Made by a program: the position numbers and the translations under genes
In this document: one piece after another, positions 1 through 64,000 of the stretch
How the letters are laid out: every line of letters begins with the position of its first letter
How positions within the stretch are numbered: the stretch's first letter is position 1
From: Cognaticolwellia sediminilitoris
Lineage (GTDB): Bacteria > Pseudomonadota > Gammaproteobacteria > Enterobacterales > Alteromonadaceae
DNA length: 64,000 nucleotides
Assembly (NCBI GenBank): GCA_002104535.1
Contig: NBOG01000004.1
Span: 62,001-126,000, forward strand
Reading direction: 5' to 3'
Notes under the pieces: generated by a model
What the model saw: the letters and a program-made list of their open reading frames with translations, nothing else
What the model was told of the DNA's origin: nothing
Databases searched by the model: none

Positions 1-682
1 CATCAGTTTCAGTCTCTGCACTCGCAATATGCGGTAATTTTAACCATGCAAAAATAGCAGCTAACAAAAGTAAAGCGGCGGTTAGTATTAAATAGGGTAC
101 TTTTACTGAGTCTGCCGAAGGCGTAATAACCATTGCATTAGCGGCTTCATTTAGGATAAATAAACCACCTAAATATGGTGCGACAGTAGTGCCTAGAGAG
201 TTAAACGCTTGTGTCATGGTTAATCTTGATGAGGCTGACTCAGAAGGTCCAAGCAAAGTAACATAAGGGTTTGCTGATACTTGTAAAATGGTTATACCGC
301 TTGCTAAAACAAAAAGTGCAGATAAAAACATTGGATAACTGTGCATTGACGCTGCGGGATAAAACATTAAACAACCTAACGCAGCAACAACTAAGCCAGC
401 GACAATACCTTTTTGATAACCCACTTTTTTCACTAATTGCCCAGCGGGCAGTGAAACTAAGAAGTAAGCACCAAAAAAACAAAATTGCACTAGCATCGAC
501 TGCGTATATGTTAAATCGAAAATAGCTTTTAAATGAGGGATTAAAATGTCATTTAAGCAGGTAATAAAACCCCACATAAAAAACAATGATGTTAATGAGA
601 TCAGAGCAAAGCGGTTTTGATGAGCAGACCCATTCATTTGCACGCTATTATTTGGCTCTAAAGTGACCGAATTTCCAGCCAT
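1..682 (-). CDS. FHS-family sugar MFS permease (GluP/FucP-like), 3' end outside window
   Basis: About 227 N-terminal codons are present, from an ATG at 680-682; the gene runs off the left edge. The protein is strongly hydrophobic with repeated membrane helices. It carries the start typical of fucose/glucose-galactose permeases, [19 protein letters not shown], followed by a second conserved stretch, [14 protein letters not shown]. Members of this family are inner-membrane proton symporters for monosaccharides. The gene lies downstream of a TonB-dependent receptor and a GH16 glucanase on the same strand. The simplest reading is import of glucose released from beta-glucan. The exact sugar cannot be read from the sequence, and the family also takes fucose, galactose or N-acetylglucosamine. 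Confidence 0.85.
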
Positions 683-833
683 AAGATAATTCCTATATGT
701 AAGAAAATAGATAGTTAGTGACGAACACAAAAAGTCAAAATCTTTCAACTTAATATGTTTGCGCGTTCATCCTAAAGGAAGCAAAGTTAAGCGGCAGTTA
801 TCTTAGCAATCTGCCGCTAACTTTAAACTATGG

Positions 834-3800
834 TTAGTTATCTAAGGTGTATCTAAAACCGAGTACATATCTTGGTCCGTATTGCGCAGCACTAACAAAC
901 TGACTTTCAAAACGACTATAAGTGCGTTCAGTTTCGTTGGTTAAGTTTACGCCATCAAAGAATACGGTCATGTTTTCAGCTACTTCATAATTAACGCTGA
1001 GATCCCACTGCATGAATTCTTCAGCATATAGCGGCGCTGAATCAGCACCCGTATCTGGTAAACCTAAACCTACTAGATAATCACTACGCCACGCACCGGT
1101 AACTTTTACCGACAAACCATCTTTTTCATAAAACATTTGTAGGTTGGCAGAGTCACTTAATCCTTCAAGTACTTTTTGTTGCCCAATGTAATAGTTATCG
1201 ACATCGACATCTCCACCAACAAACGTAGCATTAACGCCAATACCAAAACCCGACTCACCGAATACGTGCTGGACGGCAAGTTCAATACCGTTAACTCGAC
1301 GTGCTTCAACATTTTCCGGTGAGCTAATATTCCATTCAATCAACGGGTCGGTTGCGGCATCAGGCAATATACGGTTGTTTTCGCCAATACCGACACCATT
1401 AGCGACAATTTCATCGTAAATGGCTGAATCCGTAGCTTGATCACCACGCCCTTCAATTGCGGCAACAGCATTATTCCAGCGTTGACCTAAGTAAACATCA
1501 TGTAAACCTTCATAAGTGGTTGTTACTGAAGAGCCTGCAATCCAGTCATCAACATCTTTCCAGAATAAACCAACAGAAGCATAACTGGCTTCGTCATAAT
1601 AATATTCAAGTGATAGGTCTAGGTTAGTTGACTTAAATGGTTGTAGATTGGTGTTACCACGACTACCACTTCTTGAGCCTATTTTGGGCGACGGTGTTAA
1701 ACTCAGATTACCCAGCATATTTCCGAGCGAAGGACGGGTAATAGTTTGCCCAAAAGATGCCCTAGCCACTAAGTCATCACTTAGGTCAACTTTGATATCT
1801 AACATCGGCAATAACAAGTCATAGTCGCCTTCGTAATCGACTTCTACGAATTCACCACCACTGGCAAATTCAGAAATCCACTCTGAGCCACCGGCCCAGT
1901 AAACCTGTTCAACCACGCGACTTTTTGCTGGGCTCACTACATCAGTTTTTTCGTAACGAACACCTAAATTCACCTGTACATCATAACCACTAACTTCAAA
2001 GTTCCAATCGGTGGCGACAAATAAGCTGACCGTTTCTTCTTCTACTTGATTGGTTGGAAAACCATCAAAGCTGCCAATTTGGTAGACGTCACTACCCACT
2101 ACATCTGCCGTTAAATAGGCATGTTGTCTGGCAAATGCTTCATCTAAATCAAAGGTGTAGGCATAACCTGGTGCTACACCACCTGAGCCAGAGGAAAATT
2201 GGTCAAGAAAATCACCAAGATCTACCCGATTAAACATGCTGTCAGGGAAAATTTCCGCAAACGTACCATTGTTAAAACCTGGTGCATTAGCATTGTTTGC
2301 TCCGCCCCAGCCTTTTAATGATTGTTTAGTGTAAGCAGCGCCAAATTTTACCGCGTCGAGGCCATAATCGGTCTCTACTAACCACTTACCATCAAGTTGC
2401 ACTTGTGTAACTTCAGACTCAGCCGGTGTGCGGGTAAAAATACTGAAATTAGAGCCGATTTGACTTGGGCTAATTTCTTGACTGCCATTATTCCAGTTAA
2501 TGCTATAACCTGGAATATCGCCTTCTCGAAAGAAGTACTCTTTACTTGAAAGATCAGCCGAGCCCAAAATAATACGAGCATTAGCGCCAAGTCCTGCATC
2601 TTTACCATTGTCAGTTGTGGTTTTCGATGTATGAGCATCAAAAGTAAAACTCAAGTCGTCATTAGCGAACCATTCAACATTAAAGCCTGTTGCTTTTGAA
2701 TCCACTTCACTGGTTTCCCGAAATGACGTAAATGAGCCGTCATCACCAGCCGAGTTATAGTAAATCGCCGTGCCATTTTCATCGAGTTCATAAGCATTGG
2801 CATTACCACCAAATGAGCCATTCCAAACGCCCCAAGACAACGAGTTATTACCCGTAACCGCATTTGAAACTGTATGATCAAAGGTGAAAATCAAGTCATC
2901 TGTTGGCGCAAATTGCAAGGTGACTTGTGCATTGCTACGTTCACGTTGGATATCATCTTTTGCGAAACTTATTTCTTGTGGAAAGAAGGAGGCTGCTACG
3001 TTTGTAAGTTGACCATTTTCATCCAGCATTGAATATTGTTCGGCCGGATTTCCTTCAGCATCGACAGGGCGGTTATCAATAATATTTTCGGCGTCTACAA
3101 AGCTCGATAAATCTCGTCTTAACCATGAGCGCACATTCGCTCCTTGGCGTTGAAAATCGCGGCGATGGTATGAAAAGTTGGCAGAGACGCCAAACCTGTC
3201 ATCGTCAAAAGTATTACTGTAAATACCGGCAAGTTCAGGGGTGACATCATCACCTGCTTTCACTGAAGTATCGTGTATACCTTTCGCCATAATCGAAAAC
3301 TTTTGTCCTGGATTTTGCAAAGGTTTGGCAGTGACAATATTAACCGTTGCGCCTAAACCACCCGTAGGCATATCTGCACGAGCCGTTTTAATCGTTTGCA
3401 GCTCACTTACCCCTTCTGAAGACAGGTTTTCGAAATTAAATGAGCGAGTAAAACCTGTACCCGCCATTTGGCGACCATTTAAGGTCACCAAGTTAAACTC
3501 AGGCCCAAAACCACGCGCGGTAATTTGACTACCCTCACCATTTGAGCGACTGATTGTGATACCGGTAATACGTTGAAGTGACTCAGCTAAGTTAGTGTCA
3601 GGGAACTTACCCATTTCTTCTGCTGAAATGGCATCAACGACACCTGACATATCGCGTTTAATGTTCATTGAACGCACTAAACTGCCACGAATACCCGATA
3701 CCGTTATGACTTCTAATTCTGCTTCTTTTTCAGTTAATGCCGCGTCTGACTCTTGCGCTAGCACCTGTTGATTTAAGCCTGTGGCTATAATGGCAGATAT

Positions 3801-3842
3801 ACAAACCGCTAAATGTTTTTTTGAAAATTTTAAATGTTTCAT
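834..3842 (-). CDS. TonB-dependent receptor, oligosaccharide-type
   Basis: The protein is 1002 aa, including a signal peptide (residues 1-29, ending near VLAQE). A plug domain starts around residue 45 with VITVSGIRGSLVRSMNIKR and continues through the LAESLQRITGITI and GQ/GR loop segments. A long 22-strand-type barrel follows, ending in an aromatic terminal strand (YVLGFRYTLDN). This is the outer-membrane receptor class that marine Alteromonadales use for plant and algal oligosaccharides, energised by TonB-ExbBD. It lies 76 bp downstream of the GH16 gene and about 150 bp upstream of the sugar permease. It therefore most likely imports laminari-oligosaccharides. Substrate is inferred from neighbours only. 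Confidence 0.92.
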   Translation of the reverse strand: MKHLKFSKKHLAVCISAIIATGLNQQVLAQESDAALTEKEAELEVITVSGIRGSLVRSMNIKRDMSGVVDAISAEEMGKFPDTNLAESLQRITGITISRSNGEGSQITARGFGPEFNLVTLNGRQMAGTGFTRSFNFENLSSEGVSELQTIKTARADMPTGGLGATVNIVTAKPLQNPGQKFSIMAKGIHDTSVKAGDDVTPELAGIYSNTFDDDRFGVSANFSYHRRDFQRQGANVRSWLRRDLSSFVDAENIIDNRPVDAEGNPAEQYSMLDENGQLTNVAASFFPQEISFAKDDIQRERSNAQVTLQFAPTDDLIFTFDHTVSNAVTGNNSLSWGVWNGSFGGNANAYELDENGTAIYYNSAGDDGSFTSFRETSEVDSKATGFNVEWFANDDLSFTFDAHTSKTTTDNGKDAGLGANARIILGSADLSSKEYFFREGDIPGYSINWNNGSQEISPSQIGSNFSIFTRTPAESEVTQVQLDGKWLVETDYGLDAVKFGAAYTKQSLKGWGGANNANAPGFNNGTFAEIFPDSMFNRVDLGDFLDQFSSGSGGVAPGYAYTFDLDEAFARQHAYLTADVVGSDVYQIGSFDGFPTNQVEEETVSLFVATDWNFEVSGYDVQVNLGVRYEKTDVVSPAKSRVVEQVYWAGGSEWISEFASGGEFVEVDYEGDYDLLLPMLDIKVDLSDDLVARASFGQTITRPSLGNMLGNLSLTPSPKIGSRSGSRGNTNLQPFKSTNLDLSLEYYYDEASYASVGLFWKDVDDWIAGSSVTTTYEGLHDVYLGQRWNNAVAAIEGRGDQATDSAIYDEIVANGVGIGENNRILPDAATDPLIEWNISSPENVEARRVNGIELAVQHVFGESGFGIGVNATFVGGDVDVDNYYIGQQKVLEGLSDSANLQMFYEKDGLSVKVTGAWRSDYLVGLGLPDTGADSAPLYAEEFMQWDLSVNYEVAENMTVFFDGVNLTNETERTYSRFESQFVSAAQYGPRYVLGFRYTLDN

Positions 3843-3918
3843 GTTAAACCTACTTAGTTAAATTAGTTTGAGTTAGCGCGAGGGCATTAGCACGGCGCGC
3901 AACTTTTTAATTAGGTGT

Positions 3919-6900
3919 TTATGGAGCAGTAATCGCGACGTTATCCAGTCGATATACTGTACCCTCACCCGTTCCCCAAGCAGGGAAAACCATAATTACG
4001 TCAATCTCACTAACATCTAAGCCTGCATCAAATAAATCACTCAGTGCATAGGTATAGGTTTGCCATTCACCAACAACCGGTGCAGCTCCTTCCTGGCTTG
4101 CCGTTAAGTCCATCTCAACCGCAGATGTGGTATCGCCAGCTTCAATTTTAAACTTCCACACTGCGTCTGGATTATTAGGCGCACTGACCATTTTCATATC
4201 AAACTTCACAACACCATTTTGTTGAATACCACTAGCGTCGTAATAAACACTTTCATTTGCTAAGAAGCCCATAACCGTAGGCGTAGCTCCGATAACAAAT
4301 TCTGCAACCATACCGTGATCAGCGTCATCTGTTTCTTCTGTTGGCGTTGAACCACCACAGCAATCCCAAATTGGCCACTCTGGATTTTGCGCATTGTCAT
4401 ACAAAGTTAAACCTTGTGGAGCAGGTACACTGGCTGGGTCATATATCATCACGTTGTCTAAACGATAAACCGCACCTTCACCGGTACCCCATGCAGGAAA
4501 TACCATGATGACGTCAATGGCACTTAAATCAAGGCCCGCATCGTATAAATCTTGTAATGAATACGTGTAGGTTTGCCATTGACCAACGACGGGAGTTGCG
4601 CCTTCTTGACTAGCGCTCAAATCGAGCTCAACTGCAGACGAAGTATCACCGGCTTCAATTTTAAATTTCCATACTGCGTTAGCGTCATTTGGCGCGCTGA
4701 TGACTTTCATTTCGAACTGCATTACGCCATTACTTAATAAACTTGATGCGTCTAAATAAACGTCATCGTCAGCAAGAAGTCCCATTACTGTAGGCGACGC
4801 GCCGATAACAAATTCAGCAGTCATACCATGTTCAGTATCGTCATTCTCAAGAGTTGGTGTTGAACCACCACAACAATCCCAAATAGACCATTGTTCTTTC
4901 ACATCGTCAGCGAATAAAACATGACCATTAAAGCCTGTTGAAGCATTTGGATCGTAAATTTTGGCATTATCGACACGATACACTGCGCCTTCACCAGAGC
5001 CCCATGCAGGGAATATCATAATGACATCGATAGCACTAACATCTAAACCAGCATTGGCTAAGTCTGCAAGGTTAAAGGTATAGGTTTGCCATTGACCAGC
5101 AGCAGGTACCACACCTTCAACGCTGCCTGATAATGGCAATTCAACCGCTGAAGTATTGTTATCCGCTTCTACTTTAAATAACCAGGTGGCGCCAGCATCG
5201 TTAGGCGTAGCCACAACTTTCATATCAAACTGGATAACGCCGTTAGCTAAAATACTTGTGCCATCAAATGGTGCAGGTGTATCCGTGTTTCCTTCACGAG
5301 AGATAAAGCCCATGACCGTTGGGTCAGCACCAATACTAAATTCTGCGACTGCGCCATGTGCTTCATCATCAGTTTCAACCGTTGGTGTTGAACCACCACA
5401 ACAATCCCACATAGGCCAGCTTGGGTTTTCAGCATCCTCAAACAATACTACTTGTGGGGAGGCACCAGTGTCTGCTGCAATCGTTAAGTTCGCCACTTGA
5501 TAAACCGCACCTTCGCCGGTGCCCCAAGCTGGAAATATCATCACAACATCAATTGCACTTAAGTCTAAACCGGCATCAGCTAAAGCTTGTAAAGGAAAAG
5601 AATAGGTTTGCCATGCACCAGCTGTTGGCACTACACCTTCTGAACTCGTCGATAAAGCAACTTCAGCCGCTGTACCGCCTTCTTGGCTTTCTACTTTTAA
5701 TACCCATGTTGATTCCGCATTGCTTGGCGCAGTGACAACTTTCATATCAAATTGTAATTTGCCAGTAGCAATAAGTGGTGAAGCGTCAAATGGACTTGCT
5801 TTTCCTGCGGGATCATCGATAAAGGCATCGCGAGAAATAAAGCCATTAACGGTTGGCGTTGCGCCAACATAAAATTCAACTACGTCACCTTTCTCTGCAT
5901 CAGCGATAATCATAGGTGTTGAACCACCACAACAATCCCATGCTGGCCAGTTTGGGTTAATAGTGCCACCAAATATAGTTAAGTTTTGCGCAACACCGGT
6001 TGACGGGGGAGATGGGATAGGCGCTTTACCTTCCACTAAGGCATCAGTTACTTTATCGTAACCTGGACGAACAGTTTCACAACCTTTGCCTGTTTCTGGG
6101 TTCTGTTGACATTGATAAACACGAACATAATCAACTTCAAAACTTTGACCACCTTCAAATGCACTGGCATCAATACCTGTGTTATTAACACTTTCAGGCC
6201 AACTACCACCAACGGCAAAGTTTAAAACAAGATAAAACTGCTGATCAAAGGGTGCATTGTCCCAAAATGTTGTTAACTCGCCAGAGACAAGGTCAAAATT
6301 CTCCGTGAACCAACCTCGATGAGCTAAGCCCACGGCTTCATCTTTACTGTTATAACGCACAGTTGATTTACGCTGAGTGGCATACAAATAATTGTCTACA
6401 TACCAACGTATTTCACCTTCTTGCCATTCAATTGCGTATGTATGGAAACCATCGGCAGGGTTAATGCCATCAGGCAAAGTATATGCTTTCCCTGAATTAG
6501 AGTTATCAGGCCATTCCTTTCCGTAATGTAATGTGCCATAAACGTTGGCTTCTACATTACCTTCACTATCAGTAGTTTTTAAATTCACTGCCTCAACAAT
6601 ATCTATTTCACCCGACTTTGGCCAACCACCGTACATTTCATCAGTAGGCATCATCCAAAAAGCTGGCCACGCGCCTTGCCCACTAGGCAGTTTAGCGCTC
6701 ATTTCAATACGACCATATTTAAAGTCTGCTTTATAGCGACTATTTATACGTGCAGATGTATAAGGTTGATCGGCACCTTCTTCAGCAGGCATCGCAACTA
6801 TATTTAGTTTACCATCCGCTTGAAACGAGTTAGCTTCGCTGTCGGTGTAACATTGTTTCTCTTGGTTACCACCACCTTGACAATTAACCTCGTGCGTCCA

Positions 6901-7089
6901 GTTATTGCTATCAATACTGGCTCCGTCAAATTCGTCACTCCACACCATCTTCCAGTCACTAACAGGTTGCTGTGGATCTACGGCAGTGGTATTTGTTTTA
7001 GTTTCAACGCTGCTACCACCACAACCGACAAAGGATACGGTTGATAACAAAGCGAGCAATGTTGTAATTTTTTTTGCAGCTTTTAACAT
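3919..7089 (-). CDS. GH16 beta-glucanase (laminarinase-like) lipoprotein with four C-terminal repeat modules
   Basis: The protein is 1056 aa. A lipoprotein-type signal ends at VGC23, with Phe at position -3 of the lipobox, so it is slightly off consensus. A GH16 domain spans roughly residues 45-335, with the active-site motif GEIDIVEA. There E161 is the expected nucleophile, D163 the helper and E166 the acid/base. Typical GH16 substrate and fold motifs surround it (WSDEFDG, AFWMMP, NFAVGGSWP). After a Pro-rich linker come four tandem modules of about 172-180 aa. Each starts with a WDCCGGSTP motif and ends with an IDVxMxFPAWGxGEGxVYxxxN motif, as in beta-sandwich carbohydrate-binding domains. 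Family knowledge points to endo-beta-1,3(4)-glucan cleavage at the cell surface. The repeats probably bind glucan, which is inferred. Confidence 0.9.
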   Translation of the reverse strand: MLKAAKKITTLLALLSTVSFVGCGGSSVETKTNTTAVDPQQPVSDWKMVWSDEFDGASIDSNNWTHEVNCQGGGNQEKQCYTDSEANSFQADGKLNIVAMPAEEGADQPYTSARINSRYKADFKYGRIEMSAKLPSGQGAWPAFWMMPTDEMYGGWPKSGEIDIVEAVNLKTTDSEGNVEANVYGTLHYGKEWPDNSNSGKAYTLPDGINPADGFHTYAIEWQEGEIRWYVDNYLYATQRKSTVRYNSKDEAVGLAHRGWFTENFDLVSGELTTFWDNAPFDQQFYLVLNFAVGGSWPESVNNTGIDASAFEGGQSFEVDYVRVYQCQQNPETGKGCETVRPGYDKVTDALVEGKAPIPSPPSTGVAQNLTIFGGTINPNWPAWDCCGGSTPMIIADAEKGDVVEFYVGATPTVNGFISRDAFIDDPAGKASPFDASPLIATGKLQFDMKVVTAPSNAESTWVLKVESQEGGTAAEVALSTSSEGVVPTAGAWQTYSFPLQALADAGLDLSAIDVVMIFPAWGTGEGAVYQVANLTIAADTGASPQVVLFEDAENPSWPMWDCCGGSTPTVETDDEAHGAVAEFSIGADPTVMGFISREGNTDTPAPFDGTSILANGVIQFDMKVVATPNDAGATWLFKVEADNNTSAVELPLSGSVEGVVPAAGQWQTYTFNLADLANAGLDVSAIDVIMIFPAWGSGEGAVYRVDNAKIYDPNASTGFNGHVLFADDVKEQWSIWDCCGGSTPTLENDDTEHGMTAEFVIGASPTVMGLLADDDVYLDASSLLSNGVMQFEMKVISAPNDANAVWKFKIEAGDTSSAVELDLSASQEGATPVVGQWQTYTYSLQDLYDAGLDLSAIDVIMVFPAWGTGEGAVYRLDNVMIYDPASVPAPQGLTLYDNAQNPEWPIWDCCGGSTPTEETDDADHGMVAEFVIGATPTVMGFLANESVYYDASGIQQNGVVKFDMKMVSAPNNPDAVWKFKIEAGDTTSAVEMDLTASQEGAAPVVGEWQTYTYALSDLFDAGLDVSEIDVIMVFPAWGTGEGTVYRLDNVAITAP

Positions 7090-7389
7090 AATTTATTTTC
7101 CAATTACCCAACTACTTTTGTTGTACTAGCTGTTGTACCTAACTCCACATCATTTTCATTATATTCATTCATGTGAAACTATTAACAGCATAGCTTGATA
7201 GCCCAATATTATTCCAATAACAAAGACTATCCCCCGAAATCATACTGAGATATATAACAAATAGTTACAAACGAAATGCGCTGTAGTGGTTACTGAATGC
7301 GGCATGAATTTTTTTTGACAAAACGATGAGTTAAGGCGGTACAAAAACACGACAAGAGGTGTAACTTGAAATTTATGTAATTAAAGTGC
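7090..7389. other. Intergenic region: leader of the glucan operon
   Basis: This is 300 bp without a gene, between the response regulator stop and the GH16 start. It must hold the promoter for the minus-strand GH16-TonB receptor-permease series. The only structure I can point to is the word ATATAACAAATA at 7252-7263, followed by AAATGCG at 7274-7280; both recur upstream of the histidine kinase. No convincing terminator was found. Confidence 0.5.
7252..7280 (-). promoter_or_regulatory. Candidate response-regulator site upstream of GH16
   Basis: The 12-mer ATATAACAAATA (7252-7263) plus AAATGCG (7274-7280) also occurs upstream of the LytS-like kinase at 9386-9397 and 9414-9420. It lies 163 bp before the GH16 start. 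LytTR proteins usually bind AT-rich direct repeats, so a shared operator is plausible. The gap between the two words differs (10 versus 16 bp), which weakens the case. Confidence 0.35.
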
Positions 7390-8220
7390 TTAAATTTGTT
7401 TTGCCTCTATAACTTTTTGAATGTCAGCACTGTAATTACGACTTACCTTCAATTGTATGTCGTCACCTAACTCAAGTATGCTTTCACTATTACGCAGTGG
7501 TTTAATACTTTTAATACAATTTACATTCACTAGTGTAGATTTATGGATGCGAGAAAATATTTTCGGGTCAAGCTGACTCGCTAATTTTTTCATCGTTATT
7601 CGGACAATATGAGTCTCACTTTGCGTATGCACACACATGTAATCTCCAGCCGCATCTATCCAACGAATTTCGTTTATGGGTAAAAATATCTTTTCATGGT
7701 CATTGTTTTTAATCACCAACTCTTGATTAAAAAGCGTCGGCAAGGGTTTATCTGATGCTAACCAATTTTCTAACTCTGTTACGGCAATACCCGAAGTTTC
7801 ACCTAATGCGCGTAAAAGCTTGAATTTTTCTTTACTTGAATCTACCGGTTTAACTCGTTGCATTATCCGCTCAACGGTTTTCTTTAAACGCCCTAAGTTT
7901 GCCGGCTTTAATACATAATCTATCGCATTGAGTTCAAACGCATCAAGAGCATATTCACCATAGGCACTGACAAAAACAACCATAGGCAAGACATCAGCCT
8001 GCAGCGCTTGAACGACTTCAATACCGTTTAGCCCTGGTAAACGTAGATCTAAAAAAAGCACATCAGGATTTAATGTTTGACATAAATGTATCGCTTCATC
8101 GCCATCACTTGCTTGAGCGATAACCTCTATTTCAGGTAATTTTTCTAAGCGTAACCTCAGCCCTTCTAAAGCTAGCGGTTCATCATCAACAATAATCGCC
8201 GTTAACGGTTTATTTAACAT
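7390..8220 (-). CDS. LytTR-family response regulator
   Basis: The protein is 276 aa. A receiver domain occupies residues 6-120, with acidic pocket D12/D13, a phospho-acceptor aspartate at D58 (LFLDLRLPG) and the VLKPA lysine. A linker leads to a LytTR DNA-binding domain at about residues 165-270, with the family signature IRWIDAAGDYMCVHT and FSRIHKSTLVNVNCI. It is paired with the upstream sensor kinase, with only 9 bp between them, so the two are one operon. The adjacent glucan locus is the obvious target, although that is inference. Confidence 0.93.
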   Translation of the reverse strand: MLNKPLTAIIVDDEPLALEGLRLRLEKLPEIEVIAQASDGDEAIHLCQTLNPDVLFLDLRLPGLNGIEVVQALQADVLPMVVFVSAYGEYALDAFELNAIDYVLKPANLGRLKKTVERIMQRVKPVDSSKEKFKLLRALGETSGIAVTELENWLASDKPLPTLFNQELVIKNNDHEKIFLPINEIRWIDAAGDYMCVHTQSETHIVRITMKKLASQLDPKIFSRIHKSTLVNVNCIKSIKPLRNSESILELGDDIQLKVSRNYSADIQKVIEAKQI

Positions 8221-8229
8221 AATTGCCCC

Positions 8230-9345
8230 CTACTTCTCAAAAGGAATTGAAATTGCGACCGTAGTTCCGCCGTCGCTAGTGTTGGTAATATCAACTTGAT
8301 AATCACCATTAAACATTGCACTTAATCTTGCTTGCGTGTTTTTCAAACCAATGCCAAAGCCATTGCTGGCTTTACCTTGGCTTTCTTGTCCATTATCAGC
8401 AACTTGTATTAATAATCGTTCACCAACTTGTTTGGCACTTATGCGAATTTTTCCGTCAGACTTTCTTAATTCTATCGCGTATTTAATAGCGTTCTCGACA
8501 AGTGGTTGCAATAACATACAGGGCACCTGACAAGCTAAAACCGTTTTACAAACATCTATTTCGACATTAAGCCTGTCGACAAACCTGACTTTTTCAATCG
8601 ATAAATAAAGCTCTATTAACTCTAACTCTTTAAGTAAACTTGTTTTACTTTTGTCATTTTTATCTAATGAATACCTAAAGAACTCGCACAATTTATCTAA
8701 CATTTCATTTGCAGTTTCATTCTCATTCTTATAAATCAGCGTTGATATTGCATTCATGGTGTTGAACATAAAGTGAGGATTTAATTGATAACGCAACATT
8801 TGCAACTGTGCATCTTTAGTGGCGGTTTGTGCGCGCAACAGCATTTCATGCTCTCGTTGCAACTTAGTGTTGTACAGCATAATAAAATAAATTGATGTCC
8901 ATACAAACATTGTTGTTAACGAGAATAACAACCAGCCACCAAACTCCAGCATATTCCATGCTTCATTCCATTGCTGCTGATAAACCACTATTTTGTAGAA
9001 ACTGAGCTTAATGACATTAAATAATAAGCCTAAAGTAGCGGCAGAAATAAAGCTTAATAACAGTGTTTTCTTAAGGGGAAGATGAACAATGCTTTTTATC
9101 AATTGCCACTGTAAATAAGATAAAATAAAGCCACTTAATGTTTCAAGCACTAAATTCAGTAACTGGCCGGATAAATTAAAACCTGTTTGGCCTATTTGTG
9201 GTCGAATAATCGCTAAAAAAACCACCACGGCATAACCTAACCAGCCGGCAATTTGTAAGGTCCAAAATTGGTGACTTTGTTTAGAGAAAGCTTGTGGCCC
9301 TAACTCAAGTGTACTTTCAGCAGGTTTATCGTCAATCATTTCCAT
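8230..9345 (-). CDS. LytS/YehU-type sensor histidine kinase
   Basis: The protein is 371 aa. Four hydrophobic segments lie in the first 170 residues, with no large extracytoplasmic domain. A short coiled region leads into a His_kinase (PF06580-type) domain. The phospho-acceptor is in QLNPHFMFNTMNAIS, and the ATP-binding N box is PLVENAIKYAI. The catalytic G box (NGFGIGLKNTQARL) is intact. It phosphorylates the LytTR regulator encoded directly downstream. The lack of a visible sensor domain suggests it senses within or at the membrane, or through a partner. The start ATG lies in ATGGAAATG; the second ATG is also possible. Confidence 0.9.
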   Translation of the reverse strand: MEMIDDKPAESTLELGPQAFSKQSHQFWTLQIAGWLGYAVVVFLAIIRPQIGQTGFNLSGQLLNLVLETLSGFILSYLQWQLIKSIVHLPLKKTLLLSFISAATLGLLFNVIKLSFYKIVVYQQQWNEAWNMLEFGGWLLFSLTTMFVWTSIYFIMLYNTKLQREHEMLLRAQTATKDAQLQMLRYQLNPHFMFNTMNAISTLIYKNENETANEMLDKLCEFFRYSLDKNDKSKTSLLKELELIELYLSIEKVRFVDRLNVEIDVCKTVLACQVPCMLLQPLVENAIKYAIELRKSDGKIRISAKQVGERLLIQVADNGQESQGKASNGFGIGLKNTQARLSAMFNGDYQVDITNTSDGGTTVAISIPFEK

Positions 9346-9385
9346 TTCAAGTTAGCAACTTAACTTATATATCAATGATACCAAG

Positions 9386-9420
9386 ATATAACAAATATCA
9401 TCAATCGAGCAACAAATGCG
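9386..9420 (-). promoter_or_regulatory. Candidate autoregulatory site upstream of the LytS-like kinase
   Basis: This is the second copy of the ATATAACAAATA word (9386-9397), with AAATGCG at 9414-9420. On the minus strand two imperfect ATTTGTT elements start 21 bp apart, close to the two-turn spacing typical of LytTR direct repeats. It lies about 41 bp before the kinase start. Confidence 0.35.
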
Positions 9421-9520
9421 ACAAGTCGAGATAAAATTGCGATAACTCAGTGATGATTAACTACAAAAAGAAATGATTGAATATGAGGAGGGTAATGCTA
9501 TTAGGTATCATTAATGGTGG

Positions 9521-9994
9521 CTACATCTCTATCGTTCTAATTAGAAAATACGTTGGCCAAAGCTCCCTTACTTCACGCTCCCAATAGGGTTCGGTTTTAC
9601 CGTTAGGCTGCTGCAAAAGCCAATACTTAGCCCACTTTTGCACATTCTTTCCAGATTTACTGAGTTTTAAAGGAGAGAATCGACGTTTATATTGCTTGCC
9701 TTTATATTCAAAAACCGTGTTATTTCTGGCGCGTTTATGCAATTCATCTAACTCAGCACTAATTATTTCTACTTCAGATAAAGGCATGTAACCTTGTTTT
9801 TTTAGACAAACAACTATTTCAGCTTTTTTTATGCTCACCTGCATATACTCATCTATATGTGGGGTATATACTTTGCCGGTTAAACCATAAATAGAAGCTA
9901 GCTCTCTATCGGCGAGCGCTTTAAGTGGCAGTAACTCTTGATTAACCTCAGTAAGATCACTCATCACGTTTAGCTTCTTGATTATTTTAGCCAA
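9521..9994 (-). CDS. Uncharacterised small basic protein
   Basis: This is a 157-aa soluble protein whose family I do not recognise. It has a predicted helical N-terminal half rich in Glu/Leu and Lys, and a basic aromatic C-terminal half (EYKGKQYKRRF, then KWAKYWLL and YWEREVRELWPTYFLIR). No Cys pair, signal peptide or membrane segment is visible. The TTG start is favoured because GGAG lies 8 bases before it; an ATG 10 codons inside is the alternative. It follows the 2OG oxygenase gene by 38 bp on the same strand, so co-transcription is likely. Confidence 0.6.
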   Translation of the reverse strand: MAKIIKKLNVMSDLTEVNQELLPLKALADRELASIYGLTGKVYTPHIDEYMQVSIKKAEIVVCLKKQGYMPLSEVEIISAELDELHKRARNNTVFEYKGKQYKRRFSPLKLSKSGKNVQKWAKYWLLQQPNGKTEPYWEREVRELWPTYFLIRTIEM

Positions 9995-10032
9995 CTAGCT
10001 TTCTCCATTTTCTGACATAGTTATTTACTCAC

Positions 10033-10728
10033 TTAGCGTGGCGGATCAATGTTATTGGCAATACTGGTGTTTAAACGAAACCAACCAGCAATAGCATATC
10101 GGTCACGTAGCGCAGGTAAAACCTCATGCGGAAACTCTTCACTTAAAAACACAACGATGGTGCCAAAGTTAGGTGTTACTGTGACTTTACTTTCATCAAT
10201 AATGTCAGACGTTGAAGACTTGGCAGGATATATAACTAATTCGCCACCATCCTCAGCCGACCAATTAGGATTAAGATAAACCACCACAGATAACACCCGG
10301 TTACCTTCACCTTTAAAGGCGTCTTTATGCTTTTTGTAAAAATCACCTTTTGCATAATGAGAAAAGTGACTTTCAAAAGAAAACAAACCTAGAAACAAGC
10401 GTTTATTCAAATATCCTTGTAATTCACCTGCCCAATTTATCCAAGCACTGCCGGCATCACTATTACCCGTTATCCAACAAATTTCATCAGTGCGAATAAA
10501 GTCGTTAATGATATGATCTTTAGCACGACCAACACCTGCACGCTTAAAGTAATCATCCGGTAATTGGGTGATATGCTGCAATAACATATCCGTCAAATTT
10601 TCAGGTAAAGCATAAGGGCGAATACTAAAGCCCTTATCTATAACGTCATTGGCTATCAATTCAAATAGTGATGAAGACTGTATTGGGTCATCACCGACAA
10701 GTCTCGGCTGAACTAAGTTCAAAGACAA
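10033..10728 (-). CDS. 2OG-Fe(II) oxygenase (prolyl-4-hydroxylase-like)
   Basis: The protein is 231 aa with a double-stranded beta-helix oxygenase core. The Fe(II) ligands are readable as H134 and D136 (YKKHKDAF) and H201 (FPHEVLP). R210 is the likely 2-oxoglutarate anchor in RYAIAGWFR. The middle carries VVVYLNPNWSAEDGGELVIY, which is typical of the SM-20/P4Hc group. Members hydroxylate proteins or small molecules; the substrate is unknown. The start is ambiguous between two in-frame TTG codons. The AAGGTAGG sequence is too close to the first, so the second (10722) may be used. Confidence 0.82.
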   Translation of the reverse strand: MSLNLVQPRLVGDDPIQSSSLFELIANDVIDKGFSIRPYALPENLTDMLLQHITQLPDDYFKRAGVGRAKDHIINDFIRTDEICWITGNSDAGSAWINWAGELQGYLNKRLFLGLFSFESHFSHYAKGDFYKKHKDAFKGEGNRVLSVVVYLNPNWSAEDGGELVIYPAKSSTSDIIDESKVTVTPNFGTIVVFLSEEFPHEVLPALRDRYAIAGWFRLNTSIANNIDPPR

Positions 10729-10871
10729 CCTACCTTCGGGAGGAAAACTAACATTGCATTGTTAATCTAAGAAAATTGGAATATGCCGCATAATAGCACA
10801 CAGTATGGTGCTATCTTCAATTGAAATTTACTTCATTTTACGGCTTTATTTCTATCGCTCTATTACTTTAA

Positions 10872-12476
10872 CTAAGCGATTTTTTTAACTTGTACTTGGC
10901 TATCAAGGTATTCATCTAGAGAGCCTTGAAAATCAACCAATTTTTTATCTCTAATGTCGATAATACGCGTGGCTAGGCTTGAAACAAACTCGCGGTCATG
11001 GCTGACAAAAATTAACGTACCTTCAAAGTCTTTTAAGGCATTGTTTAGTGCATCAATTGCTTCAATATCCATATGGTTGGTTGGCTCATCCATTATTAAA
11101 ACATTAACATCAGCCATCATTAACATACCAAATAACAAGCGGTTCTTTTCACCACCTGAACAATTGCGGGCTTTTTTATTGGCATCGTCGTCGGTAAACA
11201 ACATACGACCTAGCATGCCACGAACACTTAAATCGTTATGACAAGGTCTACGCCATTGTGACATCCATTCCATTAACGTTAAGTCATTATCAAAAAAGTG
11301 ACCGCTATCTTGTGGGCAATAACCAACAGAAGCATTTTCAGACCACTTAACCACGCCTTCCATGTGCTCAAACTCATTCATCAAACAGCGTAATAGTGTG
11401 GTTTTACCCACACCATTTTCACCGATAATAGCTAATTTAGCGCCAGCTTCTAATAATAAATCGCCACCTTTAAATAGTGTTTCACCATCAAAACCATGGC
11501 TTAAGCCTTCAAGCTCTAATGCTTGACGATGCATTTTTTTGCCGGGAGCAAAAGCAATTTTTGGCGTAATACGACTAGACGCTTTTACGTCATCTAACTT
11601 GATTTTATCCATTTTTTTCGCACGTGAACTGGCTTGTTTTGCTTTTGAAGCATTAGCACCAAAACGGTTTACAAAGTCTTGTAGTTCTGCAATTTCAGCT
11701 ACTTTTTTATCGTTACCGGCTAATAATTGTTCACGTAATAAACCAGATTGAGCTAAATAAAACTCGTAGTTACCCGGATAAATGCGTAGTTCGCCATAGT
11801 CGATGTCAGCCATATGAGTACAAACTGAATTAAGAAAGTGTCTATCATGCGAGATAATAATCATGGTGCATTTACGCTTGTTTAACTCACCTTCCAACCA
11901 ACTGATTGTATGTATATCCAAGTTGTTGGTTGGCTCATCAAGTAATAAAATATCAGGATTTGCAAACAAGGCTTGTGCTAATAACACACGCAATTTCCAG
12001 CCAGGTGCAACTTGTTGCATTGAGCCGTAATGAAAAGACTCTTCAATACCGGCTTCTAATAATATTTCACCTGCGCGACTTTCTGCGGTGTATCCGTCCA
12101 TTTCTGCAAACTGACTTTCTAAATCACCAACACGCATGCCATCAGCTTCACTCATTTCTGCTTGAGCATAAATGGCGTCACGCTCTTGCTTAACTTTCCA
12201 TAATGGCATATCGCCCATGATCACAGTGTCGATAACATTGTGCTCTTCAAAAGCAAATTGATCTTGGCCCAAGGTGCTAACCTTGTTGCCAGTACTTACC
12301 GATACATTTCCTGAGCTTGGCACTAAGTCGCCACTCAAAATTTTCATAAATGTCGACTTGCCGCAGCCATTTGCGCCGATCAAACCGTAACGGTGACCGT
12401 TGCCAAATTTTGCCGATATATTTTCAAATAACGGCTCTGCGCCAAATTGCATGGTAATGTTCGATGTAGTGATCAA
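10872..12476 (-). CDS. ybiT: ABC-F ATPase YbiT
   Basis: The 534-aa protein has two ABC ATPase domains and no membrane segments. Walker A motifs are GANGCGKST and GENGVGKTT, and Walker B motifs are [13 protein letters not shown] and [12 protein letters not shown]. Between them is the basic linker typical of translation ABC-F proteins. Length and sequence ([36 protein letters not shown]) match E. coli YbiT closely. ABC-F proteins act at the ribosomal E site to modulate translation. The TTG start is preferred: AGGA lies 8 bases upstream, and it gives the expected N-terminus ahead of TMQFG. No operon partner is evident. Confidence 0.93.
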
Positions 12477-12947
12477 AAGATAATCCTATTTTTCGTTAAC
12501 TAAACTCATTAACTAGTTTGCGCTAACAGATAGGCGCTAACGGATAGTTTTAAGGGCAGTTAATACTGTAAATGTTCGAAGACAAAGCCAATGTTGTAGT
12601 AAACATCTACTTAGCCATCATAATAAAGCCGCGCATTATACAGTATTATTACGCTAAGCCCCATCTAAACTTTACATTTAAGTGATTATTTTATGAACAA
12701 CGCTAAATATATAAACTGAACGGTCTAAGTAACCGTATTTATTGCAAAACTTTACTTTGACTTATCTTGATAGGATACAAGCATATCTGAATATTTTTAT
12801 GGCATATGCTAAAAATACGTCTATAAATACAATAGGATAATATTAAAATTTTAGTTAAAGTGTCTCATCACCTTTATATAATTAGTCAAACATTAGCTTG
12901 ATAATACGTGTTAATAACCAAGCAATATCACGATTATACAAATTAAC
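12477..12947. other. Divergent intergenic region between ybiT and a binding-protein gene
   Basis: This is 471 bp of AT-rich DNA carrying the promoters of the two divergent genes. A 14-bp tandem duplication, GCGCTAACRGATAG, sits at 12520-12533 and 12534-12547, in the leader of ybiT. I see no small gene, RNA or terminator. Confidence 0.5.
12520..12547. repeat. 14-bp tandem direct repeat in the ybiT leader
   Basis: There are two abutting copies of GCGCTAACRGATAG with one difference, 44 bp before the ybiT start. The sequence does not form a strong hairpin. It could be a slippage duplication or a two-site operator. Confidence 0.6.
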
Positions 12948-13766
12948 ATGACTTTATTTCCTCCCTCAAATAGCACTAGGAGTAGGTACAATTTGCAACG
13001 CACACTGTTAATATGTCTATTGTTGTCTTCTTTGGCATGCGCTTCTAGCAGTTTTTCGAACGAATATGGCAATCACGCTTTCAGACTGCCCCCCGCATAT
13101 ACACTACAGTGGGGCTTCGTGCATTTTCCGCCTTTAATATATCGCGATACAGATGGGACATATAAAGGCGACCTTGAAGTATTAATGTCTGGAGTTAGCT
13201 TATACAGTGGTATTGCTTTTACACCGATGGAATTCCCCAATATTCGGGCAATTTTTAACCTCAACCAACAAAAGGTAAACTTTGCCATTGGCGTTAAAAC
13301 GTTAGTAAATGAAGAGAACAATTTTTTTATTAGCGCCTTCCCCATCGCAAAAATGCAATTACGCGCGTTATGGCGTAAAGATTCTAGCCCAATAAAAACA
13401 ATTGATGACTTGGCCGGTAAAAAGCTCGTTTTATTGAACGGTTATACTTACGGAGGTTTACGAACAACATTCGAGCAATTATCAGCGAGTTTTATGGACG
13501 TTGAGCACCATAATCGCGCTATTGCTGCCGTAAAGTTTAATCGTGCAGATTATGCGCTAGTTTATAAAACAGCCAGCGAATATAGCATAGCAATTGACGG
13601 CCAAGCAGAGTTTGAACATGCTACCTTAGGTGAGGTTGAACTTTACTTTATTTTAGATCGTAATGTTCCACAGGCTAAGCAAATAATGAAGCAACTTGAA
13701 ACTGGTTACTTACTTTACCAACAATCACTTAACTCGAATATTGAACACCTTGAGTCGAAACCATAA
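12948..13766 (+). CDS. Periplasmic solute-binding protein, family 3-like (orphan)
   Basis: The 272-aa protein has an N-terminal export signal (LLICLLLSSLACASSS). A lipid attachment at the Cys is possible, but the lipobox is poor. The mature part resembles bacterial family 3 extracellular binding proteins: LQWGFVHFPPLIYRDTDGTYKGDLEVL near the N-terminus, then IKTIDDLAGKKLVLLNGYTYGG and a late NVPQAKQIMKQLETGY segment. No ABC permease or ATPase lies nearby. In Alteromonadales such orphan proteins are common; some feed signalling proteins and others have no known role. Function beyond amino acid-like ligand binding cannot be assigned. Confidence 0.75.
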   Translation: MTLFPPSNSTRSRYNLQRTLLICLLLSSLACASSSFSNEYGNHAFRLPPAYTLQWGFVHFPPLIYRDTDGTYKGDLEVLMSGVSLYSGIAFTPMEFPNIRAIFNLNQQKVNFAIGVKTLVNEENNFFISAFPIAKMQLRALWRKDSSPIKTIDDLAGKKLVLLNGYTYGGLRTTFEQLSASFMDVEHHNRAIAAVKFNRADYALVYKTASEYSIAIDGQAEFEHATLGEVELYFILDRNVPQAKQIMKQLETGYLLYQQSLNSNIEHLESKP

Positions 13767-13873
13767 TTAACAAAAAAATACTATTTATCACGGCAACCTT
13801 CACTTAGCAAGGTACTGAAGCTATTTATTAGCTGAGTTTGTCACCTAACTTAAAATTGACAACACACACTAAG

Positions 13874-13891
13874 GCAACTATATTTAGTTGC
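13874..13891. promoter_or_regulatory. Operator-like palindrome 1 of the satD promoter
   Basis: GCAACTATATTTAGTTGC is an imperfect 18-bp palindrome. It is nearly the reverse complement of copies 2 and 3. The three copies are spaced 28 and 29 bp start to start. Confidence 0.7.
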
Positions 13892-13901
13892 AAAGGCAAT
13901 A

Positions 13902-13919
13902 GCAATTAAATATAGTTGC
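13902..13919. promoter_or_regulatory. Operator-like palindrome 2 of the satD promoter
   Basis: GCAATTAAATATAGTTGC is identical to copy 3. The near 3-turn spacing would put bound proteins on roughly the same face of the DNA. Confidence 0.7.
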
Positions 13920-13930
13920 CCCCTAGCTAG

Positions 13931-13948
13931 GCAATTAAATATAGTTGC
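13931..13948. promoter_or_regulatory. Operator-like palindrome 3, overlapping the -35 region
   Basis: GCAATTAAATATAGTTGC lies just upstream of a consensus TATAAT at 13963-13968. Its end covers where the -35 element should be, so a protein bound here would be expected to block RNA polymerase. Confidence 0.7.
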
Positions 13949-13962
13949 ATATAGATTGCTAA

Positions 13963-13968
13963 TATAAT
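13963..13968 (+). promoter_or_regulatory. -10 box of the satD-DUF3307 operon
   Basis: A perfect TATAAT sits 36 bp before the favoured satD start codon. No strong -35 hexamer is visible; the expected place is occupied by palindrome 3. Confidence 0.55.
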
Positions 13969-14003
13969 AACGCCCACTAAGTCCAATGAAGGAATTACAG
14001 CAT

Positions 14004-14642
14004 ATGATTGCAGTATTAACTGGAGACCTTGTCAACTCAACTAAGATGTCTGAGGAAGTCTATGCTGGCGTTATTAACAGTTTAAGAGCACTACTTGTCG
14101 AGGCTAACGAAAAATATCAAGCAACCGGCGAGGTATATCGAGGTGATGAATTTCAGATCCAGTATCCTGATCCGATTGACGCTTTGAAAAGTACCTTACT
14201 GATCAAGCTTGCCTTACATTTATCAACTTATTCATCCAAACCAATTCAGTGCACACTTTCATTAGCATACGGGTCTTATGCCTTTTATGATAAAAAGCCA
14301 AACACCTCTTCTGGTCCGGTTTTTATAGCGTCAGGCAGAGGGCTAGAGAAAACTCAACGAGGCGAATTATCGTTACATTTTGACGAAAAATATAATGACG
14401 AAGAAACTCAGCTATTAAGTCATTTTCTAAATCATCTACTCAATCGACTAACAAAATCACAAGCTGAACTGTTGTTCCAGTACATAGAAAGCGACTTTGC
14501 AGATCATAAAAAAATAGCAGAGATCACAAATACGACACGTCAAAACATTAGTAACAGGTTAAGTAATATTGGGGCTTTTCTGGTCAGAGATTATATGGCA
14601 TTAATAAACAACAAAGTGATGTTACTAATGGAGAATACATAA
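14004..14642 (+). CDS. SatD-family protein with C-terminal helix-turn-helix
   Basis: The protein is 212 aa from the favoured ATG at 14004, which has GAAGGA about 11 bases upstream. An in-frame ATG six codons earlier (13986) has no such site. The N-terminus MIAVLTGDLVNSTKMS and the later GDEFQIQYPDP match the SatD family, named from a Streptococcus acid-tolerance gene. The C-terminal 70 residues include a helix-turn-helix-like run, HKKIAEITNTTRQNISNRLSNIG. That suggests the protein binds DNA itself, perhaps the three palindromes before it. It overlaps the next gene by one base (TAATG). Biochemical function of the family is unknown to me. Confidence 0.82.
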   Translation: MIAVLTGDLVNSTKMSEEVYAGVINSLRALLVEANEKYQATGEVYRGDEFQIQYPDPIDALKSTLLIKLALHLSTYSSKPIQCTLSLAYGSYAFYDKKPNTSSGPVFIASGRGLEKTQRGELSLHFDEKYNDEETQLLSHFLNHLLNRLTKSQAELLFQYIESDFADHKKIAEITNTTRQNISNRLSNIGAFLVRDYMALINNKVMLLMENT

Positions 14643-15415
14643 TGACCTTATTACTACTGCTGCTAAGCGCTCACTTTATTGCAGATTTTTATATTCAACC
14701 GATTAATTACACCGAAAACTCAAAGACAAAAGCCCTACAAAACAAGAAGTTTTGGCAACAATACGGCCTACAAATGGTACTATTTGTCGGTGTAATTATA
14801 GCCGCAGAGTTAACAATATTAACCTCAATATTAGCAATACTCGTGATTGCTATTTTACAATTATTGAGCCTTCTCAGAAGCTATTACCAGCCCATCAATC
14901 TCGCTAGTTTTTTGCTCGAACAATGCATTAAAATTATCATTCTCACCATGCTATGGGCCTATATAATCGATATAAGCGTTGCTGAAGCCATGATGTTTTT
15001 GGAGAGAATAATTACGGCTAAAAACACGCTTATCGCTTTATCTTACTTGCTGGTGTGTAAACCTGCGTCATTGATTATTTCTTTAGCATTAAAAAAGCAT
15101 ACCGATGATTTAGCCCGTGTTAACGAAGATAACGTAGAGCAACTCACCAGTAACAAAAGCGAAAATATCGGCTTACTCTCAGCTGGTGCCTGGATTGGTT
15201 ATATTGAGCGTTGCTTAGCAATTTCTTTTATCTTTATGGGACAATTTGCTGGGATTGGTTTTTTAGTAGCGACAAAAACAATATTTAGATTTGGCGATCT
15301 CACCAAAAATAAAGACATGAAGCTCACTGAGTATATGATGTTAGGAACGCTGTTAAGTTATGCAATCGCCATATTTGTCGGGTGGAATACCATGCAAATA
15401 TATCAAAGCTTGTAA
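14642..15415 (+). CDS. DUF3307 integral membrane protein
   Basis: The protein is 257 aa. Hydrophobic segments lie at about residues 1-18, 40-75, 95-125, 132-150, 180-205 and 230-250. The N-terminus LLLSAHFIADFYIQP, followed by KTKALQNKKFWQQYG, is the mark of DUF3307 proteins. It is translationally coupled to the SatD-family gene, a pairing I recall as recurrent in other genomes. A regulator-plus-membrane-effector unit is a reasonable guess. The molecular role is unknown. Confidence 0.8.
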   Translation: MTLLLLLLSAHFIADFYIQPINYTENSKTKALQNKKFWQQYGLQMVLFVGVIIAAELTILTSILAILVIAILQLLSLLRSYYQPINLASFLLEQCIKIIILTMLWAYIIDISVAEAMMFLERIITAKNTLIALSYLLVCKPASLIISLALKKHTDDLARVNEDNVEQLTSNKSENIGLLSAGAWIGYIERCLAISFIFMGQFAGIGFLVATKTIFRFGDLTKNKDMKLTEYMMLGTLLSYAIAIFVGWNTMQIYQSL

Positions 15416-15769
15416 CGAAAATGATTACCGTTCTAAATAACACCACGTTGTATTGCATGTATTTCTTTCAAGTTTGAGTTTGAGTTTGAGTTTGAGTTTG
15501 AAGAAAATACATAAACCCCAAAGTAATAGGTAAGTAAATCAAAGTAATTAAGGCGCTTGTCCCCCACTATTCTAGAAATTCGATGATTGATAAGGCTTAA
15601 TAAACAGGATGTTGAATTAATATTACGCATCTATTCCTACTTGTCCAAATTTTACTAAATTTTGTCGCATATGTATTAATACTATTTTCAAAACAGTCTA
15701 TAACTAAAACTAACTCGACATAAATATGTTGTTGACGAGTATTCCATTCACTTAATTGAGTACCCAATA
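15416..15769. other. Intergenic region with a hexanucleotide microsatellite
   Basis: This is 354 bp between the DUF3307 gene and the metalloprotease-like gene. It contains five exact AGTTTG repeats at 15471-15500. Possible minus-strand reading frames across this stretch look non-coding in composition, so I do not call a gene. Confidence 0.5.
15471..15500. repeat. (AGTTTG)x5 microsatellite
   Basis: Five exact hexanucleotide units. Such tracts change length by slippage. It lies 55 bp past the DUF3307 stop, far from the next promoter. Confidence 0.9.
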
Positions 15770-16570
15770 ATGATAAAATTAATAAAAAAAGTCAGCTATC
15801 TTTCTGCCGCTTTAGCAGTTGTAACTGTGTCAAGCCAAGCATCAGCAAACCATACATGGAACGATTACCATTGGGCCAGCACAACGAGTACCATAAATCT
15901 TAAAGTTATCGATAGTACAACCGCCGACTGGGATCAGGAGCTAAACGACTCACTCGCTGCGTGGTCACAATCATCAAGTCCGTTTATGTTTACAATAGCT
16001 TCGTCAGATGATGCAAGTAGAACTCGTAAACGCTGTAATATGGTATCAGGGCAGATGCGAGTTTGTAATGCAGCATACGGTCAAAATGGCTGGTTAGGTT
16101 TAGCATCAATAAACCTTGACTCTAATGGCCATATTACCCAGGGCACAGCCAAAATGAATGACAGTTACGACTCTTACTGGACACAATCAGAAAAGAATCA
16201 TGTCATGTGTCAGGAAATAGGTCATGTATTTGGTTTAGGCCATACCAGTGAAGACGGCTCTAGCCAAAAGACCTGTATGGATTATTCACAAGATGTAAAT
16301 AGCCAATGGCCCAATGCTCACGATTATCAGCTATTAGCAAGTATGTACAATCACCTAGAAACCTATAACAGCTATGATGATGGCTCAAGTTCTGGTGGCG
16401 GTGGTGGCTGTAAAGGTGGTCCGAAAAAATGTGGTAAAGCCAAAGGGAATAATGAGTTCGGCTTAGGTCATAAAGTACTGTCAGCAGATAAGTATGAAAT
16501 TTGGGTTGAACAAGAAGCGGATGGTACATATACAGTGCATCACGTTTATTTAGCAGAAGGTCATCATTAG
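15770..16570 (+). CDS. Secreted metzincin-like metalloprotease with QExxHxxGxxH motif
   Basis: The protein is 266 aa with a signal peptide (residues 1-26, ending SQASAN). The zinc-site region reads MCQEIGHVFGLGH: E149, H152, G155 and H158 keep the metzincin spacing, but the first zinc histidine is Gln (Q148). A Met-turn follows at M170 (TCMDYS). I recall CQEIGH-type sequences as a recurring variant among matrixin-like proteins, so it may be a real subfamily. A Gly-rich linker and a basic Cys-containing tail (CKGGPKKCGKAKG) precede about 45 residues of unknown fold. Whether it is an active peptidase is open. Confidence 0.75.
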   Translation: MIKLIKKVSYLSAALAVVTVSSQASANHTWNDYHWASTTSTINLKVIDSTTADWDQELNDSLAAWSQSSSPFMFTIASSDDASRTRKRCNMVSGQMRVCNAAYGQNGWLGLASINLDSNGHITQGTAKMNDSYDSYWTQSEKNHVMCQEIGHVFGLGHTSEDGSSQKTCMDYSQDVNSQWPNAHDYQLLASMYNHLETYNSYDDGSSSGGGGGCKGGPKKCGKAKGNNEFGLGHKVLSADKYEIWVEQEADGTYTVHHVYLAEGHH

Positions 16571-16971
16571 TCCTAACAGCTCAATCGTATAGAAGGTTTT
16601 CCTAGATCGGATTATAATTATTTTCCGTTCTAGGTTAACCTAGTTTGTCACCCTATTGACTCATATATAATTAAAATTAGGCAAACCGAAAAATAAAACC
16701 CATGTCTGCGAAACGAGAGTTCCTACTAACATAATACTTAACCTCAGTTCGAGTTAATGAATGCGTCAAAGCTTAGCAATAGTGTTAAATATCAACAAGA
16801 TGCATTTATTTTTAGACGAAATCATTCCATCGTAATCATTCAGCATGGGTAGTTTAGTGTTTATCAAGGCGGTTCTGCGTATTCAATAGTTAGCTATTGG
16901 TAGCAGGGTCAAAACAGGTAGGCGCTAAAAAAACTTATTGAATCGCTTTGCTTATCTCGCACTGAGGTTAC
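16571..16971. other. Intergenic region between convergent genes
   Basis: This is 401 bp. The only structure noted is an imperfect inverted repeat at 16601-16634 (CCTAGATCGG / CCGTTCTAGG), with one mismatch and a 14-nt loop. It could terminate the metalloprotease transcript but lacks a T tract. The rest looks unremarkable. Confidence 0.4.
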
Positions 16972-18960
16972 TTATAATAAGCTTTCACTATAGAGCTTAT
17001 TGAAGCGATTAATTTCAACTGGTTGACTGCAATAATACCCTTGATAGCAATGACAGTTTAATGATTGTAAATAAGTCAATTGCGGCAATGTTTCAACTCC
17101 TTCGGCAACAACTCTGAGTTTTAAGGTATTCGCCATATTCACAATGGTCTCAATAAATATAGCGCCAGCTTCCGTGTCATAATCGTCCAAAAATGCCTTA
17201 TCAATTTTAAGAATATCGATAGGAAAGGTTTTTAAATAAGATAACGAAGAATAGCCGGTACCAAAATCGTCAAGCGAGATCTGTACGCCAAGTGCTTTGA
17301 TTTCAGAAAAAGTTTTATGCAGTACTTCACTATCATTTAAAAATACATTCTCTGTAATTTCTAAAGAAATATTGGATGCTTGGACTTCATTGGTTGTTAT
17401 TAAAAACTTCAAATGTGAGACAAAATCTTGCTGCTGCACTTGTAGAGCCGCTACATTGATTGAAATTTTCAAAGCCACATCATTGTTTTGCCATGTTTTC
17501 AGTTGTTTTATCGCTGTTTCTAATACCCACTTTCCAAGTTCAATAATAAAGCCATTCTGCTCTGCAATTGGAATAAAAAGGTTAGGCGAAATATATTCAT
17601 TAGCCGAATTTGTCCAACGAATTAATGCTTCTGCGCCATAGATCTCACCTGTTTTCACATCATTTAGTGGTTGATAATATAATTTAAAATTACCATTTTT
17701 AAGCGCTTCGCGCATGGAATTAGTTATTTCAATATATTCCTGAGTTTTAACATTTAAGGCCTCCGTAAAGAAATGATACCCTCTTCTTCCGCGTGCTTTA
17801 GCCTCGTACATAGCAATATCAGCATTTTTTAAAAGCGATATAATATCGTTGCCATCCTTAGGGAACACCGTCACACCGATACTGCTAGTGACATGTATTG
17901 GGTAAGTTTTTATGACCCAAGGCTTCATTAATTGCGTTTGAATTCGTTCGATAATTTCATACAATTCGAGTTCACCTTTATAGTGAGTTAGCACAATAAC
18001 AAATTCATCACCGCCAACCCGAGCAACAACATCATTAAGACGGACAATTCTCTTAATTTCATGGGCGATACTTTTTAAAAGCTGATCACCAATGTCATGA
18101 CCTAAAGAATCGTTGATTGACTTAAAGTGGTCGAGATCTAAAAACAACAAAGCAAATTCTTTTTTTTCTCTATTACTTAAATCAATAATTTGCGCCACTC
18201 TTTCATTTAGATAACTTCTATTAGCGAGTCCACTGAGTGAGTCAGTACGAGACAATTTATAAAGCTCTTCTTTCTCTTGCGCTAGCCGATTAAACGTTTG
18301 CACCATGGAAGCGCGTATGTATTCAATTTCTTTAACTTTAAAAGGTGCAGGCAATTTCGAATTATAGTAAGCATATTGCCGCAAAGCTTCTAAGGGCTTA
18401 ACAATAAGTCTGCCTAACACTAACCACACTATTGCAATGAAAATAATAGGAATTAGAATAAAGAATAAAATAAAATCGCGTTTGGCTTCGACGAAATTTT
18501 GTTTAATAAAGGCCTTATCAATATAAAAAATTAACGTGTAGTACTTTTTGATTTTCCCTTCGAAATAGTGAACATCTGTTTTTAGCGCTTGTTTACTGTG
18601 TAAAAGCGTAAAGTTATCTACATTCGGAGCAGTATATAATTCGTTAGCATTTGGGTACGTTATGTATCTATGGTCTGTCGACATCACTACTTGCTGACCT
18701 TTAAAAATTGCAATCGCGTTCAAGTAGTCGGTGTTAGCTGATTTTCTATCAAGTAAAGGTTTTACCGTTTCTATTGGCTCTTTTTTTACTTGTTTAGAAA
18801 TAATATAAGACAGTTCAGACAGGTCACTTTTTATTCTACTTATGAGCACCTCTGCAGTAATATCACGCTGAGTAAAGTAATAATGAGCAAAGAACATATA
18901 CATGCTTGATATTAAAAATAACATTAAACTCAAGGCGACTTGCTTTATCGTTAACTTCAT
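16972..18960 (-). CDS. Membrane GGDEF-EAL cyclic-di-GMP enzyme
   Basis: The protein is 662 aa. A first membrane helix lies at residues 7-27, then a periplasmic segment of about 130 aa and a second helix around 162-184. A short linker leads to GGDEF (VARVGGDEFVIVL) and EAL (YGAEALIRW) domains. Both signatures are intact, including DDFGTGYSSLSYL, KIDKAF and EGVET in the EAL part. It could therefore make or break c-di-GMP; which activity dominates cannot be read. Its start overlaps the stop of the upstream binding-protein gene by 4 bp. The periplasmic segment is thus a likely docking site for that protein. Confidence 0.92.
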   Translation of the reverse strand: MKLTIKQVALSLMLFLISSMYMFFAHYYFTQRDITAEVLISRIKSDLSELSYIISKQVKKEPIETVKPLLDRKSANTDYLNAIAIFKGQQVVMSTDHRYITYPNANELYTAPNVDNFTLLHSKQALKTDVHYFEGKIKKYYTLIFYIDKAFIKQNFVEAKRDFILFFILIPIIFIAIVWLVLGRLIVKPLEALRQYAYYNSKLPAPFKVKEIEYIRASMVQTFNRLAQEKEELYKLSRTDSLSGLANRSYLNERVAQIIDLSNREKKEFALLFLDLDHFKSINDSLGHDIGDQLLKSIAHEIKRIVRLNDVVARVGGDEFVIVLTHYKGELELYEIIERIQTQLMKPWVIKTYPIHVTSSIGVTVFPKDGNDIISLLKNADIAMYEAKARGRRGYHFFTEALNVKTQEYIEITNSMREALKNGNFKLYYQPLNDVKTGEIYGAEALIRWTNSANEYISPNLFIPIAEQNGFIIELGKWVLETAIKQLKTWQNNDVALKISINVAALQVQQQDFVSHLKFLITTNEVQASNISLEITENVFLNDSEVLHKTFSEIKALGVQISLDDFGTGYSSLSYLKTFPIDILKIDKAFLDDYDTEAGAIFIETIVNMANTLKLRVVAEGVETLPQLTYLQSLNCHCYQGYYCSQPVEINRFNKLYSESLL

Positions 18961-19850
18961 AAAAGTGCTTCTATTTTGAAATTAGACTCTTTCATACGAA
19001 TTTTTAATGCTTCATTAACTCCTTTATTTAACCACTGTATATCTTCTAACTCTTTTATAAAATCTTCATAACTCATACCCTCAAAATAGGGTTTTACCGT
19101 TTGATAATAATCTTTTGGATTGCTTTCGATGGTAAAAATTGCTTCATCTATCAACTTCTTAAGGGCTATAAACTGTTCTTTATGCTGAATGAGTTCATCT
19201 TGATGGGTGAACAATGCATCAACAACAAATAAATCGAGTCTATCTTTAGTTGACAGTATCTCCTGAAAACCACTTTTCATAAGTTTAATGTTGTAAGGGA
19301 TATAAGTAACAATCAATACCGGGTTACTCGGATTGATATTTTGTAATGTCGAAATCTCATTCTGTACTCTGTCGATATAATTAATTCTGCTTTCATCAAT
19401 TTTAAATTTTTTAATAAAATCATCTAGTAAAACGAAATTGATTGAGTCCATTTCGAGATAGGCATCTATTGACTTAGTGGTGCTTTGCAGATCAGCGATT
19501 GAAAAATTACTCATGATCATATCGCCGCCATTAGAACGATTGAATAACATAATAGGGACAATATTAGGGGTATGTTCGCTTAAAATTGCCAGTTCATATT
19601 GCGTGCCAGAAAAAGCATCAGAGTTACCTGCTTTATAAAGCTGCATATTCTCACTAAGAGAAACAACATTGGTGAGTTTTATATCAAGCAGGTCGAGTGA
19701 GCCTTTTTCTTTCGCGTAAAATAGCGGTGTATAACCTATCCAATTGGTTGTAGATATTCTCAAGGTGTGATCGTGAGTTTGTGGTTTGCATGACAGCAAC
19801 AAGAAAACAATTATCAAAAGAAAAACGCTATTTTTCATATAAATCCTCAT
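18957..19850 (-). CDS. Periplasmic NMT1/SsuA-like binding lipoprotein paired with the GGDEF-EAL enzyme
   Basis: The protein is 297 aa. A lipoprotein signal ends in LLLSC. The mature part resembles the NMT1/taurine-type binding fold: RISTTNWIGYTPLFYAKEKGSLD, then AFSGTQYELAILSEH and MNSFVLLDDFIKKF-like segments. No transporter genes are nearby. The 4-bp overlap with the c-di-GMP enzyme gene argues that it acts as the ligand sensor for that membrane enzyme. That role is inference from coupling. The ligand is unknown. Confidence 0.8.
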   Translation of the reverse strand: MRIYMKNSVFLLIIVFLLLSCKPQTHDHTLRISTTNWIGYTPLFYAKEKGSLDLLDIKLTNVVSLSENMQLYKAGNSDAFSGTQYELAILSEHTPNIVPIMLFNRSNGGDMIMSNFSIADLQSTTKSIDAYLEMDSINFVLLDDFIKKFKIDESRINYIDRVQNEISTLQNINPSNPVLIVTYIPYNIKLMKSGFQEILSTKDRLDLFVVDALFTHQDELIQHKEQFIALKKLIDEAIFTIESNPKDYYQTVKPYFEGMSYEDFIKELEDIQWLNKGVNEALKIRMKESNFKIEALL

Positions 19851-19902
19851 TTTTCTTTAAACTATAGTACAGAATAGCGAATAAAAATAACGCGTTGTCT
19901 TA

Positions 19903-19949
19903 ATTGATTGCCATAAAGTTATCAAGACAATAACTTTATGGCAATCAAT
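19903..19949. repeat. 47-nt perfect hairpin, 20-bp stem
   Basis: The arms at 19903-19922 and 19930-19949 are perfectly complementary, with a 7-nt loop CAAGACA. It lies between the GNAT stop and the binding-protein start. No T tract follows on either strand, so a classic terminator is unlikely. Confidence 0.85.
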
Positions 19950-19989
19950 GAAATTATTTACCTATTAGTCATAAATATTTTAACAATTA

Positions 19990-20265
19990 CTAAGCAAACA
20001 AATGACGCGCTTTAGGATTTTTCTCTAAATATTTAACAATATAAGAGCACTTAGCGACCGCTTTTTTATTATCTTTTTTAATTTGTTGTAATACATCTTC
20101 AAGTAATGTTTTTGCAAGACCTTTACCGGCAAGTGCTTCAGGGACAATAGTATGGGTTAAATGCATATGTCCATTTTGATCGTCGTAAGTAATATAAGCA
20201 ATATGACCATCAATGTGATATTCATATTGGCTTGCTGATTCGTTATGGATAAGACTGTGAGACAT
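19990..20265 (-). CDS. Small GNAT-type acetyltransferase (YidJ/YjdJ-like)
   Basis: The 91-aa protein is of the short single-domain GCN5-related kind. It reads IAYITYDDQNGHMHLTHTIVPEALAGKGLAKTLLEDVLQ, where the GKGLAKTLL segment fits the acetyl-CoA phosphate-binding loop. The end, KCSYIVKYLEKNPKARHLFA, is typical of this subgroup. Substrate unknown. It is divergent from the cbpA-type gene; the intergenic region holds a palindrome that could affect both. Confidence 0.85.
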   Translation of the reverse strand: MSHSLIHNESASQYEYHIDGHIAYITYDDQNGHMHLTHTIVPEALAGKGLAKTLLEDVLQQIKKDNKKAVAKCSYIVKYLEKNPKARHLFA

Positions 20266-20321
20266 AATGTTCCCGCTAAAAAGTAAATATTCTAAGTAAA
20301 CATCTCATACTTTCTATTAAC

Positions 20322-20337
20322 TGTCACATTAATGACA
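20322..20337. promoter_or_regulatory. Crp/Fnr-type palindrome upstream of cbpA
   Basis: TGTCACATTAATGACA has half-sites TGTCA and TGACA 6 bp apart. It is centred about 28.5 bp before a perfect TATAAT (20358-20363). That places it near -41.5, the class II activator position. The same motif occurs before dnaK. Confidence 0.65.
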
Positions 20338-20357
20338 TTTAGTTAGATTTATTCATT

Positions 20358-20363
20358 TATAAT
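20358..20363 (+). promoter_or_regulatory. -10 box of the cbpA-type gene
   Basis: TATAAT without a good -35 hexamer at 17 bp. The palindrome at 20322-20337 occupies that place, which suggests activator dependence. Confidence 0.6.
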
Positions 20364-20495
20364 AACGTCATTTATTCAGGCGATTAAACAGGAAGAATGC
20401 CTAGGTGAGTTGCTTGAGTTTTTTAAATCAGCCTATATTAGCCAAAACAGTAACGACATTCGTTAACAATACGTTCATTTACACAGGAGGTTACT

Positions 20496-21434
20496 GTGAA
20501 TTATAAAGATTATTATAAAATTATGGACGTTGATAAAACCGCGTCCCAAGATGATATTAAAAAGTCATACCGTAAATTAGCCCGTAAGTTTCATCCAGAT
20601 GTAAGTAAAGAAAAAAACGCCGAAAGCAAATTCAAAGATATTAACGAAGCGTATGAAGTATTACGCGATAAAGAAAAGCGAGCAGCTTACGATCAACTAG
20701 GCAGTAACTGGCAAGGTGGACAATCTGGCTTTTCACCACCACCTAATTGGCAAGACCAATTTAATCAAGGCAATGGCAGTTTCAATAGCTCAGGTCAAGG
20801 CGATTACAGTGACTTTTTTGAATCCTTATTTGGTAGTGGTTTTGGCGCAAACCAACGTTCTACAGGATCTCGCCAACGTTATAGTAAAGGTGAAGATAGT
20901 CAGGCCAAAATAACAATTGATCTGCAAGACAGCTTCACCGGTGCATCGCGTAACATAACAATGCGAGAGCAAGTTGCTGGTCCTCACGGACAAATGCAAG
21001 CGAAAAATCGCACCTTAAAAATTAACATCCCAAAAGGAATTAAAGCAGGTCAAAAAATCCGCCTGCAAAAGCAAGGTGAACCTGGGTTTTCCGGTGGGGA
21101 AAATGGCGATTTATATATTGAGGTTGGTTTTAATCCTAACCCTTTATATAGCGTTGAAGGCTCAGATATCACCACAGAGCTTACGATTAGTCCTTGGCAA
21201 GCAGCTTTAGGTGATAAGGTTAAAGTGCCAACTCCGACAGGCACGGTAGACTTAACCTTACCTAAATTGACCAGCAGTGGCAGTAAAATGCGCTTAAAAG
21301 GCAGAGGACTTCCAGGCAAAGTTCCAGGAGACTTTTTTGTTAAGTTGAAAATCGCATTTCCAACAGGTTTAAGCGATGAAGAACAATCACTTTATCAACA
21401 GTTAAAAGAGATTGAAGAGAAAAGAAAGTTTTAA
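20496..21434 (+). CDS. cbpA: CbpA-type DnaJ co-chaperone
   Basis: The protein is 312 aa. A J domain lies at residues 1-70 with the HPD motif (KFHPDVSK). A Gly/Phe-rich linker runs from about 72 to 130. No zinc-finger repeats are present. The C-terminal substrate domain follows (INIPKGIKAGQKIRLQKQG, GDLYIEV). This matches CbpA rather than DnaJ. Such proteins deliver clients to DnaK and stimulate its ATPase. The GTG start is well supported by AGGAGG five bases upstream. It shares a promoter palindrome with the nearby second dnaK, suggesting joint control. Confidence 0.92.
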   Translation: MNYKDYYKIMDVDKTASQDDIKKSYRKLARKFHPDVSKEKNAESKFKDINEAYEVLRDKEKRAAYDQLGSNWQGGQSGFSPPPNWQDQFNQGNGSFNSSGQGDYSDFFESLFGSGFGANQRSTGSRQRYSKGEDSQAKITIDLQDSFTGASRNITMREQVAGPHGQMQAKNRTLKINIPKGIKAGQKIRLQKQGEPGFSGGENGDLYIEVGFNPNPLYSVEGSDITTELTISPWQAALGDKVKVPTPTGTVDLTLPKLTSSGSKMRLKGRGLPGKVPGDFFVKLKIAFPTGLSDEEQSLYQQLKEIEEKRKF

Positions 21435-21756
21435 GTTCTAAGCGGTCAGCTGTCAGTACTGATAATTAGTTTTTTCTTTGGGGTTTGTGTTTTGCTTTTA
21501 CTGATAGCTCAAAACTGAAAGCTTACAGCTAAGGAACAGTTTTAAGTTTGAAGCTGTCAGCTGTCAGCAACTGATAGTTAGTTTTTGCTTTGGGGCTTGT
21601 TTTTGCTTTTTACTGAAAGCTCAAAACTGACAGCTTACAGCTAAGTAACAGCTTTAAGTTCGAAGCGGTCAGCTGTCAGTAACTGATGTTTAGTTTTTGC
21701 TTTGGGCTTGTTTTGCTTTTTACTGATAGCTCAAAACTGAAAGCTTACAGCTAATC
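21429..21756. repeat. Three tandem ~110-bp intergenic repeats
   Basis: Units start near 21429, 21540 and 21651, with about 90% identity by eye. Each begins TTTAAGTTC/T and contains GTCAGCTGTCAG. Each ends with an inverted copy (CTGAAAGCTTACAGCTAA), so each can fold into a long stem-loop. A shorter copy lies at about 22899-22988. There is no coding content. Confidence 0.85.
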
Positions 21757-21780
21757 CAGCTGTAAGCTTAGCGAGGATAA

Positions 21781-22665
21781 TTAAACGCTCAACACTTTAC
21801 GCTCAGCTGAGTCCGCTTTCTTTACTTCTGCATAACTCCCTTTCCAGACATACAGAATGATTAAAGTAATTATACTTATTAATAATGAAAATATACTCGC
21901 TTCAGGTCCGAAAGCTCCACCACTTAGCCATTCTTCCATTGGATGAAAAATTGGCGTAAACCAACCCGATTGTTCATGTCCACTAACACCAAAGCCTGCA
22001 ATATTACCTTGTGACCAATTCCAGCCTAAATGAAGGCCTATAGGTAGTGCAAGGCTGCGCGTTTTAATAAAGGCTAAACCAAAGATTAATGAACCTAAAA
22101 ACAAATCTAAAGTTGCTACTACTTGGGTTTCGCCTTGCATGCCTGGATTACCCCAATGTCCGAAGGCAAACAAGGATGCGATCAACAATTGTGCCCCCCA
22201 AACACCAATCCCATCGATTAATCGCTGAAATATAAAGCCGCGATGAAGTATTTCCTCAGACAAAGCGCCGATAAAAAACAAATAGAATCCGTAGCTTAAT
22301 ATTTGCAAGCTTCTGTCATTATTTAGCTCGAAAGTAACGCCACCAAAAGCCCAGATAAAACCAACAACCCCAAGCATCATCACTAAACCTAGAAAAACTC
22401 CGCTAAAAAGTTGCTTAAACCAACGTAAATTTAACCCCATCCCTACATCTGAGAGCGACTTTTTTCGCAATTTTAGGCATATAAAAGTAACTAATAGCAG
22501 CAGTAAAAATGACACCGGCTCAAGCATTTGCTCTTTGAAACCTAGCTGGCTCAATCCTTGTTTTATCGGTTTATAGATAGGACGCGTTAATGCCACTAAA
22601 CCAATAAAAATTAAAATCCACCAACCATTTCGTATCTGATTATTATTATAAAAAATGTTTTTCAT
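21781..22665 (-). CDS. CPBP-family intramembrane glutamic endopeptidase
   Basis: The 294-aa protein has about eight hydrophobic segments. The CPBP (Abi/CAAX-protease) motifs are all readable: EEILHRGFIFQRL with E137-E138 and Arg, FAFGHWG with the second-motif His, and GLHLGWNW with the third. Relatives include Rce1-type prenyl proteases and bacteriocin-immunity proteins; most bacterial members lack a known substrate. It is flanked by repeat elements on both sides and has no clear operon partner. Confidence 0.88.
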   Translation of the reverse strand: MKNIFYNNNQIRNGWWILIFIGLVALTRPIYKPIKQGLSQLGFKEQMLEPVSFLLLLLVTFICLKLRKKSLSDVGMGLNLRWFKQLFSGVFLGLVMMLGVVGFIWAFGGVTFELNNDRSLQILSYGFYLFFIGALSEEILHRGFIFQRLIDGIGVWGAQLLIASLFAFGHWGNPGMQGETQVVATLDLFLGSLIFGLAFIKTRSLALPIGLHLGWNWSQGNIAGFGVSGHEQSGWFTPIFHPMEEWLSGGAFGPEASIFSLLISIITLIILYVWKGSYAEVKKADSAERKVLSV

Positions 22666-22985
22666 TTGCTGCCTTTATTAAGTTATGAATTGGAAACATA
22701 AATTCAAGTAGTGTTATTAAGGAACACTTAAAGCGAGATTGCTTTATTCTCACCTTCAGCAATACATGTACCAGAACAATAATCATAACAATTTCAGTTG
22801 GTTAATGATTTACATTTGTAATTAAAGACATCAAGGATAGATAAAGTGGTTTTTTTAACGATAAAGTAACGAAACAGAAAATATGAGCTAATAAAGCTAA
22901 GTAACAGTTTTAAGTTCTAAGCGGTCAGCTGTCAGTAACTGATGTTTAGTTTTCTTACTGACAGCTTTAAACTGACAGCTTAAAG
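22666..22985. other. Intergenic region with a fourth repeat copy
   Basis: This is 320 bp between two minus-strand genes. The last 90 bp (about 22899-22988) are a shortened copy of the 110-bp repeat, reaching the Crp/Fnr gene's stop. The remainder holds the CPBP gene's promoter region and nothing else I recognise. Confidence 0.6.
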
Positions 22986-22988
22986 CTA
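22899..22988. repeat. Shortened copy of the 110-bp repeat
   Basis: It begins AAGTAACAGTTTTAAGTTC and shares GCGGTCAGCTGTCAGTAACT with the 21.4-21.8 kb units. Its central AT-rich part is deleted. The arms still pair (CTGACAGCTTAAAGCT end). Confidence 0.8.
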
Positions 22989-23759
22989 TTTTTTGGAGGT
23001 CGGCATTAAAGGCGCGTTGGGTAAAGTTTCAGTGAATTTTGCCGCTTGCTCTAATGCCTCTAAATCTTTAACAATAAGTTGGTTACGCTTTTTATCAAGC
23101 GTGCCTGCTTTTTTCCATAGCTGTAATTGTTTGTTGATCACTTGTCTAACAGAGCCGGCCATGCGTGCTAAGGTGTCGTCGTTTAAACCATTAACCAAAT
23201 GATGCTGATGCTCTTCTTCTTTTCTGCCGGTGTAAAATTTGATTTTATTAATATGGTTTAAAATAATACGGCTTAAACGGGTCGGAACGTCATTTAAAAT
23301 GTGACTACTGGCTTGTTGTTCTTTTTCGCGCATTTTTTGCGCTAAATATGGCATAAACTGTTGATTAAATTCTGGATAAGTCCATAACCAATGGCGCATA
23401 GTATCAAGCTTCACCGACAGTAACTTTACGGTAGTCAGCGGCGAGATAATCACATCGTGAGGCTGGTTATCTAACAACACCATTAAATCAAAACAGTCGC
23501 CAGCATAAAGCATATCTAAAGTAGCTTCTCGGCCGGTTTCTTGATTACTTTGTTTTATTTCTAACTGGCCATCAATAACCACAAAAAAACGCTGCATTAA
23601 TATATCTGAATTAATGTAGTCGCCTTTGCGCCATTCATTTAGCTGAAACTCTTGTTGAAAATCTTCAATTAACTTGGCAGGCAAATCCGCAAAAATATTG
23701 GCCTGTTTAACCAGTACTGGATTGGCTTTTTGAGGTAAATGATTTACATCTCTATTCAT
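22986..23759 (-). CDS. Crp/Fnr-family transcriptional regulator
   Basis: The protein is 257 aa. A cyclic-nucleotide-binding-type beta-roll (about 20-130) is joined to a long dimer helix and a helix-turn-helix. There is no FNR-type Cys cluster. In the recognition helix, SVRQVINKQL aligns with CSRETVGRIL of CRP, so Arg180 is kept while Glu181 becomes Gln and Arg185 becomes Lys. As I recall, CooA also has Arg-Gln here and prefers TGTCA half-sites. Palindromes with that half-site lie before dnaK and cbpA, so this protein is their likely regulator. The ligand is unknown. Confidence 0.88.
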   Translation of the reverse strand: MNRDVNHLPQKANPVLVKQANIFADLPAKLIEDFQQEFQLNEWRKGDYINSDILMQRFFVVIDGQLEIKQSNQETGREATLDMLYAGDCFDLMVLLDNQPHDVIISPLTTVKLLSVKLDTMRHWLWTYPEFNQQFMPYLAQKMREKEQQASSHILNDVPTRLSRIILNHINKIKFYTGRKEEEHQHHLVNGLNDDTLARMAGSVRQVINKQLQLWKKAGTLDKKRNQLIVKDLEALEQAAKFTETLPNAPLMPTSKK

Positions 23760-23937
23760 AGTTAATAAAACTTTAGCAACACAATAGGTAAGTGTTTTTA
23801 TTCTACCTAGTTGCCCAGATATAGCAAAAACTAATCGCTAATACTGATAAATACCTGAGATATTTAAAACATTTAATCCATTGATTTTTATATTTAAAAT
23901 TTACTATGGCAAAAATAATTATAAGTTTTGTCATAAG

Positions 23938-23953
23938 TGTCACATTTGTGACA
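23938..23953. promoter_or_regulatory. Crp/Fnr-type palindrome upstream of dnaK
   Basis: TGTCACATTTGTGACA shares its first nine bases with the cbpA site. Its centre lies 29.5 bp before TATGAT (23975-23980), again near -41.5. It sits between the Crp/Fnr gene and its probable target. Confidence 0.7.
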
Positions 23954-23974
23954 GAAGCATAGGTTTAGCTTACG

Positions 23975-23980
23975 TATGAT
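23975..23980 (+). promoter_or_regulatory. -10 box of the second dnaK
   Basis: TATGAT has one mismatch to consensus and no -35 hexamer. It is placed 21 bp after the end of the palindrome, as at cbpA (20 bp). Confidence 0.55.
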
Positions 23981-24122
23981 AGCCCCACTGAACAAGCAAC
24001 CCAGGTTAAACCAGAAAAGTGTTGGTTTATAAAAATGTTGCTTACGCGGACAAACAGCTGACTGGAGATAACCATTAAGCACTTGACCGTTTTTATTAAA
24101 GTGTAAATAAAAGGTGATTATT

Positions 24123-26014
24123 ATGACTAAAACTATTGGTATTGATTTAGGTACAACAAACTCATGTGTTTCAGTAATGGAAGGCGCGTAGCAAAAATCA
24201 TTGAAAATGCTGAAGGTAGCAGAACCACGCCATCGGTTGTTGCTTATGCCGACAATGAAACATTAGCGGGTCAACCAGCAAAAAGACAATCGGTGACAAA
24301 CTCCGAAAATACTTTATTTGCTATTAAACGTTTAATCGGCCGTAAATATGACGATAAAGAAGTGCAAAAAGACATTAAGTTAGCACCCTATAAAATAGTT
24401 AAAGCAGACAACGGTGACGCTTGGGTTGAAGTAAACGGCAAGAAAATATCGCCACAAGAAGTATCAGCACAATTGCTTCGTAAATTGAAAAAAGATGCTG
24501 AAGCTTATTTAGGTGAAAAAGTAACAGAAGCTGTGATTACTGTACCGGCTTACTTTAACGACTCACAACGCCAAGCAACAAAAGATGCAGGTAAAATTGC
24601 GGGCCTTAATGTTAAACGTATTATCAACGAGCCAACAGCAGCAGCACTCGCTTACGGCGTAGACAAAAGCAGTAAAGCAGACCAAAAAGTAGCAGTTTAC
24701 GATTTAGGTGGTGGTACTTTCGATGTCTCGATTATTGAAATCGCCAACGTTGATGGTGAAAAACAATTTGAAGTATTAGCGACTAATGGAGATACATTTT
24801 TAGGCGGGGAAGACTTTGATTTGCGCCTAATTAACTATCTTGCTGACGAGTTCAAAAAAGACAGTGGCATTGATGTAAAACAAGATCCATTAGCACTGCA
24901 GCGTATTAAGGAAGCCGCTGAAAAAGCTAAAATAGAGTTATCATCAGCGCTACAAACTGACGTCAACTTGCCGTATGTAACAGCAGATGCCAGTGGTCCT
25001 AAGCATTTAAATGTTTCGGTAACTCGCGCTAAACTAGAGTCGTTAGTCGATGATTTAGTTAAAAGTACCATGGCACCGTGTGAACAAGCGTTAAAAGACG
25101 CCGGTTTAAGCAAAGCTGATATTAGCGAAGTTATTTTGGTGGGTGGTCAAACACGTATGCCAAAAGTACAAGAGGCAGTAAAAGCTTTCTTCGGGAAAGA
25201 GCCACGAAAAGATGTTAACCCCGATGAAGCTGTTGCCATGGGTGCGGCTATACAAGCGGGTGTGTTGTCAGGAACAGTAGGTGATGTGTTATTGCTAGAT
25301 GTAACGCCACTTTCACTGGGTATTGAAACGTTAGGTGGTGTAATGACCAAACTTATTGAGAAAAATACCACGATACCAACACGAGCATCAGAGGTGTTTT
25401 CAACCGCGGAAGACAACCAAGCAGCTGTTACGGTGCATGTGTTGCAAGGTCAACGCGAAATGGCAACAGACAATAAATCGTTAGGACAGTTTAACTTAAC
25501 AGATATTGCCCAAGGTCCTCGCGGCTCGGTTCAAGTTGAAGTGACTTTTGATATTGACGCTGATGGTATTTTAAATGTTTCAGCTAAAGACAAAGCCACC
25601 GGTAAGGAGCAAAGTATCACGATTACTGCATCAAGTGGTTTAAGTGAAGATGAAATTAATCGCATGGTCAACGATGCTGAGCTACACGCTAATGAAGACA
25701 AGCAAAAGCGTGAGTTAGTTGAGCAACGTAACCAAGCAGATCAATTAATTAATACTGTACAAACGTCAATGGAGAGCTTTGCAGATGAACAAAAAGCTGA
25801 ACTTAATAGCTTAATCGAGCAACTTAAAATGGCTGTTAACGGTAATGACAAAGCCGCGATTACAATGCGACAAACAGCATTACAAGAAGCTTACAGCAAA
25901 ATGATGCAAGCATCACAAGCACAGTCGCAGCAAGCAGACCAACAGCATGTTAACACTGAAGCAAGTAATGATGATGTTATCGATGCAGACTTTGAAGAAG
26001 TTAGTAACGGTTAA
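24123..26014 (+). pseudogene. dnaK: Second DnaK (Hsp70), one-base frameshift near codon 22
   Basis: The ATG at 24123 has a good ribosome site and encodes [22 protein letters not shown], then TAG at 24189-24191. The rest of a full DnaK reads in another frame from [15 protein letters not shown] on. Adding one G at 24183-24188 gives [14 protein letters not shown] and a normal protein of about 630 aa. All other Hsp70 marks are intact: [26 protein letters not shown], the substrate domain and the ending [10 protein letters not shown] restart at 24164 would lack the phosphate-1 loop and be inactive. It is either a recent mutation or a sequence error. It is not next to grpE/dnaJ, so it is probably an accessory copy. 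Confidence 0.88.
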
Positions 26015-26023
26015 CGATAATAA

Positions 26024-26063
26024 TTGATAACAAGGTCAATAATCGACCAAACCTTGTTATCAA
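26024..26063 (+). terminator. Stem-loop after dnaK
   Basis: The 13-bp perfect arms TTGATAACAAGGT and ACCTTGTTATCAA enclose a 14-nt loop, 9 bases past the stop. A poor T run (ACTTTTA) follows, so it may act as a partial terminator or an mRNA 3' stabiliser. Confidence 0.5.
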
Positions 26064-26097
26064 TCAAACTTTTATCGTCTTAAATATTCAATAATAG

Positions 26098-26123
26098 AGG
26101 CCAACTTATTAATAAGTTGGCCT
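26098..26123. promoter_or_regulatory. 26-bp perfect palindrome before the usp gene
   Basis: The arms AGGCCAACTTATT and AATAAGTTGGCCT abut without a loop. It ends 27 bp before the usp start. It may be an operator or a 5' hairpin in a dnaK-usp transcript. Confidence 0.6.
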
Positions 26124-26150
26124 AATTACTTTATATGGAAGGAAATTGAC

Positions 26151-26969
26151 ATGAAAAATATTCTAATTGTTGCTGAAAGCGAAAAAAACACAAAATGCAT
26201 GATGGAAAAGGCCCTACGATTCTCTCCTGAAGTCATTCAGGTTGTATATTTTGAAAATAGTAAAAGTAGTATTGCCACTATTCAAACGGCACTACAAAGT
26301 ATCACCAAAGACCAATGTCGAGCGGAGGTGATAATTAGTGTAGGGAATACCTTAAAAGAAAAAACGCAAGCATTAACTAAAGTAGTCGAAAATAACAAAG
26401 CTGAGATGATTTTCATACATAGACCTAACAGGGGTGCTGAAGAGCAGGATTTTTCCTTGATAAAAGCTGTTTTAAAAATCTCAACTTGTACAAAAGTTTT
26501 ATTATCAAACGATAAATCATGGCCAGAAGGCATAAAGGCTTTAGGTACACTCGACCTGTCAGATGACAACCCAGTGCAAAGCTTATTAAACGATAGGGTT
26601 ATCCAAACTACCGCTGATTTAGCAGATGCGATACAAGCAGAAGTTTCGTTCTTAAGCGTATCGGCGATATCTAAAATAAGTAAAGAATTAGTACTAACAT
26701 CACCTTCAGAGGTCATGGCAATAAAAGGAAAAGCAACAAAAGAAAAATTAGACTTTACGATTAAAGCAAAAGCATCACAACTCACGTTCTCAAGTCATGT
26801 CTCAGCAGGTAATCCTGCGGTTGAAATCGCGAGAGTATCTCGAAAGCTTAATTCGAATGTAGTGATTATAGGCAATGTTGGTAGAACCGGTATTAAGGGA
26901 CTAATTGTCGGTAATACCGCTGAAAAAATCCTACACCGATTAACTACTGATGCCCTAATAATCAAGTAA
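26151..26969 (+). CDS. Tandem universal stress protein
   Basis: The protein is 272 aa with two Usp folds. The first (1-125) is degenerate and lacks a nucleotide motif. The second ends in VVIIGNVGRTGIKGLIVGNTAEKILHRLTTDALIIK, matching the G-2x-G-9x-G-(S/T) ATP-binding pattern. The layout resembles UspE but it is a separate gene from the UspE at 43.6 kb. It starts 137 bp after dnaK with AAGGAAA as ribosome site. Co-expression with the chaperones is likely. Role: stress survival, mechanism unknown. Confidence 0.88.
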   Translation: MKNILIVAESEKNTKCMMEKALRFSPEVIQVVYFENSKSSIATIQTALQSITKDQCRAEVIISVGNTLKEKTQALTKVVENNKAEMIFIHRPNRGAEEQDFSLIKAVLKISTCTKVLLSNDKSWPEGIKALGTLDLSDDNPVQSLLNDRVIQTTADLADAIQAEVSFLSVSAISKISKELVLTSPSEVMAIKGKATKEKLDFTIKAKASQLTFSSHVSAGNPAVEIARVSRKLNSNVVIIGNVGRTGIKGLIVGNTAEKILHRLTTDALIIK

Positions 26970-27083
26970 TAATGTGAAGTTTTGGTTAAGAAAATAAATG
27001 TATGCCGCTGAATTTTATATTAAATCTTTATATAAGCTATCAACATCAATGTACAAAAGTCAGTGATTAAAATGGATGATTAA

Positions 27084-28436
27084 ATGAATAAAAAGTTTTC
27101 TAACCCCTTAAAGAATCTGTCAGTACAATTTGATAAAATGGTCAATGGCAGACTGTGGTTAAAGGTTTTAATTGCCTTAGCACTTGGTGTACTCGCCGGA
27201 ATTTTACTCGGACCAGATCTAGGCTTAGTCTCAAGCAGTGCAGTAAAGAATATAACTTCTTGGCTTGCCCTGCCGGGACAGGTGTTTTTAGCTGTAATTC
27301 AAATGATTGTTGTTCCCCTAGTGGTCGCTTCAATCGTACTCGGCTTAGCATCAAATAATAATCCTGACGCGATGAAAAAAAATGGTTTTATTGCCATTAT
27401 TTTTATACTTGTTTCAACGGCATTGGCAGCAGTTATCGGTATAACTTTAGCGCTAAACATTCAACCAGGAAATTTTGTTGATGCCTCATCGTTAATTGAA
27501 TCAAGCACAGAGCAAGTAACGAATGTCGTCGCACAAGGTTTTCCATCAATTGCAGACTTACCGAGTAAAGTTTCAGGTCTCATCCCTAAAAACCCGCTTG
27601 CCTCAATGGCCTCTGGTGAAATGTTGCAAGTTATCTTGTTTTCAGCGGTACTTGGTGCGGCATTGTTATCAATACCTGCGATACAATCTAAACCATTATT
27701 TGATTTACTTAGCGCGCTTCAAGAAGTCAGTTTGCGCATTGTATCTTGGGCCATGTTGTTAGCACCCTTAGCTGTATTTGGTTTAATCACGCGGTTAGTT
27801 GCAAACCTTGGGGTCGAGGTCCTCGGCGGGATTGCCATTTACGTATTAACGGTGTTAGCTGGGTTGTTAATTGTCGCCTGTTTTTACTTTATCGTCGCCA
27901 AAATAACCACTCGGCAACGATTTAGTCTATTCTTCGTAAATGTCAGAGAATTACTACTGCTTGCTTTCTCCACCAGTAGCTCTGCAGCCGTTATGCCAAT
28001 TACCTTACAAGTGGTCGAAGATAAACTAAATGTAAAACCAGAAATATCACGCTTTTTAGTGCCACTTGGGGCGACTATTAATATGACAGGTACAGCAATG
28101 TACCAAGGTGTTGCCACTGTTTTTCTAGCACAAGTTTTTAATGTCGATCTCAGCTTATCGAGTTACCTTTTCATCGTCACGATGGCGGTAGCAGCGTCAA
28201 TTGGTTCACCTGCAACTCCAGGTGCGGGCATTATTATATTGAGCATGGTATTAGAGGGGGTTGGTATACCTGCTGCAGGCATCGCAATTATTCTTGGCGT
28301 CGATCGCATATTAGATATGTGCCGAACGTCTATCAATGTTTTAGGCGATGTGGTGGCTTGTACCACTGTGCAATACTTTTCACATGAGGATGAAATAGCA
28401 ATAAAACCGACTGCTCAGCTCGATCAAAAAGTTTGA
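27084..28436 (+). CDS. Dicarboxylate/amino acid:cation symporter (DAACS/SDF family)
   Basis: The protein is 450 aa with eight membrane helices and two re-entrant loops. Family signatures are clear: FSTSSSAAVMPIT is the serine-rich HP1 tip, GATINMTGTAMYQGVATVFLAQ is the TM7 NMDGT-type motif, and GSPATPGAGIIILSMVL is HP2. It should take up dicarboxylates or acidic/neutral amino acids with Na+ or H+. It follows the usp gene by 114 bp on the same strand. The exact substrate is not readable. Confidence 0.93.
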   Translation: MNKKFSNPLKNLSVQFDKMVNGRLWLKVLIALALGVLAGILLGPDLGLVSSSAVKNITSWLALPGQVFLAVIQMIVVPLVVASIVLGLASNNNPDAMKKNGFIAIIFILVSTALAAVIGITLALNIQPGNFVDASSLIESSTEQVTNVVAQGFPSIADLPSKVSGLIPKNPLASMASGEMLQVILFSAVLGAALLSIPAIQSKPLFDLLSALQEVSLRIVSWAMLLAPLAVFGLITRLVANLGVEVLGGIAIYVLTVLAGLLIVACFYFIVAKITTRQRFSLFFVNVRELLLLAFSTSSSAAVMPITLQVVEDKLNVKPEISRFLVPLGATINMTGTAMYQGVATVFLAQVFNVDLSLSSYLFIVTMAVAASIGSPATPGAGIIILSMVLEGVGIPAAGIAIILGVDRILDMCRTSINVLGDVVACTTVQYFSHEDEIAIKPTAQLDQKV

Positions 28437-28510
28437 TCCTGCTTTTAAGTGGCAACAAAAGTTAAGCTAAAACAGCTAAGTATGCTTAAACTTACTATTT
28501 CAATATAAGT

Positions 28511-28536
28511 GCTGGTTATAGCGTGCTATAACCAGC
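28511..28536. terminator. Perfect stem-loop between convergent genes
   Basis: The 12-bp arms GCTGGTTATAGC and GCTATAACCAGC have a 2-nt spacer. It lies between the symporter and the MYG1 gene, which converge. No T tract is present, so it may be a weak bidirectional terminator or a protein site. Confidence 0.45.
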
Positions 28537-28587
28537 AACAAGCTGGAGACAATGTTGAGATAAAGCGTCTATTTAGTTTCAGTTTTT

Positions 28588-29457
28588 TTATGTTTCTAGG
28601 GCAATCTTCGCCATTTTAATGGTGCTTTCAAATGACTCAGCGCCAGCAATAAATAAACCGTTATGACAGAACATAGCATCATCAATACCGGTAACGGCTT
28701 TTAGCTCATCACCTGACAAACCCGCCCACGATTGTGGCAAAGGTTTTCTATCTTCAAATGAACCCGGTTCAACCGGTACAGTTTGTATGCGCCACTGACC
28801 CGATTGTGAAGGATATAGCATATACAACGCCTCAGTTGATAAAGCGTGCACCGTTCTTTTCCATGGCGTGTATTGCGCTAACACAATGACTCTTGGGTCT
28901 TCGGCATTTTCAATAGCTTTAGCAACAATGTCTCGAGCACTTATCCCGCCGTCAGCAGCAGCAATAAAACGCGTTAAAATACGTGCAGCAAAGTCAACGG
29001 CTTCATCAAAACAGCTATCGAAATCACCATTTTCTTGCCAAGTAGGGTTAAACATAGAAATGGTTCGACTTAAACTAATACCTTCGGCAACACCCTCAGC
29101 GTAACCACAATCAATTGCATCAATTGCTGACACTAATTCTGCATCAACTGAATCAGCAACGTCTTGATTATTCTGACATATCGCTAAACCATACTTCTTC
29201 CAAATCAAACCAAATGACGAAAAAGGAATGCCATTGTCGCGAGCGCCTGCGCCACCACGTTGATGATGATCAAATCGGCCAGCATCTGCGTCATATTCGC
29301 CGCCAACATCAATAACAATATCAGCCTTAGCGATAACATCCGCGTTACGCGAACGTATTAAATTAAAGTCAGGAAAAATCGTTTTCAGTGCTGCAACACT
29401 AAAAACATCATCAGCATGAAAATTGCCGTCGTGAGTTACTATGGTTTTATCAGTCAT
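28588..29457 (-). CDS. MYG1-family protein (DHH-like exonuclease fold)
   Basis: The 289-aa protein is at full family length. Metal-site motifs are HDGNFHADDVFS near the N-terminus, VIDVGGEYD and FDHHQRGG. The C-terminal half has QSWAGLSGDELKAVTGIDDAMFCHNGLFIAGA. Eukaryotic MYG1 is reported to be a 3'-5' RNA exonuclease; the bacterial role is less clear. It is single-gene, with the start ATG supported by homology. Confidence 0.9.
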   Translation of the reverse strand: MTDKTIVTHDGNFHADDVFSVAALKTIFPDFNLIRSRNADVIAKADIVIDVGGEYDADAGRFDHHQRGGAGARDNGIPFSSFGLIWKKYGLAICQNNQDVADSVDAELVSAIDAIDCGYAEGVAEGISLSRTISMFNPTWQENGDFDSCFDEAVDFAARILTRFIAAADGGISARDIVAKAIENAEDPRVIVLAQYTPWKRTVHALSTEALYMLYPSQSGQWRIQTVPVEPGSFEDRKPLPQSWAGLSGDELKAVTGIDDAMFCHNGLFIAGAESFESTIKMAKIALET

Positions 29458-29653
29458 TTATCTTCTTTATTTAAGTCGTGTTTATGTTCGCAAGCTACAT
29501 TTTAAGGGGCGAATTCTATACGAATGAGGCACACAACAACAGCTAATCAGCTTATCTTTTACAATGTGCTATAAAGCTTAGTCATAACAGCGTAGGATCA
29601 AGTGACTTTCATAATTTTAGGTTTGCACATAAGGTGCATGATATAAAACCACT

Positions 29654-31012
29654 ATGCAACTAACCGCGAAACCCACACTCAATCACGCCTTACTTATTTC
29701 AATTTGCACCCCTGACTTTAAAGGTGATGAGGCAACCGAATCACTCGCTGAACTTGCTCGCTTAGTTACCACACTTGGCTTTAAAGTGGTTGGCACTCAA
29801 TCGCAAAAGCTCAGTTCAACCAAGAAACTCAATGTTTTAGGTTTAGGTAAATTAGCTGAAATTTCCCACCTCACCGGTAACAAAGGCTCTGTTGAAGAGT
29901 TAGATGACCTAGAAGAAAGTGATGTAAGTGACGGATTACTTGATGAGACTGATTTTGATGAAATCCCTTCTGATAACTTACCTTTTCAGTGTGCCGATGT
30001 AGTGGTATTTGACTGTGACCTAAGCCCATCGCAATTGCGTAATGTTGAAAACCAACTCGGCGTTGAAGTATTCGACCGAACTGGCATTATCATCGAAATA
30101 TTTAGTCGCCATGCTCGTACTCGCACTGCCCGTTTGCAAGTTGAAATAGCGAGGCTTAATTATGTAGCGCCCCGCCTACGTGAATCGACCAGTGGTAATA
30201 AAGAACGCCAAATGGGCAAAGGCGCAGGTGAAACCACGCTTGAACTTGACCGCCGCAAAGTGCGAGACCAATTAGCGGACTTAAAGCGCGAATTGGTTAG
30301 TGTGCAAGATGAAATGAAAGGTAGACGTACACAACGCTCTGAGCTTTTTTGTGTTGCCTTAGTTGGTTACACCAATGCTGGTAAATCATCAATGATGCGA
30401 GCCATTACCGGCAGTGATGTTGAAGGTGAAAACAAACTTTTCGCTACCCTAGACACCACAGTGCGTGCTTTATTCCCGATCACTCAACCACGGATACTAG
30501 TGTCAGATACTGTCGGATTCATTAAAAAATTGCCCCACGATTTAGTCGCGTCTTTTCATTCAACATTAGCTGAAGCACATGACGCGTCATTACTGTTATA
30601 TGTGGTTGATGCTGCAGATCCATCTTTTCGAGCTCAACTTGATGTTGTGCACGAAGTATTGGCAGAAGTGGGTGTAGAAAACAGCAAAAAATTACTGGTA
30701 CTGAATAAATCAGATCAACTAAGTCTAGAGCAACAACAAGCGTTAATGGCAGAGTTTCCAGACGCAATGATGACCTCAACTCGTAACCCTGCTGATATTA
30801 AAAAGCTACATAAATACATCGTCGGTATTGCCCAGCAAGAGATGATCGAAGAAGAGATCATAGTGCCCTATACCGCCAAAGGCATTATCGGTGAAATTCG
30901 CGCCAGCATGAGCGTAACCAAAGAAGAATACGATTATGAAAATATCAAACTGACCGTGCGCTCAAACGCCATAGACCTAGAACGACTAAAAAAACGTATG
31001 AAGAACTTATAA
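29654..31012 (+). CDS. hflX: HflX-like ribosome-associated GTPase with acidic insert
   Basis: The protein is 452 aa. An N-terminal HflX domain contains an acidic insert of about 30 residues (about 77-112, EELDDLEESDVSDGLLDETD). The domain continues DLSPSQLRNVENQLGVEVFDRTG. A coiled region leads to the G domain, with G1 GYTNAGKSS, G3 DTVGFIKKLP and G4 NKSD. HflX splits or rescues stalled ribosomes. It is not beside hfq or hflKC, the usual setting, and the insert is unusual. It may therefore be a second, diverged HflX. Confidence 0.88.
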   Translation: MQLTAKPTLNHALLISICTPDFKGDEATESLAELARLVTTLGFKVVGTQSQKLSSTKKLNVLGLGKLAEISHLTGNKGSVEELDDLEESDVSDGLLDETDFDEIPSDNLPFQCADVVVFDCDLSPSQLRNVENQLGVEVFDRTGIIIEIFSRHARTRTARLQVEIARLNYVAPRLRESTSGNKERQMGKGAGETTLELDRRKVRDQLADLKRELVSVQDEMKGRRTQRSELFCVALVGYTNAGKSSMMRAITGSDVEGENKLFATLDTTVRALFPITQPRILVSDTVGFIKKLPHDLVASFHSTLAEAHDASLLLYVVDAADPSFRAQLDVVHEVLAEVGVENSKKLLVLNKSDQLSLEQQQALMAEFPDAMMTSTRNPADIKKLHKYIVGIAQQEMIEEEIIVPYTAKGIIGEIRASMSVTKEEYDYENIKLTVRSNAIDLERLKKRMKNL

Positions 31013-31026
31013 CTCCAAAAATAAAA

Positions 31027-31163
31027 GTAGGGTCAGATACACATTAAATTGCAGGTGCCTGAAATACTCGCAAACAAACATAATGACCAATATCTGAGAA
31101 GAAAATACCCTCTTCAACAATCATCAAAGCTACCAAAATCAATTAATGTGTATCTGACCCCAC
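31027..31163. mobile_element. MITE-like element with 18-bp perfect inverted ends
   Basis: The left end GGGTCAGATACACATTAA (31030-31047) is repeated exactly inverted at 31143-31160. With one mismatch the match extends to 21 bp (31027-31163). The roughly 95 bp inside have no coding potential. Similar GGGTCAGA ends are, from memory, found around small transposases of marine gammaproteobacteria. Confidence 0.75.
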
Positions 31164-31177
31164 TTTATTTAAGTTGT

Positions 31178-31206
31178 AAAAAAGGGCTAAGTTTTCACTT
31201 AGCCCT
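31178..31206 (-). terminator. Rho-independent terminator of the M28 peptidase gene
   Basis: On the minus strand the 10-bp arms AGGGCTAAGT and ACTTAGCCCT, with a 4-nt loop, are followed by a run of six T. It lies 34 bp past the stop. Confidence 0.85.
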
Positions 31207-31239
31207 AATGCAGTTTGACTTGATTTTGAAGTAATTGAT

Positions 31240-32889
31240 TTACTTCATCATGGCGTCGCGAGTGCCTTTAAATTCGCTGCCTTCGCGCCAGTTTGGCCAG
31301 TCTTTGCTGTTACTTAACATGTAGCCAGTTTCGAAAAAAACTTGTAGTTCAGCGACCATGCCCTGCCAGCCCCAGTTCTCGTTGTATTCGTCACATGTTT
31401 GGTGATAACACTTGGCTACCAAGGCTGAAACTGCATCGCCAATAGCTTTTTGTTCGGCGTTAATCCATGTTGAACCACCGCCAGCACTAAGTGCAGGTAC
31501 ACCTTTTTTAGCTAGGCTGAAGTGATCTGAGCGGTAGTAGTATCCGCGCTCTGGCGTTTGCTCTGGCGTTAACGTACGGTCTTGACGTTTTGCGGCTTTA
31601 GCTAGGTAGTCTTCTAGTTCAGATTTGCCAAAACCGACCACGGTGAAGTCTTTTTTCAAGCCTGAAATATCTAGGCTGTCCATGTTGATCAAGCCAACAA
31701 TTTTATTCAAAGGCATGGTTGGGTGGTTAGCAAAATAGCGCGAGCCTAAACGTCCCTGCTCTTCAGCAGTTGCCGCCATAAATGTAACTGAACGCTCAGG
31801 GGTTTTGTTCAAGGTTTTGTAAGCTTTTGCGATGTGCATTAAGCCTGCAGTACCCGTAGCATTGTCATGCGCGCCATTGAAGATTACTTTTTTACCATCA
31901 ATAACGGTTGAGCCTAAGTGATCCCAGTGGCCCATGTAGATAACGTGCTCGTCTGGGCGAGTGCTACCAGGTATTGTGGCAACCACGTTGTTAGAGACTG
32001 AATCCGTAATGGTGTTTTTTACGTTGATATCAGCAGTTAACTTGAGTGGTACAGCTTTAAACTCTTTTGATAACGCTTGTTTTTTCAGTGTCTCGAAGTC
32101 TAAGCCTGCTTTTTTCATTAGCTCTTGTGCTTTTTCAATACTAATCCACATTTCAACATCAACAACTGGCTCATTAACTTCTTTTGCTGGTAGGTGATAT
32201 TGCGCACCAGTCCAGCTACTTTCGATGACATTCCAACCGTAACTTGCTGGTTTGGTTTCATGGATGATGATTGCGCCCGCTGCGCCTTGTCTTGCAGCTT
32301 CTTCGTATTTGTATGTCCAACGACCGTAATAGGTCATGGTGTTGCCATCAAATAACGCTGGGTTTTGTGTCGCATAGCCAGGATCGTTTACTAAGATAAC
32401 AACGGTTTTGCCTTTTACATCAACGTCTTTATAGTCGTTCCATTGGTATTCTGGCGCTGTAATGCCGTAACCGACGAAAACTAACTCCGAGTTTTTCAGA
32501 GTGTTTTGTTCGCGAGTTTGACGAGAGCTGGCAACATAATTTTTTGGAAAATCAAATGACATGTCAGCAATTTTTAAACCGCTAACTGGCTCACTAACGA
32601 TGCTGTTCATCGGCACAGCTTGTAGGTAGCTATCGCCATTACCCGGCGCTAAACCTAATTTTTTAAATTGCGAAATAAGCATGTTGGTGGTTAATGTCTC
32701 ACCTTCAGTAGAAGGCTCGCGACCGGCGAACTTATCTGAAGATAAGGTTTTAACGTCTGCTTTAATGGCGTTTATATCGAACGATTGATACGCTTCAATA
32801 AAGTTATCATGAGCATAGGCGCTCATCGACAGTAATAATACGCTCGCACCTGATAATATTTGCTTGCGCTTTTCTCGAATATAACTCAA
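31240..32889 (-). CDS. Secreted M28-family zinc aminopeptidase
   Basis: The protein is 549 aa with a signal peptide ending near SAYAHD. A PA-type insert (residues about 120-260) sits within an M28 peptidase. Zinc and catalytic residues are readable in order: GHWDHLG (His), GAHDNATGTAG (bridging Asp), AATAEEQGRLGS (catalytic Glu-Glu), NMDSL (Asp) and YYRSDHFSLAKKGVPAL (His). It should trim peptides in the periplasm or outside. The TTG start has GGAG seven bases upstream. It stands alone with its own terminator. Confidence 0.92.
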   Translation of the reverse strand: MSYIREKRKQILSGASVLLLSMSAYAHDNFIEAYQSFDINAIKADVKTLSSDKFAGREPSTEGETLTTNMLISQFKKLGLAPGNGDSYLQAVPMNSIVSEPVSGLKIADMSFDFPKNYVASSRQTREQNTLKNSELVFVGYGITAPEYQWNDYKDVDVKGKTVVILVNDPGYATQNPALFDGNTMTYYGRWTYKYEEAARQGAAGAIIIHETKPASYGWNVIESSWTGAQYHLPAKEVNEPVVDVEMWISIEKAQELMKKAGLDFETLKKQALSKEFKAVPLKLTADINVKNTITDSVSNNVVATIPGSTRPDEHVIYMGHWDHLGSTVIDGKKVIFNGAHDNATGTAGLMHIAKAYKTLNKTPERSVTFMAATAEEQGRLGSRYFANHPTMPLNKIVGLINMDSLDISGLKKDFTVVGFGKSELEDYLAKAAKRQDRTLTPEQTPERGYYYRSDHFSLAKKGVPALSAGGGSTWINAEQKAIGDAVSALVAKCYHQTCDEYNENWGWQGMVAELQVFFETGYMLSNSKDWPNWREGSEFKGTRDAMMK

Positions 32890-33363
32890 CAGAATTCTCC
32901 TTTAGTTTTTTCACCGAAATTGACATTAATGGTGAAATCAAATCACGCGATAGACTAACGATATTCATAACAAAACGCTAGTTCTATACGGTAAATCAAT
33001 TTGTTAGTTTTGATTTAAAGGTGTATAGGTGAAAAAGCTGCTATTGCATTGCTGTATCCTTCCTGCTCGGTCAATTAGCGTACTACTCGGCATGCCTTTA
33101 ATTTGAAAATGTTGTGCTGTACGCCCTTTGGGATCATAAATAATTGGAAACTTGCTGGAATGTTAACTTATGTTTTTCCATAAGATTTTACGCGGTTTAA
33201 CTATTGAAACGACATTGATGTTTTTAACTTACAAAATATAAGGCATTTTTTAAAACGGCTTAAGATAAACTTAAGAATAAATTTATTACGCAATTACACT
33301 GATTACGTTAATATAGCGTCAATTCTATTTAACAATTACATCCTACTCTTAGGTAAAACTCGC
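32890..33363. other. Intergenic region containing a gene remnant
   Basis: This is 474 bp. The central 33004-33162 holds a thioredoxin-fold remnant listed separately. The flanks contain the promoters of the peptidase and the LysE-type gene; nothing further was seen. Confidence 0.5.
33004..33162 (-). pseudogene. C-terminal remnant of a TlpA/thioredoxin-like protein
   Basis: An open stretch of about 52 codons without a start reads KFPIIYDPKGRTAQHFQIKG, then MPSSTLIDRAGRIQ, and stops at 33004. This matches the second half of TlpA/ResA-like thiol oxidoreductases, including the cis-Pro site (MPSS). The CxxC half is missing, and an in-frame TAA lies at 33163-33165. It is a decayed gene piece, not a functional gene. 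Confidence 0.7.
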
Positions 33364-33984
33364 TTGATTGATCTCACCCTGCTTAGTCTTTTTATTCCGA
33401 CATTTTTCATTGTCAGCATAACACCTGGTATGTGTATGACCTTGGCCATGAGTTTGGGGATAACGATTGGTGTTAGAAAAACATTTTGGATGATGTACGG
33501 CGAATTACTAGGAGTAGCCACTGTTGCTATTGCTTCTGTGCTCGGTGTTGCTACCGTTATGGCTAAGTTTCCGCAGCTATTTCAAGCATTTAAAATACTT
33601 GGTGCGTTATACTTAACCTATGTAGGTATTAATATGTGGCGCGCAAAAGGCAAGCTTGTAACCAACTCAAACCAAACCCCACAGCAAATTAAAAAACGGA
33701 GTTTATTTCAACAGGGTTTTTTCACCGCAATTGCCAACCCGAAAGGTTGGGCGTTTATGGTTTCACTGTTACCGCCTTTTATAAGTCAATCACTGCCATT
33801 AGCACCACAATTAGGTATTTTAGTGGTGGTGATTTTAATGTCTGAGTTCATTTGCATGACCATTTATGCCACCGGCGGCAAAACCATTGGAAAAGTATTA
33901 ACGCAACGCAACAATGTACAATTACTCAACAAAGTATCTGGCAGTTTGATGATATTAGTTGCGATTTGGCTGGCGGTTAGTTAA
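33364..33984 (+). CDS. LysE/RhtB-family amino acid exporter
   Basis: The protein is 206 aa with six hydrophobic helices. The N-terminal pattern is FIPTFFIVSITPGMCMTLAMSLGITIG, where the family PGP site reads PGM. ANPKGWAFMVSLLPPF follows mid-protein, as in LysE/RhtB proteins. It exports amino acids or related molecules. The TTG start is accepted because it gives the full first helix; AGG lies about 11 bases upstream. No operon partner is seen. Confidence 0.88.
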   Translation: MIDLTLLSLFIPTFFIVSITPGMCMTLAMSLGITIGVRKTFWMMYGELLGVATVAIASVLGVATVMAKFPQLFQAFKILGALYLTYVGINMWRAKGKLVTNSNQTPQQIKKRSLFQQGFFTAIANPKGWAFMVSLLPPFISQSLPLAPQLGILVVVILMSEFICMTIYATGGKTIGKVLTQRNNVQLLNKVSGSLMILVAIWLAVS

Positions 33985-34062
33985 TTGCTTTATAGATTAA
34001 AGGCTAATAGATTTAAATCGATAAAATTAGTTTTGTAAGATAACTAACTGCTTTTTACAGCC

Positions 34063-34545
34063 TTAGCTGCGATTGCTGACTATAGTGAACATTTTAGTGT
34101 ATTGTTGAGCATCACTCATGATGAAAGTTAACCATACCCGCCATGTCATCTGCTCAGCCGAGCAACTGCCAACCAGTAATTCTGCCTGAAAAGTTTGTTT
34201 ATCTTTTTTTGTCTTTGTAGCAAGTTTTGGTTCAATAAAGAGTGGAATTTTTCCCATGAACATATCAACGCCTTCAAGGTAACCGGTAATGCTGCTAATA
34301 GTATTCGCGCCTTGATAGTTCAAGACCATATTAAATGCCTGTTCAGCAATAATTTTTTCTACATCAAATAGTATTTCAACATTGCCTTCAGCCAAATTTA
34401 ATTGACAGGTACTTTGCTGATCAATGCATTTTGCAGTGTGTAACCGTAGTTCAGCAGTATTTAAGTTGCTATCGGCTTTAGGATCGCACGCCATTAAAAA
34501 CGTTAGTGAGCATGCAAATGCCATTAATTTTACGAGAGTATTCAT
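34063..34545 (-). CDS. Small lipoprotein of unknown function
   Basis: The 160-aa protein has a clear lipoprotein signal (SLTFLMAC). The mature part begins DPKADSNLNTAELRLHTAKC and has two more Cys pairs' worth of residues (KCIDQQSTCQ, GSCSAEQMTW). It looks like a compact beta-rich domain. I do not recognise the family. It is convergent with the LysE-type gene, with 78 bp between the stops. Location is probably the outer-membrane inner leaflet. Confidence 0.7.
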   Translation of the reverse strand: MNTLVKLMAFACSLTFLMACDPKADSNLNTAELRLHTAKCIDQQSTCQLNLAEGNVEILFDVEKIIAEQAFNMVLNYQGANTISSITGYLEGVDMFMGKIPLFIEPKLATKTKKDKQTFQAELLVGSCSAEQMTWRVWLTFIMSDAQQYTKMFTIVSNRS

Positions 34546-34666
34546 TGAGAACAGAGCAATTAAATAGTACTAGACATAATACACAACCCTAGACCTAAAG
34601 ATAAGATCGACGCTTGAACAAATTCTGAAAATTTATTTCAAATCACGGCTTTACATAGGGATTTTT

Positions 34667-34856
34667 GGGCGAATAAATTCGCCCCTACGAGGGCCGGAAA
34701 ATGTAAAAGTATTTTTATTCTCTTGTAGGGGCGACTTCAGTCGCCAAATAGCCAAGCGAATCAATTCAATAATTTATTCACTTGTATGGGATGTAGGCCG
34801 TGCTTTAGCCGACAAAATTAAAACACATGAGTGTGTTGGCCTAAAGACCAACCTAC
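34667..34856. repeat. REP/BIME cluster A (four GTAG-hairpins)
   Basis: Four hairpins each start with GTAG on one strand: 34667-34688 (minus), 34725-34745 (plus, stem GGCGACT/AGTCGCC), 34793-34813 (plus, imperfect) and 34835-34856 (minus, GTTGG/CCAAC). The order and spacing of the last three are repeated twice near 53.4-53.7 kb. This is REP architecture. Confidence 0.8.
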
Positions 34857-35189
34857 AAAACCTGAGTATTTAATCATTTGTAAGGGATGATATTAAAACC
34901 AGACCTACAAAACTTATCGTGTAATCAATTCGTAATTTTGAAATGTGGTTGTAATTTTCTTGGGCCGACTTCAGTCGCAATTTATTTGCTAACCCTCCCC
35001 TTTAGAGGAATATTAATCTTTCCTTAAGTGAGTTATATAACGTGCCTTACCTTGGAATTCTTCGACTTTACAATTCGATGTTTTAGATATTGTGGTCTAC
35101 CTTTAAGTGTAAAATTTATTACGAAAATAGTTGAATTACCTATTGACAATTAATTTATTGAGTAATAACTCAAAATCAACTGTTTTTTG

Positions 35190-35203
35190 TTGATTTAAAT
35201 CAA
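35190..35203. promoter_or_regulatory. Perfect FNR box upstream of ccoN
   Basis: TTGATTTAAATCAA matches TTGAT-N4-ATCAA exactly and is a full palindrome. It lies 165 bp before ccoN. The matching -10 is uncertain (TAAAAT at 35237-35242 is one choice). The fnr gene itself lies 7 kb downstream. Confidence 0.85.
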
Positions 35204-35297
35204 CCTTTGCAGTTGATTTATGCCGTTGGCGAAAGGTAAAATTACAAAGATAATGAAACATTTGGAATTCAGGTGGCTCATTTGACACGGCTTCTTA

Positions 35298-35336
35298 GCA
35301 ATTTTGTACAAAAATGCTTTTTTTATACAAAATTGC
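35298..35336 (+). promoter_or_regulatory. Leader hairpin before ccoN
   Basis: The perfect 11-bp arms GCAATTTTGTA and TACAAAATTGC enclose a 17-nt T-rich loop. It ends 31 bases before the ATG. It may act on mRNA stability or translation, or be a protein site. Confidence 0.5.
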
Positions 35337-35367
35337 AAAAATCTAACCTAGTAACGGAACAATTAAA

Positions 35368-36789
35368 ATGACAACAACGCTTGATCATCCGTCATATAAC
35401 TTCAAAGTGGTGCGTCAATTCACTGTAATGACAGTTATTTGGGGGATCGTTGGTACTCTTGTAGGTGTTCTTATTGCGGCACAATTAATTTGGCCAGCAT
35501 TAAACTTTGAAACACCTTGGTTAACCTACTCTCGTCTTCGTCCACTGCATACTAATGCAGTTATTTTTGCTTTTGGCACCAGCGCTCTCTTTGCTACTTC
35601 ATACTATGTTGTACAACGCACCTGTAAAACCGCGCTCTTTGGTGGAAAACTAGCTGCGTTTACCTTCTGGGGTTGGCAAGCTGTTATTGTTCTCGCTGTG
35701 ATAACTTTGCCGCTAGGTTATACCTCAAGTAAAGAGTACGCTGAATTAGAGTGGCCAATCGATATATTAATTGCCGTTGTCTGGATTAGCTACGCTATCG
35801 TATTTTTTGGTACCTTAGTTAAACGTAAAACTTCTCATATTTATGTTGCTAACTGGTTCTTTGGTGGTTTTATTCTTACCGTTGCCGTATTGCACATTGG
35901 TAACAGTATGGTGATCCCTGTTTCGATGATGAAGTCTTATTCCATCTACTCTGGCGCTATCGATGCCATGATGCAGTGGTGGTATGGACATAATGCCGTA
36001 GGCTTTTTATTAACGGCTGGTTTCTTAGGTATGATGTATTATTTCGTACCAAAACAAGCAGAGCGTCCAGTTTATTCATACCGTTTATCTATTGTTCACT
36101 TTTGGGCATTAGTATCTTTATATATTTGGGCTGGTCCTCATCATTTACATTACACTGCCCTGCCTGATTGGGCACAATCTGTTGGTATGGTAATGTCTAT
36201 CGTATTATTCTTACCATCTTGGGGTGGTATGATTAACGGTATTATGACGCTTTCTGGCGCATGGCATAAACTTCGTCACGACCCAATTCTTCGTTTTTTA
36301 ATTGTTTCATTATCTTTCTACGGGATGTCGACGTTTGAAGGCCCTATGATGGCAATTAAGTCAGTAAATGCTCTTTCTCATTACACCGACTGGACTATTG
36401 GTCATGTTCATTCAGGTGCTTTAGGTTGGGTTGCTATGGTTTCAATTGGTGCAATGTATCATTTAATACCGGTATTATTTAACCAGGGCCGTATGTACAG
36501 CATTCGCCTGATTAACGTTCATTTTTGGTTGCACACTGCTGGGGTGGTTTTATACATAGTAGCAATGTGGATTTCTGGTGTAATGCAAGGGTTAATGTGG
36601 CGTGCGGTTAATACTGACGGTACCTTAACTTATAGTTTTGTTGAAAGTTTAACGGCTTCGTATCCGTTTTACTTTATCCGTTTCGTTGGCGGTGTATTGG
36701 TAGTTGCAGGTTTTATTTTAATGGCTTACAACATGTTTAAAACCATTGGTGCAAAAGACGGTAGTCTCAAGCCAGTTGAAGCAGTTTAA
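35368..36789 (+). CDS. ccoN: cbb3-type cytochrome oxidase subunit I
   Basis: The 473-aa protein has 12 membrane helices. Heme and CuB ligands are in expected places: [13 protein letters not shown] (low-spin heme His), [18 protein letters not shown] (CuB His and the cross-linked Tyr region), GPHHLHYT (CuB His pair) and [12 protein letters not shown] (heme ligands). It reduces O2 to water at high affinity in the inner membrane and pumps protons. It heads the operon ccoNOQP, 11 bp before ccoO. The FNR box upstream implies induction at low oxygen. Confidence 0.97.
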
Positions 36790-36800
36790 GGAGCCAAAAC

Positions 36801-37445
36801 ATGAGTAATAAACACGAAAAGCTTGAAAAAAATGTTGGCTTGTTTTTTATCTTTACCATCCTAGCTATTAGTATTGGTGGTTTAGTTGAAATTACACCAT
36901 TGTTTTTCCAAAAAGCAACGACAACACCAGTTGATAACCTACGCCCATATACTGCTTTAGAAATGGAAGGCCGCGATATTTATATTCGTGAAGGTTGTAA
37001 TGTTTGTCACAGCCAAATGATCCGCCCTTTCCGTGCTGAAACAGAACGCTATGGCCATTATTCTGTTGCCGGTGAAAGTGTCTGGGAACATCCATTTTTG
37101 TGGGGTTCTAAACGCACAGGTCCAGATTTAGCTCGTGTTGGCGGTCGTTATAGTGATGATTGGCACCTAGCGCATTTGCTTGATCCTCGTTCAGTTGTAC
37201 CAGAGTCAAATATGCCATCTTTTAAATGGTTAGCTGAAAATACACTTGATGGTGAATTAACAGCTAAGAAGTTAGAAACATTTAATTTCTTAACCCGTAA
37301 TCGTAGCCATAAAGACGAGCAAGGTAATGCTATTCCACTTTATTCTGATACTGAAATTGCTGGCGCTAAAAGAGCAGTTAAAGGTAAAACAGAAATGGAT
37401 GCATTAATTGCATACTTACAGTCTCTTGGACATGCGTTGAAATAA
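36801..37445 (+). CDS. ccoO: cbb3 oxidase monoheme subunit II
   Basis: The 214-aa protein has one N-terminal membrane helix (about 13-33) and one c-type heme site, [12 protein letters not shown], near residue 66. A Met ligand region is in [11 protein letters not shown]. It passes electrons from CcoP to CcoN on the periplasmic side. The gene starts after GGAGCC and ends 2 bp before ccoQ. Confidence 0.97.
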
Positions 37446-37447
37446 TT

Positions 37448-37633
37448 ATGATGGATTACGGCACGCTTAGAGGGCTAATCGCCCTAATAATTTTGGCATT
37501 ATTTATTGTCATTGTGGTTTGGTCATATTCAAAAAAACGTAAATCAGCGTTTGATGAAGCGGCAAATTCAATTTTCGATGAAACAACGGAAATAAACAGC
37601 AACGACAAAAATAACAAACAGGAGACTAAATAA
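37448..37633 (+). CDS. ccoQ: cbb3 oxidase small subunit
   Basis: The 61-aa protein has a single membrane helix (about 8-27, GLIALIILALFIVIVVWSY) and a charged cytoplasmic tail. CcoQ stabilises the complex. Its stop overlaps the ccoP start (TAATG), so translation is coupled. Confidence 0.93.
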   Translation: MMDYGTLRGLIALIILALFIVIVVWSYSKKRKSAFDEAANSIFDETTEINSNDKNNKQETK

Positions 37634-38598
37634 TGTCTAGTTTCTGGACTATTTGGGTATCAGTTCTAACCCTTGGCACATTAGTAGGTTGTTACTTATT
37701 ACTTCGTATGTGTTTAAAGAATTTTGCAGGTGTTCCCGAAGGAGAGCCTACAGGGCACACTTATGATGGCATTGATGAATTAAATAACCCGCCGCCAAAA
37801 TGGTGGAGTAATTTCTTTATCTTTACTATCGTGTGGGGCTTTGGTTACATTGCGGTTTATGGCCTTGGTGGCTGGAATGGTCTTTCAGGGTGGCAGAGCT
37901 CTAACCAAGGGATTTTAAACCTTGCAGAGTCTGAGCAAAAATCAGCATTTGCGAAAGAGCATGGCTTGTTGGTTCAGTACGACCGTGAAGTGGCTGCTGC
38001 TGATGCTAAATATGGCCCTATTTTTGAAGCTTACGCTAAGCAGAGTATTGAAGCGCTAGCGGCTGATAAAGATGCATTAAAAGTAGGTCAACGTCTATTT
38101 TTACAAAACTGTTCACAATGTCATGGTTCTGATGCTCGTGGTACTACTGGTTTTCCTAATTTAACTGATAATGATTGGTTATATGGTGGTGAACCGGAAG
38201 CGATTAAAGCCAGTATCATGCATGGCCGTAAAGCTAATGGCATGATGGCGTGGAGCGCGGCATTAGGTGGTGAACAAGGCGTTAAAGAAGTTGCAGCTTT
38301 TGTCCTTAGCCTAAGTGGACGTGATGTGGATGTTCAGGCCGCCGCTGCTGGTAAAGCTAAATTTGCGATGTGTGCAGCTTGTCATGGTAGTGAAGGTAAA
38401 GGTAGTGATGCTATGGGCATTGCTTTAGGTGCGCCTAACTTAACCGATAACATCTGGCTTTACGGCGCTTCACAACGCGCAGTGGAAACGTCTATTGCAA
38501 ATGGTCGTGCCGGTGTAATGCCCGCTTGGGATAAAATCCTCGGTGAACAGAAGGTTCACGTGATCAGTGCTTATGTCTATAGTTTGTCGCAAAAGTAG
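37633..38598 (+). CDS. ccoP: cbb3 oxidase diheme subunit III
   Basis: The protein is 321 aa. Two N-terminal membrane helices precede two cytochrome c domains, with CSQCHGSDARG (about residue 160) and CAACHGSEGKG (about 246). Met ligands lie in GMMAW and GVMPAW. It takes electrons from soluble or membrane cytochrome c. It is the last gene before a strong terminator, so ccoNOQP is one transcript. Confidence 0.97.
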   Translation: MSSFWTIWVSVLTLGTLVGCYLLLRMCLKNFAGVPEGEPTGHTYDGIDELNNPPPKWWSNFFIFTIVWGFGYIAVYGLGGWNGLSGWQSSNQGILNLAESEQKSAFAKEHGLLVQYDREVAAADAKYGPIFEAYAKQSIEALAADKDALKVGQRLFLQNCSQCHGSDARGTTGFPNLTDNDWLYGGEPEAIKASIMHGRKANGMMAWSAALGGEQGVKEVAAFVLSLSGRDVDVQAAAAGKAKFAMCAACHGSEGKGSDAMGIALGAPNLTDNIWLYGASQRAVETSIANGRAGVMPAWDKILGEQKVHVISAYVYSLSQK

Positions 38599-38622
38599 TT
38601 TTAAATAATACTTATTAAAAAC

Positions 38623-38661
38623 AAAGCCTTGTTGTTTTATTTCAACAAGGCTTTTTTATTT
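38623..38661 (+). terminator. Rho-independent terminator after ccoP
   Basis: The 12-bp arms AAAGCCTTGTTG and CAACAAGGCTTT enclose an 8-nt loop, followed by a T-rich run. It sits 25 bases past the stop. Confidence 0.9.
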
Positions 38662-38760
38662 TAAGCAAAACTAAGCGGAGCATTAAATTAACACTTTTTT
38701 GATAGTTACCGTTTAAGAATAGTCGTATAATATCGCCACTCAGAGTAAAGAAGAAATTTT

Positions 38761-39261
38761 ATGAAAACATCTTGGTATCAAGAGCCTTGGGCATGGCTTG
38801 TATTTTTTTTGCCCTTCACCGCTGTTGTTGCAGGCATTGCCACCTTTATTATTGCCAATACTAATCCTGACCCGCTAGTTGTAGGTGATTACTATAAAAA
38901 AGGCAAAGCGATTAACCTCGAATTAGGTAAAGTGAAACAGGCTCAGAAGCTTGGTATGCGCTTCGGTTTAAAGTTGGTTGGCGATCAACTGACAATTCGC
39001 CCTACCGGTATCGAAAAAGAGTTCCCTATATTGAATGTGAATTTTTATCACCCAACATTAGCTGATAAAGATTTTTATTTAGCCTTAACGGCCGATGGCA
39101 ATGGTAATTTCACGCATTTCTTTGAAAAAGATTTTGATGCTTCTGGCAAATGGCGCGTTACGATAAGTTCGTTTGAAAATGATTGGAAAATTCAAACCGT
39201 GCTTACTTTACCACAATCTGAGTTTATTCCATTGATTCCAGACCTAACGACAGCAAACTAA
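38761..39261 (+). CDS. ccoH: FixH/CcoH cbb3 assembly protein
   Basis: The 166-aa protein has one membrane helix (about 10-32) after the typical MKTSWYQEPWAWL start and a periplasmic domain. The segment ANTNPDPLVVGDYYKKGKAIN is characteristic of FixH proteins. It is needed for assembly of the oxidase together with CcoI. It lies 14 bp before ccoI. The ccoG (rdxA) gene often found here is absent. Confidence 0.92.
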   Translation: MKTSWYQEPWAWLVFFLPFTAVVAGIATFIIANTNPDPLVVGDYYKKGKAINLELGKVKQAQKLGMRFGLKLVGDQLTIRPTGIEKEFPILNVNFYHPTLADKDFYLALTADGNGNFTHFFEKDFDASGKWRVTISSFENDWKIQTVLTLPQSEFIPLIPDLTTAN

Positions 39262-39274
39262 CGAGTCTTTATTA

Positions 39275-41674
39275 ATGAGCATAGATTGTTTTCATTGTGG
39301 TGAACTTGTGCCCAATGGCATTGATTTAACAACAACAATAGGCAATATATCTCAACCGATGTGCTGCATTGGTTGCCAGGCCGTGGCGCAAACCATTGTC
39401 GACAACAATTTAACCGATTACTATCGTTTTCGCAGTGCGCCAGCTCAAAAAGGCGAAGTTTTAATACCAGAACAACTTCAACGCAATGAAATACTCGATG
39501 ATGAAAACTTGCAGGATGAGTTCACTTATTATCATGATGGATTTAAAGAAACCATTTTAACGATTGAAGGCATTAGTTGCTCAGCCTGTGCTTGGTTAAT
39601 TGAGATGCAAGTAAGTAAATTAGCTGGCATCAATAAAATTAATGTTAATGCGACTACGCAAAGAGCCACTGTTCAATGGCAAGAAAGCCAAGTAAAACTC
39701 AGTGAAATACTCGGGCTCATTGATAAAATTGGCTACCATGCCTTACCTTTTAAGGCCAGTACTGCTGAGAAAGTTAATAAAAAACAGTCAAAAGAGTTTA
39801 TTAAACGTTTAGGTATTTCTGGCATATTAATGATGCAAGTGATGATGATAGCCTTCGGATTATATTTTGGCGCTTTTTCCGATATGGCCGAGCACAATTT
39901 ACTTTACTTGCGCTGGGCTAGCTTTTTCTTAACCGTTCCAATTGTTACCTACGGCGCTTACCCATTTTATAAAAGTGCTTTTAATTCACTCAAAGCTCGG
40001 CAACTGTCTATGGATGTCCCGGTATCTATAGCTATTAGCCTTGCTTTTCTCGCCAGTGCTTGGGCAACAATGACACAACAAGGTGATGTTTATTTTGAGT
40101 CGGTATCTATGTTTACCTTCTTATTACTCATCGGTAAATTTCTAGAATTTAGGGCAAGAGCAAGGGCCGCAGAAGTTTCAGCGAATTTATTAAAGTTAAT
40201 GCCGATGACGGCAACTAAAGTTGTACAAGGGATTGAAAGCTTTATCGCTGCTACGCGTTTAAAAACTGATGATATTATTTTAATTAAGCCCGGAGAAACT
40301 ATCCCTGCTGATAGCGAAATATTAACCGGTACCAGTCAAATAAATGAGGCGATGCTATCAGGTGAACAACTGCCATTACATAAAAGTGTTCAAGATAGTA
40401 TTTATGCAGGTACGATAAATGGCGATGGAAATTTAACTGCTAAAGTTAAACACAATAATCAAAACTCTGTCTTAAGCCAGCTGATCCGCCTTAGTGAAAC
40501 GGCCCAAAGTCATAAACCTAAACTGGCAAAGTTGTCTGATAAAATTGCTCAATACTTTGTTGCGCTTATTTTATTTGTGGCAATTATGACTGCCGTTTAT
40601 TGGTCTGTGCATCAACCAAGTGAAGCTTTTTGGATCACCTTATCAGTTCTCGTGGTTACTTGCCCTTGTGCTTTATCTTTAGCAACGCCAACAGCATTAA
40701 CCTGTGCCACTACTCGGCTAAACCGTGAAGGTATTCTGATAAAATCTGCACATGTACTGGAAACTATGCCAGAAGTAGATGCTATTGCGTTTGATAAAAC
40801 CGGCACACTCACCACAGGTGAATTTACCATTTCTGAGGTCAAAACCTTTGGCGCTTTCGACCTAGAAACCAATAAAGATGGCCGGAAAAGTGCCTTAGCC
40901 GTTGCAGCTGCATTAGAGGCTTATTCTTCACACCCGCTCGCAAAAGCTTTTAGCTCGTTTCGTGATTATAATGATTCAACCTCCCAGGTTGTTGTCGTCC
41001 CCGGCGCAGGAATCTCAGGAGTGGTGAATTCGCAACATTATCGCTTGGGTAAAAGTTCTTGGTTATTAGATCAATCTGATGACAATATGCATAGTGCTCA
41101 GTGTGTATTATTACAAGACGATAACTTAGTCGCTGAGTTTTATTTAGCCGATGGTTTACGTGAAGATGCTGCACAATTAGTCGACTATTTACATACTGAA
41201 TCAATACTTACCGCGATGTTATCAGGCGACCACTTAGAAGGTTGTAATAAACTACAATCCAAATTGCATCTAAATAAGGTTGAAGCCAATTTATCTGCTC
41301 AAGATAAAGTCAACATCATTAAAGAACTGCAACATCAATATACTGTTGCCATGATCGGCGATGGCGTAAATGATAGTCCCGTATTAGGTGCTGCGCATTT
41401 ATCCATTGCGATGGGCAGTGGTACAGATATCGCAAAAAGTGGTGCAGATGTTATATTACTGAACAACAAGCTCAATAGTGTGCAAATGCTCAGACACGTT
41501 TCTCAACGCACTAGCCGTATAATCAAGCAAAACTATGCTTGGGCTTTTGGCTATAATGCCATTGTTTTACCATTAGCTGTGATGGGCTATATCGCACCTT
41601 ATATGGCGGTCATTGGTATGTCAGCAAGTTCAATTTTAGTAGTCAGTAACTCTTTAAGGCTTTTGAAAAAATGA
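39275..41674 (+). CDS. ccoI: Copper-exporting P1B ATPase of the CcoI/FixI type
   Basis: The protein is 799 aa. The N-terminal Cys-rich segment (DCFHCGELV, MCCIGCQAV) is followed by a metal-binding domain with GISCSACAWL (about residue 101). Eight membrane helices include the CPC motif (TCPCALS, about 462). Phosphorylation is at DKTGTLTTGE (about 506), with GDGVNDSPVL in the hinge. It supplies copper for the CuB centre by export to the periplasm. Its stop overlaps ccoS by 4 bp. Confidence 0.95.
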   Translation: MSIDCFHCGELVPNGIDLTTTIGNISQPMCCIGCQAVAQTIVDNNLTDYYRFRSAPAQKGEVLIPEQLQRNEILDDENLQDEFTYYHDGFKETILTIEGISCSACAWLIEMQVSKLAGINKINVNATTQRATVQWQESQVKLSEILGLIDKIGYHALPFKASTAEKVNKKQSKEFIKRLGISGILMMQVMMIAFGLYFGAFSDMAEHNLLYLRWASFFLTVPIVTYGAYPFYKSAFNSLKARQLSMDVPVSIAISLAFLASAWATMTQQGDVYFESVSMFTFLLLIGKFLEFRARARAAEVSANLLKLMPMTATKVVQGIESFIAATRLKTDDIILIKPGETIPADSEILTGTSQINEAMLSGEQLPLHKSVQDSIYAGTINGDGNLTAKVKHNNQNSVLSQLIRLSETAQSHKPKLAKLSDKIAQYFVALILFVAIMTAVYWSVHQPSEAFWITLSVLVVTCPCALSLATPTALTCATTRLNREGILIKSAHVLETMPEVDAIAFDKTGTLTTGEFTISEVKTFGAFDLETNKDGRKSALAVAAALEAYSSHPLAKAFSSFRDYNDSTSQVVVVPGAGISGVVNSQHYRLGKSSWLLDQSDDNMHSAQCVLLQDDNLVAEFYLADGLREDAAQLVDYLHTESILTAMLSGDHLEGCNKLQSKLHLNKVEANLSAQDKVNIIKELQHQYTVAMIGDGVNDSPVLGAAHLSIAMGSGTDIAKSGADVILLNNKLNSVQMLRHVSQRTSRIIKQNYAWAFGYNAIVLPLAVMGYIAPYMAVIGMSASSILVVSNSLRLLKK

Positions 41675-41952
41675 GCATCATCTATGTATTAATTCCTATT
41701 GCTATTTTACTGACTGCCATTGGTATCTATCTATTTTTTTGGGCGGTTAAAACCGAACAATTTGACGATTTAGAGAAACAAGGTATGAGCATATTATTTG
41801 ATGATGAACAAAGGAAATCAGCCGCCACTTCAGATGAGTTGTTACTGAGTAATAAAACTGATAAAGATCCCCTAGACACAACAGCAACAGCAACAGCAAC
41901 AGCAAAGAATAACACGGCAAATATTGATATTAAAAAACCGGCGAATAAGTAG
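41671..41952 (+). CDS. ccoS: cbb3 assembly protein CcoS
   Basis: The protein is 93 aa. The first 45 residues are the conserved CcoS part: a membrane helix and FFWAVKTEQFDDLEKQGMSILFDD. The remaining tail is low complexity. It includes Thr-Ala repeats encoded by four ACAGCA units (41881-41904). CcoS is required for cofactor insertion into the oxidase. The tail is longer than usual and probably variable. Confidence 0.92.
   Translation: MSIIYVLIPIAILLTAIGIYLFFWAVKTEQFDDLEKQGMSILFDDEQRKSAATSDELLLSNKTDKDPLDTTATATATAKNNTANIDIKKPANK
41881..41904 (+). repeat. (ACAGCA)x4 microsatellite inside ccoS
   Basis: Four exact hexamers encode (Thr-Ala)x4. Unit length is a multiple of three, so length changes keep the frame. 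Confidence 0.9.
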
Positions 41953-41955
41953 CTG

Positions 41956-42618
41956 ATGAACCTTGATTACTTCTCTGCTTTTATTATTGGCTTATTAGGC
42001 TCCGGCCATTGTGTGGTGATGTGCGGCGGTATTAGCACGATGCTAACGAGCGCAATATCGGACACCACTCGCAGCAAAAAATACACGATTATATTTGCCT
42101 ACAACTTTGGTAGGGTCGCATCATACAGCTTAATAGGTGCGCTAGTTGCTTTTACCAGTTCAATGGCAGCAAAAAACATTGGCTTTCCTGTAGCTATATT
42201 AAAAACGCTGGCCGGCATATTTCTTATTTTATTAGGTTTGTACCTAGGACAATGGTTGATGTGGCTGAGTCGCATCGAGCACTTAGGCAAATCGCTTTGG
42301 CGCTATATTTCACCACACACCAAAAAATTTATTCCTATTAAAGATACAAAAAGTGCCTTTGCTTTAGGCGCTTTATGGGGCTGGTTACCTTGTGGTTTAG
42401 TTTACTCCACACTCACTTGGGCATTGGCTAGTGCTAATGCGGTTAACGGCGCCTTGATCATGTTTTTCTTTGGTTTAGGGACCCTTCCCGCGTTGCTTTC
42501 AATATCACTGGGTACCATTAGCGTCAGATCATTATTAAGTCATAAGTTATTTAGAAAACTGGCGGCATTTGTGGTGATCTTGTATGGTTTGTACACTATA
42601 CTGGTTCAATATCTTTAG
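41956..42618 (+). CDS. TauE/SafE-like (DsbD_2) membrane protein of the cbb3 cluster
   Basis: The 220-aa protein has six hydrophobic helices. The N-terminal FIIGLLGSGHCVVMCGGISTML and central FALGALWGWLPCGLVYSTLTWALA match the DsbD_2/SafE-type proteins next to ccoS in many gammaproteobacteria. The conserved His-Cys and Met-Cys residues suggest copper handling or thiol transfer. That role is inferred from context. It begins 4 bp after ccoS and is probably in the same transcript. Confidence 0.85.
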   Translation: MNLDYFSAFIIGLLGSGHCVVMCGGISTMLTSAISDTTRSKKYTIIFAYNFGRVASYSLIGALVAFTSSMAAKNIGFPVAILKTLAGIFLILLGLYLGQWLMWLSRIEHLGKSLWRYISPHTKKFIPIKDTKSAFALGALWGWLPCGLVYSTLTWALASANAVNGALIMFFFGLGTLPALLSISLGTISVRSLLSHKLFRKLAAFVVILYGLYTILVQYL

Positions 42619-42668
42619 TATTTTAAAGTCGCTTTTTTAACTAAAAAGTCAAAGTGGAATAATCAAAT

Positions 42669-43388
42669 ATGAGTTCAAAATCATGCGTGGAACAGCAATA
42701 CATTCATTGTCAAAATTGCAGTATTAGTGAACTCTGTTTGCCATTTACTCTTAATGATAATGAACTTGAAACCTTAGACAATATAATTGACCGCAAACGC
42801 CCTATTCATAAAGGCGAGCAAATATTTACCGACGGTCAAGAAATGCATGCGCTTTATGCGATTCGCTCTGGCACTTTTAAAACCTATATGATTAACGAGC
42901 AAGGCGAAGAACAAATTACAGGCTTTCATTTAGCAGGTGATTTACTCGGTTTTGATGCCATCGCTAATAATAAGCACCCTAGTTTTGCGAAGGCTTTAGA
43001 AACGTCGATGGTTTGTGAAATTCCTTATAACACTCTCGATACGTTATCAAACTCCATTCCAAAGTTAAGAAAACAAATTTTGCGTATGATGAGTTCTGAA
43101 ATTCTTGAAGATCAAGAGATGCTTACGTTACTTAACCGAAAAAATGCTGAACAGCGACTAGCGACATTTATCTGTGCTCTGAGTATTCGCTACCAACTCC
43201 GTGGTTTATCAGCAACAGAGTTTCGTTTATCAATGACCCGTAGCGATATTGGTAACTACATAGGCTTGACTGTTGAAACAATTAGTCGCTTACTAAATCG
43301 TTTTCATAAAAGTGGTTTAATAAAAGTTGATGGTAAATTAATTACCATTTTAGATATTGATAAATTAAATGAATGTGCTGCCCTGTAA
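42669..43388 (+). CDS. fnr: Oxygen-sensing regulator FNR
   Basis: The protein is 239 aa. The [4Fe-4S] ligands C14, C17 and C23 ([11 protein letters not shown]) have E. coli FNR spacing. A fourth Cys lies in the beta-roll (SMVCEIPY). The recognition helix reads [16 protein letters not shown], keeping the Glu-x2-Ser-Arg that reads TTGAT. It controls anaerobic and microaerobic genes. Likely targets in this window are ccoN (perfect box) and uspE (imperfect box). Confidence 0.95.
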
Positions 43389-43477
43389 TCCCTTCATCTC
43401 GCTCAATTTTTGATATTAGCTCTCTCAGCCATTCATGCTACTTTTAGTGTCAATGGTTAACAATTCTTGATAGTAAT

Positions 43478-43491
43478 TTGATTTAAAACAA
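43478..43491 (+). promoter_or_regulatory. Probable FNR box upstream of uspE
   Basis: TTGATTTAAAACAA has nine of ten half-site bases. It is centred about 29.5 bp before TATTGT (43514-43519), near -41.5, as for class II FNR promoters. Confidence 0.5.
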
Positions 43492-43588
43492 TTATTATTT
43501 ATTCAATCTAGGCTATTGTTATAGTATAACTATTTAGCATGTCGCTTTTATCCGATTAATGGTGACTTGTTTAAGCTAAAGAAGATAA

Positions 43589-44545
43589 GTGCTTGAGGAG
43601 GAATTAGCTATGGAAAAATATCAGAAAATACTCGCTATTGTTGACCCAACAACGGACGATCAAAAAGCCTTAAAAAGGGCAATAGAATTAGCACAAAAAA
43701 CTAATGCTAGTATTACGGCATTTTTAAGTATCTATGATTTTTCATATGAAATGACGACCATGCTCTCTGGCGATGAGCGTGAAGCGATGCGCCAATCTGT
43801 GATTAATGATCGAAAGCAATGGCTAGAATCGTTACTCGCTGAACTAGACTTGAGCGGTTTAAGCGTTGATTGCAAAGTCATTTGGCATAATCGTCCCTTT
43901 GAACAAATCATTTCTCAGGTGCTCAATCATGGCTTTGATATTGTCATTAAAGGCACACATCAACATGATAAACTTAAGTCGGTAATTTTCACCCCTACTG
44001 ACTGGCATCTATTACGTAAATGCCCTTGTCCTGTATTGTTAGTTAAAGAGCATTTATGGCCTGATAACGGTAATATTCTTGCGGCAATTAATATTGGCAG
44101 TGAAGAAGAAGAGCATAAAGCGCTAAACGATAAAATTACTGCTGAAGCTAAACAACTGACTAAAGTCATGAATGCAAACTTGCATTTAGTTAACTCATTT
44201 CCCGGTACTCCAGTAAATATCGCCATCGAAATTCCAGAATTTAACGCCAATGATTACAATCTGTCGATGTTAAAACATCATCAAGGTGTCATGTTAGAAC
44301 ATGCTAGTGCATTTAATGTGCCTGAAGAAAACACCCACATTAAGGAAGGTTTACCTGAAGATGTCATTCAAAGTGTAGCAGAAGAAATAGATGCTGAATT
44401 AGTCATTTTAGGCACTGTTGGGCGCACAGGAATATCAGCCGCCTTGATTGGTAACACCGCTGAGCACGTTATTGATCGGCTTAATTGTGACGTGTTAGCT
44501 TTAAAACCTGATGGCTATATTTCCCCGTTAGATATTGAGAAATAA
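43589..44545 (+). CDS. uspE: Universal stress protein UspE
   Basis: The 318-aa protein has two Usp domains. The first contains IVIKGTHQHDKLKSVIFTPTDWHLLRKCPCPVLLVK. The second ends LVILGTVGRTGISAALIGNTAEHVIDRLNCDVLALKPDGY. These are E. coli UspE hallmarks. A likely true start is the internal ATG eight codons in (43610; MEKYQKILAIVD), since GAGGAGGAA lies just before it. It follows fnr, as in many relatives. Confidence 0.93.
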   Translation: MLEEELAMEKYQKILAIVDPTTDDQKALKRAIELAQKTNASITAFLSIYDFSYEMTTMLSGDEREAMRQSVINDRKQWLESLLAELDLSGLSVDCKVIWHNRPFEQIISQVLNHGFDIVIKGTHQHDKLKSVIFTPTDWHLLRKCPCPVLLVKEHLWPDNGNILAAINIGSEEEEHKALNDKITAEAKQLTKVMNANLHLVNSFPGTPVNIAIEIPEFNANDYNLSMLKHHQGVMLEHASAFNVPEENTHIKEGLPEDVIQSVAEEIDAELVILGTVGRTGISAALIGNTAEHVIDRLNCDVLALKPDGYISPLDIEK

Positions 44546-44651
44546 TCTTTAATAGGCAGAAGTTGAACTTGTGCAATTTATTGCTCTGTTCAACTTTTTT
44601 CATGTACTTTCTTCAGCTATACTACGCGCCGATATTGATCAGGAATTTATT

Positions 44652-45587
44652 ATGAGCGCAGACTTTAAATCGCCCCTTACCCCAAGCCAAACCACTCAAT
44701 TACAGAAATTGGAAAAACGTCTCCGCCGTCATGTCGGTCAAGCTATTGCCCAATATAATATGATTGAGGATGGCGATAAAATAATGGTCTGCTTGTCAGG
44801 TGGAAAAGACAGTTATGCCATGCTCGAAATATTAATGCGTTTAAAAGAATCAGCGCCGATCCATTTCGACTTAGTTGCCGTTAATCTTGATCAAAAGCAA
44901 CCCGGATTTCCAGAACATATTTTGCCAAATTATCTCACCTCACTAGGTATCGATTATCAGATTGTTGAGGAAGATACCTACACTATCGTCAAAGAGAAAG
45001 TGCCAGAGGGTAAAACGACTTGTAGTTTATGTTCACGTTTACGCCGCGCTATTTTGTACAAAACAGCCAAAGCTATTGGTGCAACTAAAATAGCCTTAGG
45101 TCATCATCGCGATGACATGCTAGAAACCTTAATGCTGAATATGTTCTACGGCGGTAAGCTCAAGTCAATGCCAGCTAAATTAGTTTCTGATAATGGTGAA
45201 CATGTTGTCATTCGTCCTTTGGCATTTTGTAAAGAACAAGAGCTTATTCAGTATGCTCAACTAAAACAATTTCCCATTATTCCGTGCAATTTATGTGGTT
45301 CTCAGCCCAATATGCAACGTCAAAACATAAAAGCGATGTTAAATGATTGGGATAAACATCATCCAGGACGCGTTGAATCAATGTTTACTGCCATGCAAAA
45401 CGTGGTTCCTTCTCATTTATGTGATAGCGAGTTGTTTGACTTTAAAAATGTTAACTCAAGTTCTGGTGTTATTGCCGGTGGCGATACCGCATTTGATCAC
45501 GAGACATTCCCGATTTCAAATGGTGCTAAAATTAATAAAAACAAAATGGACACTGCAGATTTATTGCAAGTAGTAGAAATAAAATAA
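44652..45587 (+). CDS. ttcA: tRNA 2-thiocytidine synthetase TtcA
   Basis: The protein is 311 aa from the ATG at 44652, which has AGGA eight bases upstream. The frame is open further upstream but that part does not look like TtcA. PP-loop [12 protein letters not shown], the Fe-S Cys pair CSLCSRLRR and the later PCNLCGSQ are present. It thiolates cytidine-32 of certain tRNAs using a [4Fe-4S] cluster. Confidence 0.94.
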
Positions 45588-45629
45588 AACCGTAAATTAC
45601 CCGTAACCTTCTATAACAAGGCTTGGATT

Positions 45630-46922
45630 ATGCTAGAAATGTTATTTAAATTACAACAACATAACACGAATGTGAAACAAGAAATTCTTGCGGGTTTCAC
45701 AACATTTTTAACCATGGCATATATTATTTTTGTCAATCCTGCGATGTTAGCCGACTCAGGAATGGATCACGGTGCGGTTTTTGTTGCAACCTGTATTGCT
45801 GCCGCCATTGGTTGTTTTGTCATGGGTTTTTTAGCTAACTACCCCATCGCATTAGCGCCTGGCATGGGCTTGAATGCATTCTTCACTTACACCGTTGTAC
45901 TCGACATGGGCTACACTTGGCAAGTTGCTTTAGGTGGCGTGTTCTTTTCAGGCATTATTTTCATATTCCTCAGTTTATTAAATATCCGTGAGTGGATCAT
46001 TAACAGTATTCCGCAGTCATTACGATTTGGTATAGCAGCGGGCATAGGTTTATTTTTAGCATTTATTGCTTTGAAAAATGCCGGAATAGTCGTTGATAGT
46101 CCAGCAACACTACTAACATTAGGTGACATAACGTCAATGCCTGCAGTTTTTGCCGCTGTTGGCTTGTTTTTAATTGTTGGCCTAGCAAATCGTGGCGTTA
46201 ATGGTGCAGTGATGATCTCAATTTTGGTGATCACATTACTGGGTATTACTTTTGGTGAAGTGCAATATCAAGGCATTGTTTCATTGCCCCCTTCAGTAGC
46301 ACCAACATTAATGCAGCTTGATATTACTGGAGCATTAGAAGTAGGAATGTTGTCAGTGATATTTGCTTTTCTATTTGTCGATTTATTCGATACCTCAGGG
46401 ACTTTAATTGCTGTTGCCCAACGGGGTAATTTACTTGATAAGCATGGTAATTTCCCACGCTTAGGAAAAGCCCTTTTAGCTGATTCTACTGCCACTGTTG
46501 CCGGTAGCGTTTTAGGTACATCAACAACAACGAGTTATGTTGAAAGTACCGCAGGGGTAAGCGCGGGTGGCCGCACAGGCTTAACCGCTGTTACTGTTGG
46601 TCTACTCTTTCTACTTGCTTTACTGTTTTCGCCTTTAGCTGCCATGGTGCCAGCTTACGCTACAGCAGGTCCATTATTTTATGTTGCAGTGTTAATGCTA
46701 GCTGGGCTGGTTAATGTTAAATGGGATGATTTATCTGAAGCTGTGCCTGTCACCATTATTTGTATCACTATGCCGTTAACTTTTTCAATCGCTAATGGTA
46801 TTGCATTTGGTTTCATCAGTTACGTTGCGGTAAGAGCATTCAGTGGTCAATTTAATAAAATTGATATCAGCGTTTTATGTTTAGCCATTTTGTTTCTAAT
46901 TAAATTTGCTTTTTTTGCTTAA
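45630..46922 (+). CDS. NCS2/AzgA-type purine permease
   Basis: The protein is 430 aa with 12-14 membrane segments. The signatures are TFLTMAYIIFVNPAMLADSGMD, NYPIALAPGMGLNAFFTYTVV and GTSTTTSYVESTAGVSAGGRTGLTAV. These match the AzgA-like branch (adenine, hypoxanthine, guanine) of NCS2 proton symporters. The downstream Tsx-like porin gene starts 22 bp later, which supports nucleobase or nucleoside uptake. The exact purine is not readable. Confidence 0.92.
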   Translation: MLEMLFKLQQHNTNVKQEILAGFTTFLTMAYIIFVNPAMLADSGMDHGAVFVATCIAAAIGCFVMGFLANYPIALAPGMGLNAFFTYTVVLDMGYTWQVALGGVFFSGIIFIFLSLLNIREWIINSIPQSLRFGIAAGIGLFLAFIALKNAGIVVDSPATLLTLGDITSMPAVFAAVGLFLIVGLANRGVNGAVMISILVITLLGITFGEVQYQGIVSLPPSVAPTLMQLDITGALEVGMLSVIFAFLFVDLFDTSGTLIAVAQRGNLLDKHGNFPRLGKALLADSTATVAGSVLGTSTTTSYVESTAGVSAGGRTGLTAVTVGLLFLLALLFSPLAAMVPAYATAGPLFYVAVLMLAGLVNVKWDDLSEAVPVTIICITMPLTFSIANGIAFGFISYVAVRAFSGQFNKIDISVLCLAILFLIKFAFFA

Positions 46923-46944
46923 AATTCATACGGAAGATTAACCA

Positions 46945-47715
46945 ATGTCGATTACTTCAAAGATATGTAAACCAATTTTTTATACCAGTTTATTACTTGC
47001 TATTTCAGTCCACTCAGAAACGCTATGGAGTGATAATTCCATTAGCTATTTAAAAAACGTTAACGACTTTAAATTGCTTGAAAATGACAATATCAATGTT
47101 ATTACCTTTGAACATGCTTCGGGGCACAATTGGGGCGATGTTTTCTTTTTCGTTGATCGTATCACGGCTAGTCAAGATGCTAATAACGGTCGTCATGAAG
47201 AAACGTATGGCGAAGCATCGGCTCGTTTGAGCTTAAGTTATTTGTCGGGCAATAAAATAACTATGGGCCCTATTAGTGATTTATATCTTGCTGGTACATA
47301 TGAGCACGATAGTCGAAATGTCGATGGACTAGGCTATGGCTTTAATAACTATTTAGTTGGCGTTGGTGCCTCTTGGGATGTTGAAGGTTTTAAATACCTC
47401 AGCACAAATGTCTACTTGGCAAACAATGATGATATTGACAACGACTATCAATTAACCGTTGCTTTTGGCTATCCGATCAGTTTTGGTGATCATGATATTA
47501 TTATTGATGGTTACCTAGATTGGTCTTCAGCAGCTGACGATCATAGCGCTGATTTTCATTTTAATCCGCAAATTCGCTTAGATGTTGGTAAATACTTTGA
47601 TAAGCCTAAATTTGTCGAACTAGGCATCGAATATTCTTATTGGCATAACAAATTTGGTTTAAATTTTATAGCGGATGAAAGCACTGTTAGTGCTATGGTT
47701 AAAGTACATTTATAG
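46945..47715 (+). CDS. Tsx/OmpK-like nucleoside-specific outer-membrane porin
   Basis: The 256-aa protein has a signal peptide (about 1-23, ending SVHSET). The mature start is LWSDNSISYLKNVNDFKLLENDNINVITFEHASGHNWGDVFFFVD, typical of Tsx-like channels. The 12-stranded barrel pattern ends in VSAMVKVHL, with C-terminal Leu rather than Phe. It probably lets purines or nucleosides through the outer membrane for the adjacent permease. An FNR- or CytR-type site was not seen. Confidence 0.88.
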   Translation: MSITSKICKPIFYTSLLLAISVHSETLWSDNSISYLKNVNDFKLLENDNINVITFEHASGHNWGDVFFFVDRITASQDANNGRHEETYGEASARLSLSYLSGNKITMGPISDLYLAGTYEHDSRNVDGLGYGFNNYLVGVGASWDVEGFKYLSTNVYLANNDDIDNDYQLTVAFGYPISFGDHDIIIDGYLDWSSAADDHSADFHFNPQIRLDVGKYFDKPKFVELGIEYSYWHNKFGLNFIADESTVSAMVKVHL

Positions 47716-47825
47716 TCGTTTAAAATACGCTTCACTCTACCGGTTCGGAGCTATTCTGTTTTAAATAGGTTTATAAAATATGTAGTAAATTAGCATCATA
47801 AATTAATTTATCGCGATAAAAAAAC

Positions 47826-47853
47826 CGTTAGTTTTAAAACTAACGATTTTTTT
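47826..47853. terminator. Bidirectional terminator between the porin and bax genes
   Basis: The arms CGTTAGTTTT and AAAACTAACG are followed by a T run on the plus strand. A matching A run (47818-47824) precedes them, so it can serve both convergent genes. Confidence 0.88.
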
Positions 47854-47885
47854 ATTTATCACAAAGTGCTTAAACAACTATCACA

Positions 47886-48722
47886 TCAGTTAGCTGTAAA
47901 ATATCTTCGGTTATGGCGGATCATGTCAGTTAACTCTAACACATAGTCTGTGCCACGCTCTGAATAGGCGGTAAGTCCTGTCGCTAATATTTCAGGTCTT
48001 AACGGTTGATTTTGCTCTCTTAACTGCCCTCGTATTGCTCTAAAAACACGATAGGCATGATGGGTATTAATATTATGTAAATATCGCGCAATTCCTGCGC
48101 TAACTGACTTATAAGCGGCAACTTCATGTTTTGCTCCGGTGTTTCGACCACTTGGCACCATGCCACAGCCTTTGCGATAACACCAAACACCGAAAAAGTT
48201 CAATCCCATACGGGCAAAACGTGAAGTACCCCATGCCGATTCATTAGCGGCTTGCACTAAGACTAACGCTGGCGGGATTATGTCTACTTTAAGTTGTAAT
48301 TCGTACAATTGTTTCAGTAGCGAAAATTTCTTACTGACTTTGTATTTTTTAACTAAGCTAGCTATTAAAGCATGCTCTTCTTCCGTTAAAGGCTGCTCTA
48401 AACTTAATTGCTCAATTAAGCGTTCAATTTCAACTCTTGATGCTAGAATTTTTTCATTTTCCGCCAATACTGCAGGTTTAATAAAAGCAAAGAAGCGCCT
48501 TTTCTTCTCTTTTACGTCTTTTATTTTGGCGAAGTTTGGCAGTTTTACATCGTGAAGCGGTTGTTCTATTTTTTTAATCGCTTGTTTCGGTACGGGTAAA
48601 GTTTCAGGCACTAATATTTCAGTTTCCTGAACCTGTAAAAAAGTAAATGGCGCAATTAGTCCGACAGCAAATAATGTAAAAAATATCAGCCCTAGAAAGT
48701 GCAGTGTAGTAAATTTTGTCAA
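47886..48722 (-). CDS. bax: Bax-like protein with glucosaminidase domain
   Basis: The protein is 278 aa. It has an N-terminal membrane anchor (about 8-28) and a charged linker. The C-terminal glucosaminidase-type domain reads VLVQAANESAWGTSRFARMGLNFFGVWCY and YLHNINTHHAYRVFRAIR. The catalytic Glu is expected in ANESAWG. It is related to E. coli Bax and peptidoglycan hydrolases. The TTG start has AAGGAG eight bases upstream. Confidence 0.9.
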   Translation of the reverse strand: MTKFTTLHFLGLIFFTLFAVGLIAPFTFLQVQETEILVPETLPVPKQAIKKIEQPLHDVKLPNFAKIKDVKEKKRRFFAFIKPAVLAENEKILASRVEIERLIEQLSLEQPLTEEEHALIASLVKKYKVSKKFSLLKQLYELQLKVDIIPPALVLVQAANESAWGTSRFARMGLNFFGVWCYRKGCGMVPSGRNTGAKHEVAAYKSVSAGIARYLHNINTHHAYRVFRAIRGQLREQNQPLRPEILATGLTAYSERGTDYVLELTDMIRHNRRYFTAN

Positions 48723-48800
48723 GTGCTCAGCTCCTTAACCTAAAACGTTCAGCATAACTTCGTCAAAAAAACTGAAACTATGCTGTACTATGAATAGCAA

Positions 48801-49625
48801 TTATGCAGAAAAAGTATCAGTCATTGTTTTACTTTCATCAGATGAATTTTGCATCTGTAAACCGAAAATTTCTCTATATAAAATACCTTTAACGTTATAA
48901 AACAATGGTGCAATATAGGCCAAACAAAAGATAAAAAAAGCGATGGCGATAAAACCTAGCTCCGATGCCCCTGCCGCCGCGACCGGTAAAGCCGAAACGA
49001 ATATGGCTAAAACTAAAATAAGGTAAAGTGAAAACATTTTAAACCACTGAAAACGTGTCGCTTGAATGCTTACCCAAATAGCTTTCATCGGAGACATTTT
49101 TTTCTCTACCACTAGCGGTAATACTAGTGATAATGCCACCGCTAAGAATATGCCAGGTATATAAAACAACGTTAAGCCGATAGTTACCAATGTTGAGGTT
49201 AATAATGCGCTTACCGCAACCCAACTGCCGCGCTTAAGAAAAGAAAAAACTAATTGCGGCCTAGTTTTTAAACCAATAGAGTGAAAAACCCCCATCATTT
49301 CAACCCCAACAATAAAGGGATAAACCACTAAAGTAACCATGATATTTAACAAGGTGGCAGATTGTTGATCTTGAATAGCCACTTCAATACCGCCTAATTG
49401 GCTACTGACTATTATTGAAACTAACATGCCAATAAATAAACAGATGACTAGACCTAAATTTATTGCCATGCGTGATTTTAAGGTGATTTGCCATGCTTCT
49501 TTTAATATAGCTGCAACATCTAGGGAATATTCTCCTTTGATCGCTTCTTCGACACTACCACCAACTTTTAATACCGGTTGTTCTTCCACAAAAATATTAC
49601 CTAATTCGCAAGCGACATAAATCAC
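48801..49625 (-). CDS. Polytopic membrane protein of unknown function
   Basis: The 274-aa protein has about six hydrophobic segments between residues 52 and 245 (for example INLGLVICLFIGMLVSIIVS, then FYIPGIFLAVALSLVLPLVV). The N-terminus is soluble. There is no catalytic motif. The pattern resembles glycerophosphoryl-diester or YciC-like membrane domains, but I cannot assign a family. A GTG start (49625) is used; the ribosome site is weak and a later start is possible. Confidence 0.65.
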   Translation of the reverse strand: MIYVACELGNIFVEEQPVLKVGGSVEEAIKGEYSLDVAAILKEAWQITLKSRMAINLGLVICLFIGMLVSIIVSSQLGGIEVAIQDQQSATLLNIMVTLVVYPFIVGVEMMGVFHSIGLKTRPQLVFSFLKRGSWVAVSALLTSTLVTIGLTLFYIPGIFLAVALSLVLPLVVEKKMSPMKAIWVSIQATRFQWFKMFSLYLILVLAIFVSALPVAAAGASELGFIAIAFFIFCLAYIAPLFYNVKGILYREIFGLQMQNSSDESKTMTDTFSA

Positions 49626-49715
49626 TTTTATTTCTTAATTACCGCCAGTATATCGTAATTTGTCGCCATGTGTGAACAAGCACAATGAGTTATTACACTG
49701 AGCAACTACCTGTCG

Positions 49716-50264
49716 TTATTTTTTAATCAGCTCAAGTAAGTGTTTAAAATAGTTTGCGCCTTTTTGGTTAGCTAAGGCAATATTGTTTTCAGGTATATCT
49801 TCTGGGTTTTTATATATACTCAACACTTTTTCCATGCTCTGCTCACGAAGTAAATGTAATGTTGGGTAAGGTGATCGATTGGTGTAATTACTTGCTTCGT
49901 CGTAATCAGCATCTGCAAAACAATACTCTGGATGAAAAGTCGCTATTTGAAATATCCCTTCAAATTGATGTTCAACAAGTAGGTCATTGGCATAATCAAC
50001 TAAATCGAGAAAGCGATTAAAATCACGAAAACCCTGACCATAAATCAATAAAGTGGTTTCTATTTCAGGGTTTGCTTGTAAGTAATGACATTGTTCGAGT
50101 AACTCAATTAAAGCCGATTTGACTTGCTCTTTTTCACTTAGATGATAATAAATGCTTTGATTAACAAACTCTTTTTTTGCAAACGGACAAAAATTCAAGT
50201 CAATTATCACTTGTTGTAACCATTGCTGAGTTTGAGCTATTTCAACTATTTTATCGTTGGTCAT
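49716..50264 (-). CDS. DUF1415-family protein
   Basis: The 182-aa soluble protein matches the DUF1415 pattern. The N-terminal TQQWLQQVIIDLNFCPFAKKEF has a conserved Cys-Pro-Phe-Ala. Then come LLIYGQGFRDFNRFLDLVDYAN, FQIATFHPEYCFAD and NRSPYPTLHLLRE. No function is established to my knowledge. It is 45 bp downstream of the ABC exporter gene on the same strand, so they may be co-transcribed. Confidence 0.85.
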   Translation of the reverse strand: MTNDKIVEIAQTQQWLQQVIIDLNFCPFAKKEFVNQSIYYHLSEKEQVKSALIELLEQCHYLQANPEIETTLLIYGQGFRDFNRFLDLVDYANDLLVEHQFEGIFQIATFHPEYCFADADYDEASNYTNRSPYPTLHLLREQSMEKVLSIYKNPEDIPENNIALANQKGANYFKHLLELIKK

Positions 50265-50309
50265 TTTATACTTTCTTTAATTTCTTTAAGTTTATATTCG
50301 TGGCTATGA

Positions 50310-52097
50310 TTAGCTTTGATCACTCTGTTGCAGTTGCCACATCTTATAATAGTGACCTTGCTTCATTAATAATTCTTGATGGGTACCCTGCTCAATAATT
50401 TCACCTTGTTGCATCACAATAATCATATCGGCATCAATAATAGTGGATAAGCGATGTGCAATCACTAAGCTAGTTCTTTGCTTGGCTACTTCTTTAATCG
50501 CCGATAATATTGCTTGCTCTGATTGACTATCAAGTGAGCTTGTCGCTTCGTCAAACACTAATATTTGAGGGTTTTTCAAAATAGTACGTGCTATTGCTAC
50601 CCGCTGTTTTTCTCCGCCAGAGAGCTTTAAACCTCGCTCGCCCACAACCGTTTCAACCCCCTCAGGTAATCTTGAAACAAAATTAGACAAATGAGCGAGA
50701 TTGAAAGCTGCATTAACACTATCGGCACTTGCTTGTGGTTCACCATAATGCACATTGGCAAAAAGCGTATCATTAAACAACACGGTATCTTGCGGCACAA
50801 TACCAATGTTTTTTCTTAATGAATGCTGAGTAACTTGGCAAATATTCTGTCCATCAATAGTGATTTGTCCCTGTGTACAATCGTAAAACCTAAAGAGTAG
50901 TTTTACTAAGGTTGATTTACCTGAGCCACTTTCACCGACCACAGCCACTTTTTGCCCTGGTTTAATTGTGAACGATAAATTTTTTATAATGGGTCGCTTT
51001 TCATCATATGCAAACGAGACATCTTGAAACTTTATTTCAGCCTCTGTTAAATTTAAAGCTGCTGCATGTTCTTGGTCTTCTATTTTCGGCTTTCTTAGCA
51101 TTAATTCAAACATATGTTCAATATTTGCCAGCGAACCTTTAATTTCTCGATAAACAAAACCTAAGAAATTCAAGGGAATAAAAAGTTGCATCATGAAAGC
51201 GTTTATTAGCACAAAGTCACCTAAGGTCATTTTTTCATAAGTTACTTGGTAAGCCGCTAATGCCAACATTGCGGTCATCGAGCAGGAAATAATTAATGCT
51301 TGGCCGCCATTTAAAGCAAACAAGGATAAGCGATTTTTCATTTTCGCTTGCTCCCAAGTCGCTAATTGCTCGTCATAAGCATCAGCTTCATAGCTTTCAT
51401 TAGTAAAATATTTAACCGTTTCATAATTCAGTAGGCTATCGATAGCGCGTGTATTACTCGATGAGTCAGCCTTGTTTGCCTCACGTATATAGCGCGTTCG
51501 CCAGTCCGTTGCATAAATTGAATAAGCTACATAAAGAACAATTGAAGAGAGAGTAATTATTGCAAACCAAATACCGTAATTAAAAAATAAAATCCCCACC
51601 ACCATGACAATTTCAATCAGTGTTGGGATGATGTTAAAAATCATAAATCGCATTAAGAAATTAATGCCTGAAGTACCGCGGTCAATATCTCGAGATAAAC
51701 CACCGGTTTGACGATTCAAGTGAAAGTCTAAATCTAGTCTATGTAAATGTTGAAAAACCTTTAAACCAATTCTGCGGATAGCGCGCTCGGTAACTCGACC
51801 AAATAAGGTATCTCGAATTTCAGCGAATAAAACAATGGTTAATCTTACTAAACCATAGGCGGCGACTAAGCCAAAAGGCACTAAATAAATGCGGTTATCT
51901 TGCTGAGTATCAAGTAAATCAACGATATCTTTAAGAATGAAAGGTAAGTAAACACTAGCAACTTTGGTTAGCACTAAACACGCCAATGCGAAAAATATAC
52001 GGGTTTTGAACTCGAATAAATACGGCAGCAATAATTTAACAACACGCCAATTAAAGCTGGTGACTTCTTGGTCAGGTTGGTGTGAGGATCTACGCAT
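50310..52097 (-). CDS. ATM1-type ABC exporter (fused permease-ATPase)
   Basis: The protein is 595 aa: six membrane helices (about 30-310) and an ATPase domain. Walker A is GESGSGKST, signature LSGGEKQRVAIAR and Walker B ILVFDEATSSLD. The helix region with LDFHLNRQTGGLSRDIDRGTSGI and NYETVKYFTNE is diagnostic of the ATM1/HMT1 group. Relatives export glutathione-linked metals or persulfides. Its role here is probably metal or thiol detoxification, by family only. Confidence 0.92.
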   Translation of the reverse strand: MRRSSHQPDQEVTSFNWRVVKLLLPYLFEFKTRIFFALACLVLTKVASVYLPFILKDIVDLLDTQQDNRIYLVPFGLVAAYGLVRLTIVLFAEIRDTLFGRVTERAIRRIGLKVFQHLHRLDLDFHLNRQTGGLSRDIDRGTSGINFLMRFMIFNIIPTLIEIVMVVGILFFNYGIWFAIITLSSIVLYVAYSIYATDWRTRYIREANKADSSSNTRAIDSLLNYETVKYFTNESYEADAYDEQLATWEQAKMKNRLSLFALNGGQALIISCSMTAMLALAAYQVTYEKMTLGDFVLINAFMMQLFIPLNFLGFVYREIKGSLANIEHMFELMLRKPKIEDQEHAAALNLTEAEIKFQDVSFAYDEKRPIIKNLSFTIKPGQKVAVVGESGSGKSTLVKLLFRFYDCTQGQITIDGQNICQVTQHSLRKNIGIVPQDTVLFNDTLFANVHYGEPQASADSVNAAFNLAHLSNFVSRLPEGVETVVGERGLKLSGGEKQRVAIARTILKNPQILVFDEATSSLDSQSEQAILSAIKEVAKQRTSLVIAHRLSTIIDADMIIVMQQGEIIEQGTHQELLMKQGHYYKMWQLQQSDQS

Positions 52098-52278
52098 TAT
52101 GGTTAGTAATTCCGCTTAAAGTGGCTGTTTTAATTATAAATATATTAACATTGTTAATACAGAAGGTCTGAGAAAATATGCTTTTGATTATATTTTGTTT
52201 GCTAATCGACACGACCATGAAGTTTTTCTGCAGTTATGCTAACGTAAACTTATTCATTAATTACAGTAATTCGCTCTT

Positions 52279-52803
52279 ATGCTGGCTTTAATTAACAATA
52301 TTATTGATCGATGCTTTTTCACTGTTACTTTTATATTGGGTGTGCAACTGCCAGAGTTTATGCAGCAGTATCAACAACGCCTTGCTGGCCATTTGGCTGA
52401 AGCTAAAATGCAATTGGCACAATTTGAAGTTATCGCACAGCAACACTTTGATGGCAGCTTAGTCACTATGATTTCACGCTATAAAGATAATAGTGAAGCA
52501 TCAATTACCAGCACAGGAGAGCTAATTGAGCGGTTATCGACTCGTGTTGAATACCTGAGCATCCATTTAGCCCAAGTCACCAGTTCAGACTACTTACAAA
52601 GCGTATATCAGTTCATTTTGCATGTAGACAAAAAAATTGCCGCTGGCACCATGGAGCACTTTGCTATGGCAATACCTTTAGAGCTCAGTGCAATAGCTAC
52701 CGGCGCTACCTTGGCAATCTCAGCTTTGCTGTTAAAACAACTAACGGTGTTAACGGTTAAACGAGCATTTAACCGTGAGCAGATTGCTGATTTAAAAAAT
52801 TAA
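52279..52803 (+). CDS. DUF2937 membrane protein
   Basis: The 174-aa protein has a hydrophobic segment near residue 10-25 and another at about 135-158. An amphipathic helical region between them reads LPEFMQQYQQRLAGHLAEAKMQLAQFEVIA. This is the DUF2937 pattern. Function is unknown. It is divergent from the ABC exporter. The start lacks a strong ribosome site. Confidence 0.82.
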   Translation: MLALINNIIDRCFFTVTFILGVQLPEFMQQYQQRLAGHLAEAKMQLAQFEVIAQQHFDGSLVTMISRYKDNSEASITSTGELIERLSTRVEYLSIHLAQVTSSDYLQSVYQFILHVDKKIAAGTMEHFAMAIPLELSAIATGATLAISALLLKQLTVLTVKRAFNREQIADLKN

Positions 52804-52939
52804 AGGCTGATAGGCTTTTTTCGGCAAATAAACTCGCCGCTACGGTACAGAAAAATAGCTGTAAGCTTTCAGTCTAGTGCTTTCTGTAAAACCATAACCA
52901 TTATGGTGGTGTTTGGTAAGTGTATTTTGTTGGGGGGGC

Positions 52940-53075
52940 GTAGGGGCGACTTCAGTCGCCTTTTTGTTATTATATCTAGGCTTGTTGTACGGCTAATAAA
53001 TTCGCCCCTACAGGTGATGTGATGACCAAATGAGTTGAGGATTGTTATTCTTTCGTAGGGGCGACTTCAGTCGCC
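52940..53075. repeat. REP cluster B (three hairpins)
   Basis: GTAG-hairpins with GGCGACT/AGTCGCC stems lie at 52940-52960 and 53055-53075 (plus). An inverted relative lies at 52991-53011 (minus, TTCGCCCCTAC end). Confidence 0.8.
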
Positions 53076-53357
53076 AAATAACCAATATCGACATTAATCA
53101 TTTATTCGATAAAAACCACCAAACCAGCGAATAAATTATCCATTGCTGGGGGGGGCGTGAATTTAAGACAAATTAATCACAGGGAGAAAACAAAGAGGAG
53201 TAAAAGAGAAGGTCCTAAGTAAAATTTTTTACATTAACATCCTCATTCTGTTCTCATTCCTTTCTCCCTGTTCAAATAATCAAACTTACCTATCGCTGAG
53301 CTAATGTAGGGCATGATATTAAAACCAAACCTACAAAACTTTTCGTGTAATCCATTC

Positions 53358-53704
53358 GTAGGGGCGACTTCAGTCGCCAAATAACCAAGTGAATCAATTT
53401 AATAATTTAATCACTTGTATGTGCTGTAGGTTGTAGGTCGGGCTTTAGCCCGACAAAATTAAAAATAATGAGTGTGTTGGCCTAAAGACCAACCTACAAA
53501 TCATGAGCATTTAACCATTTGTAAGGGATGATATTAAAACCAGACCTACAAAGCTTTCGTGTAATCAATTCGTAGGGGCGACTTCAGTCGCCAAATAGCC
53601 AAGCGAATCAATTTAATAATTTAATCACTTGTATGTGCTGTAGGTCTGGCTTTAGCCCGACAAAATTAAAACTAATGAGTGTGTTGGCCTAAAGACCAAC
53701 CTAC
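53358..53704. repeat. REP/BIME cluster C: two copies of a three-hairpin composite
   Basis: Composite 1 is 53358-53378, 53433-53454 and 53476-53497. Composite 2 is 53572-53592, 53640-53661 and 53683-53704. Each has GTAG+GGGCGACT hairpin, GTAG+GTCGGGCTTTAGCCCGAC-type hairpin and an inverted GTTGG/CCAAC hairpin. The spacers are nearly identical. The same composite lies at 34725-34856. Confidence 0.85.
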
Positions 53705-53713
53705 AAAGCATGA

Positions 53714-53765
53714 GCATTTAATACATTCATAGATCCTGAACATTTAATACATTCATAGAACTTGA
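53714..53765. repeat. 26-bp tandem direct repeat
   Basis: Two abutting units (53714-53739 and 53740-53765) share CATTTAATACATTCATAGA and differ at about four bases. They lie between the last REP and the ihfA terminator. Confidence 0.8.
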
Positions 53766-53787
53766 ATTATGTGGTGATTTTAGGCAT

Positions 53788-53811
53788 AAAAAAGGCTGCC
53801 GTAGCAACCTT
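53788..53811 (-). terminator. Terminator of the pheST-ihfA operon
   Basis: On the minus strand the arms AAGGTTGC and GCAGCCTT (one G-U pair) with loop TACG are followed by six T. It lies 37 bp past the ihfA stop. Confidence 0.85.
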
Positions 53812-53847
53812 ATTTATATTTTACCAATGCATAACTGACAGCTTAAC

Positions 53848-54141
53848 TTATTTGGCGTTACCGTCTTCTACACGACTTTTAAGCTTTTGCCCAGGTCGGA
53901 ATGTTACAACTTTACGCGCTGAGATTGGAATATCTTCACCTGTTTTAGGATTACGTCCTGGACGCTCACTTTTAACTCTCAGATCAAAATTACCAAAACC
54001 AGACAATTTAACTTGTTCGCCTGACTCCAATGTTTCACGAATTTCTTCAAAAAACACTTCAACCATATCTTTTGCGTCGCGCTTACTCAGCCCAACTTTT
54101 TCAAATAAATGTTCTGCTACTTCTGCTTTTGTTAGCGCCAT
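53848..54141 (-). CDS. ihfA: Integration host factor subunit alpha
   Basis: The 97-aa protein is a DNA-bending HU/IHF-family member. [24 protein letters not shown] starts it and [26 protein letters not shown] is the DNA-contact arm, with the intercalating Pro. It is placed 3 bp after pheT, the classical pheST-ihfA order, and shares the downstream terminator. Confidence 0.97.
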
Positions 54142-54144
54142 TAT

Positions 54145-56556
54145 TTAATCCCTCAGAGATGCATTTAGTTCAGTTTTCAATGTATCAACCACTCGGTCAA
54201 CTACGTCCGTGATATCCTTTTCTTCTAAAGTTTTATCGTTATCTTGCAATATCATTGCTATTGCTAAGCTCTTAAAACCAGAATCGATACCATTACCTCG
54301 GTATACATCGAACAAGTTTAGATCAACTAAATAATTTCCGCCAACCTTTTCAATAAGTTGTAGGACATTATTTGCACTTATTTGCTCTTCTACTACCACT
54401 GCGATGTCACGTCTATTGGCCGGAAAGCGAGATATGTCGCACGCTTGCGGGATATTCTGTGTACAAATTTCACTCAACAAAAGTTCAAAAACTAATGTGC
54501 GACCATTTAGGCCTAATTTTCTTTCTAATTCAGGATGTAACGATCCAACATGGCCAACTAAGACGCCATTTTTATGAATTGCTGCTGTTTGACCTGGGTG
54601 TAAAGCATCAACTTCTGCTTTTGAAAATGTATAGGCACTTTCGTTACTGGTTAAACTAAGCAACGCTTCAACATCTGATTTAATATCGTAAAAGTCCGTT
54701 GCCGCCTTTTCGATATCCCAATGTTCTTCACTACGTTGACCACTAAGAACACCTGCGATCATATTATCTTGGCGAACTCCGTTTTCAACACTTTCGTCAG
54801 GAATAAAGCGTAAACCAGTTTCGAATAAACGAACGCGATTTTGTTGACGGTTTTGGTTATAAGCTACAGATTGTAATAAACCTGTCCATAAACTTACGCG
54901 CATTTCAGACATTTCAGACGAAATTGGGTGCGGCAAGGTCATCGTTGCTTGACCTGGATGTAATTGTGTTTGTATCTTTGGATCAACAAAACTGTAAGTG
55001 ATCGCTTCTTGATAACCGCGACTCACTAAAACATTACGTAGCTTGCTTACCGGCAACTGTGCTTCTTTTTGCTCACGCATAGCAAGAGTTGCTTTCGGTG
55101 ATACGTTAGGAATATTGTTGTAGCCGAAAATTCGCGCAACTTCTTCAATGAGATCAACTTCAATGCTGATATCAAAACGATAAGCTGGTACAACTACTGT
55201 CCATACTTTATCTGCATCAACACCAGCTTCAGTTACAGTAAAACCTAAACGAGTTAAAATATTAGTAACTGTTGAATCATCAATATGGTGACCAATTCTG
55301 CTATCTAATTTTGCTCGGCGTAAAGTGACTGTTTTTTCTGCTGGAATATTTTCTTGTGATACCGCTTCAACAATTGGTCCTGCTTCACCACCGACTATTT
55401 CAAGCAGTAATTGTGTTGCACGTTCCATAGCGTCACGTTGTAGTTCAGGATCAATACCACGCTCATAGCGATGCGATGCATCAGTGTGCAAACCGTACTG
55501 ACGTGCTTTTCCAAGAATAGCTAACGGTGCAAAAAACGCACTTTCTAAGAAGATGTCTTTTGATTCACTGGTAACGCCTGAGGCTAACCCGCCGAAGATG
55601 CCTGCCATTGCCAAGGATTTATTATCGTCGGCAATAACCAAAGTTTGCTCTGAGAGGGTAACTTCATTTTCGTCTAGTAAAACAAGCTTTTCGCCTTTGC
55701 TGGCGAAACGGACATTAATGCTGCCATCAATAGCAGCTAAATCAAAGGCATGCATAGGATGCCCCTGCTCAAGTAACACATAGTTAGTAACATCAACTAC
55801 CGGATCTATTGAGCGTGTACCACAGCGACGAAGCTTCTCAACCATCCATAAAGGTGTTTGGGCATTAACATTAATATTTTTGATCACTCGTCCTATGTAA
55901 CGTGGACAAGCTTGCTCTGCTGATAACGTAATCGCAACAGTATCATCAATCGTTGGGGTTACTGCCGTAATTACTGGCTCAGTAACACTTAAGCCATTTA
56001 AAACGCCAACTTCTCTTGCTAAACCTTTAAGACCTAAACAATCACCACGGTTAGCGGTTAAATCTACATCGATAGTGACATCATTTAAGTCTAAGTATTC
56101 ACGCACACACGTGCCGATAGGCGCGTCTTGTGCCAATTCCATAATACCGTCTGAACTATCTGACAAACCAATTTCAGACTCACTACATAACATGCCGTGA
56201 GACGGTACGCCGCGGAGTTTGGCTTTCTTAATTTTAAAGTTGCCCGGTAATACCGCACCAACAGTGGCAACAGCAACTTTAAGGCCTAAACGACAGTTTT
56301 TAGCACCACAAACAATGTCAGCTAATTCGCCATCATTATAATCAGGACCTAAATTAATTTTTGTCACTTGTAATTTGTCTGCATCAGGGTGCGGACCACA
56401 TTCAACTACTTCACCAATTAACACACCGGTGAATTCTCCTGCAACAGGTTCTACGGCGTCAACTTCTAGGCCAGCCATGGTAATTTGATGTGCTAATTCA
56501 TCTGAAGATATAGCAGGATTAACCCACTCTCGTAACCAAGATTCACTAAATTTCAT
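54145..56556 (-). CDS. pheT: Phenylalanyl-tRNA synthetase beta subunit
   Basis: The 803-aa protein is at normal length. It contains an OB-fold tRNA-binding domain near the N-terminus ([18 protein letters not shown]) and the B3/B4 editing domain ([38 protein letters not shown]). Inactive catalytic-like modules follow, then the C-terminal anticodon-binding fold ([14 protein letters not shown]). It forms an alpha2-beta2 enzyme with PheS. It is 12 bp after pheS. Confidence 0.97.
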
Positions 56557-56568
56557 TTTATGGCTTTC

Positions 56569-57585
<1,017 letters not shown>

Positions 57586-57790
57586 TTATGGGTTAAATAT
57601 AGTGCAATAACATCGGCCACGTTTAAGGCCTTAAGCTAGACTTTTTTGATTAATAAAATGGTGAATGATTTTACACAAAAAATTGCCGATAAAGTAGAGT
57701 AAATCTACGTTTTTTAAGAAAAACTTAAAGACGGAGAATAAAAATTAATGATATGGCATATTCGACACTATGAATTCATTAAATAATCGC

Positions 57791-59968
57791 TTAAATAGAC
57801 CAAAGCGTGGGTTTGTGGAAGTAATAGCCTTGAAAATAATCCAAACCTAAGGTTTTCAGCATTTCATAATCCGCTTCAGTTTCAACAAATTCTGCTACAG
57901 TTTCCATATCCATCGACTGAGCTAAACTAACCATAGTACTAACAAATGCCTGATTACGTGGATTTTTAGTGATATCTCTGACAAACACACCATCGATTTT
58001 CAATTTCTGTACTGGTAATTGTTGTAAATAACTAAATGACGATAACCCACTACCAAAATCATCTAAGGCAAATCTACATCCCATAGCAGTGATTTCTGTA
58101 ATAAAATAAATCGCGGACTTCAAATGAGTAATTGCGAAAGTTTCAGTAATTTCAAAGGTTAGTAATTCAGGGCTGATATCAAATTCTTTAACTTTCTCGA
58201 TGACAAAAGCGACCATAGAGCTATCAGCTAAGGTTTGACCTGATAAATTAATACAGTAATGGTCGCCACTTTGTTCAATACTCATTTGGTAAAGTGTTTG
58301 CGTAATAACCCATTGATCTAATTCAACAGCTAGACTGTTTTGCTCAGCAATAGGGATAAATAATGCCGGACTGATAATATTTCCTTCATCATCCTTCATT
58401 CTCAATAATATTTCATAAACATTTTCTTCGACTTTATTGTTAGCTACTTTAAGCGCTTGGCGATATAGCATAAATTTATTTTCTGATAACGAATTTCTTA
58501 TTAGTTTTAAAATATTCATCTCTTGGGCATGACGTAAAAGTTCAGGATCGTCACTTTGGTAGAGTTGAATATTATTAGCTCCTTTTAACTTGGCAAGTCT
58601 AATACTTAATACTAACGAACTCATTACATGTTCACCATCGACAAAATCAGGATGAAGCTCAACAACCCCAAGACAACATGTCATCGATATATCTGGGGAA
58701 ATAGCCGAAAAATCTAACGCTTGTACACTATTTTTCAACTGTTTCGCTGTCTTACATGCTCGTTCATGTTCAAGTTGTGGCATTAACACCACAAATTGGT
58801 CGTTACTTATTCGTGCAAACTTAGCTTTTTCAGGTAGTTGATCTTGTAGAGCTTCAGTGAGAATGCGTAAACAACGATCACCTTTAGTAAAGCCCACGGT
58901 ATTATTGATCATTTGAAATTTATCCAAATCAAGCATTAAAGCAACGCCTTGACCTGGCTTTATCTCAGTTCTGATCTCTTCGTAAAGACTAACAACAGCC
59001 GTACGGTTCATTAACCCTGTTAAACTATCGTGAGACTCAACAAATTCAAGTTGCTTAAGTACTTCAAATTGGCGCATGCTACGGCTGCGTTTTGAAATAT
59101 AACTACCAAGTAAAATAATTGATATAACCCCCCATATTAATAGAGATCTTAAGTAGTTATCATTGATCAATTTCCGGTTGTATTGTTCTTGTAACCGAAT
59201 AGCAACATTCCAGCGAGTTCGAGGGATCTCTTTTAAATAAGAGAATTGATTTACTTCAGATTCTATCATCACAATATCATCAAAAGATGCTTCATCACTG
59301 CCTGAAACTGAAAGTTCGACTTTACCGATAGCATCCTTTCTTAGCAGAAATAAATCTTGTTGAGGTAAACGGTGACGCTTTAAAACAGCTTGAAAATGAT
59401 TAGGATTAAAAGCGACAAATAAGAACATTGACTCCTCGCTTGCAATGAGAGGCTCTAAAAGATCAAAGTGTATGCTGGATACTGTGCGATGGAAGAACAA
59501 ATTTTCTTGTGAGTTATGCGCTATCGTGGAGTTGACTTCTTCTTTACAATCAGGTGAAAAATCGCCAGTTATATGTTCAAATAATGCCTTACCGTTACCA
59601 TCAACAATAGAAAAAAGTCTTACGCCTTCAATTTCATTGCGTAATAACTTCAGTATTTCCATATAATCAGATTTATTAGCGTCATGCCCTTGATGATGCA
59701 ATGCGATTAGCTTAGCTTGATGACGCCATTGAAACTCTTTAATTTCAAGACGAAGTTGCAAAAAATGATGTTCAACTTCGTCGATCACCCTATTACTCAC
59801 TGAGTCCATTAAAGAACGTTGATATTCCTGATGCACTTTAATCGTTGAATAACTATGCCAAAATGTGACCAAAAAAATCGACACCATGGCAATTAATACG
59901 CGTGTTTTAGAACCTTTTAGTTCTTTTTTTATAAATAATTCACTCGACACACTTTTTAATTCAAACAC
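57791..59968 (-). CDS. EAL phosphodiesterase with degenerate GGDEF domain
   Basis: The protein is 725 aa. Two membrane helices flank a roughly 240-aa periplasmic sensor segment. The GGDEF site reads ISNDQFVVL (SNDQF), so cyclase activity is unlikely. The EAL domain has EILLR in place of EALLR, while key residues remain: NLSGQTL, TFEITET, LDDFGSGLSSFSYL, KLKIDGVFV and EFVET. It should degrade c-di-GMP, with the GGDEF part perhaps a GTP sensor. It is monocistronic. Confidence 0.9.
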   Translation of the reverse strand: MFELKSVSSELFIKKELKGSKTRVLIAMVSIFLVTFWHSYSTIKVHQEYQRSLMDSVSNRVIDEVEHHFLQLRLEIKEFQWRHQAKLIALHHQGHDANKSDYMEILKLLRNEIEGVRLFSIVDGNGKALFEHITGDFSPDCKEEVNSTIAHNSQENLFFHRTVSSIHFDLLEPLIASEESMFLFVAFNPNHFQAVLKRHRLPQQDLFLLRKDAIGKVELSVSGSDEASFDDIVMIESEVNQFSYLKEIPRTRWNVAIRLQEQYNRKLINDNYLRSLLIWGVISIILLGSYISKRSRSMRQFEVLKQLEFVESHDSLTGLMNRTAVVSLYEEIRTEIKPGQGVALMLDLDKFQMINNTVGFTKGDRCLRILTEALQDQLPEKAKFARISNDQFVVLMPQLEHERACKTAKQLKNSVQALDFSAISPDISMTCCLGVVELHPDFVDGEHVMSSLVLSIRLAKLKGANNIQLYQSDDPELLRHAQEMNILKLIRNSLSENKFMLYRQALKVANNKVEENVYEILLRMKDDEGNIISPALFIPIAEQNSLAVELDQWVITQTLYQMSIEQSGDHYCINLSGQTLADSSMVAFVIEKVKEFDISPELLTFEITETFAITHLKSAIYFITEITAMGCRFALDDFGSGLSSFSYLQQLPVQKLKIDGVFVRDITKNPRNQAFVSTMVSLAQSMDMETVAEFVETEADYEMLKTLGLDYFQGYYFHKPTLWSI

Positions 59969-60101
59969 TTAGTTAATCCATTCCTACTTTTATCAACAGT
60001 ACTTCATTCTGAGGGATAAACGAAAGTATGGCAAAAAAACTTAGTATTTCAAGGTGTTCAATATTAAAAGTAAGCTTTTATTTAATCGAGAATTGAATTT
60101 G

Positions 60102-60123
60102 AAGGTACTGCTGTGAGTACCTT
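60102..60123 (-). terminator. Weak stem-loop after amtB
   Basis: The 8-bp arms AAGGTACT and AGTACCTT have a 6-nt loop, 35 bp past the amtB stop. There is no T run, so it is uncertain as a terminator. Confidence 0.35.
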
Positions 60124-60157
60124 TCAGTGTTAGTTAACATTGAAGCTAATAGATTGC

Positions 60158-61450
60158 TTATAAATTGTAACCTACTTCATCATGTTCGATTAAATCTAAG
60201 CCCGTGATTTCTTGATCTTTAGAGACCCTTAATCCCTTGGTCATAAAAGCAACTAACTTAAACAATACGTAAGAAACAACAGCGGTATAAACAATCGTAG
60301 AGCCAATACCAATAAGTTGAACTGTTACTTGCCCTAGCATAGTAGTAATGCCTTCTGCATAGCCAAAGCCGCTAAATGCGCCTAATTCTGTTGAGGCAAA
60401 AACGCCTGCGAGTAAAGTACCTAAAATTCCGCCAATACCATGGACAGGGAAAACATCTAATGAGTCATCTATTTTAAGTTTTTGTTTAATATAAACTGTC
60501 GAGTAAAAGCAAATAACCCCGGCTGAAACACCAATAATTAAAGCACCGCCTGGACCAACAAAACCTGACGCTGGAGTAATAGTACCTAGGCCTGCTACCA
60601 TGCCTGTTACAGCTCCTAATACACTCGCTTTGCCAAATTTCTTCCACTCTATTGCTGCCCAAGTGAGTGCCCCGGCCGAGGCAGACAAATGTGTCACCAA
60701 CATGGCCATTGATGCGTCACCGTTAGCTGCCAATGCGCTACCGCCATTAAAACCAAACCAACCTACCCATAGCATGCCAGCACCGGTTACAGTCATGGTT
60801 AAGTTATGCGGCAACATAGGTGTCTTTGGAAAACCATGACGAGGTCCTATTACAACTGCAGCAACTAAAGCCGCTACGCCTGCAGTGATATGAACAACTA
60901 TGCCGCCTGCGAAGTCATAAACGCCCATTTGAGCCAACCATCCACCGCCCCACACCCAATGAGTTACCGGAGCATAAACTACTAATAGCCATAACCCTGA
61001 GAACAATAAAACTGCGGAAAACTTCATTCTTTCAGCATAAGCACCAATAATTAGCGCTGGAGTTATCACCGCAAAAGTCATTTGGAACAACATAAATAGA
61101 CTTTCAGGAATATCACCTGAAAGTGATTCTTTAGTCATGCCAACCATAAGTACTTTACTAAAATCGCCAATCCAAGCATTGCCTTCACCAAAGGCTAGGC
61201 TGTACCCTAAAATAAACCACAAAATTGAAGACACACCGGCAATTGCAAAGCACTGCATTAAAATTGATAGAATATTCTTACGACGAACTAACCCGCCATA
61301 AAATAGAGCTAAACCAGGTAATGTCATGAATAGTACTAAGGCTGTTGCGGTTAATATCCAGGCAGTATTAGCACCATTAAGTGAAGCATCTGCGGCAACA
61401 CTTGGGAAAGCAAAAGTTAACGCAAGAAGTGTGGTTATTATTTTTTTCAT
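60158..61450 (-). CDS. amtB: Ammonium transporter
   Basis: The protein is 430 aa. A signal peptide (about 1-20, FAFPSVAADA) precedes 11 membrane helices. The pore His pair is in GGIVVHITAGVAAL and DVFPVHGIGGILGTLLAG. It conducts ammonia/ammonium and is blocked by uridylylation-free GlnK, encoded just upstream. It has no own promoter evident in the 83-bp gap. Confidence 0.96.
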   Translation of the reverse strand: MKKIITTLLALTFAFPSVAADASLNGANTAWILTATALVLFMTLPGLALFYGGLVRRKNILSILMQCFAIAGVSSILWFILGYSLAFGEGNAWIGDFSKVLMVGMTKESLSGDIPESLFMLFQMTFAVITPALIIGAYAERMKFSAVLLFSGLWLLVVYAPVTHWVWGGGWLAQMGVYDFAGGIVVHITAGVAALVAAVVIGPRHGFPKTPMLPHNLTMTVTGAGMLWVGWFGFNGGSALAANGDASMAMLVTHLSASAGALTWAAIEWKKFGKASVLGAVTGMVAGLGTITPASGFVGPGGALIIGVSAGVICFYSTVYIKQKLKIDDSLDVFPVHGIGGILGTLLAGVFASTELGAFSGFGYAEGITTMLGQVTVQLIGIGSTIVYTAVVSYVLFKLVAFMTKGLRVSKDQEITGLDLIEHDEVGYNL

Positions 61451-61533
61451 TTTAGACCAACTTTGTAATTCTTATTTTATGATTTTGTGTGATTTGTTGC
61501 ACTGCTATATTTTTAATCTCTTTCTTCAAGTGG

Positions 61534-61890
<357 letters not shown>

Positions 61891-61935
61891 TTAATGCTTA
61901 TTTAACGGTTGAAATACTAATTTCCTTTTCAGTAA

Positions 61936-61950
61936 GCACCATTTATACCC
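61936..61950 (-). promoter_or_regulatory. Candidate sigma-54 promoter of glnK
   Basis: On the minus strand GG and GC are exactly 10 bases apart (TTGGGTATAAATGGTGCTT). The -24 and -12 cores are there but flanks match weakly. The start would be near 61925, leaving a leader of about 50 bases. Confidence 0.4.
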
Positions 61951-62014
61951 AAACTTATAAACTCATGTATAACATCAACTTAAGCTAATCACTCCTAATA
62001 AGTAACAACTCCAA

Positions 62015-62031
62015 AGCACCAAATCAGTGCA
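62015..62031 (-). promoter_or_regulatory. NtrC-type site 1
   Basis: On the minus strand TGCACTGATTTGGTGCT matches TGCACY-N5-GGTGCA with one mismatch. It lies about 100 bp upstream of the candidate start. Confidence 0.65.
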
Positions 62032-62046
62032 AAAAAAAGACACCTA

Positions 62047-62063
62047 AGTACAGTATTGGTGCA
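62047..62063 (-). promoter_or_regulatory. NtrC-type site 2 (half-strength)
   Basis: On the minus strand TGCACCAATACTGTACT has one perfect half and one half matching at three of six. Centre-to-centre distance from site 1 is 32 bp, three helical turns. Confidence 0.45.
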
Positions 62064-62364
62064 ACAAATTTAAATGCATCACAAAGAAGCAAATAGCTAT
62101 AAAGAAAAAAAGTTAATTCGCTTTAATGCTGTAATGCAAAGAATGGAAAAAATCAATGCGTTCTATTCGTTAATATAGCTTGGCTTTGAGTGCGTTTTTG
62201 ATTGATATCATGCTGAATATTCGTCCCCACTTGTGCACAAAGGATCGGCGTCCTTTTTTCAGGAATAGTGCACGATAGTTTGATGTAATTGAAACTGGCT
62301 TAGCGGTTAGAAAATTTAAAGAAAAAATATTAGATTATTTGAACGCCCTACTTTCATCAGACAT

Positions 62365-62387
62365 AAAAAAGCCCCGCATAGCGAGGC
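62365..62387 (-). terminator. Terminator of the coiled-coil gene
   Basis: On the minus strand GCCTCGC and GCGGGGC (one G-T pair), loop TAT, are followed by six T. It lies about 35 bp past the stop. Confidence 0.85.
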
Positions 62388-62422
62388 CTCCTTAAACAAT
62401 ACAACCGAGTTAACATTTCAAG

Positions 62423-63613
62423 CTATCTACGTCTTCTTTTACGACGTTTGGTTAACGCTTCATCATCATGACTTTCTACGTCTACGACAGCTTCAATTTC
62501 TTTTATTGTTTCAACCGGTTTTACTTCTTCATTGACTTTGTCTTGCTGGACTAAGTCAGCAAAACTGTTCTTTTGCTCTACCGGTTGCTCTTTACTAAAA
62601 ACAGATTTGAAAATATTCTTCACACCTGATTCAAGTTTTGAGTGTAAGTTATTAACTTGATTTACTTGCTCATCTGAAACAGCCACATTTTCCTTCACCT
62701 CTGACGGACTTGTCGATTTCGCCTCTTTTTTGACTTCAGGCTCAGGTGATTTAGCCGAAGCTATATTTTGTGTTGTCGGCGCAAGCTTTTCTATTTTTTT
62801 ATCGCTTTGTACAGTACTACTTACTCGAACACTGTTCGGGTGCTTCGAACGAGTACTGATAACTTTAGCACCTTGGGGCTTAGGTACTCGGGTACTAATA
62901 GCCGTAACTTTATTCTGCTCATCGCTTGTTAGTTTTTCTTCTTTAGTTTCGGCAACTTCTGCTTTAGCACCTGTAGCTTTATGAACTTCATCTGCTTTAG
63001 AGACTGACTTAGTTTTAGCATCAACAGGTGCCTGAGTTTTTTCAACAACGACTTCAGTTTTTGTTTCAGCTTTGATGCCACTATTTGGAGCCGTTGAATG
63101 TTTAACAGGCGTGTTAACGATCGCTTTGCCATCAATTTTTTCATTAAAAACCTTCACCACATTATCGAGTACTTGATGTGATGATTTGACTTCAAGTCTA
63201 AACGTTTTTAATTGTTTGACGAGTACTTGATATTGCTGCTCAATTTCACTGATATTGTTTTTGACTTCATCACTGAGGTTTACTGTCAGCTCTTTATAAG
63301 TAGCTATTTCATGTGCAAAGTTTTGCGCGTTAATCTCACTGGCAGCTAACTCTTGATTCAATTTATCGAAATGAGAATCTAAGGTTTGTTCTTTCGCCCT
63401 GAATTCATCAACAATTTTTTTCGGGACTTGAGCTGCAACTTCCTGCTTAGGCAGCAGAGCAGCAAACTCATTAATGCTATTAACTGGCAGCCATTGAGTA
63501 AAACTGGCTTGCCAACCGTAGGCGTCAGGATTATCGATAACATACTTTTTTGCTTTTGCTAAATCTAATGGCTCAGTCACCACACCATTCTTTGAAAAAA
63601 TCCATGTATTCAT
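62423..63613 (-). CDS. GYF_2-like/coiled-coil protein with basic tail
   Basis: The protein is 396 aa. An N-terminal module (about 1-50, NTWIFSKNGVVTEPLDLAKA then GWQASFTQWLPVNSINEF) resembles GYF_2 (DUF4339) domains. A coiled coil follows at about 65-150. Next comes a long low-complexity Lys/Ala/Val/Glu region, then a tail ending TKRRKRRRR. No membrane segment is present. The adjacent upstream gene has the same N-terminal architecture, so these are tandem paralogues. Function unknown. The basic tail could bind nucleic acid, membrane or acidic partners. Confidence 0.7.
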   Translation of the reverse strand: MNTWIFSKNGVVTEPLDLAKAKKYVIDNPDAYGWQASFTQWLPVNSINEFAALLPKQEVAAQVPKKIVDEFRAKEQTLDSHFDKLNQELAASEINAQNFAHEIATYKELTVNLSDEVKNNISEIEQQYQVLVKQLKTFRLEVKSSHQVLDNVVKVFNEKIDGKAIVNTPVKHSTAPNSGIKAETKTEVVVEKTQAPVDAKTKSVSKADEVHKATGAKAEVAETKEEKLTSDEQNKVTAISTRVPKPQGAKVISTRSKHPNSVRVSSTVQSDKKIEKLAPTTQNIASAKSPEPEVKKEAKSTSPSEVKENVAVSDEQVNQVNNLHSKLESGVKNIFKSVFSKEQPVEQKNSFADLVQQDKVNEEVKPVETIKEIEAVVDVESHDDEALTKRRKRRRR

Positions 63614-63675
63614 TATATTTCTTCTTTTTTTGCTGAAATTACATTAACGGATAACAGTGTTAATTGTAGATATTT

Positions 63676-64000
63676 TTAAATTATTTTGCTCTTTGTTGCA
63701 CTGACTAAGTTTTGTTGCAACATCGCATATTGCTTTTCAATATTCGCGATTGCAGTTTTAATCTCTTCATTTAAACTTTGAGTCAATTTTTGATAACGAC
63801 TAAATTCAGATGCGAGCTTGGATACATCACTCGTAAGCGGTGATAATGTTTCATCTAAAGTATCAAGTTTTGTAATGAGTTGACGTTCGCCTTCAACAAA
63901 CGCTTCCATTAACTCCGCAGGAATTTCTCCCGGTGGCTTTGGAATTTTAGCCTCAATATCAAACTGGCTAACTTGATTCACAGGTGTCCAGTGAGTATAA
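63676..64000 (-). CDS. Second GYF_2-like/coiled-coil paralogue, 5' end outside window
   Basis: The frame is open past the right edge and reads YTHWTPVNQVSQFDIEAKIP, aligned with FTQWLPVNSINEF of the neighbour. A coiled coil follows (LDTLDETLSPLTSDVSKLASEFSRYQKLTQSLNEEIKTAIANIEKQY). The GTG at 63981 is therefore internal, not the start. It ends without the basic tail of its neighbour. The two genes are 62 bp apart, in the same direction, probably one operon. Confidence 0.7.
   Translation of the reverse strand, partial: YTHWTPVNQVSQFDIEAKIPKPPGEIPAELMEAFVEGERQLITKLDTLDETLSPLTSDVSKLASEFSRYQKLTQSLNEEIKTAIANIEKQYAMLQQNLVSATKSKII

Follow-up and report, generated by a model that had tools for sequence, protein, structure and literature searches.

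The dnaK-, clpB- and hsp20-type genes are controlled by sigma-32 and by HrcA/CIRCE, and Crp/Fnr-type control is not usually associated with chaperones. The cAMP phosphate pocket of CRP uses a Glu and an Arg, FNR carries a cysteine set for a 4Fe-4S cluster, and Crp/Fnr repressors exist as well. In a class II Crp-type promoter, a geometry that CRP uses too, the site is centred near -41.5, i.e. 29.5 bp before the first base of the -10 box. Accessory proteostasis genes are also known from the LHR/TLQ heat-resistance islands, with Hsp20, a Clp ATPase, PsiE and YfdX, and we know of no such island in which a second DnaK accompanies a Crp/Fnr regulator.

The available part of PMC545781 describes proteobacterial chaperone control mostly as sigma-32 plus HrcA, both acting in heat-shock control, and gives the published consensus of CooA as TGTCGGCNNGCCGACA, a 16-bp palindrome beginning TGTC, with CO dehydrogenase genes as the targets. 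RedB, a Crp/Fnr "redox brake" of Rhodobacter capsulatus, is said in the accessible text of PMC9603517 to repress dnaK directly, and the accessible text of PMC9603854 reports for it an AT-rich 12-bp motif and 115 ChIP peaks, mostly in energy metabolism.

The locus of Cognaticolwellia sediminilitoris described here resembles each of these systems in part. The predicted targets, DnaK2 and CbpA here and additionally ClpB and Hsp20 in other genomes, are chaperone or disaggregase genes as in the heat-shock regulon, but sigma-32 and HrcA are a sigma factor and a repressor, not Crp/Fnr proteins, and use other DNA elements. RedB is likewise a Crp/Fnr protein said to act on dnaK, but its motif, in the text available (PMC9603854), is nonpalindromic. 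With a probability of roughly 0.82, the 257-aa protein of this locus is predicted to be a class II activator of the Crp/Fnr type that is dedicated to an accessory proteostasis regulon. This reading is reached by comparison, because of the conservation of the site, the exact promoter spacing, the identity of the targets, the co-inheritance and the way in which TGTCA accompanies an Arg-Gln recognition helix. A literature search returned no report of this regulator, site or Crp/Fnr chaperone regulon, within a wording that may miss spellings of "Crp/Fnr" and a scope that mostly leaves out subscription journals.

The locus in Cognaticolwellia sediminilitoris

The window, i.e. the whole stretch of DNA that was analysed, comprises 64,000 nt of C. 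sediminilitoris (GCA_002104535.1, contig NBOG01000004.1, positions 62,001-126,000, forward strand). The features of the locus are collected in Table 1.

Table 1. Genes, predicted sites and promoter elements of the locus (positions in the window)
Feature	Position	Strand	Remarks
Small GNAT acetyltransferase gene, divergent from cbpA, possible target	19990..20265	-	Pfam Acetyltransf_CG
Predicted regulator site, palindrome TGTCACATTAATGACA	20322..20337		cbpA/GNAT promoter region
cbpA -10 box TATAAT	20358..20363	+	first base 28.5 bp from site centre
cbpA-like DnaJ co-chaperone gene, predicted target	20496..21434	+	Pfam DnaJ + DnaJ_C
Crp/Fnr-family regulator gene, 257 aa	22986..23759	-	Pfam cNMP_binding + HTH_Crp_2
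Regulator recognition helix SVRQVINKQLQL, with Arg205-Gln206	23118..23153	-	alignments
Predicted regulator site, palindrome TGTCACATTTGTGACA	23938..23953		between regulator gene and dnaK2
dnaK2 -10 box TATGAT	23975..23980	+	first base 29.5 bp from site centre
Second dnaK (dnaK2), predicted target	24123..26014	+	reading frame broken after 22 codons in assembly
Universal stress protein (Usp) gene, 3' of dnaK2	26151..26969	+	Pfam Usp

The initial annotation had reported two palindromes, each at a class II distance from a -10 box and with no -35. Both are exact copies of TGTCA-N6-TGACA, the distances are those claimed, and by eye neither promoter has a good -35 at normal spacing. It had also placed a dnaK gene downstream of the second site, which is the case, but the gene starts at the ATG at 24123, and because its frame is broken after 22 codons the ORF is listed only from 24164. 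This frameshift in the window genome's own dnaK2 was counted against the activator-regulon reading. The dnaK2 product shares 69% identity with the genome's canonical DnaK, and the cbpA-like protein scores 260 bits with its best CbpA model, under the 403-bit cut-off of that model. Concerning the GNAT and Usp genes, both proposed to accompany the chaperones, the former is present in 11 of the 16 relative loci examined, while no match to the Usp gene was found in any of these 16, so the Usp gene is not a conserved neighbour.

Within the window alone, TGTCA-N6-TGACA with one mismatch allowed has four matches versus 2.2 expected, and at least four were obtained in 16 of 100 shuffles; the excess over chance is thus not clear at this scale. 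Genome-wide there are six exact sites, versus one for the backwards control, and those of cbpA and dnaK2 are the only intergenic ones. The remaining four fall within ORFs of 101, 553, 210 and 696 aa and were set aside as chance occurrences. The weight of the motif evidence can therefore be placed on conservation rather than on window statistics.

Features of the regulator

The 257-aa protein can be assigned to the Crp/Fnr superfamily by its domains: cNMP_binding and HTH_Crp_2 score 32.6 bits each, both exceeding the gathering scores, and the matches in the PDB span the whole length with a Crp fold. The predicted structure has a mean pLDDT of 60.6, with the DNA-binding half below 50.

The likeness to cAMP-CRP and to the CRP of Mycobacterium tuberculosis (3d0s) lies in this whole-length fold and in the N6 palindrome. 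However, in the alignment to the M. tuberculosis protein the pocket Glu is replaced by Leu92 (hydrophobic in the relatives) and the pocket Arg by His101, which is invariant in 27 aligned regulators, and the site is TGTCA instead of the TGTGA of CRP. No invariant cysteine was found among the same 27 regulators. Since the pocket is replaced and there is no invariant cysteine, neither the usual cAMP mode nor an FNR-type cluster would be expected. The recognition helix had been described as carrying Arg-Gln where CRP has Arg-Glu, and the alignments confirm it as Arg205-Gln206.

The best PDB match of the HTH is the CooA entry 2fmy (E 0.0013), and this entry bears out the initial annotation in that CooA has Arg-Gln at the equivalent place of the helix. 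The accompanying statement that CooA reads TGTCA is correct in its first letters, since the consensus starts with TGTC, and not as a whole, the full consensus in the available text being the one cited above (PMC545781). Moreover, the sites of the window regulator are TGTCA and its predicted targets are chaperones (72 of 75 sites, see below), not coo genes. Hence, the regulator is neither CRP nor FNR by the features tested, nor CooA by its targets.

Co-occurrence of the regulator, the site and a second DnaK

The regulator was searched for in 118 relatives, the own genome included, many of which are close relatives, so that the counts are not independent. Among the 34 matches, those with at least 68% identity were taken as orthologs and are present in 17 genomes (16 besides the own one); the other matches are Crp/Fnr-like proteins with 19-39% identity. 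The symmetric site TGTCAYANNTRTGACA occurs in 16 of the 17 regulator genomes versus two of the 101 others (G031 and G073), which is chance level, as the backwards control of TGTCAYANNTRTGACA reaches 6 of the 118 genomes. The seventeenth regulator genome (G056) carries TGTCACAAAAGTGACA instead, and TGTCA-N6-TGACA is present between the regulator gene and dnaK2 in all 17. The initial annotation had named a lack of joint occurrence of the two among relatives as refuting its proposal; site and regulator do occur together, and its interpretation of the locus is largely right.

DnaK follows the same distribution. At a search threshold of E 1e-200, the 17 regulator genomes, and no others, have two DnaK genes each, the second match of G010 spanning only residues 10-537; 99 of the other genomes have one and two have none. 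The regulator-less genomes of the same genus, G006 (66% complete), G013, G015 and G016, have one DnaK each and the symmetric site is absent from them.

CbpA orthologs (at least 67% identity) were detected in 16 of the 17 regulator genomes, with none found in G053. Among the 15 cbpA orthologs whose N-terminus was matched, 14 are preceded by the exact site, and in the case of G014 the upstream site is only present in a two-mismatch form. In G003 the gene is interrupted and the site precedes its N-terminal piece. The site is still present where cbpA lies about 8 kb from the regulator gene (G011) or on a different contig (G007 and G012), while it is absent upstream of nine further CbpA relatives, which include two second copies from regulator genomes.

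Distribution of the site in two groups of loci

A scan of genome contigs with two peptide patterns yielded 50 loci; since one of the patterns sits in the recognition helix, relatives whose helix differs may have escaped it. Group 1 comprises 28 loci from Colwellia, Cognaticolwellia, Pseudocolwellia, Paraglaciecola and related MAGs. Group 2 comprises 22 loci, with regulators 53-60% identical (one partial match, 62%), from relatives of C. psychrerythraea and C. piezophila, Methylomonas, Methylococcaceae MAGs, methanotrophic symbionts of mussels and other Gammaproteobacteria MAGs. The module is small and well bounded, and it is present in cultured Colwellia and Paraglaciecola.

TGTCA and TGACA at N6 give 35 sites in 27 of the 28 group 1 loci and 26 sites in 20 of the 22 group 2 loci, whereas the spacers N3-N5 and N7-N10 yield 0-1 sites each per group, and everted and backwards patterns at N6 yield none in the loci of both groups. 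The CRP-type palindrome TGTGA-N6-TCACA was also considered and rejected (none in the 28 group 1 loci, one in the 22 of group 2). The same applies to the FNR-type TTGAT-N4-ATCAA, with six occurrences in four group 1 loci (0-7 at other spacings), at scattered and unrelated places, and five in five group 2 loci (0-2 at other spacings), a slight excess and again at scattered places.

Considering 56 loci, 54 hold 75 sites, and 72 of these have a DnaK2, CbpA, ClpB or Hsp20 gene no more than 500 bp away, correctly oriented downstream. The other three are at 172 in L174 (no neighbour found), at 5046 in L183, next to a 607-aa ORF, and at 6852 in L184, before the regulator gene itself. In group 2 the sites precede hsp20, clpB or dnaK genes, and CbpA-CbpM is also among the predicted targets. 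Family scans of the group 2 locus L182 detected ClpB (1503 bits), PsiE and three HSP20 proteins, together with a CbpA-like protein (294 bits, under its cut-off of 403) and a MerR-type CbpM (52.6 bits, under the CbpM cut-off of 138). Unlike the LHR/TLQ islands, the ClpB at L182 exceeds the cut-off for ClpB and falls far short of those for ClpK and ClpG.

When 12 group 2 genomes were searched whole, all eight DnaK2-type genes were found to carry the site, at an estimated 112-192 bp upstream, and three of them (L251, L252 and L253) lie on contigs other than that of the regulator. Of the 12 other DnaKs, 11 lack the site, the exception being the only DnaK seen in G493. No DnaK2-type gene was found in four of the 12 genomes (G486, G488, G493 and G494, which are MAGs of unstated completeness), and this counts against the activator reading, as do the missing cbpA ortholog of G053 and the two-mismatch site of G014. 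In an unrooted DnaK tree of 58 rows (55 different), the 32 DnaK2 rows fall on one side of a single branch with support of 100/99. The association of site, regulator and chaperones is conserved from marine psychrophiles to methanotrophs.

It could be argued that the promoter block was simply copied along with recently shared genes and that the site is unselected. Group 1 would fit, as its regulators are 68-94% identical and its sites nearly the same. Nevertheless, at the lower regulator identity of group 2 the N6 cores, the flanks and the targets (clpB, hsp20) differ and the half-sites and the spacing to the -10 box are kept, and among the 75 sites there are 34 different 16-mers, with no two sites in identical surroundings. 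Such inertia is scarcely credible as an explanation.

Promoter geometry

For the calling of -10 boxes, T-A----T was required and the best match to TATAAT was taken. At the 72 chaperone-facing sites the first base of the -10 box lies 29.5 bp from the centre in 62, 28.5 bp in five and at other distances in five, and the class II geometry is conserved across genera. On the regulator-facing (37) and GNAT-facing (10) sides, the -10 boxes are dispersed with no preferred position, and therefore activation points at the chaperone genes. As the genomes are related, the Fisher values for these distances make the result look more certain than it is.

The regulator might instead occupy the same sites as a repressor that is released from the chaperone promoters under stress, since the -35 position falls partly within the sites and RNA polymerase could be kept out there by the protein bound to them. 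However, a repressor has no need for one exact distance to the -10 box, yet 62 of the 72 sites keep it, and the two window promoters would need an activator because, by eye, they have no good -35 at normal spacing. Repression is accordingly regarded as unlikely.

Recognition helix and DNA site

A class-wide draw of 369 genomes provided 24 further genomes with regulator homologs, from which 27 loci were fetched. At least one TGTCA-N6-TGACA site is present in 8 of the 11 loci with Arg-Gln homologs, those without it being L222 (same contig as L186), L223 (a 4-kb contig) and L228, versus none of the 16 loci with Arg-Val or Arg-Pro homologs, for which no prominent partner motif was found among N6 and N4 palindromes. 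When all half-sites at N6 were scored with no motif preset, TGTCA ranked first both in 10 Arg-Gln loci (16, versus a mean of 0.11 at other spacings) and in 16 Arg-Gln loci (21 versus 0.22). The Arg-Gln helix and TGTCA seem to go together, and this is a correlation, as the helix types differ in descent too.

These data also bear on whether a different transcription factor reads the palindrome, with the Crp/Fnr gene being just a linked neighbour, given that the pairing is unprovable from linkage alone. Against this, cbpA and dnaK2 genes distant from the regulator retain the sites, which are at chance level in regulator-less genomes, share the 16-bp N6 layout with Crp sites and accompany the Arg-Gln helix. 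Another factor is thus very unlikely, and the Crp/Fnr protein is preferred as the one that reads the site.

Regarding the signal, the distant Arg-Gln homologs neighbour genes for acetate kinase, a PEP-utilising enzyme, a cation (P-type) ATPase, Usp and YfdX. These neighbours hint that the regulator may respond to energy or redox state. As a parallel for these distant homologs we considered the Burkholderia lxa locus, for which the available text of PMC9104464 names an Anr-type regulator acting in anoxic survival, and set it aside, no link being seen in that text.

Proposed regulon and implications

We infer that the regulator dimerises, binds and activates. The dimer would bind TGTCA-N6-TGACA centred near -41.5, adjoining RNA polymerase, and the bound regulator would activate promoters that have a good -10 and no good -35. 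In the window genome the regulon would consist of dnaK2 and cbpA, and perhaps also of the regulator gene and of the GNAT gene divergent from cbpA, and in the methanotrophs and other Gammaproteobacteria it would add clpB-psiE and an hsp20-hsp20-hsp20-cbpA-cbpM cluster. Very probably, then, the regulator switches on a second DnaK and other folding helpers.

On a broader scale, we lean towards the idea that this is an old and unrecognised Crp/Fnr branch, common to marine psychrophiles and methanotrophs, probably tuned to a small molecule or to redox and not to temperature, which runs DnaK2, CbpA-CbpM, ClpB and Hsp20s in parallel to sigma-32. It also offers a comparative case in which a single recognition-helix residue is paired with a single DNA site. 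If true, a one-component Crp/Fnr activator would have its private DNA site and its private DnaK, and some bacteria would place an entire set of chaperones under the control of a metabolic or redox signal.

Reading frame of the second dnaK gene

The second dnaK gene (dnaK2), one of the predicted targets of the 257-aa Crp/Fnr-family regulator, loses its frame in the window past codon 22, which cuts off the DLGTTNS stretch. Comparison of the 17 regulator genomes showed that dnaK2 is in frame across this stretch in all of the remaining ones (16/16). The break in the window may be either an assembly error or a gene broken recently.

Coordinates of the features described
Feature	Location	Position
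Frame loss in dnaK2	window	24123-24190
62-nt and 44-nt repeats	window	21413-21754 and 22892-22989
Split cbpA, regulator genome G003	L037	8870-11250
YfdX gene with palindrome	L234	10093-11098

Other features of the regulator loci and their relatives

The gene of the CbpA-like co-chaperone is split in G003, where ~1.4 kb separates the N-terminal piece from the remainder. In the window, both repeats have four copies, three of them near-tandem 3' of cbpA (spacing ~111 nt) and the fourth ahead of the regulator gene's 3' end. Crp/Fnr homologs with Arg-Val in the recognition helix are paired in tandem at five loci (L227, L229, L232, L235 and L236), the second homolog at L236 being split into two pieces.

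The palindrome (TGTCA-N6-TGACA) also lies upstream of the sole DnaK seen in G493 (L256), a group 2 genome in which no DnaK2-type gene was seen, and is adjoined there by CTTGAAA, which resembles a sigma-32 -35 element. At L234 a palindrome stands ~80 bp ahead of a gene for YfdX, a protein known from heat-resistance islands.
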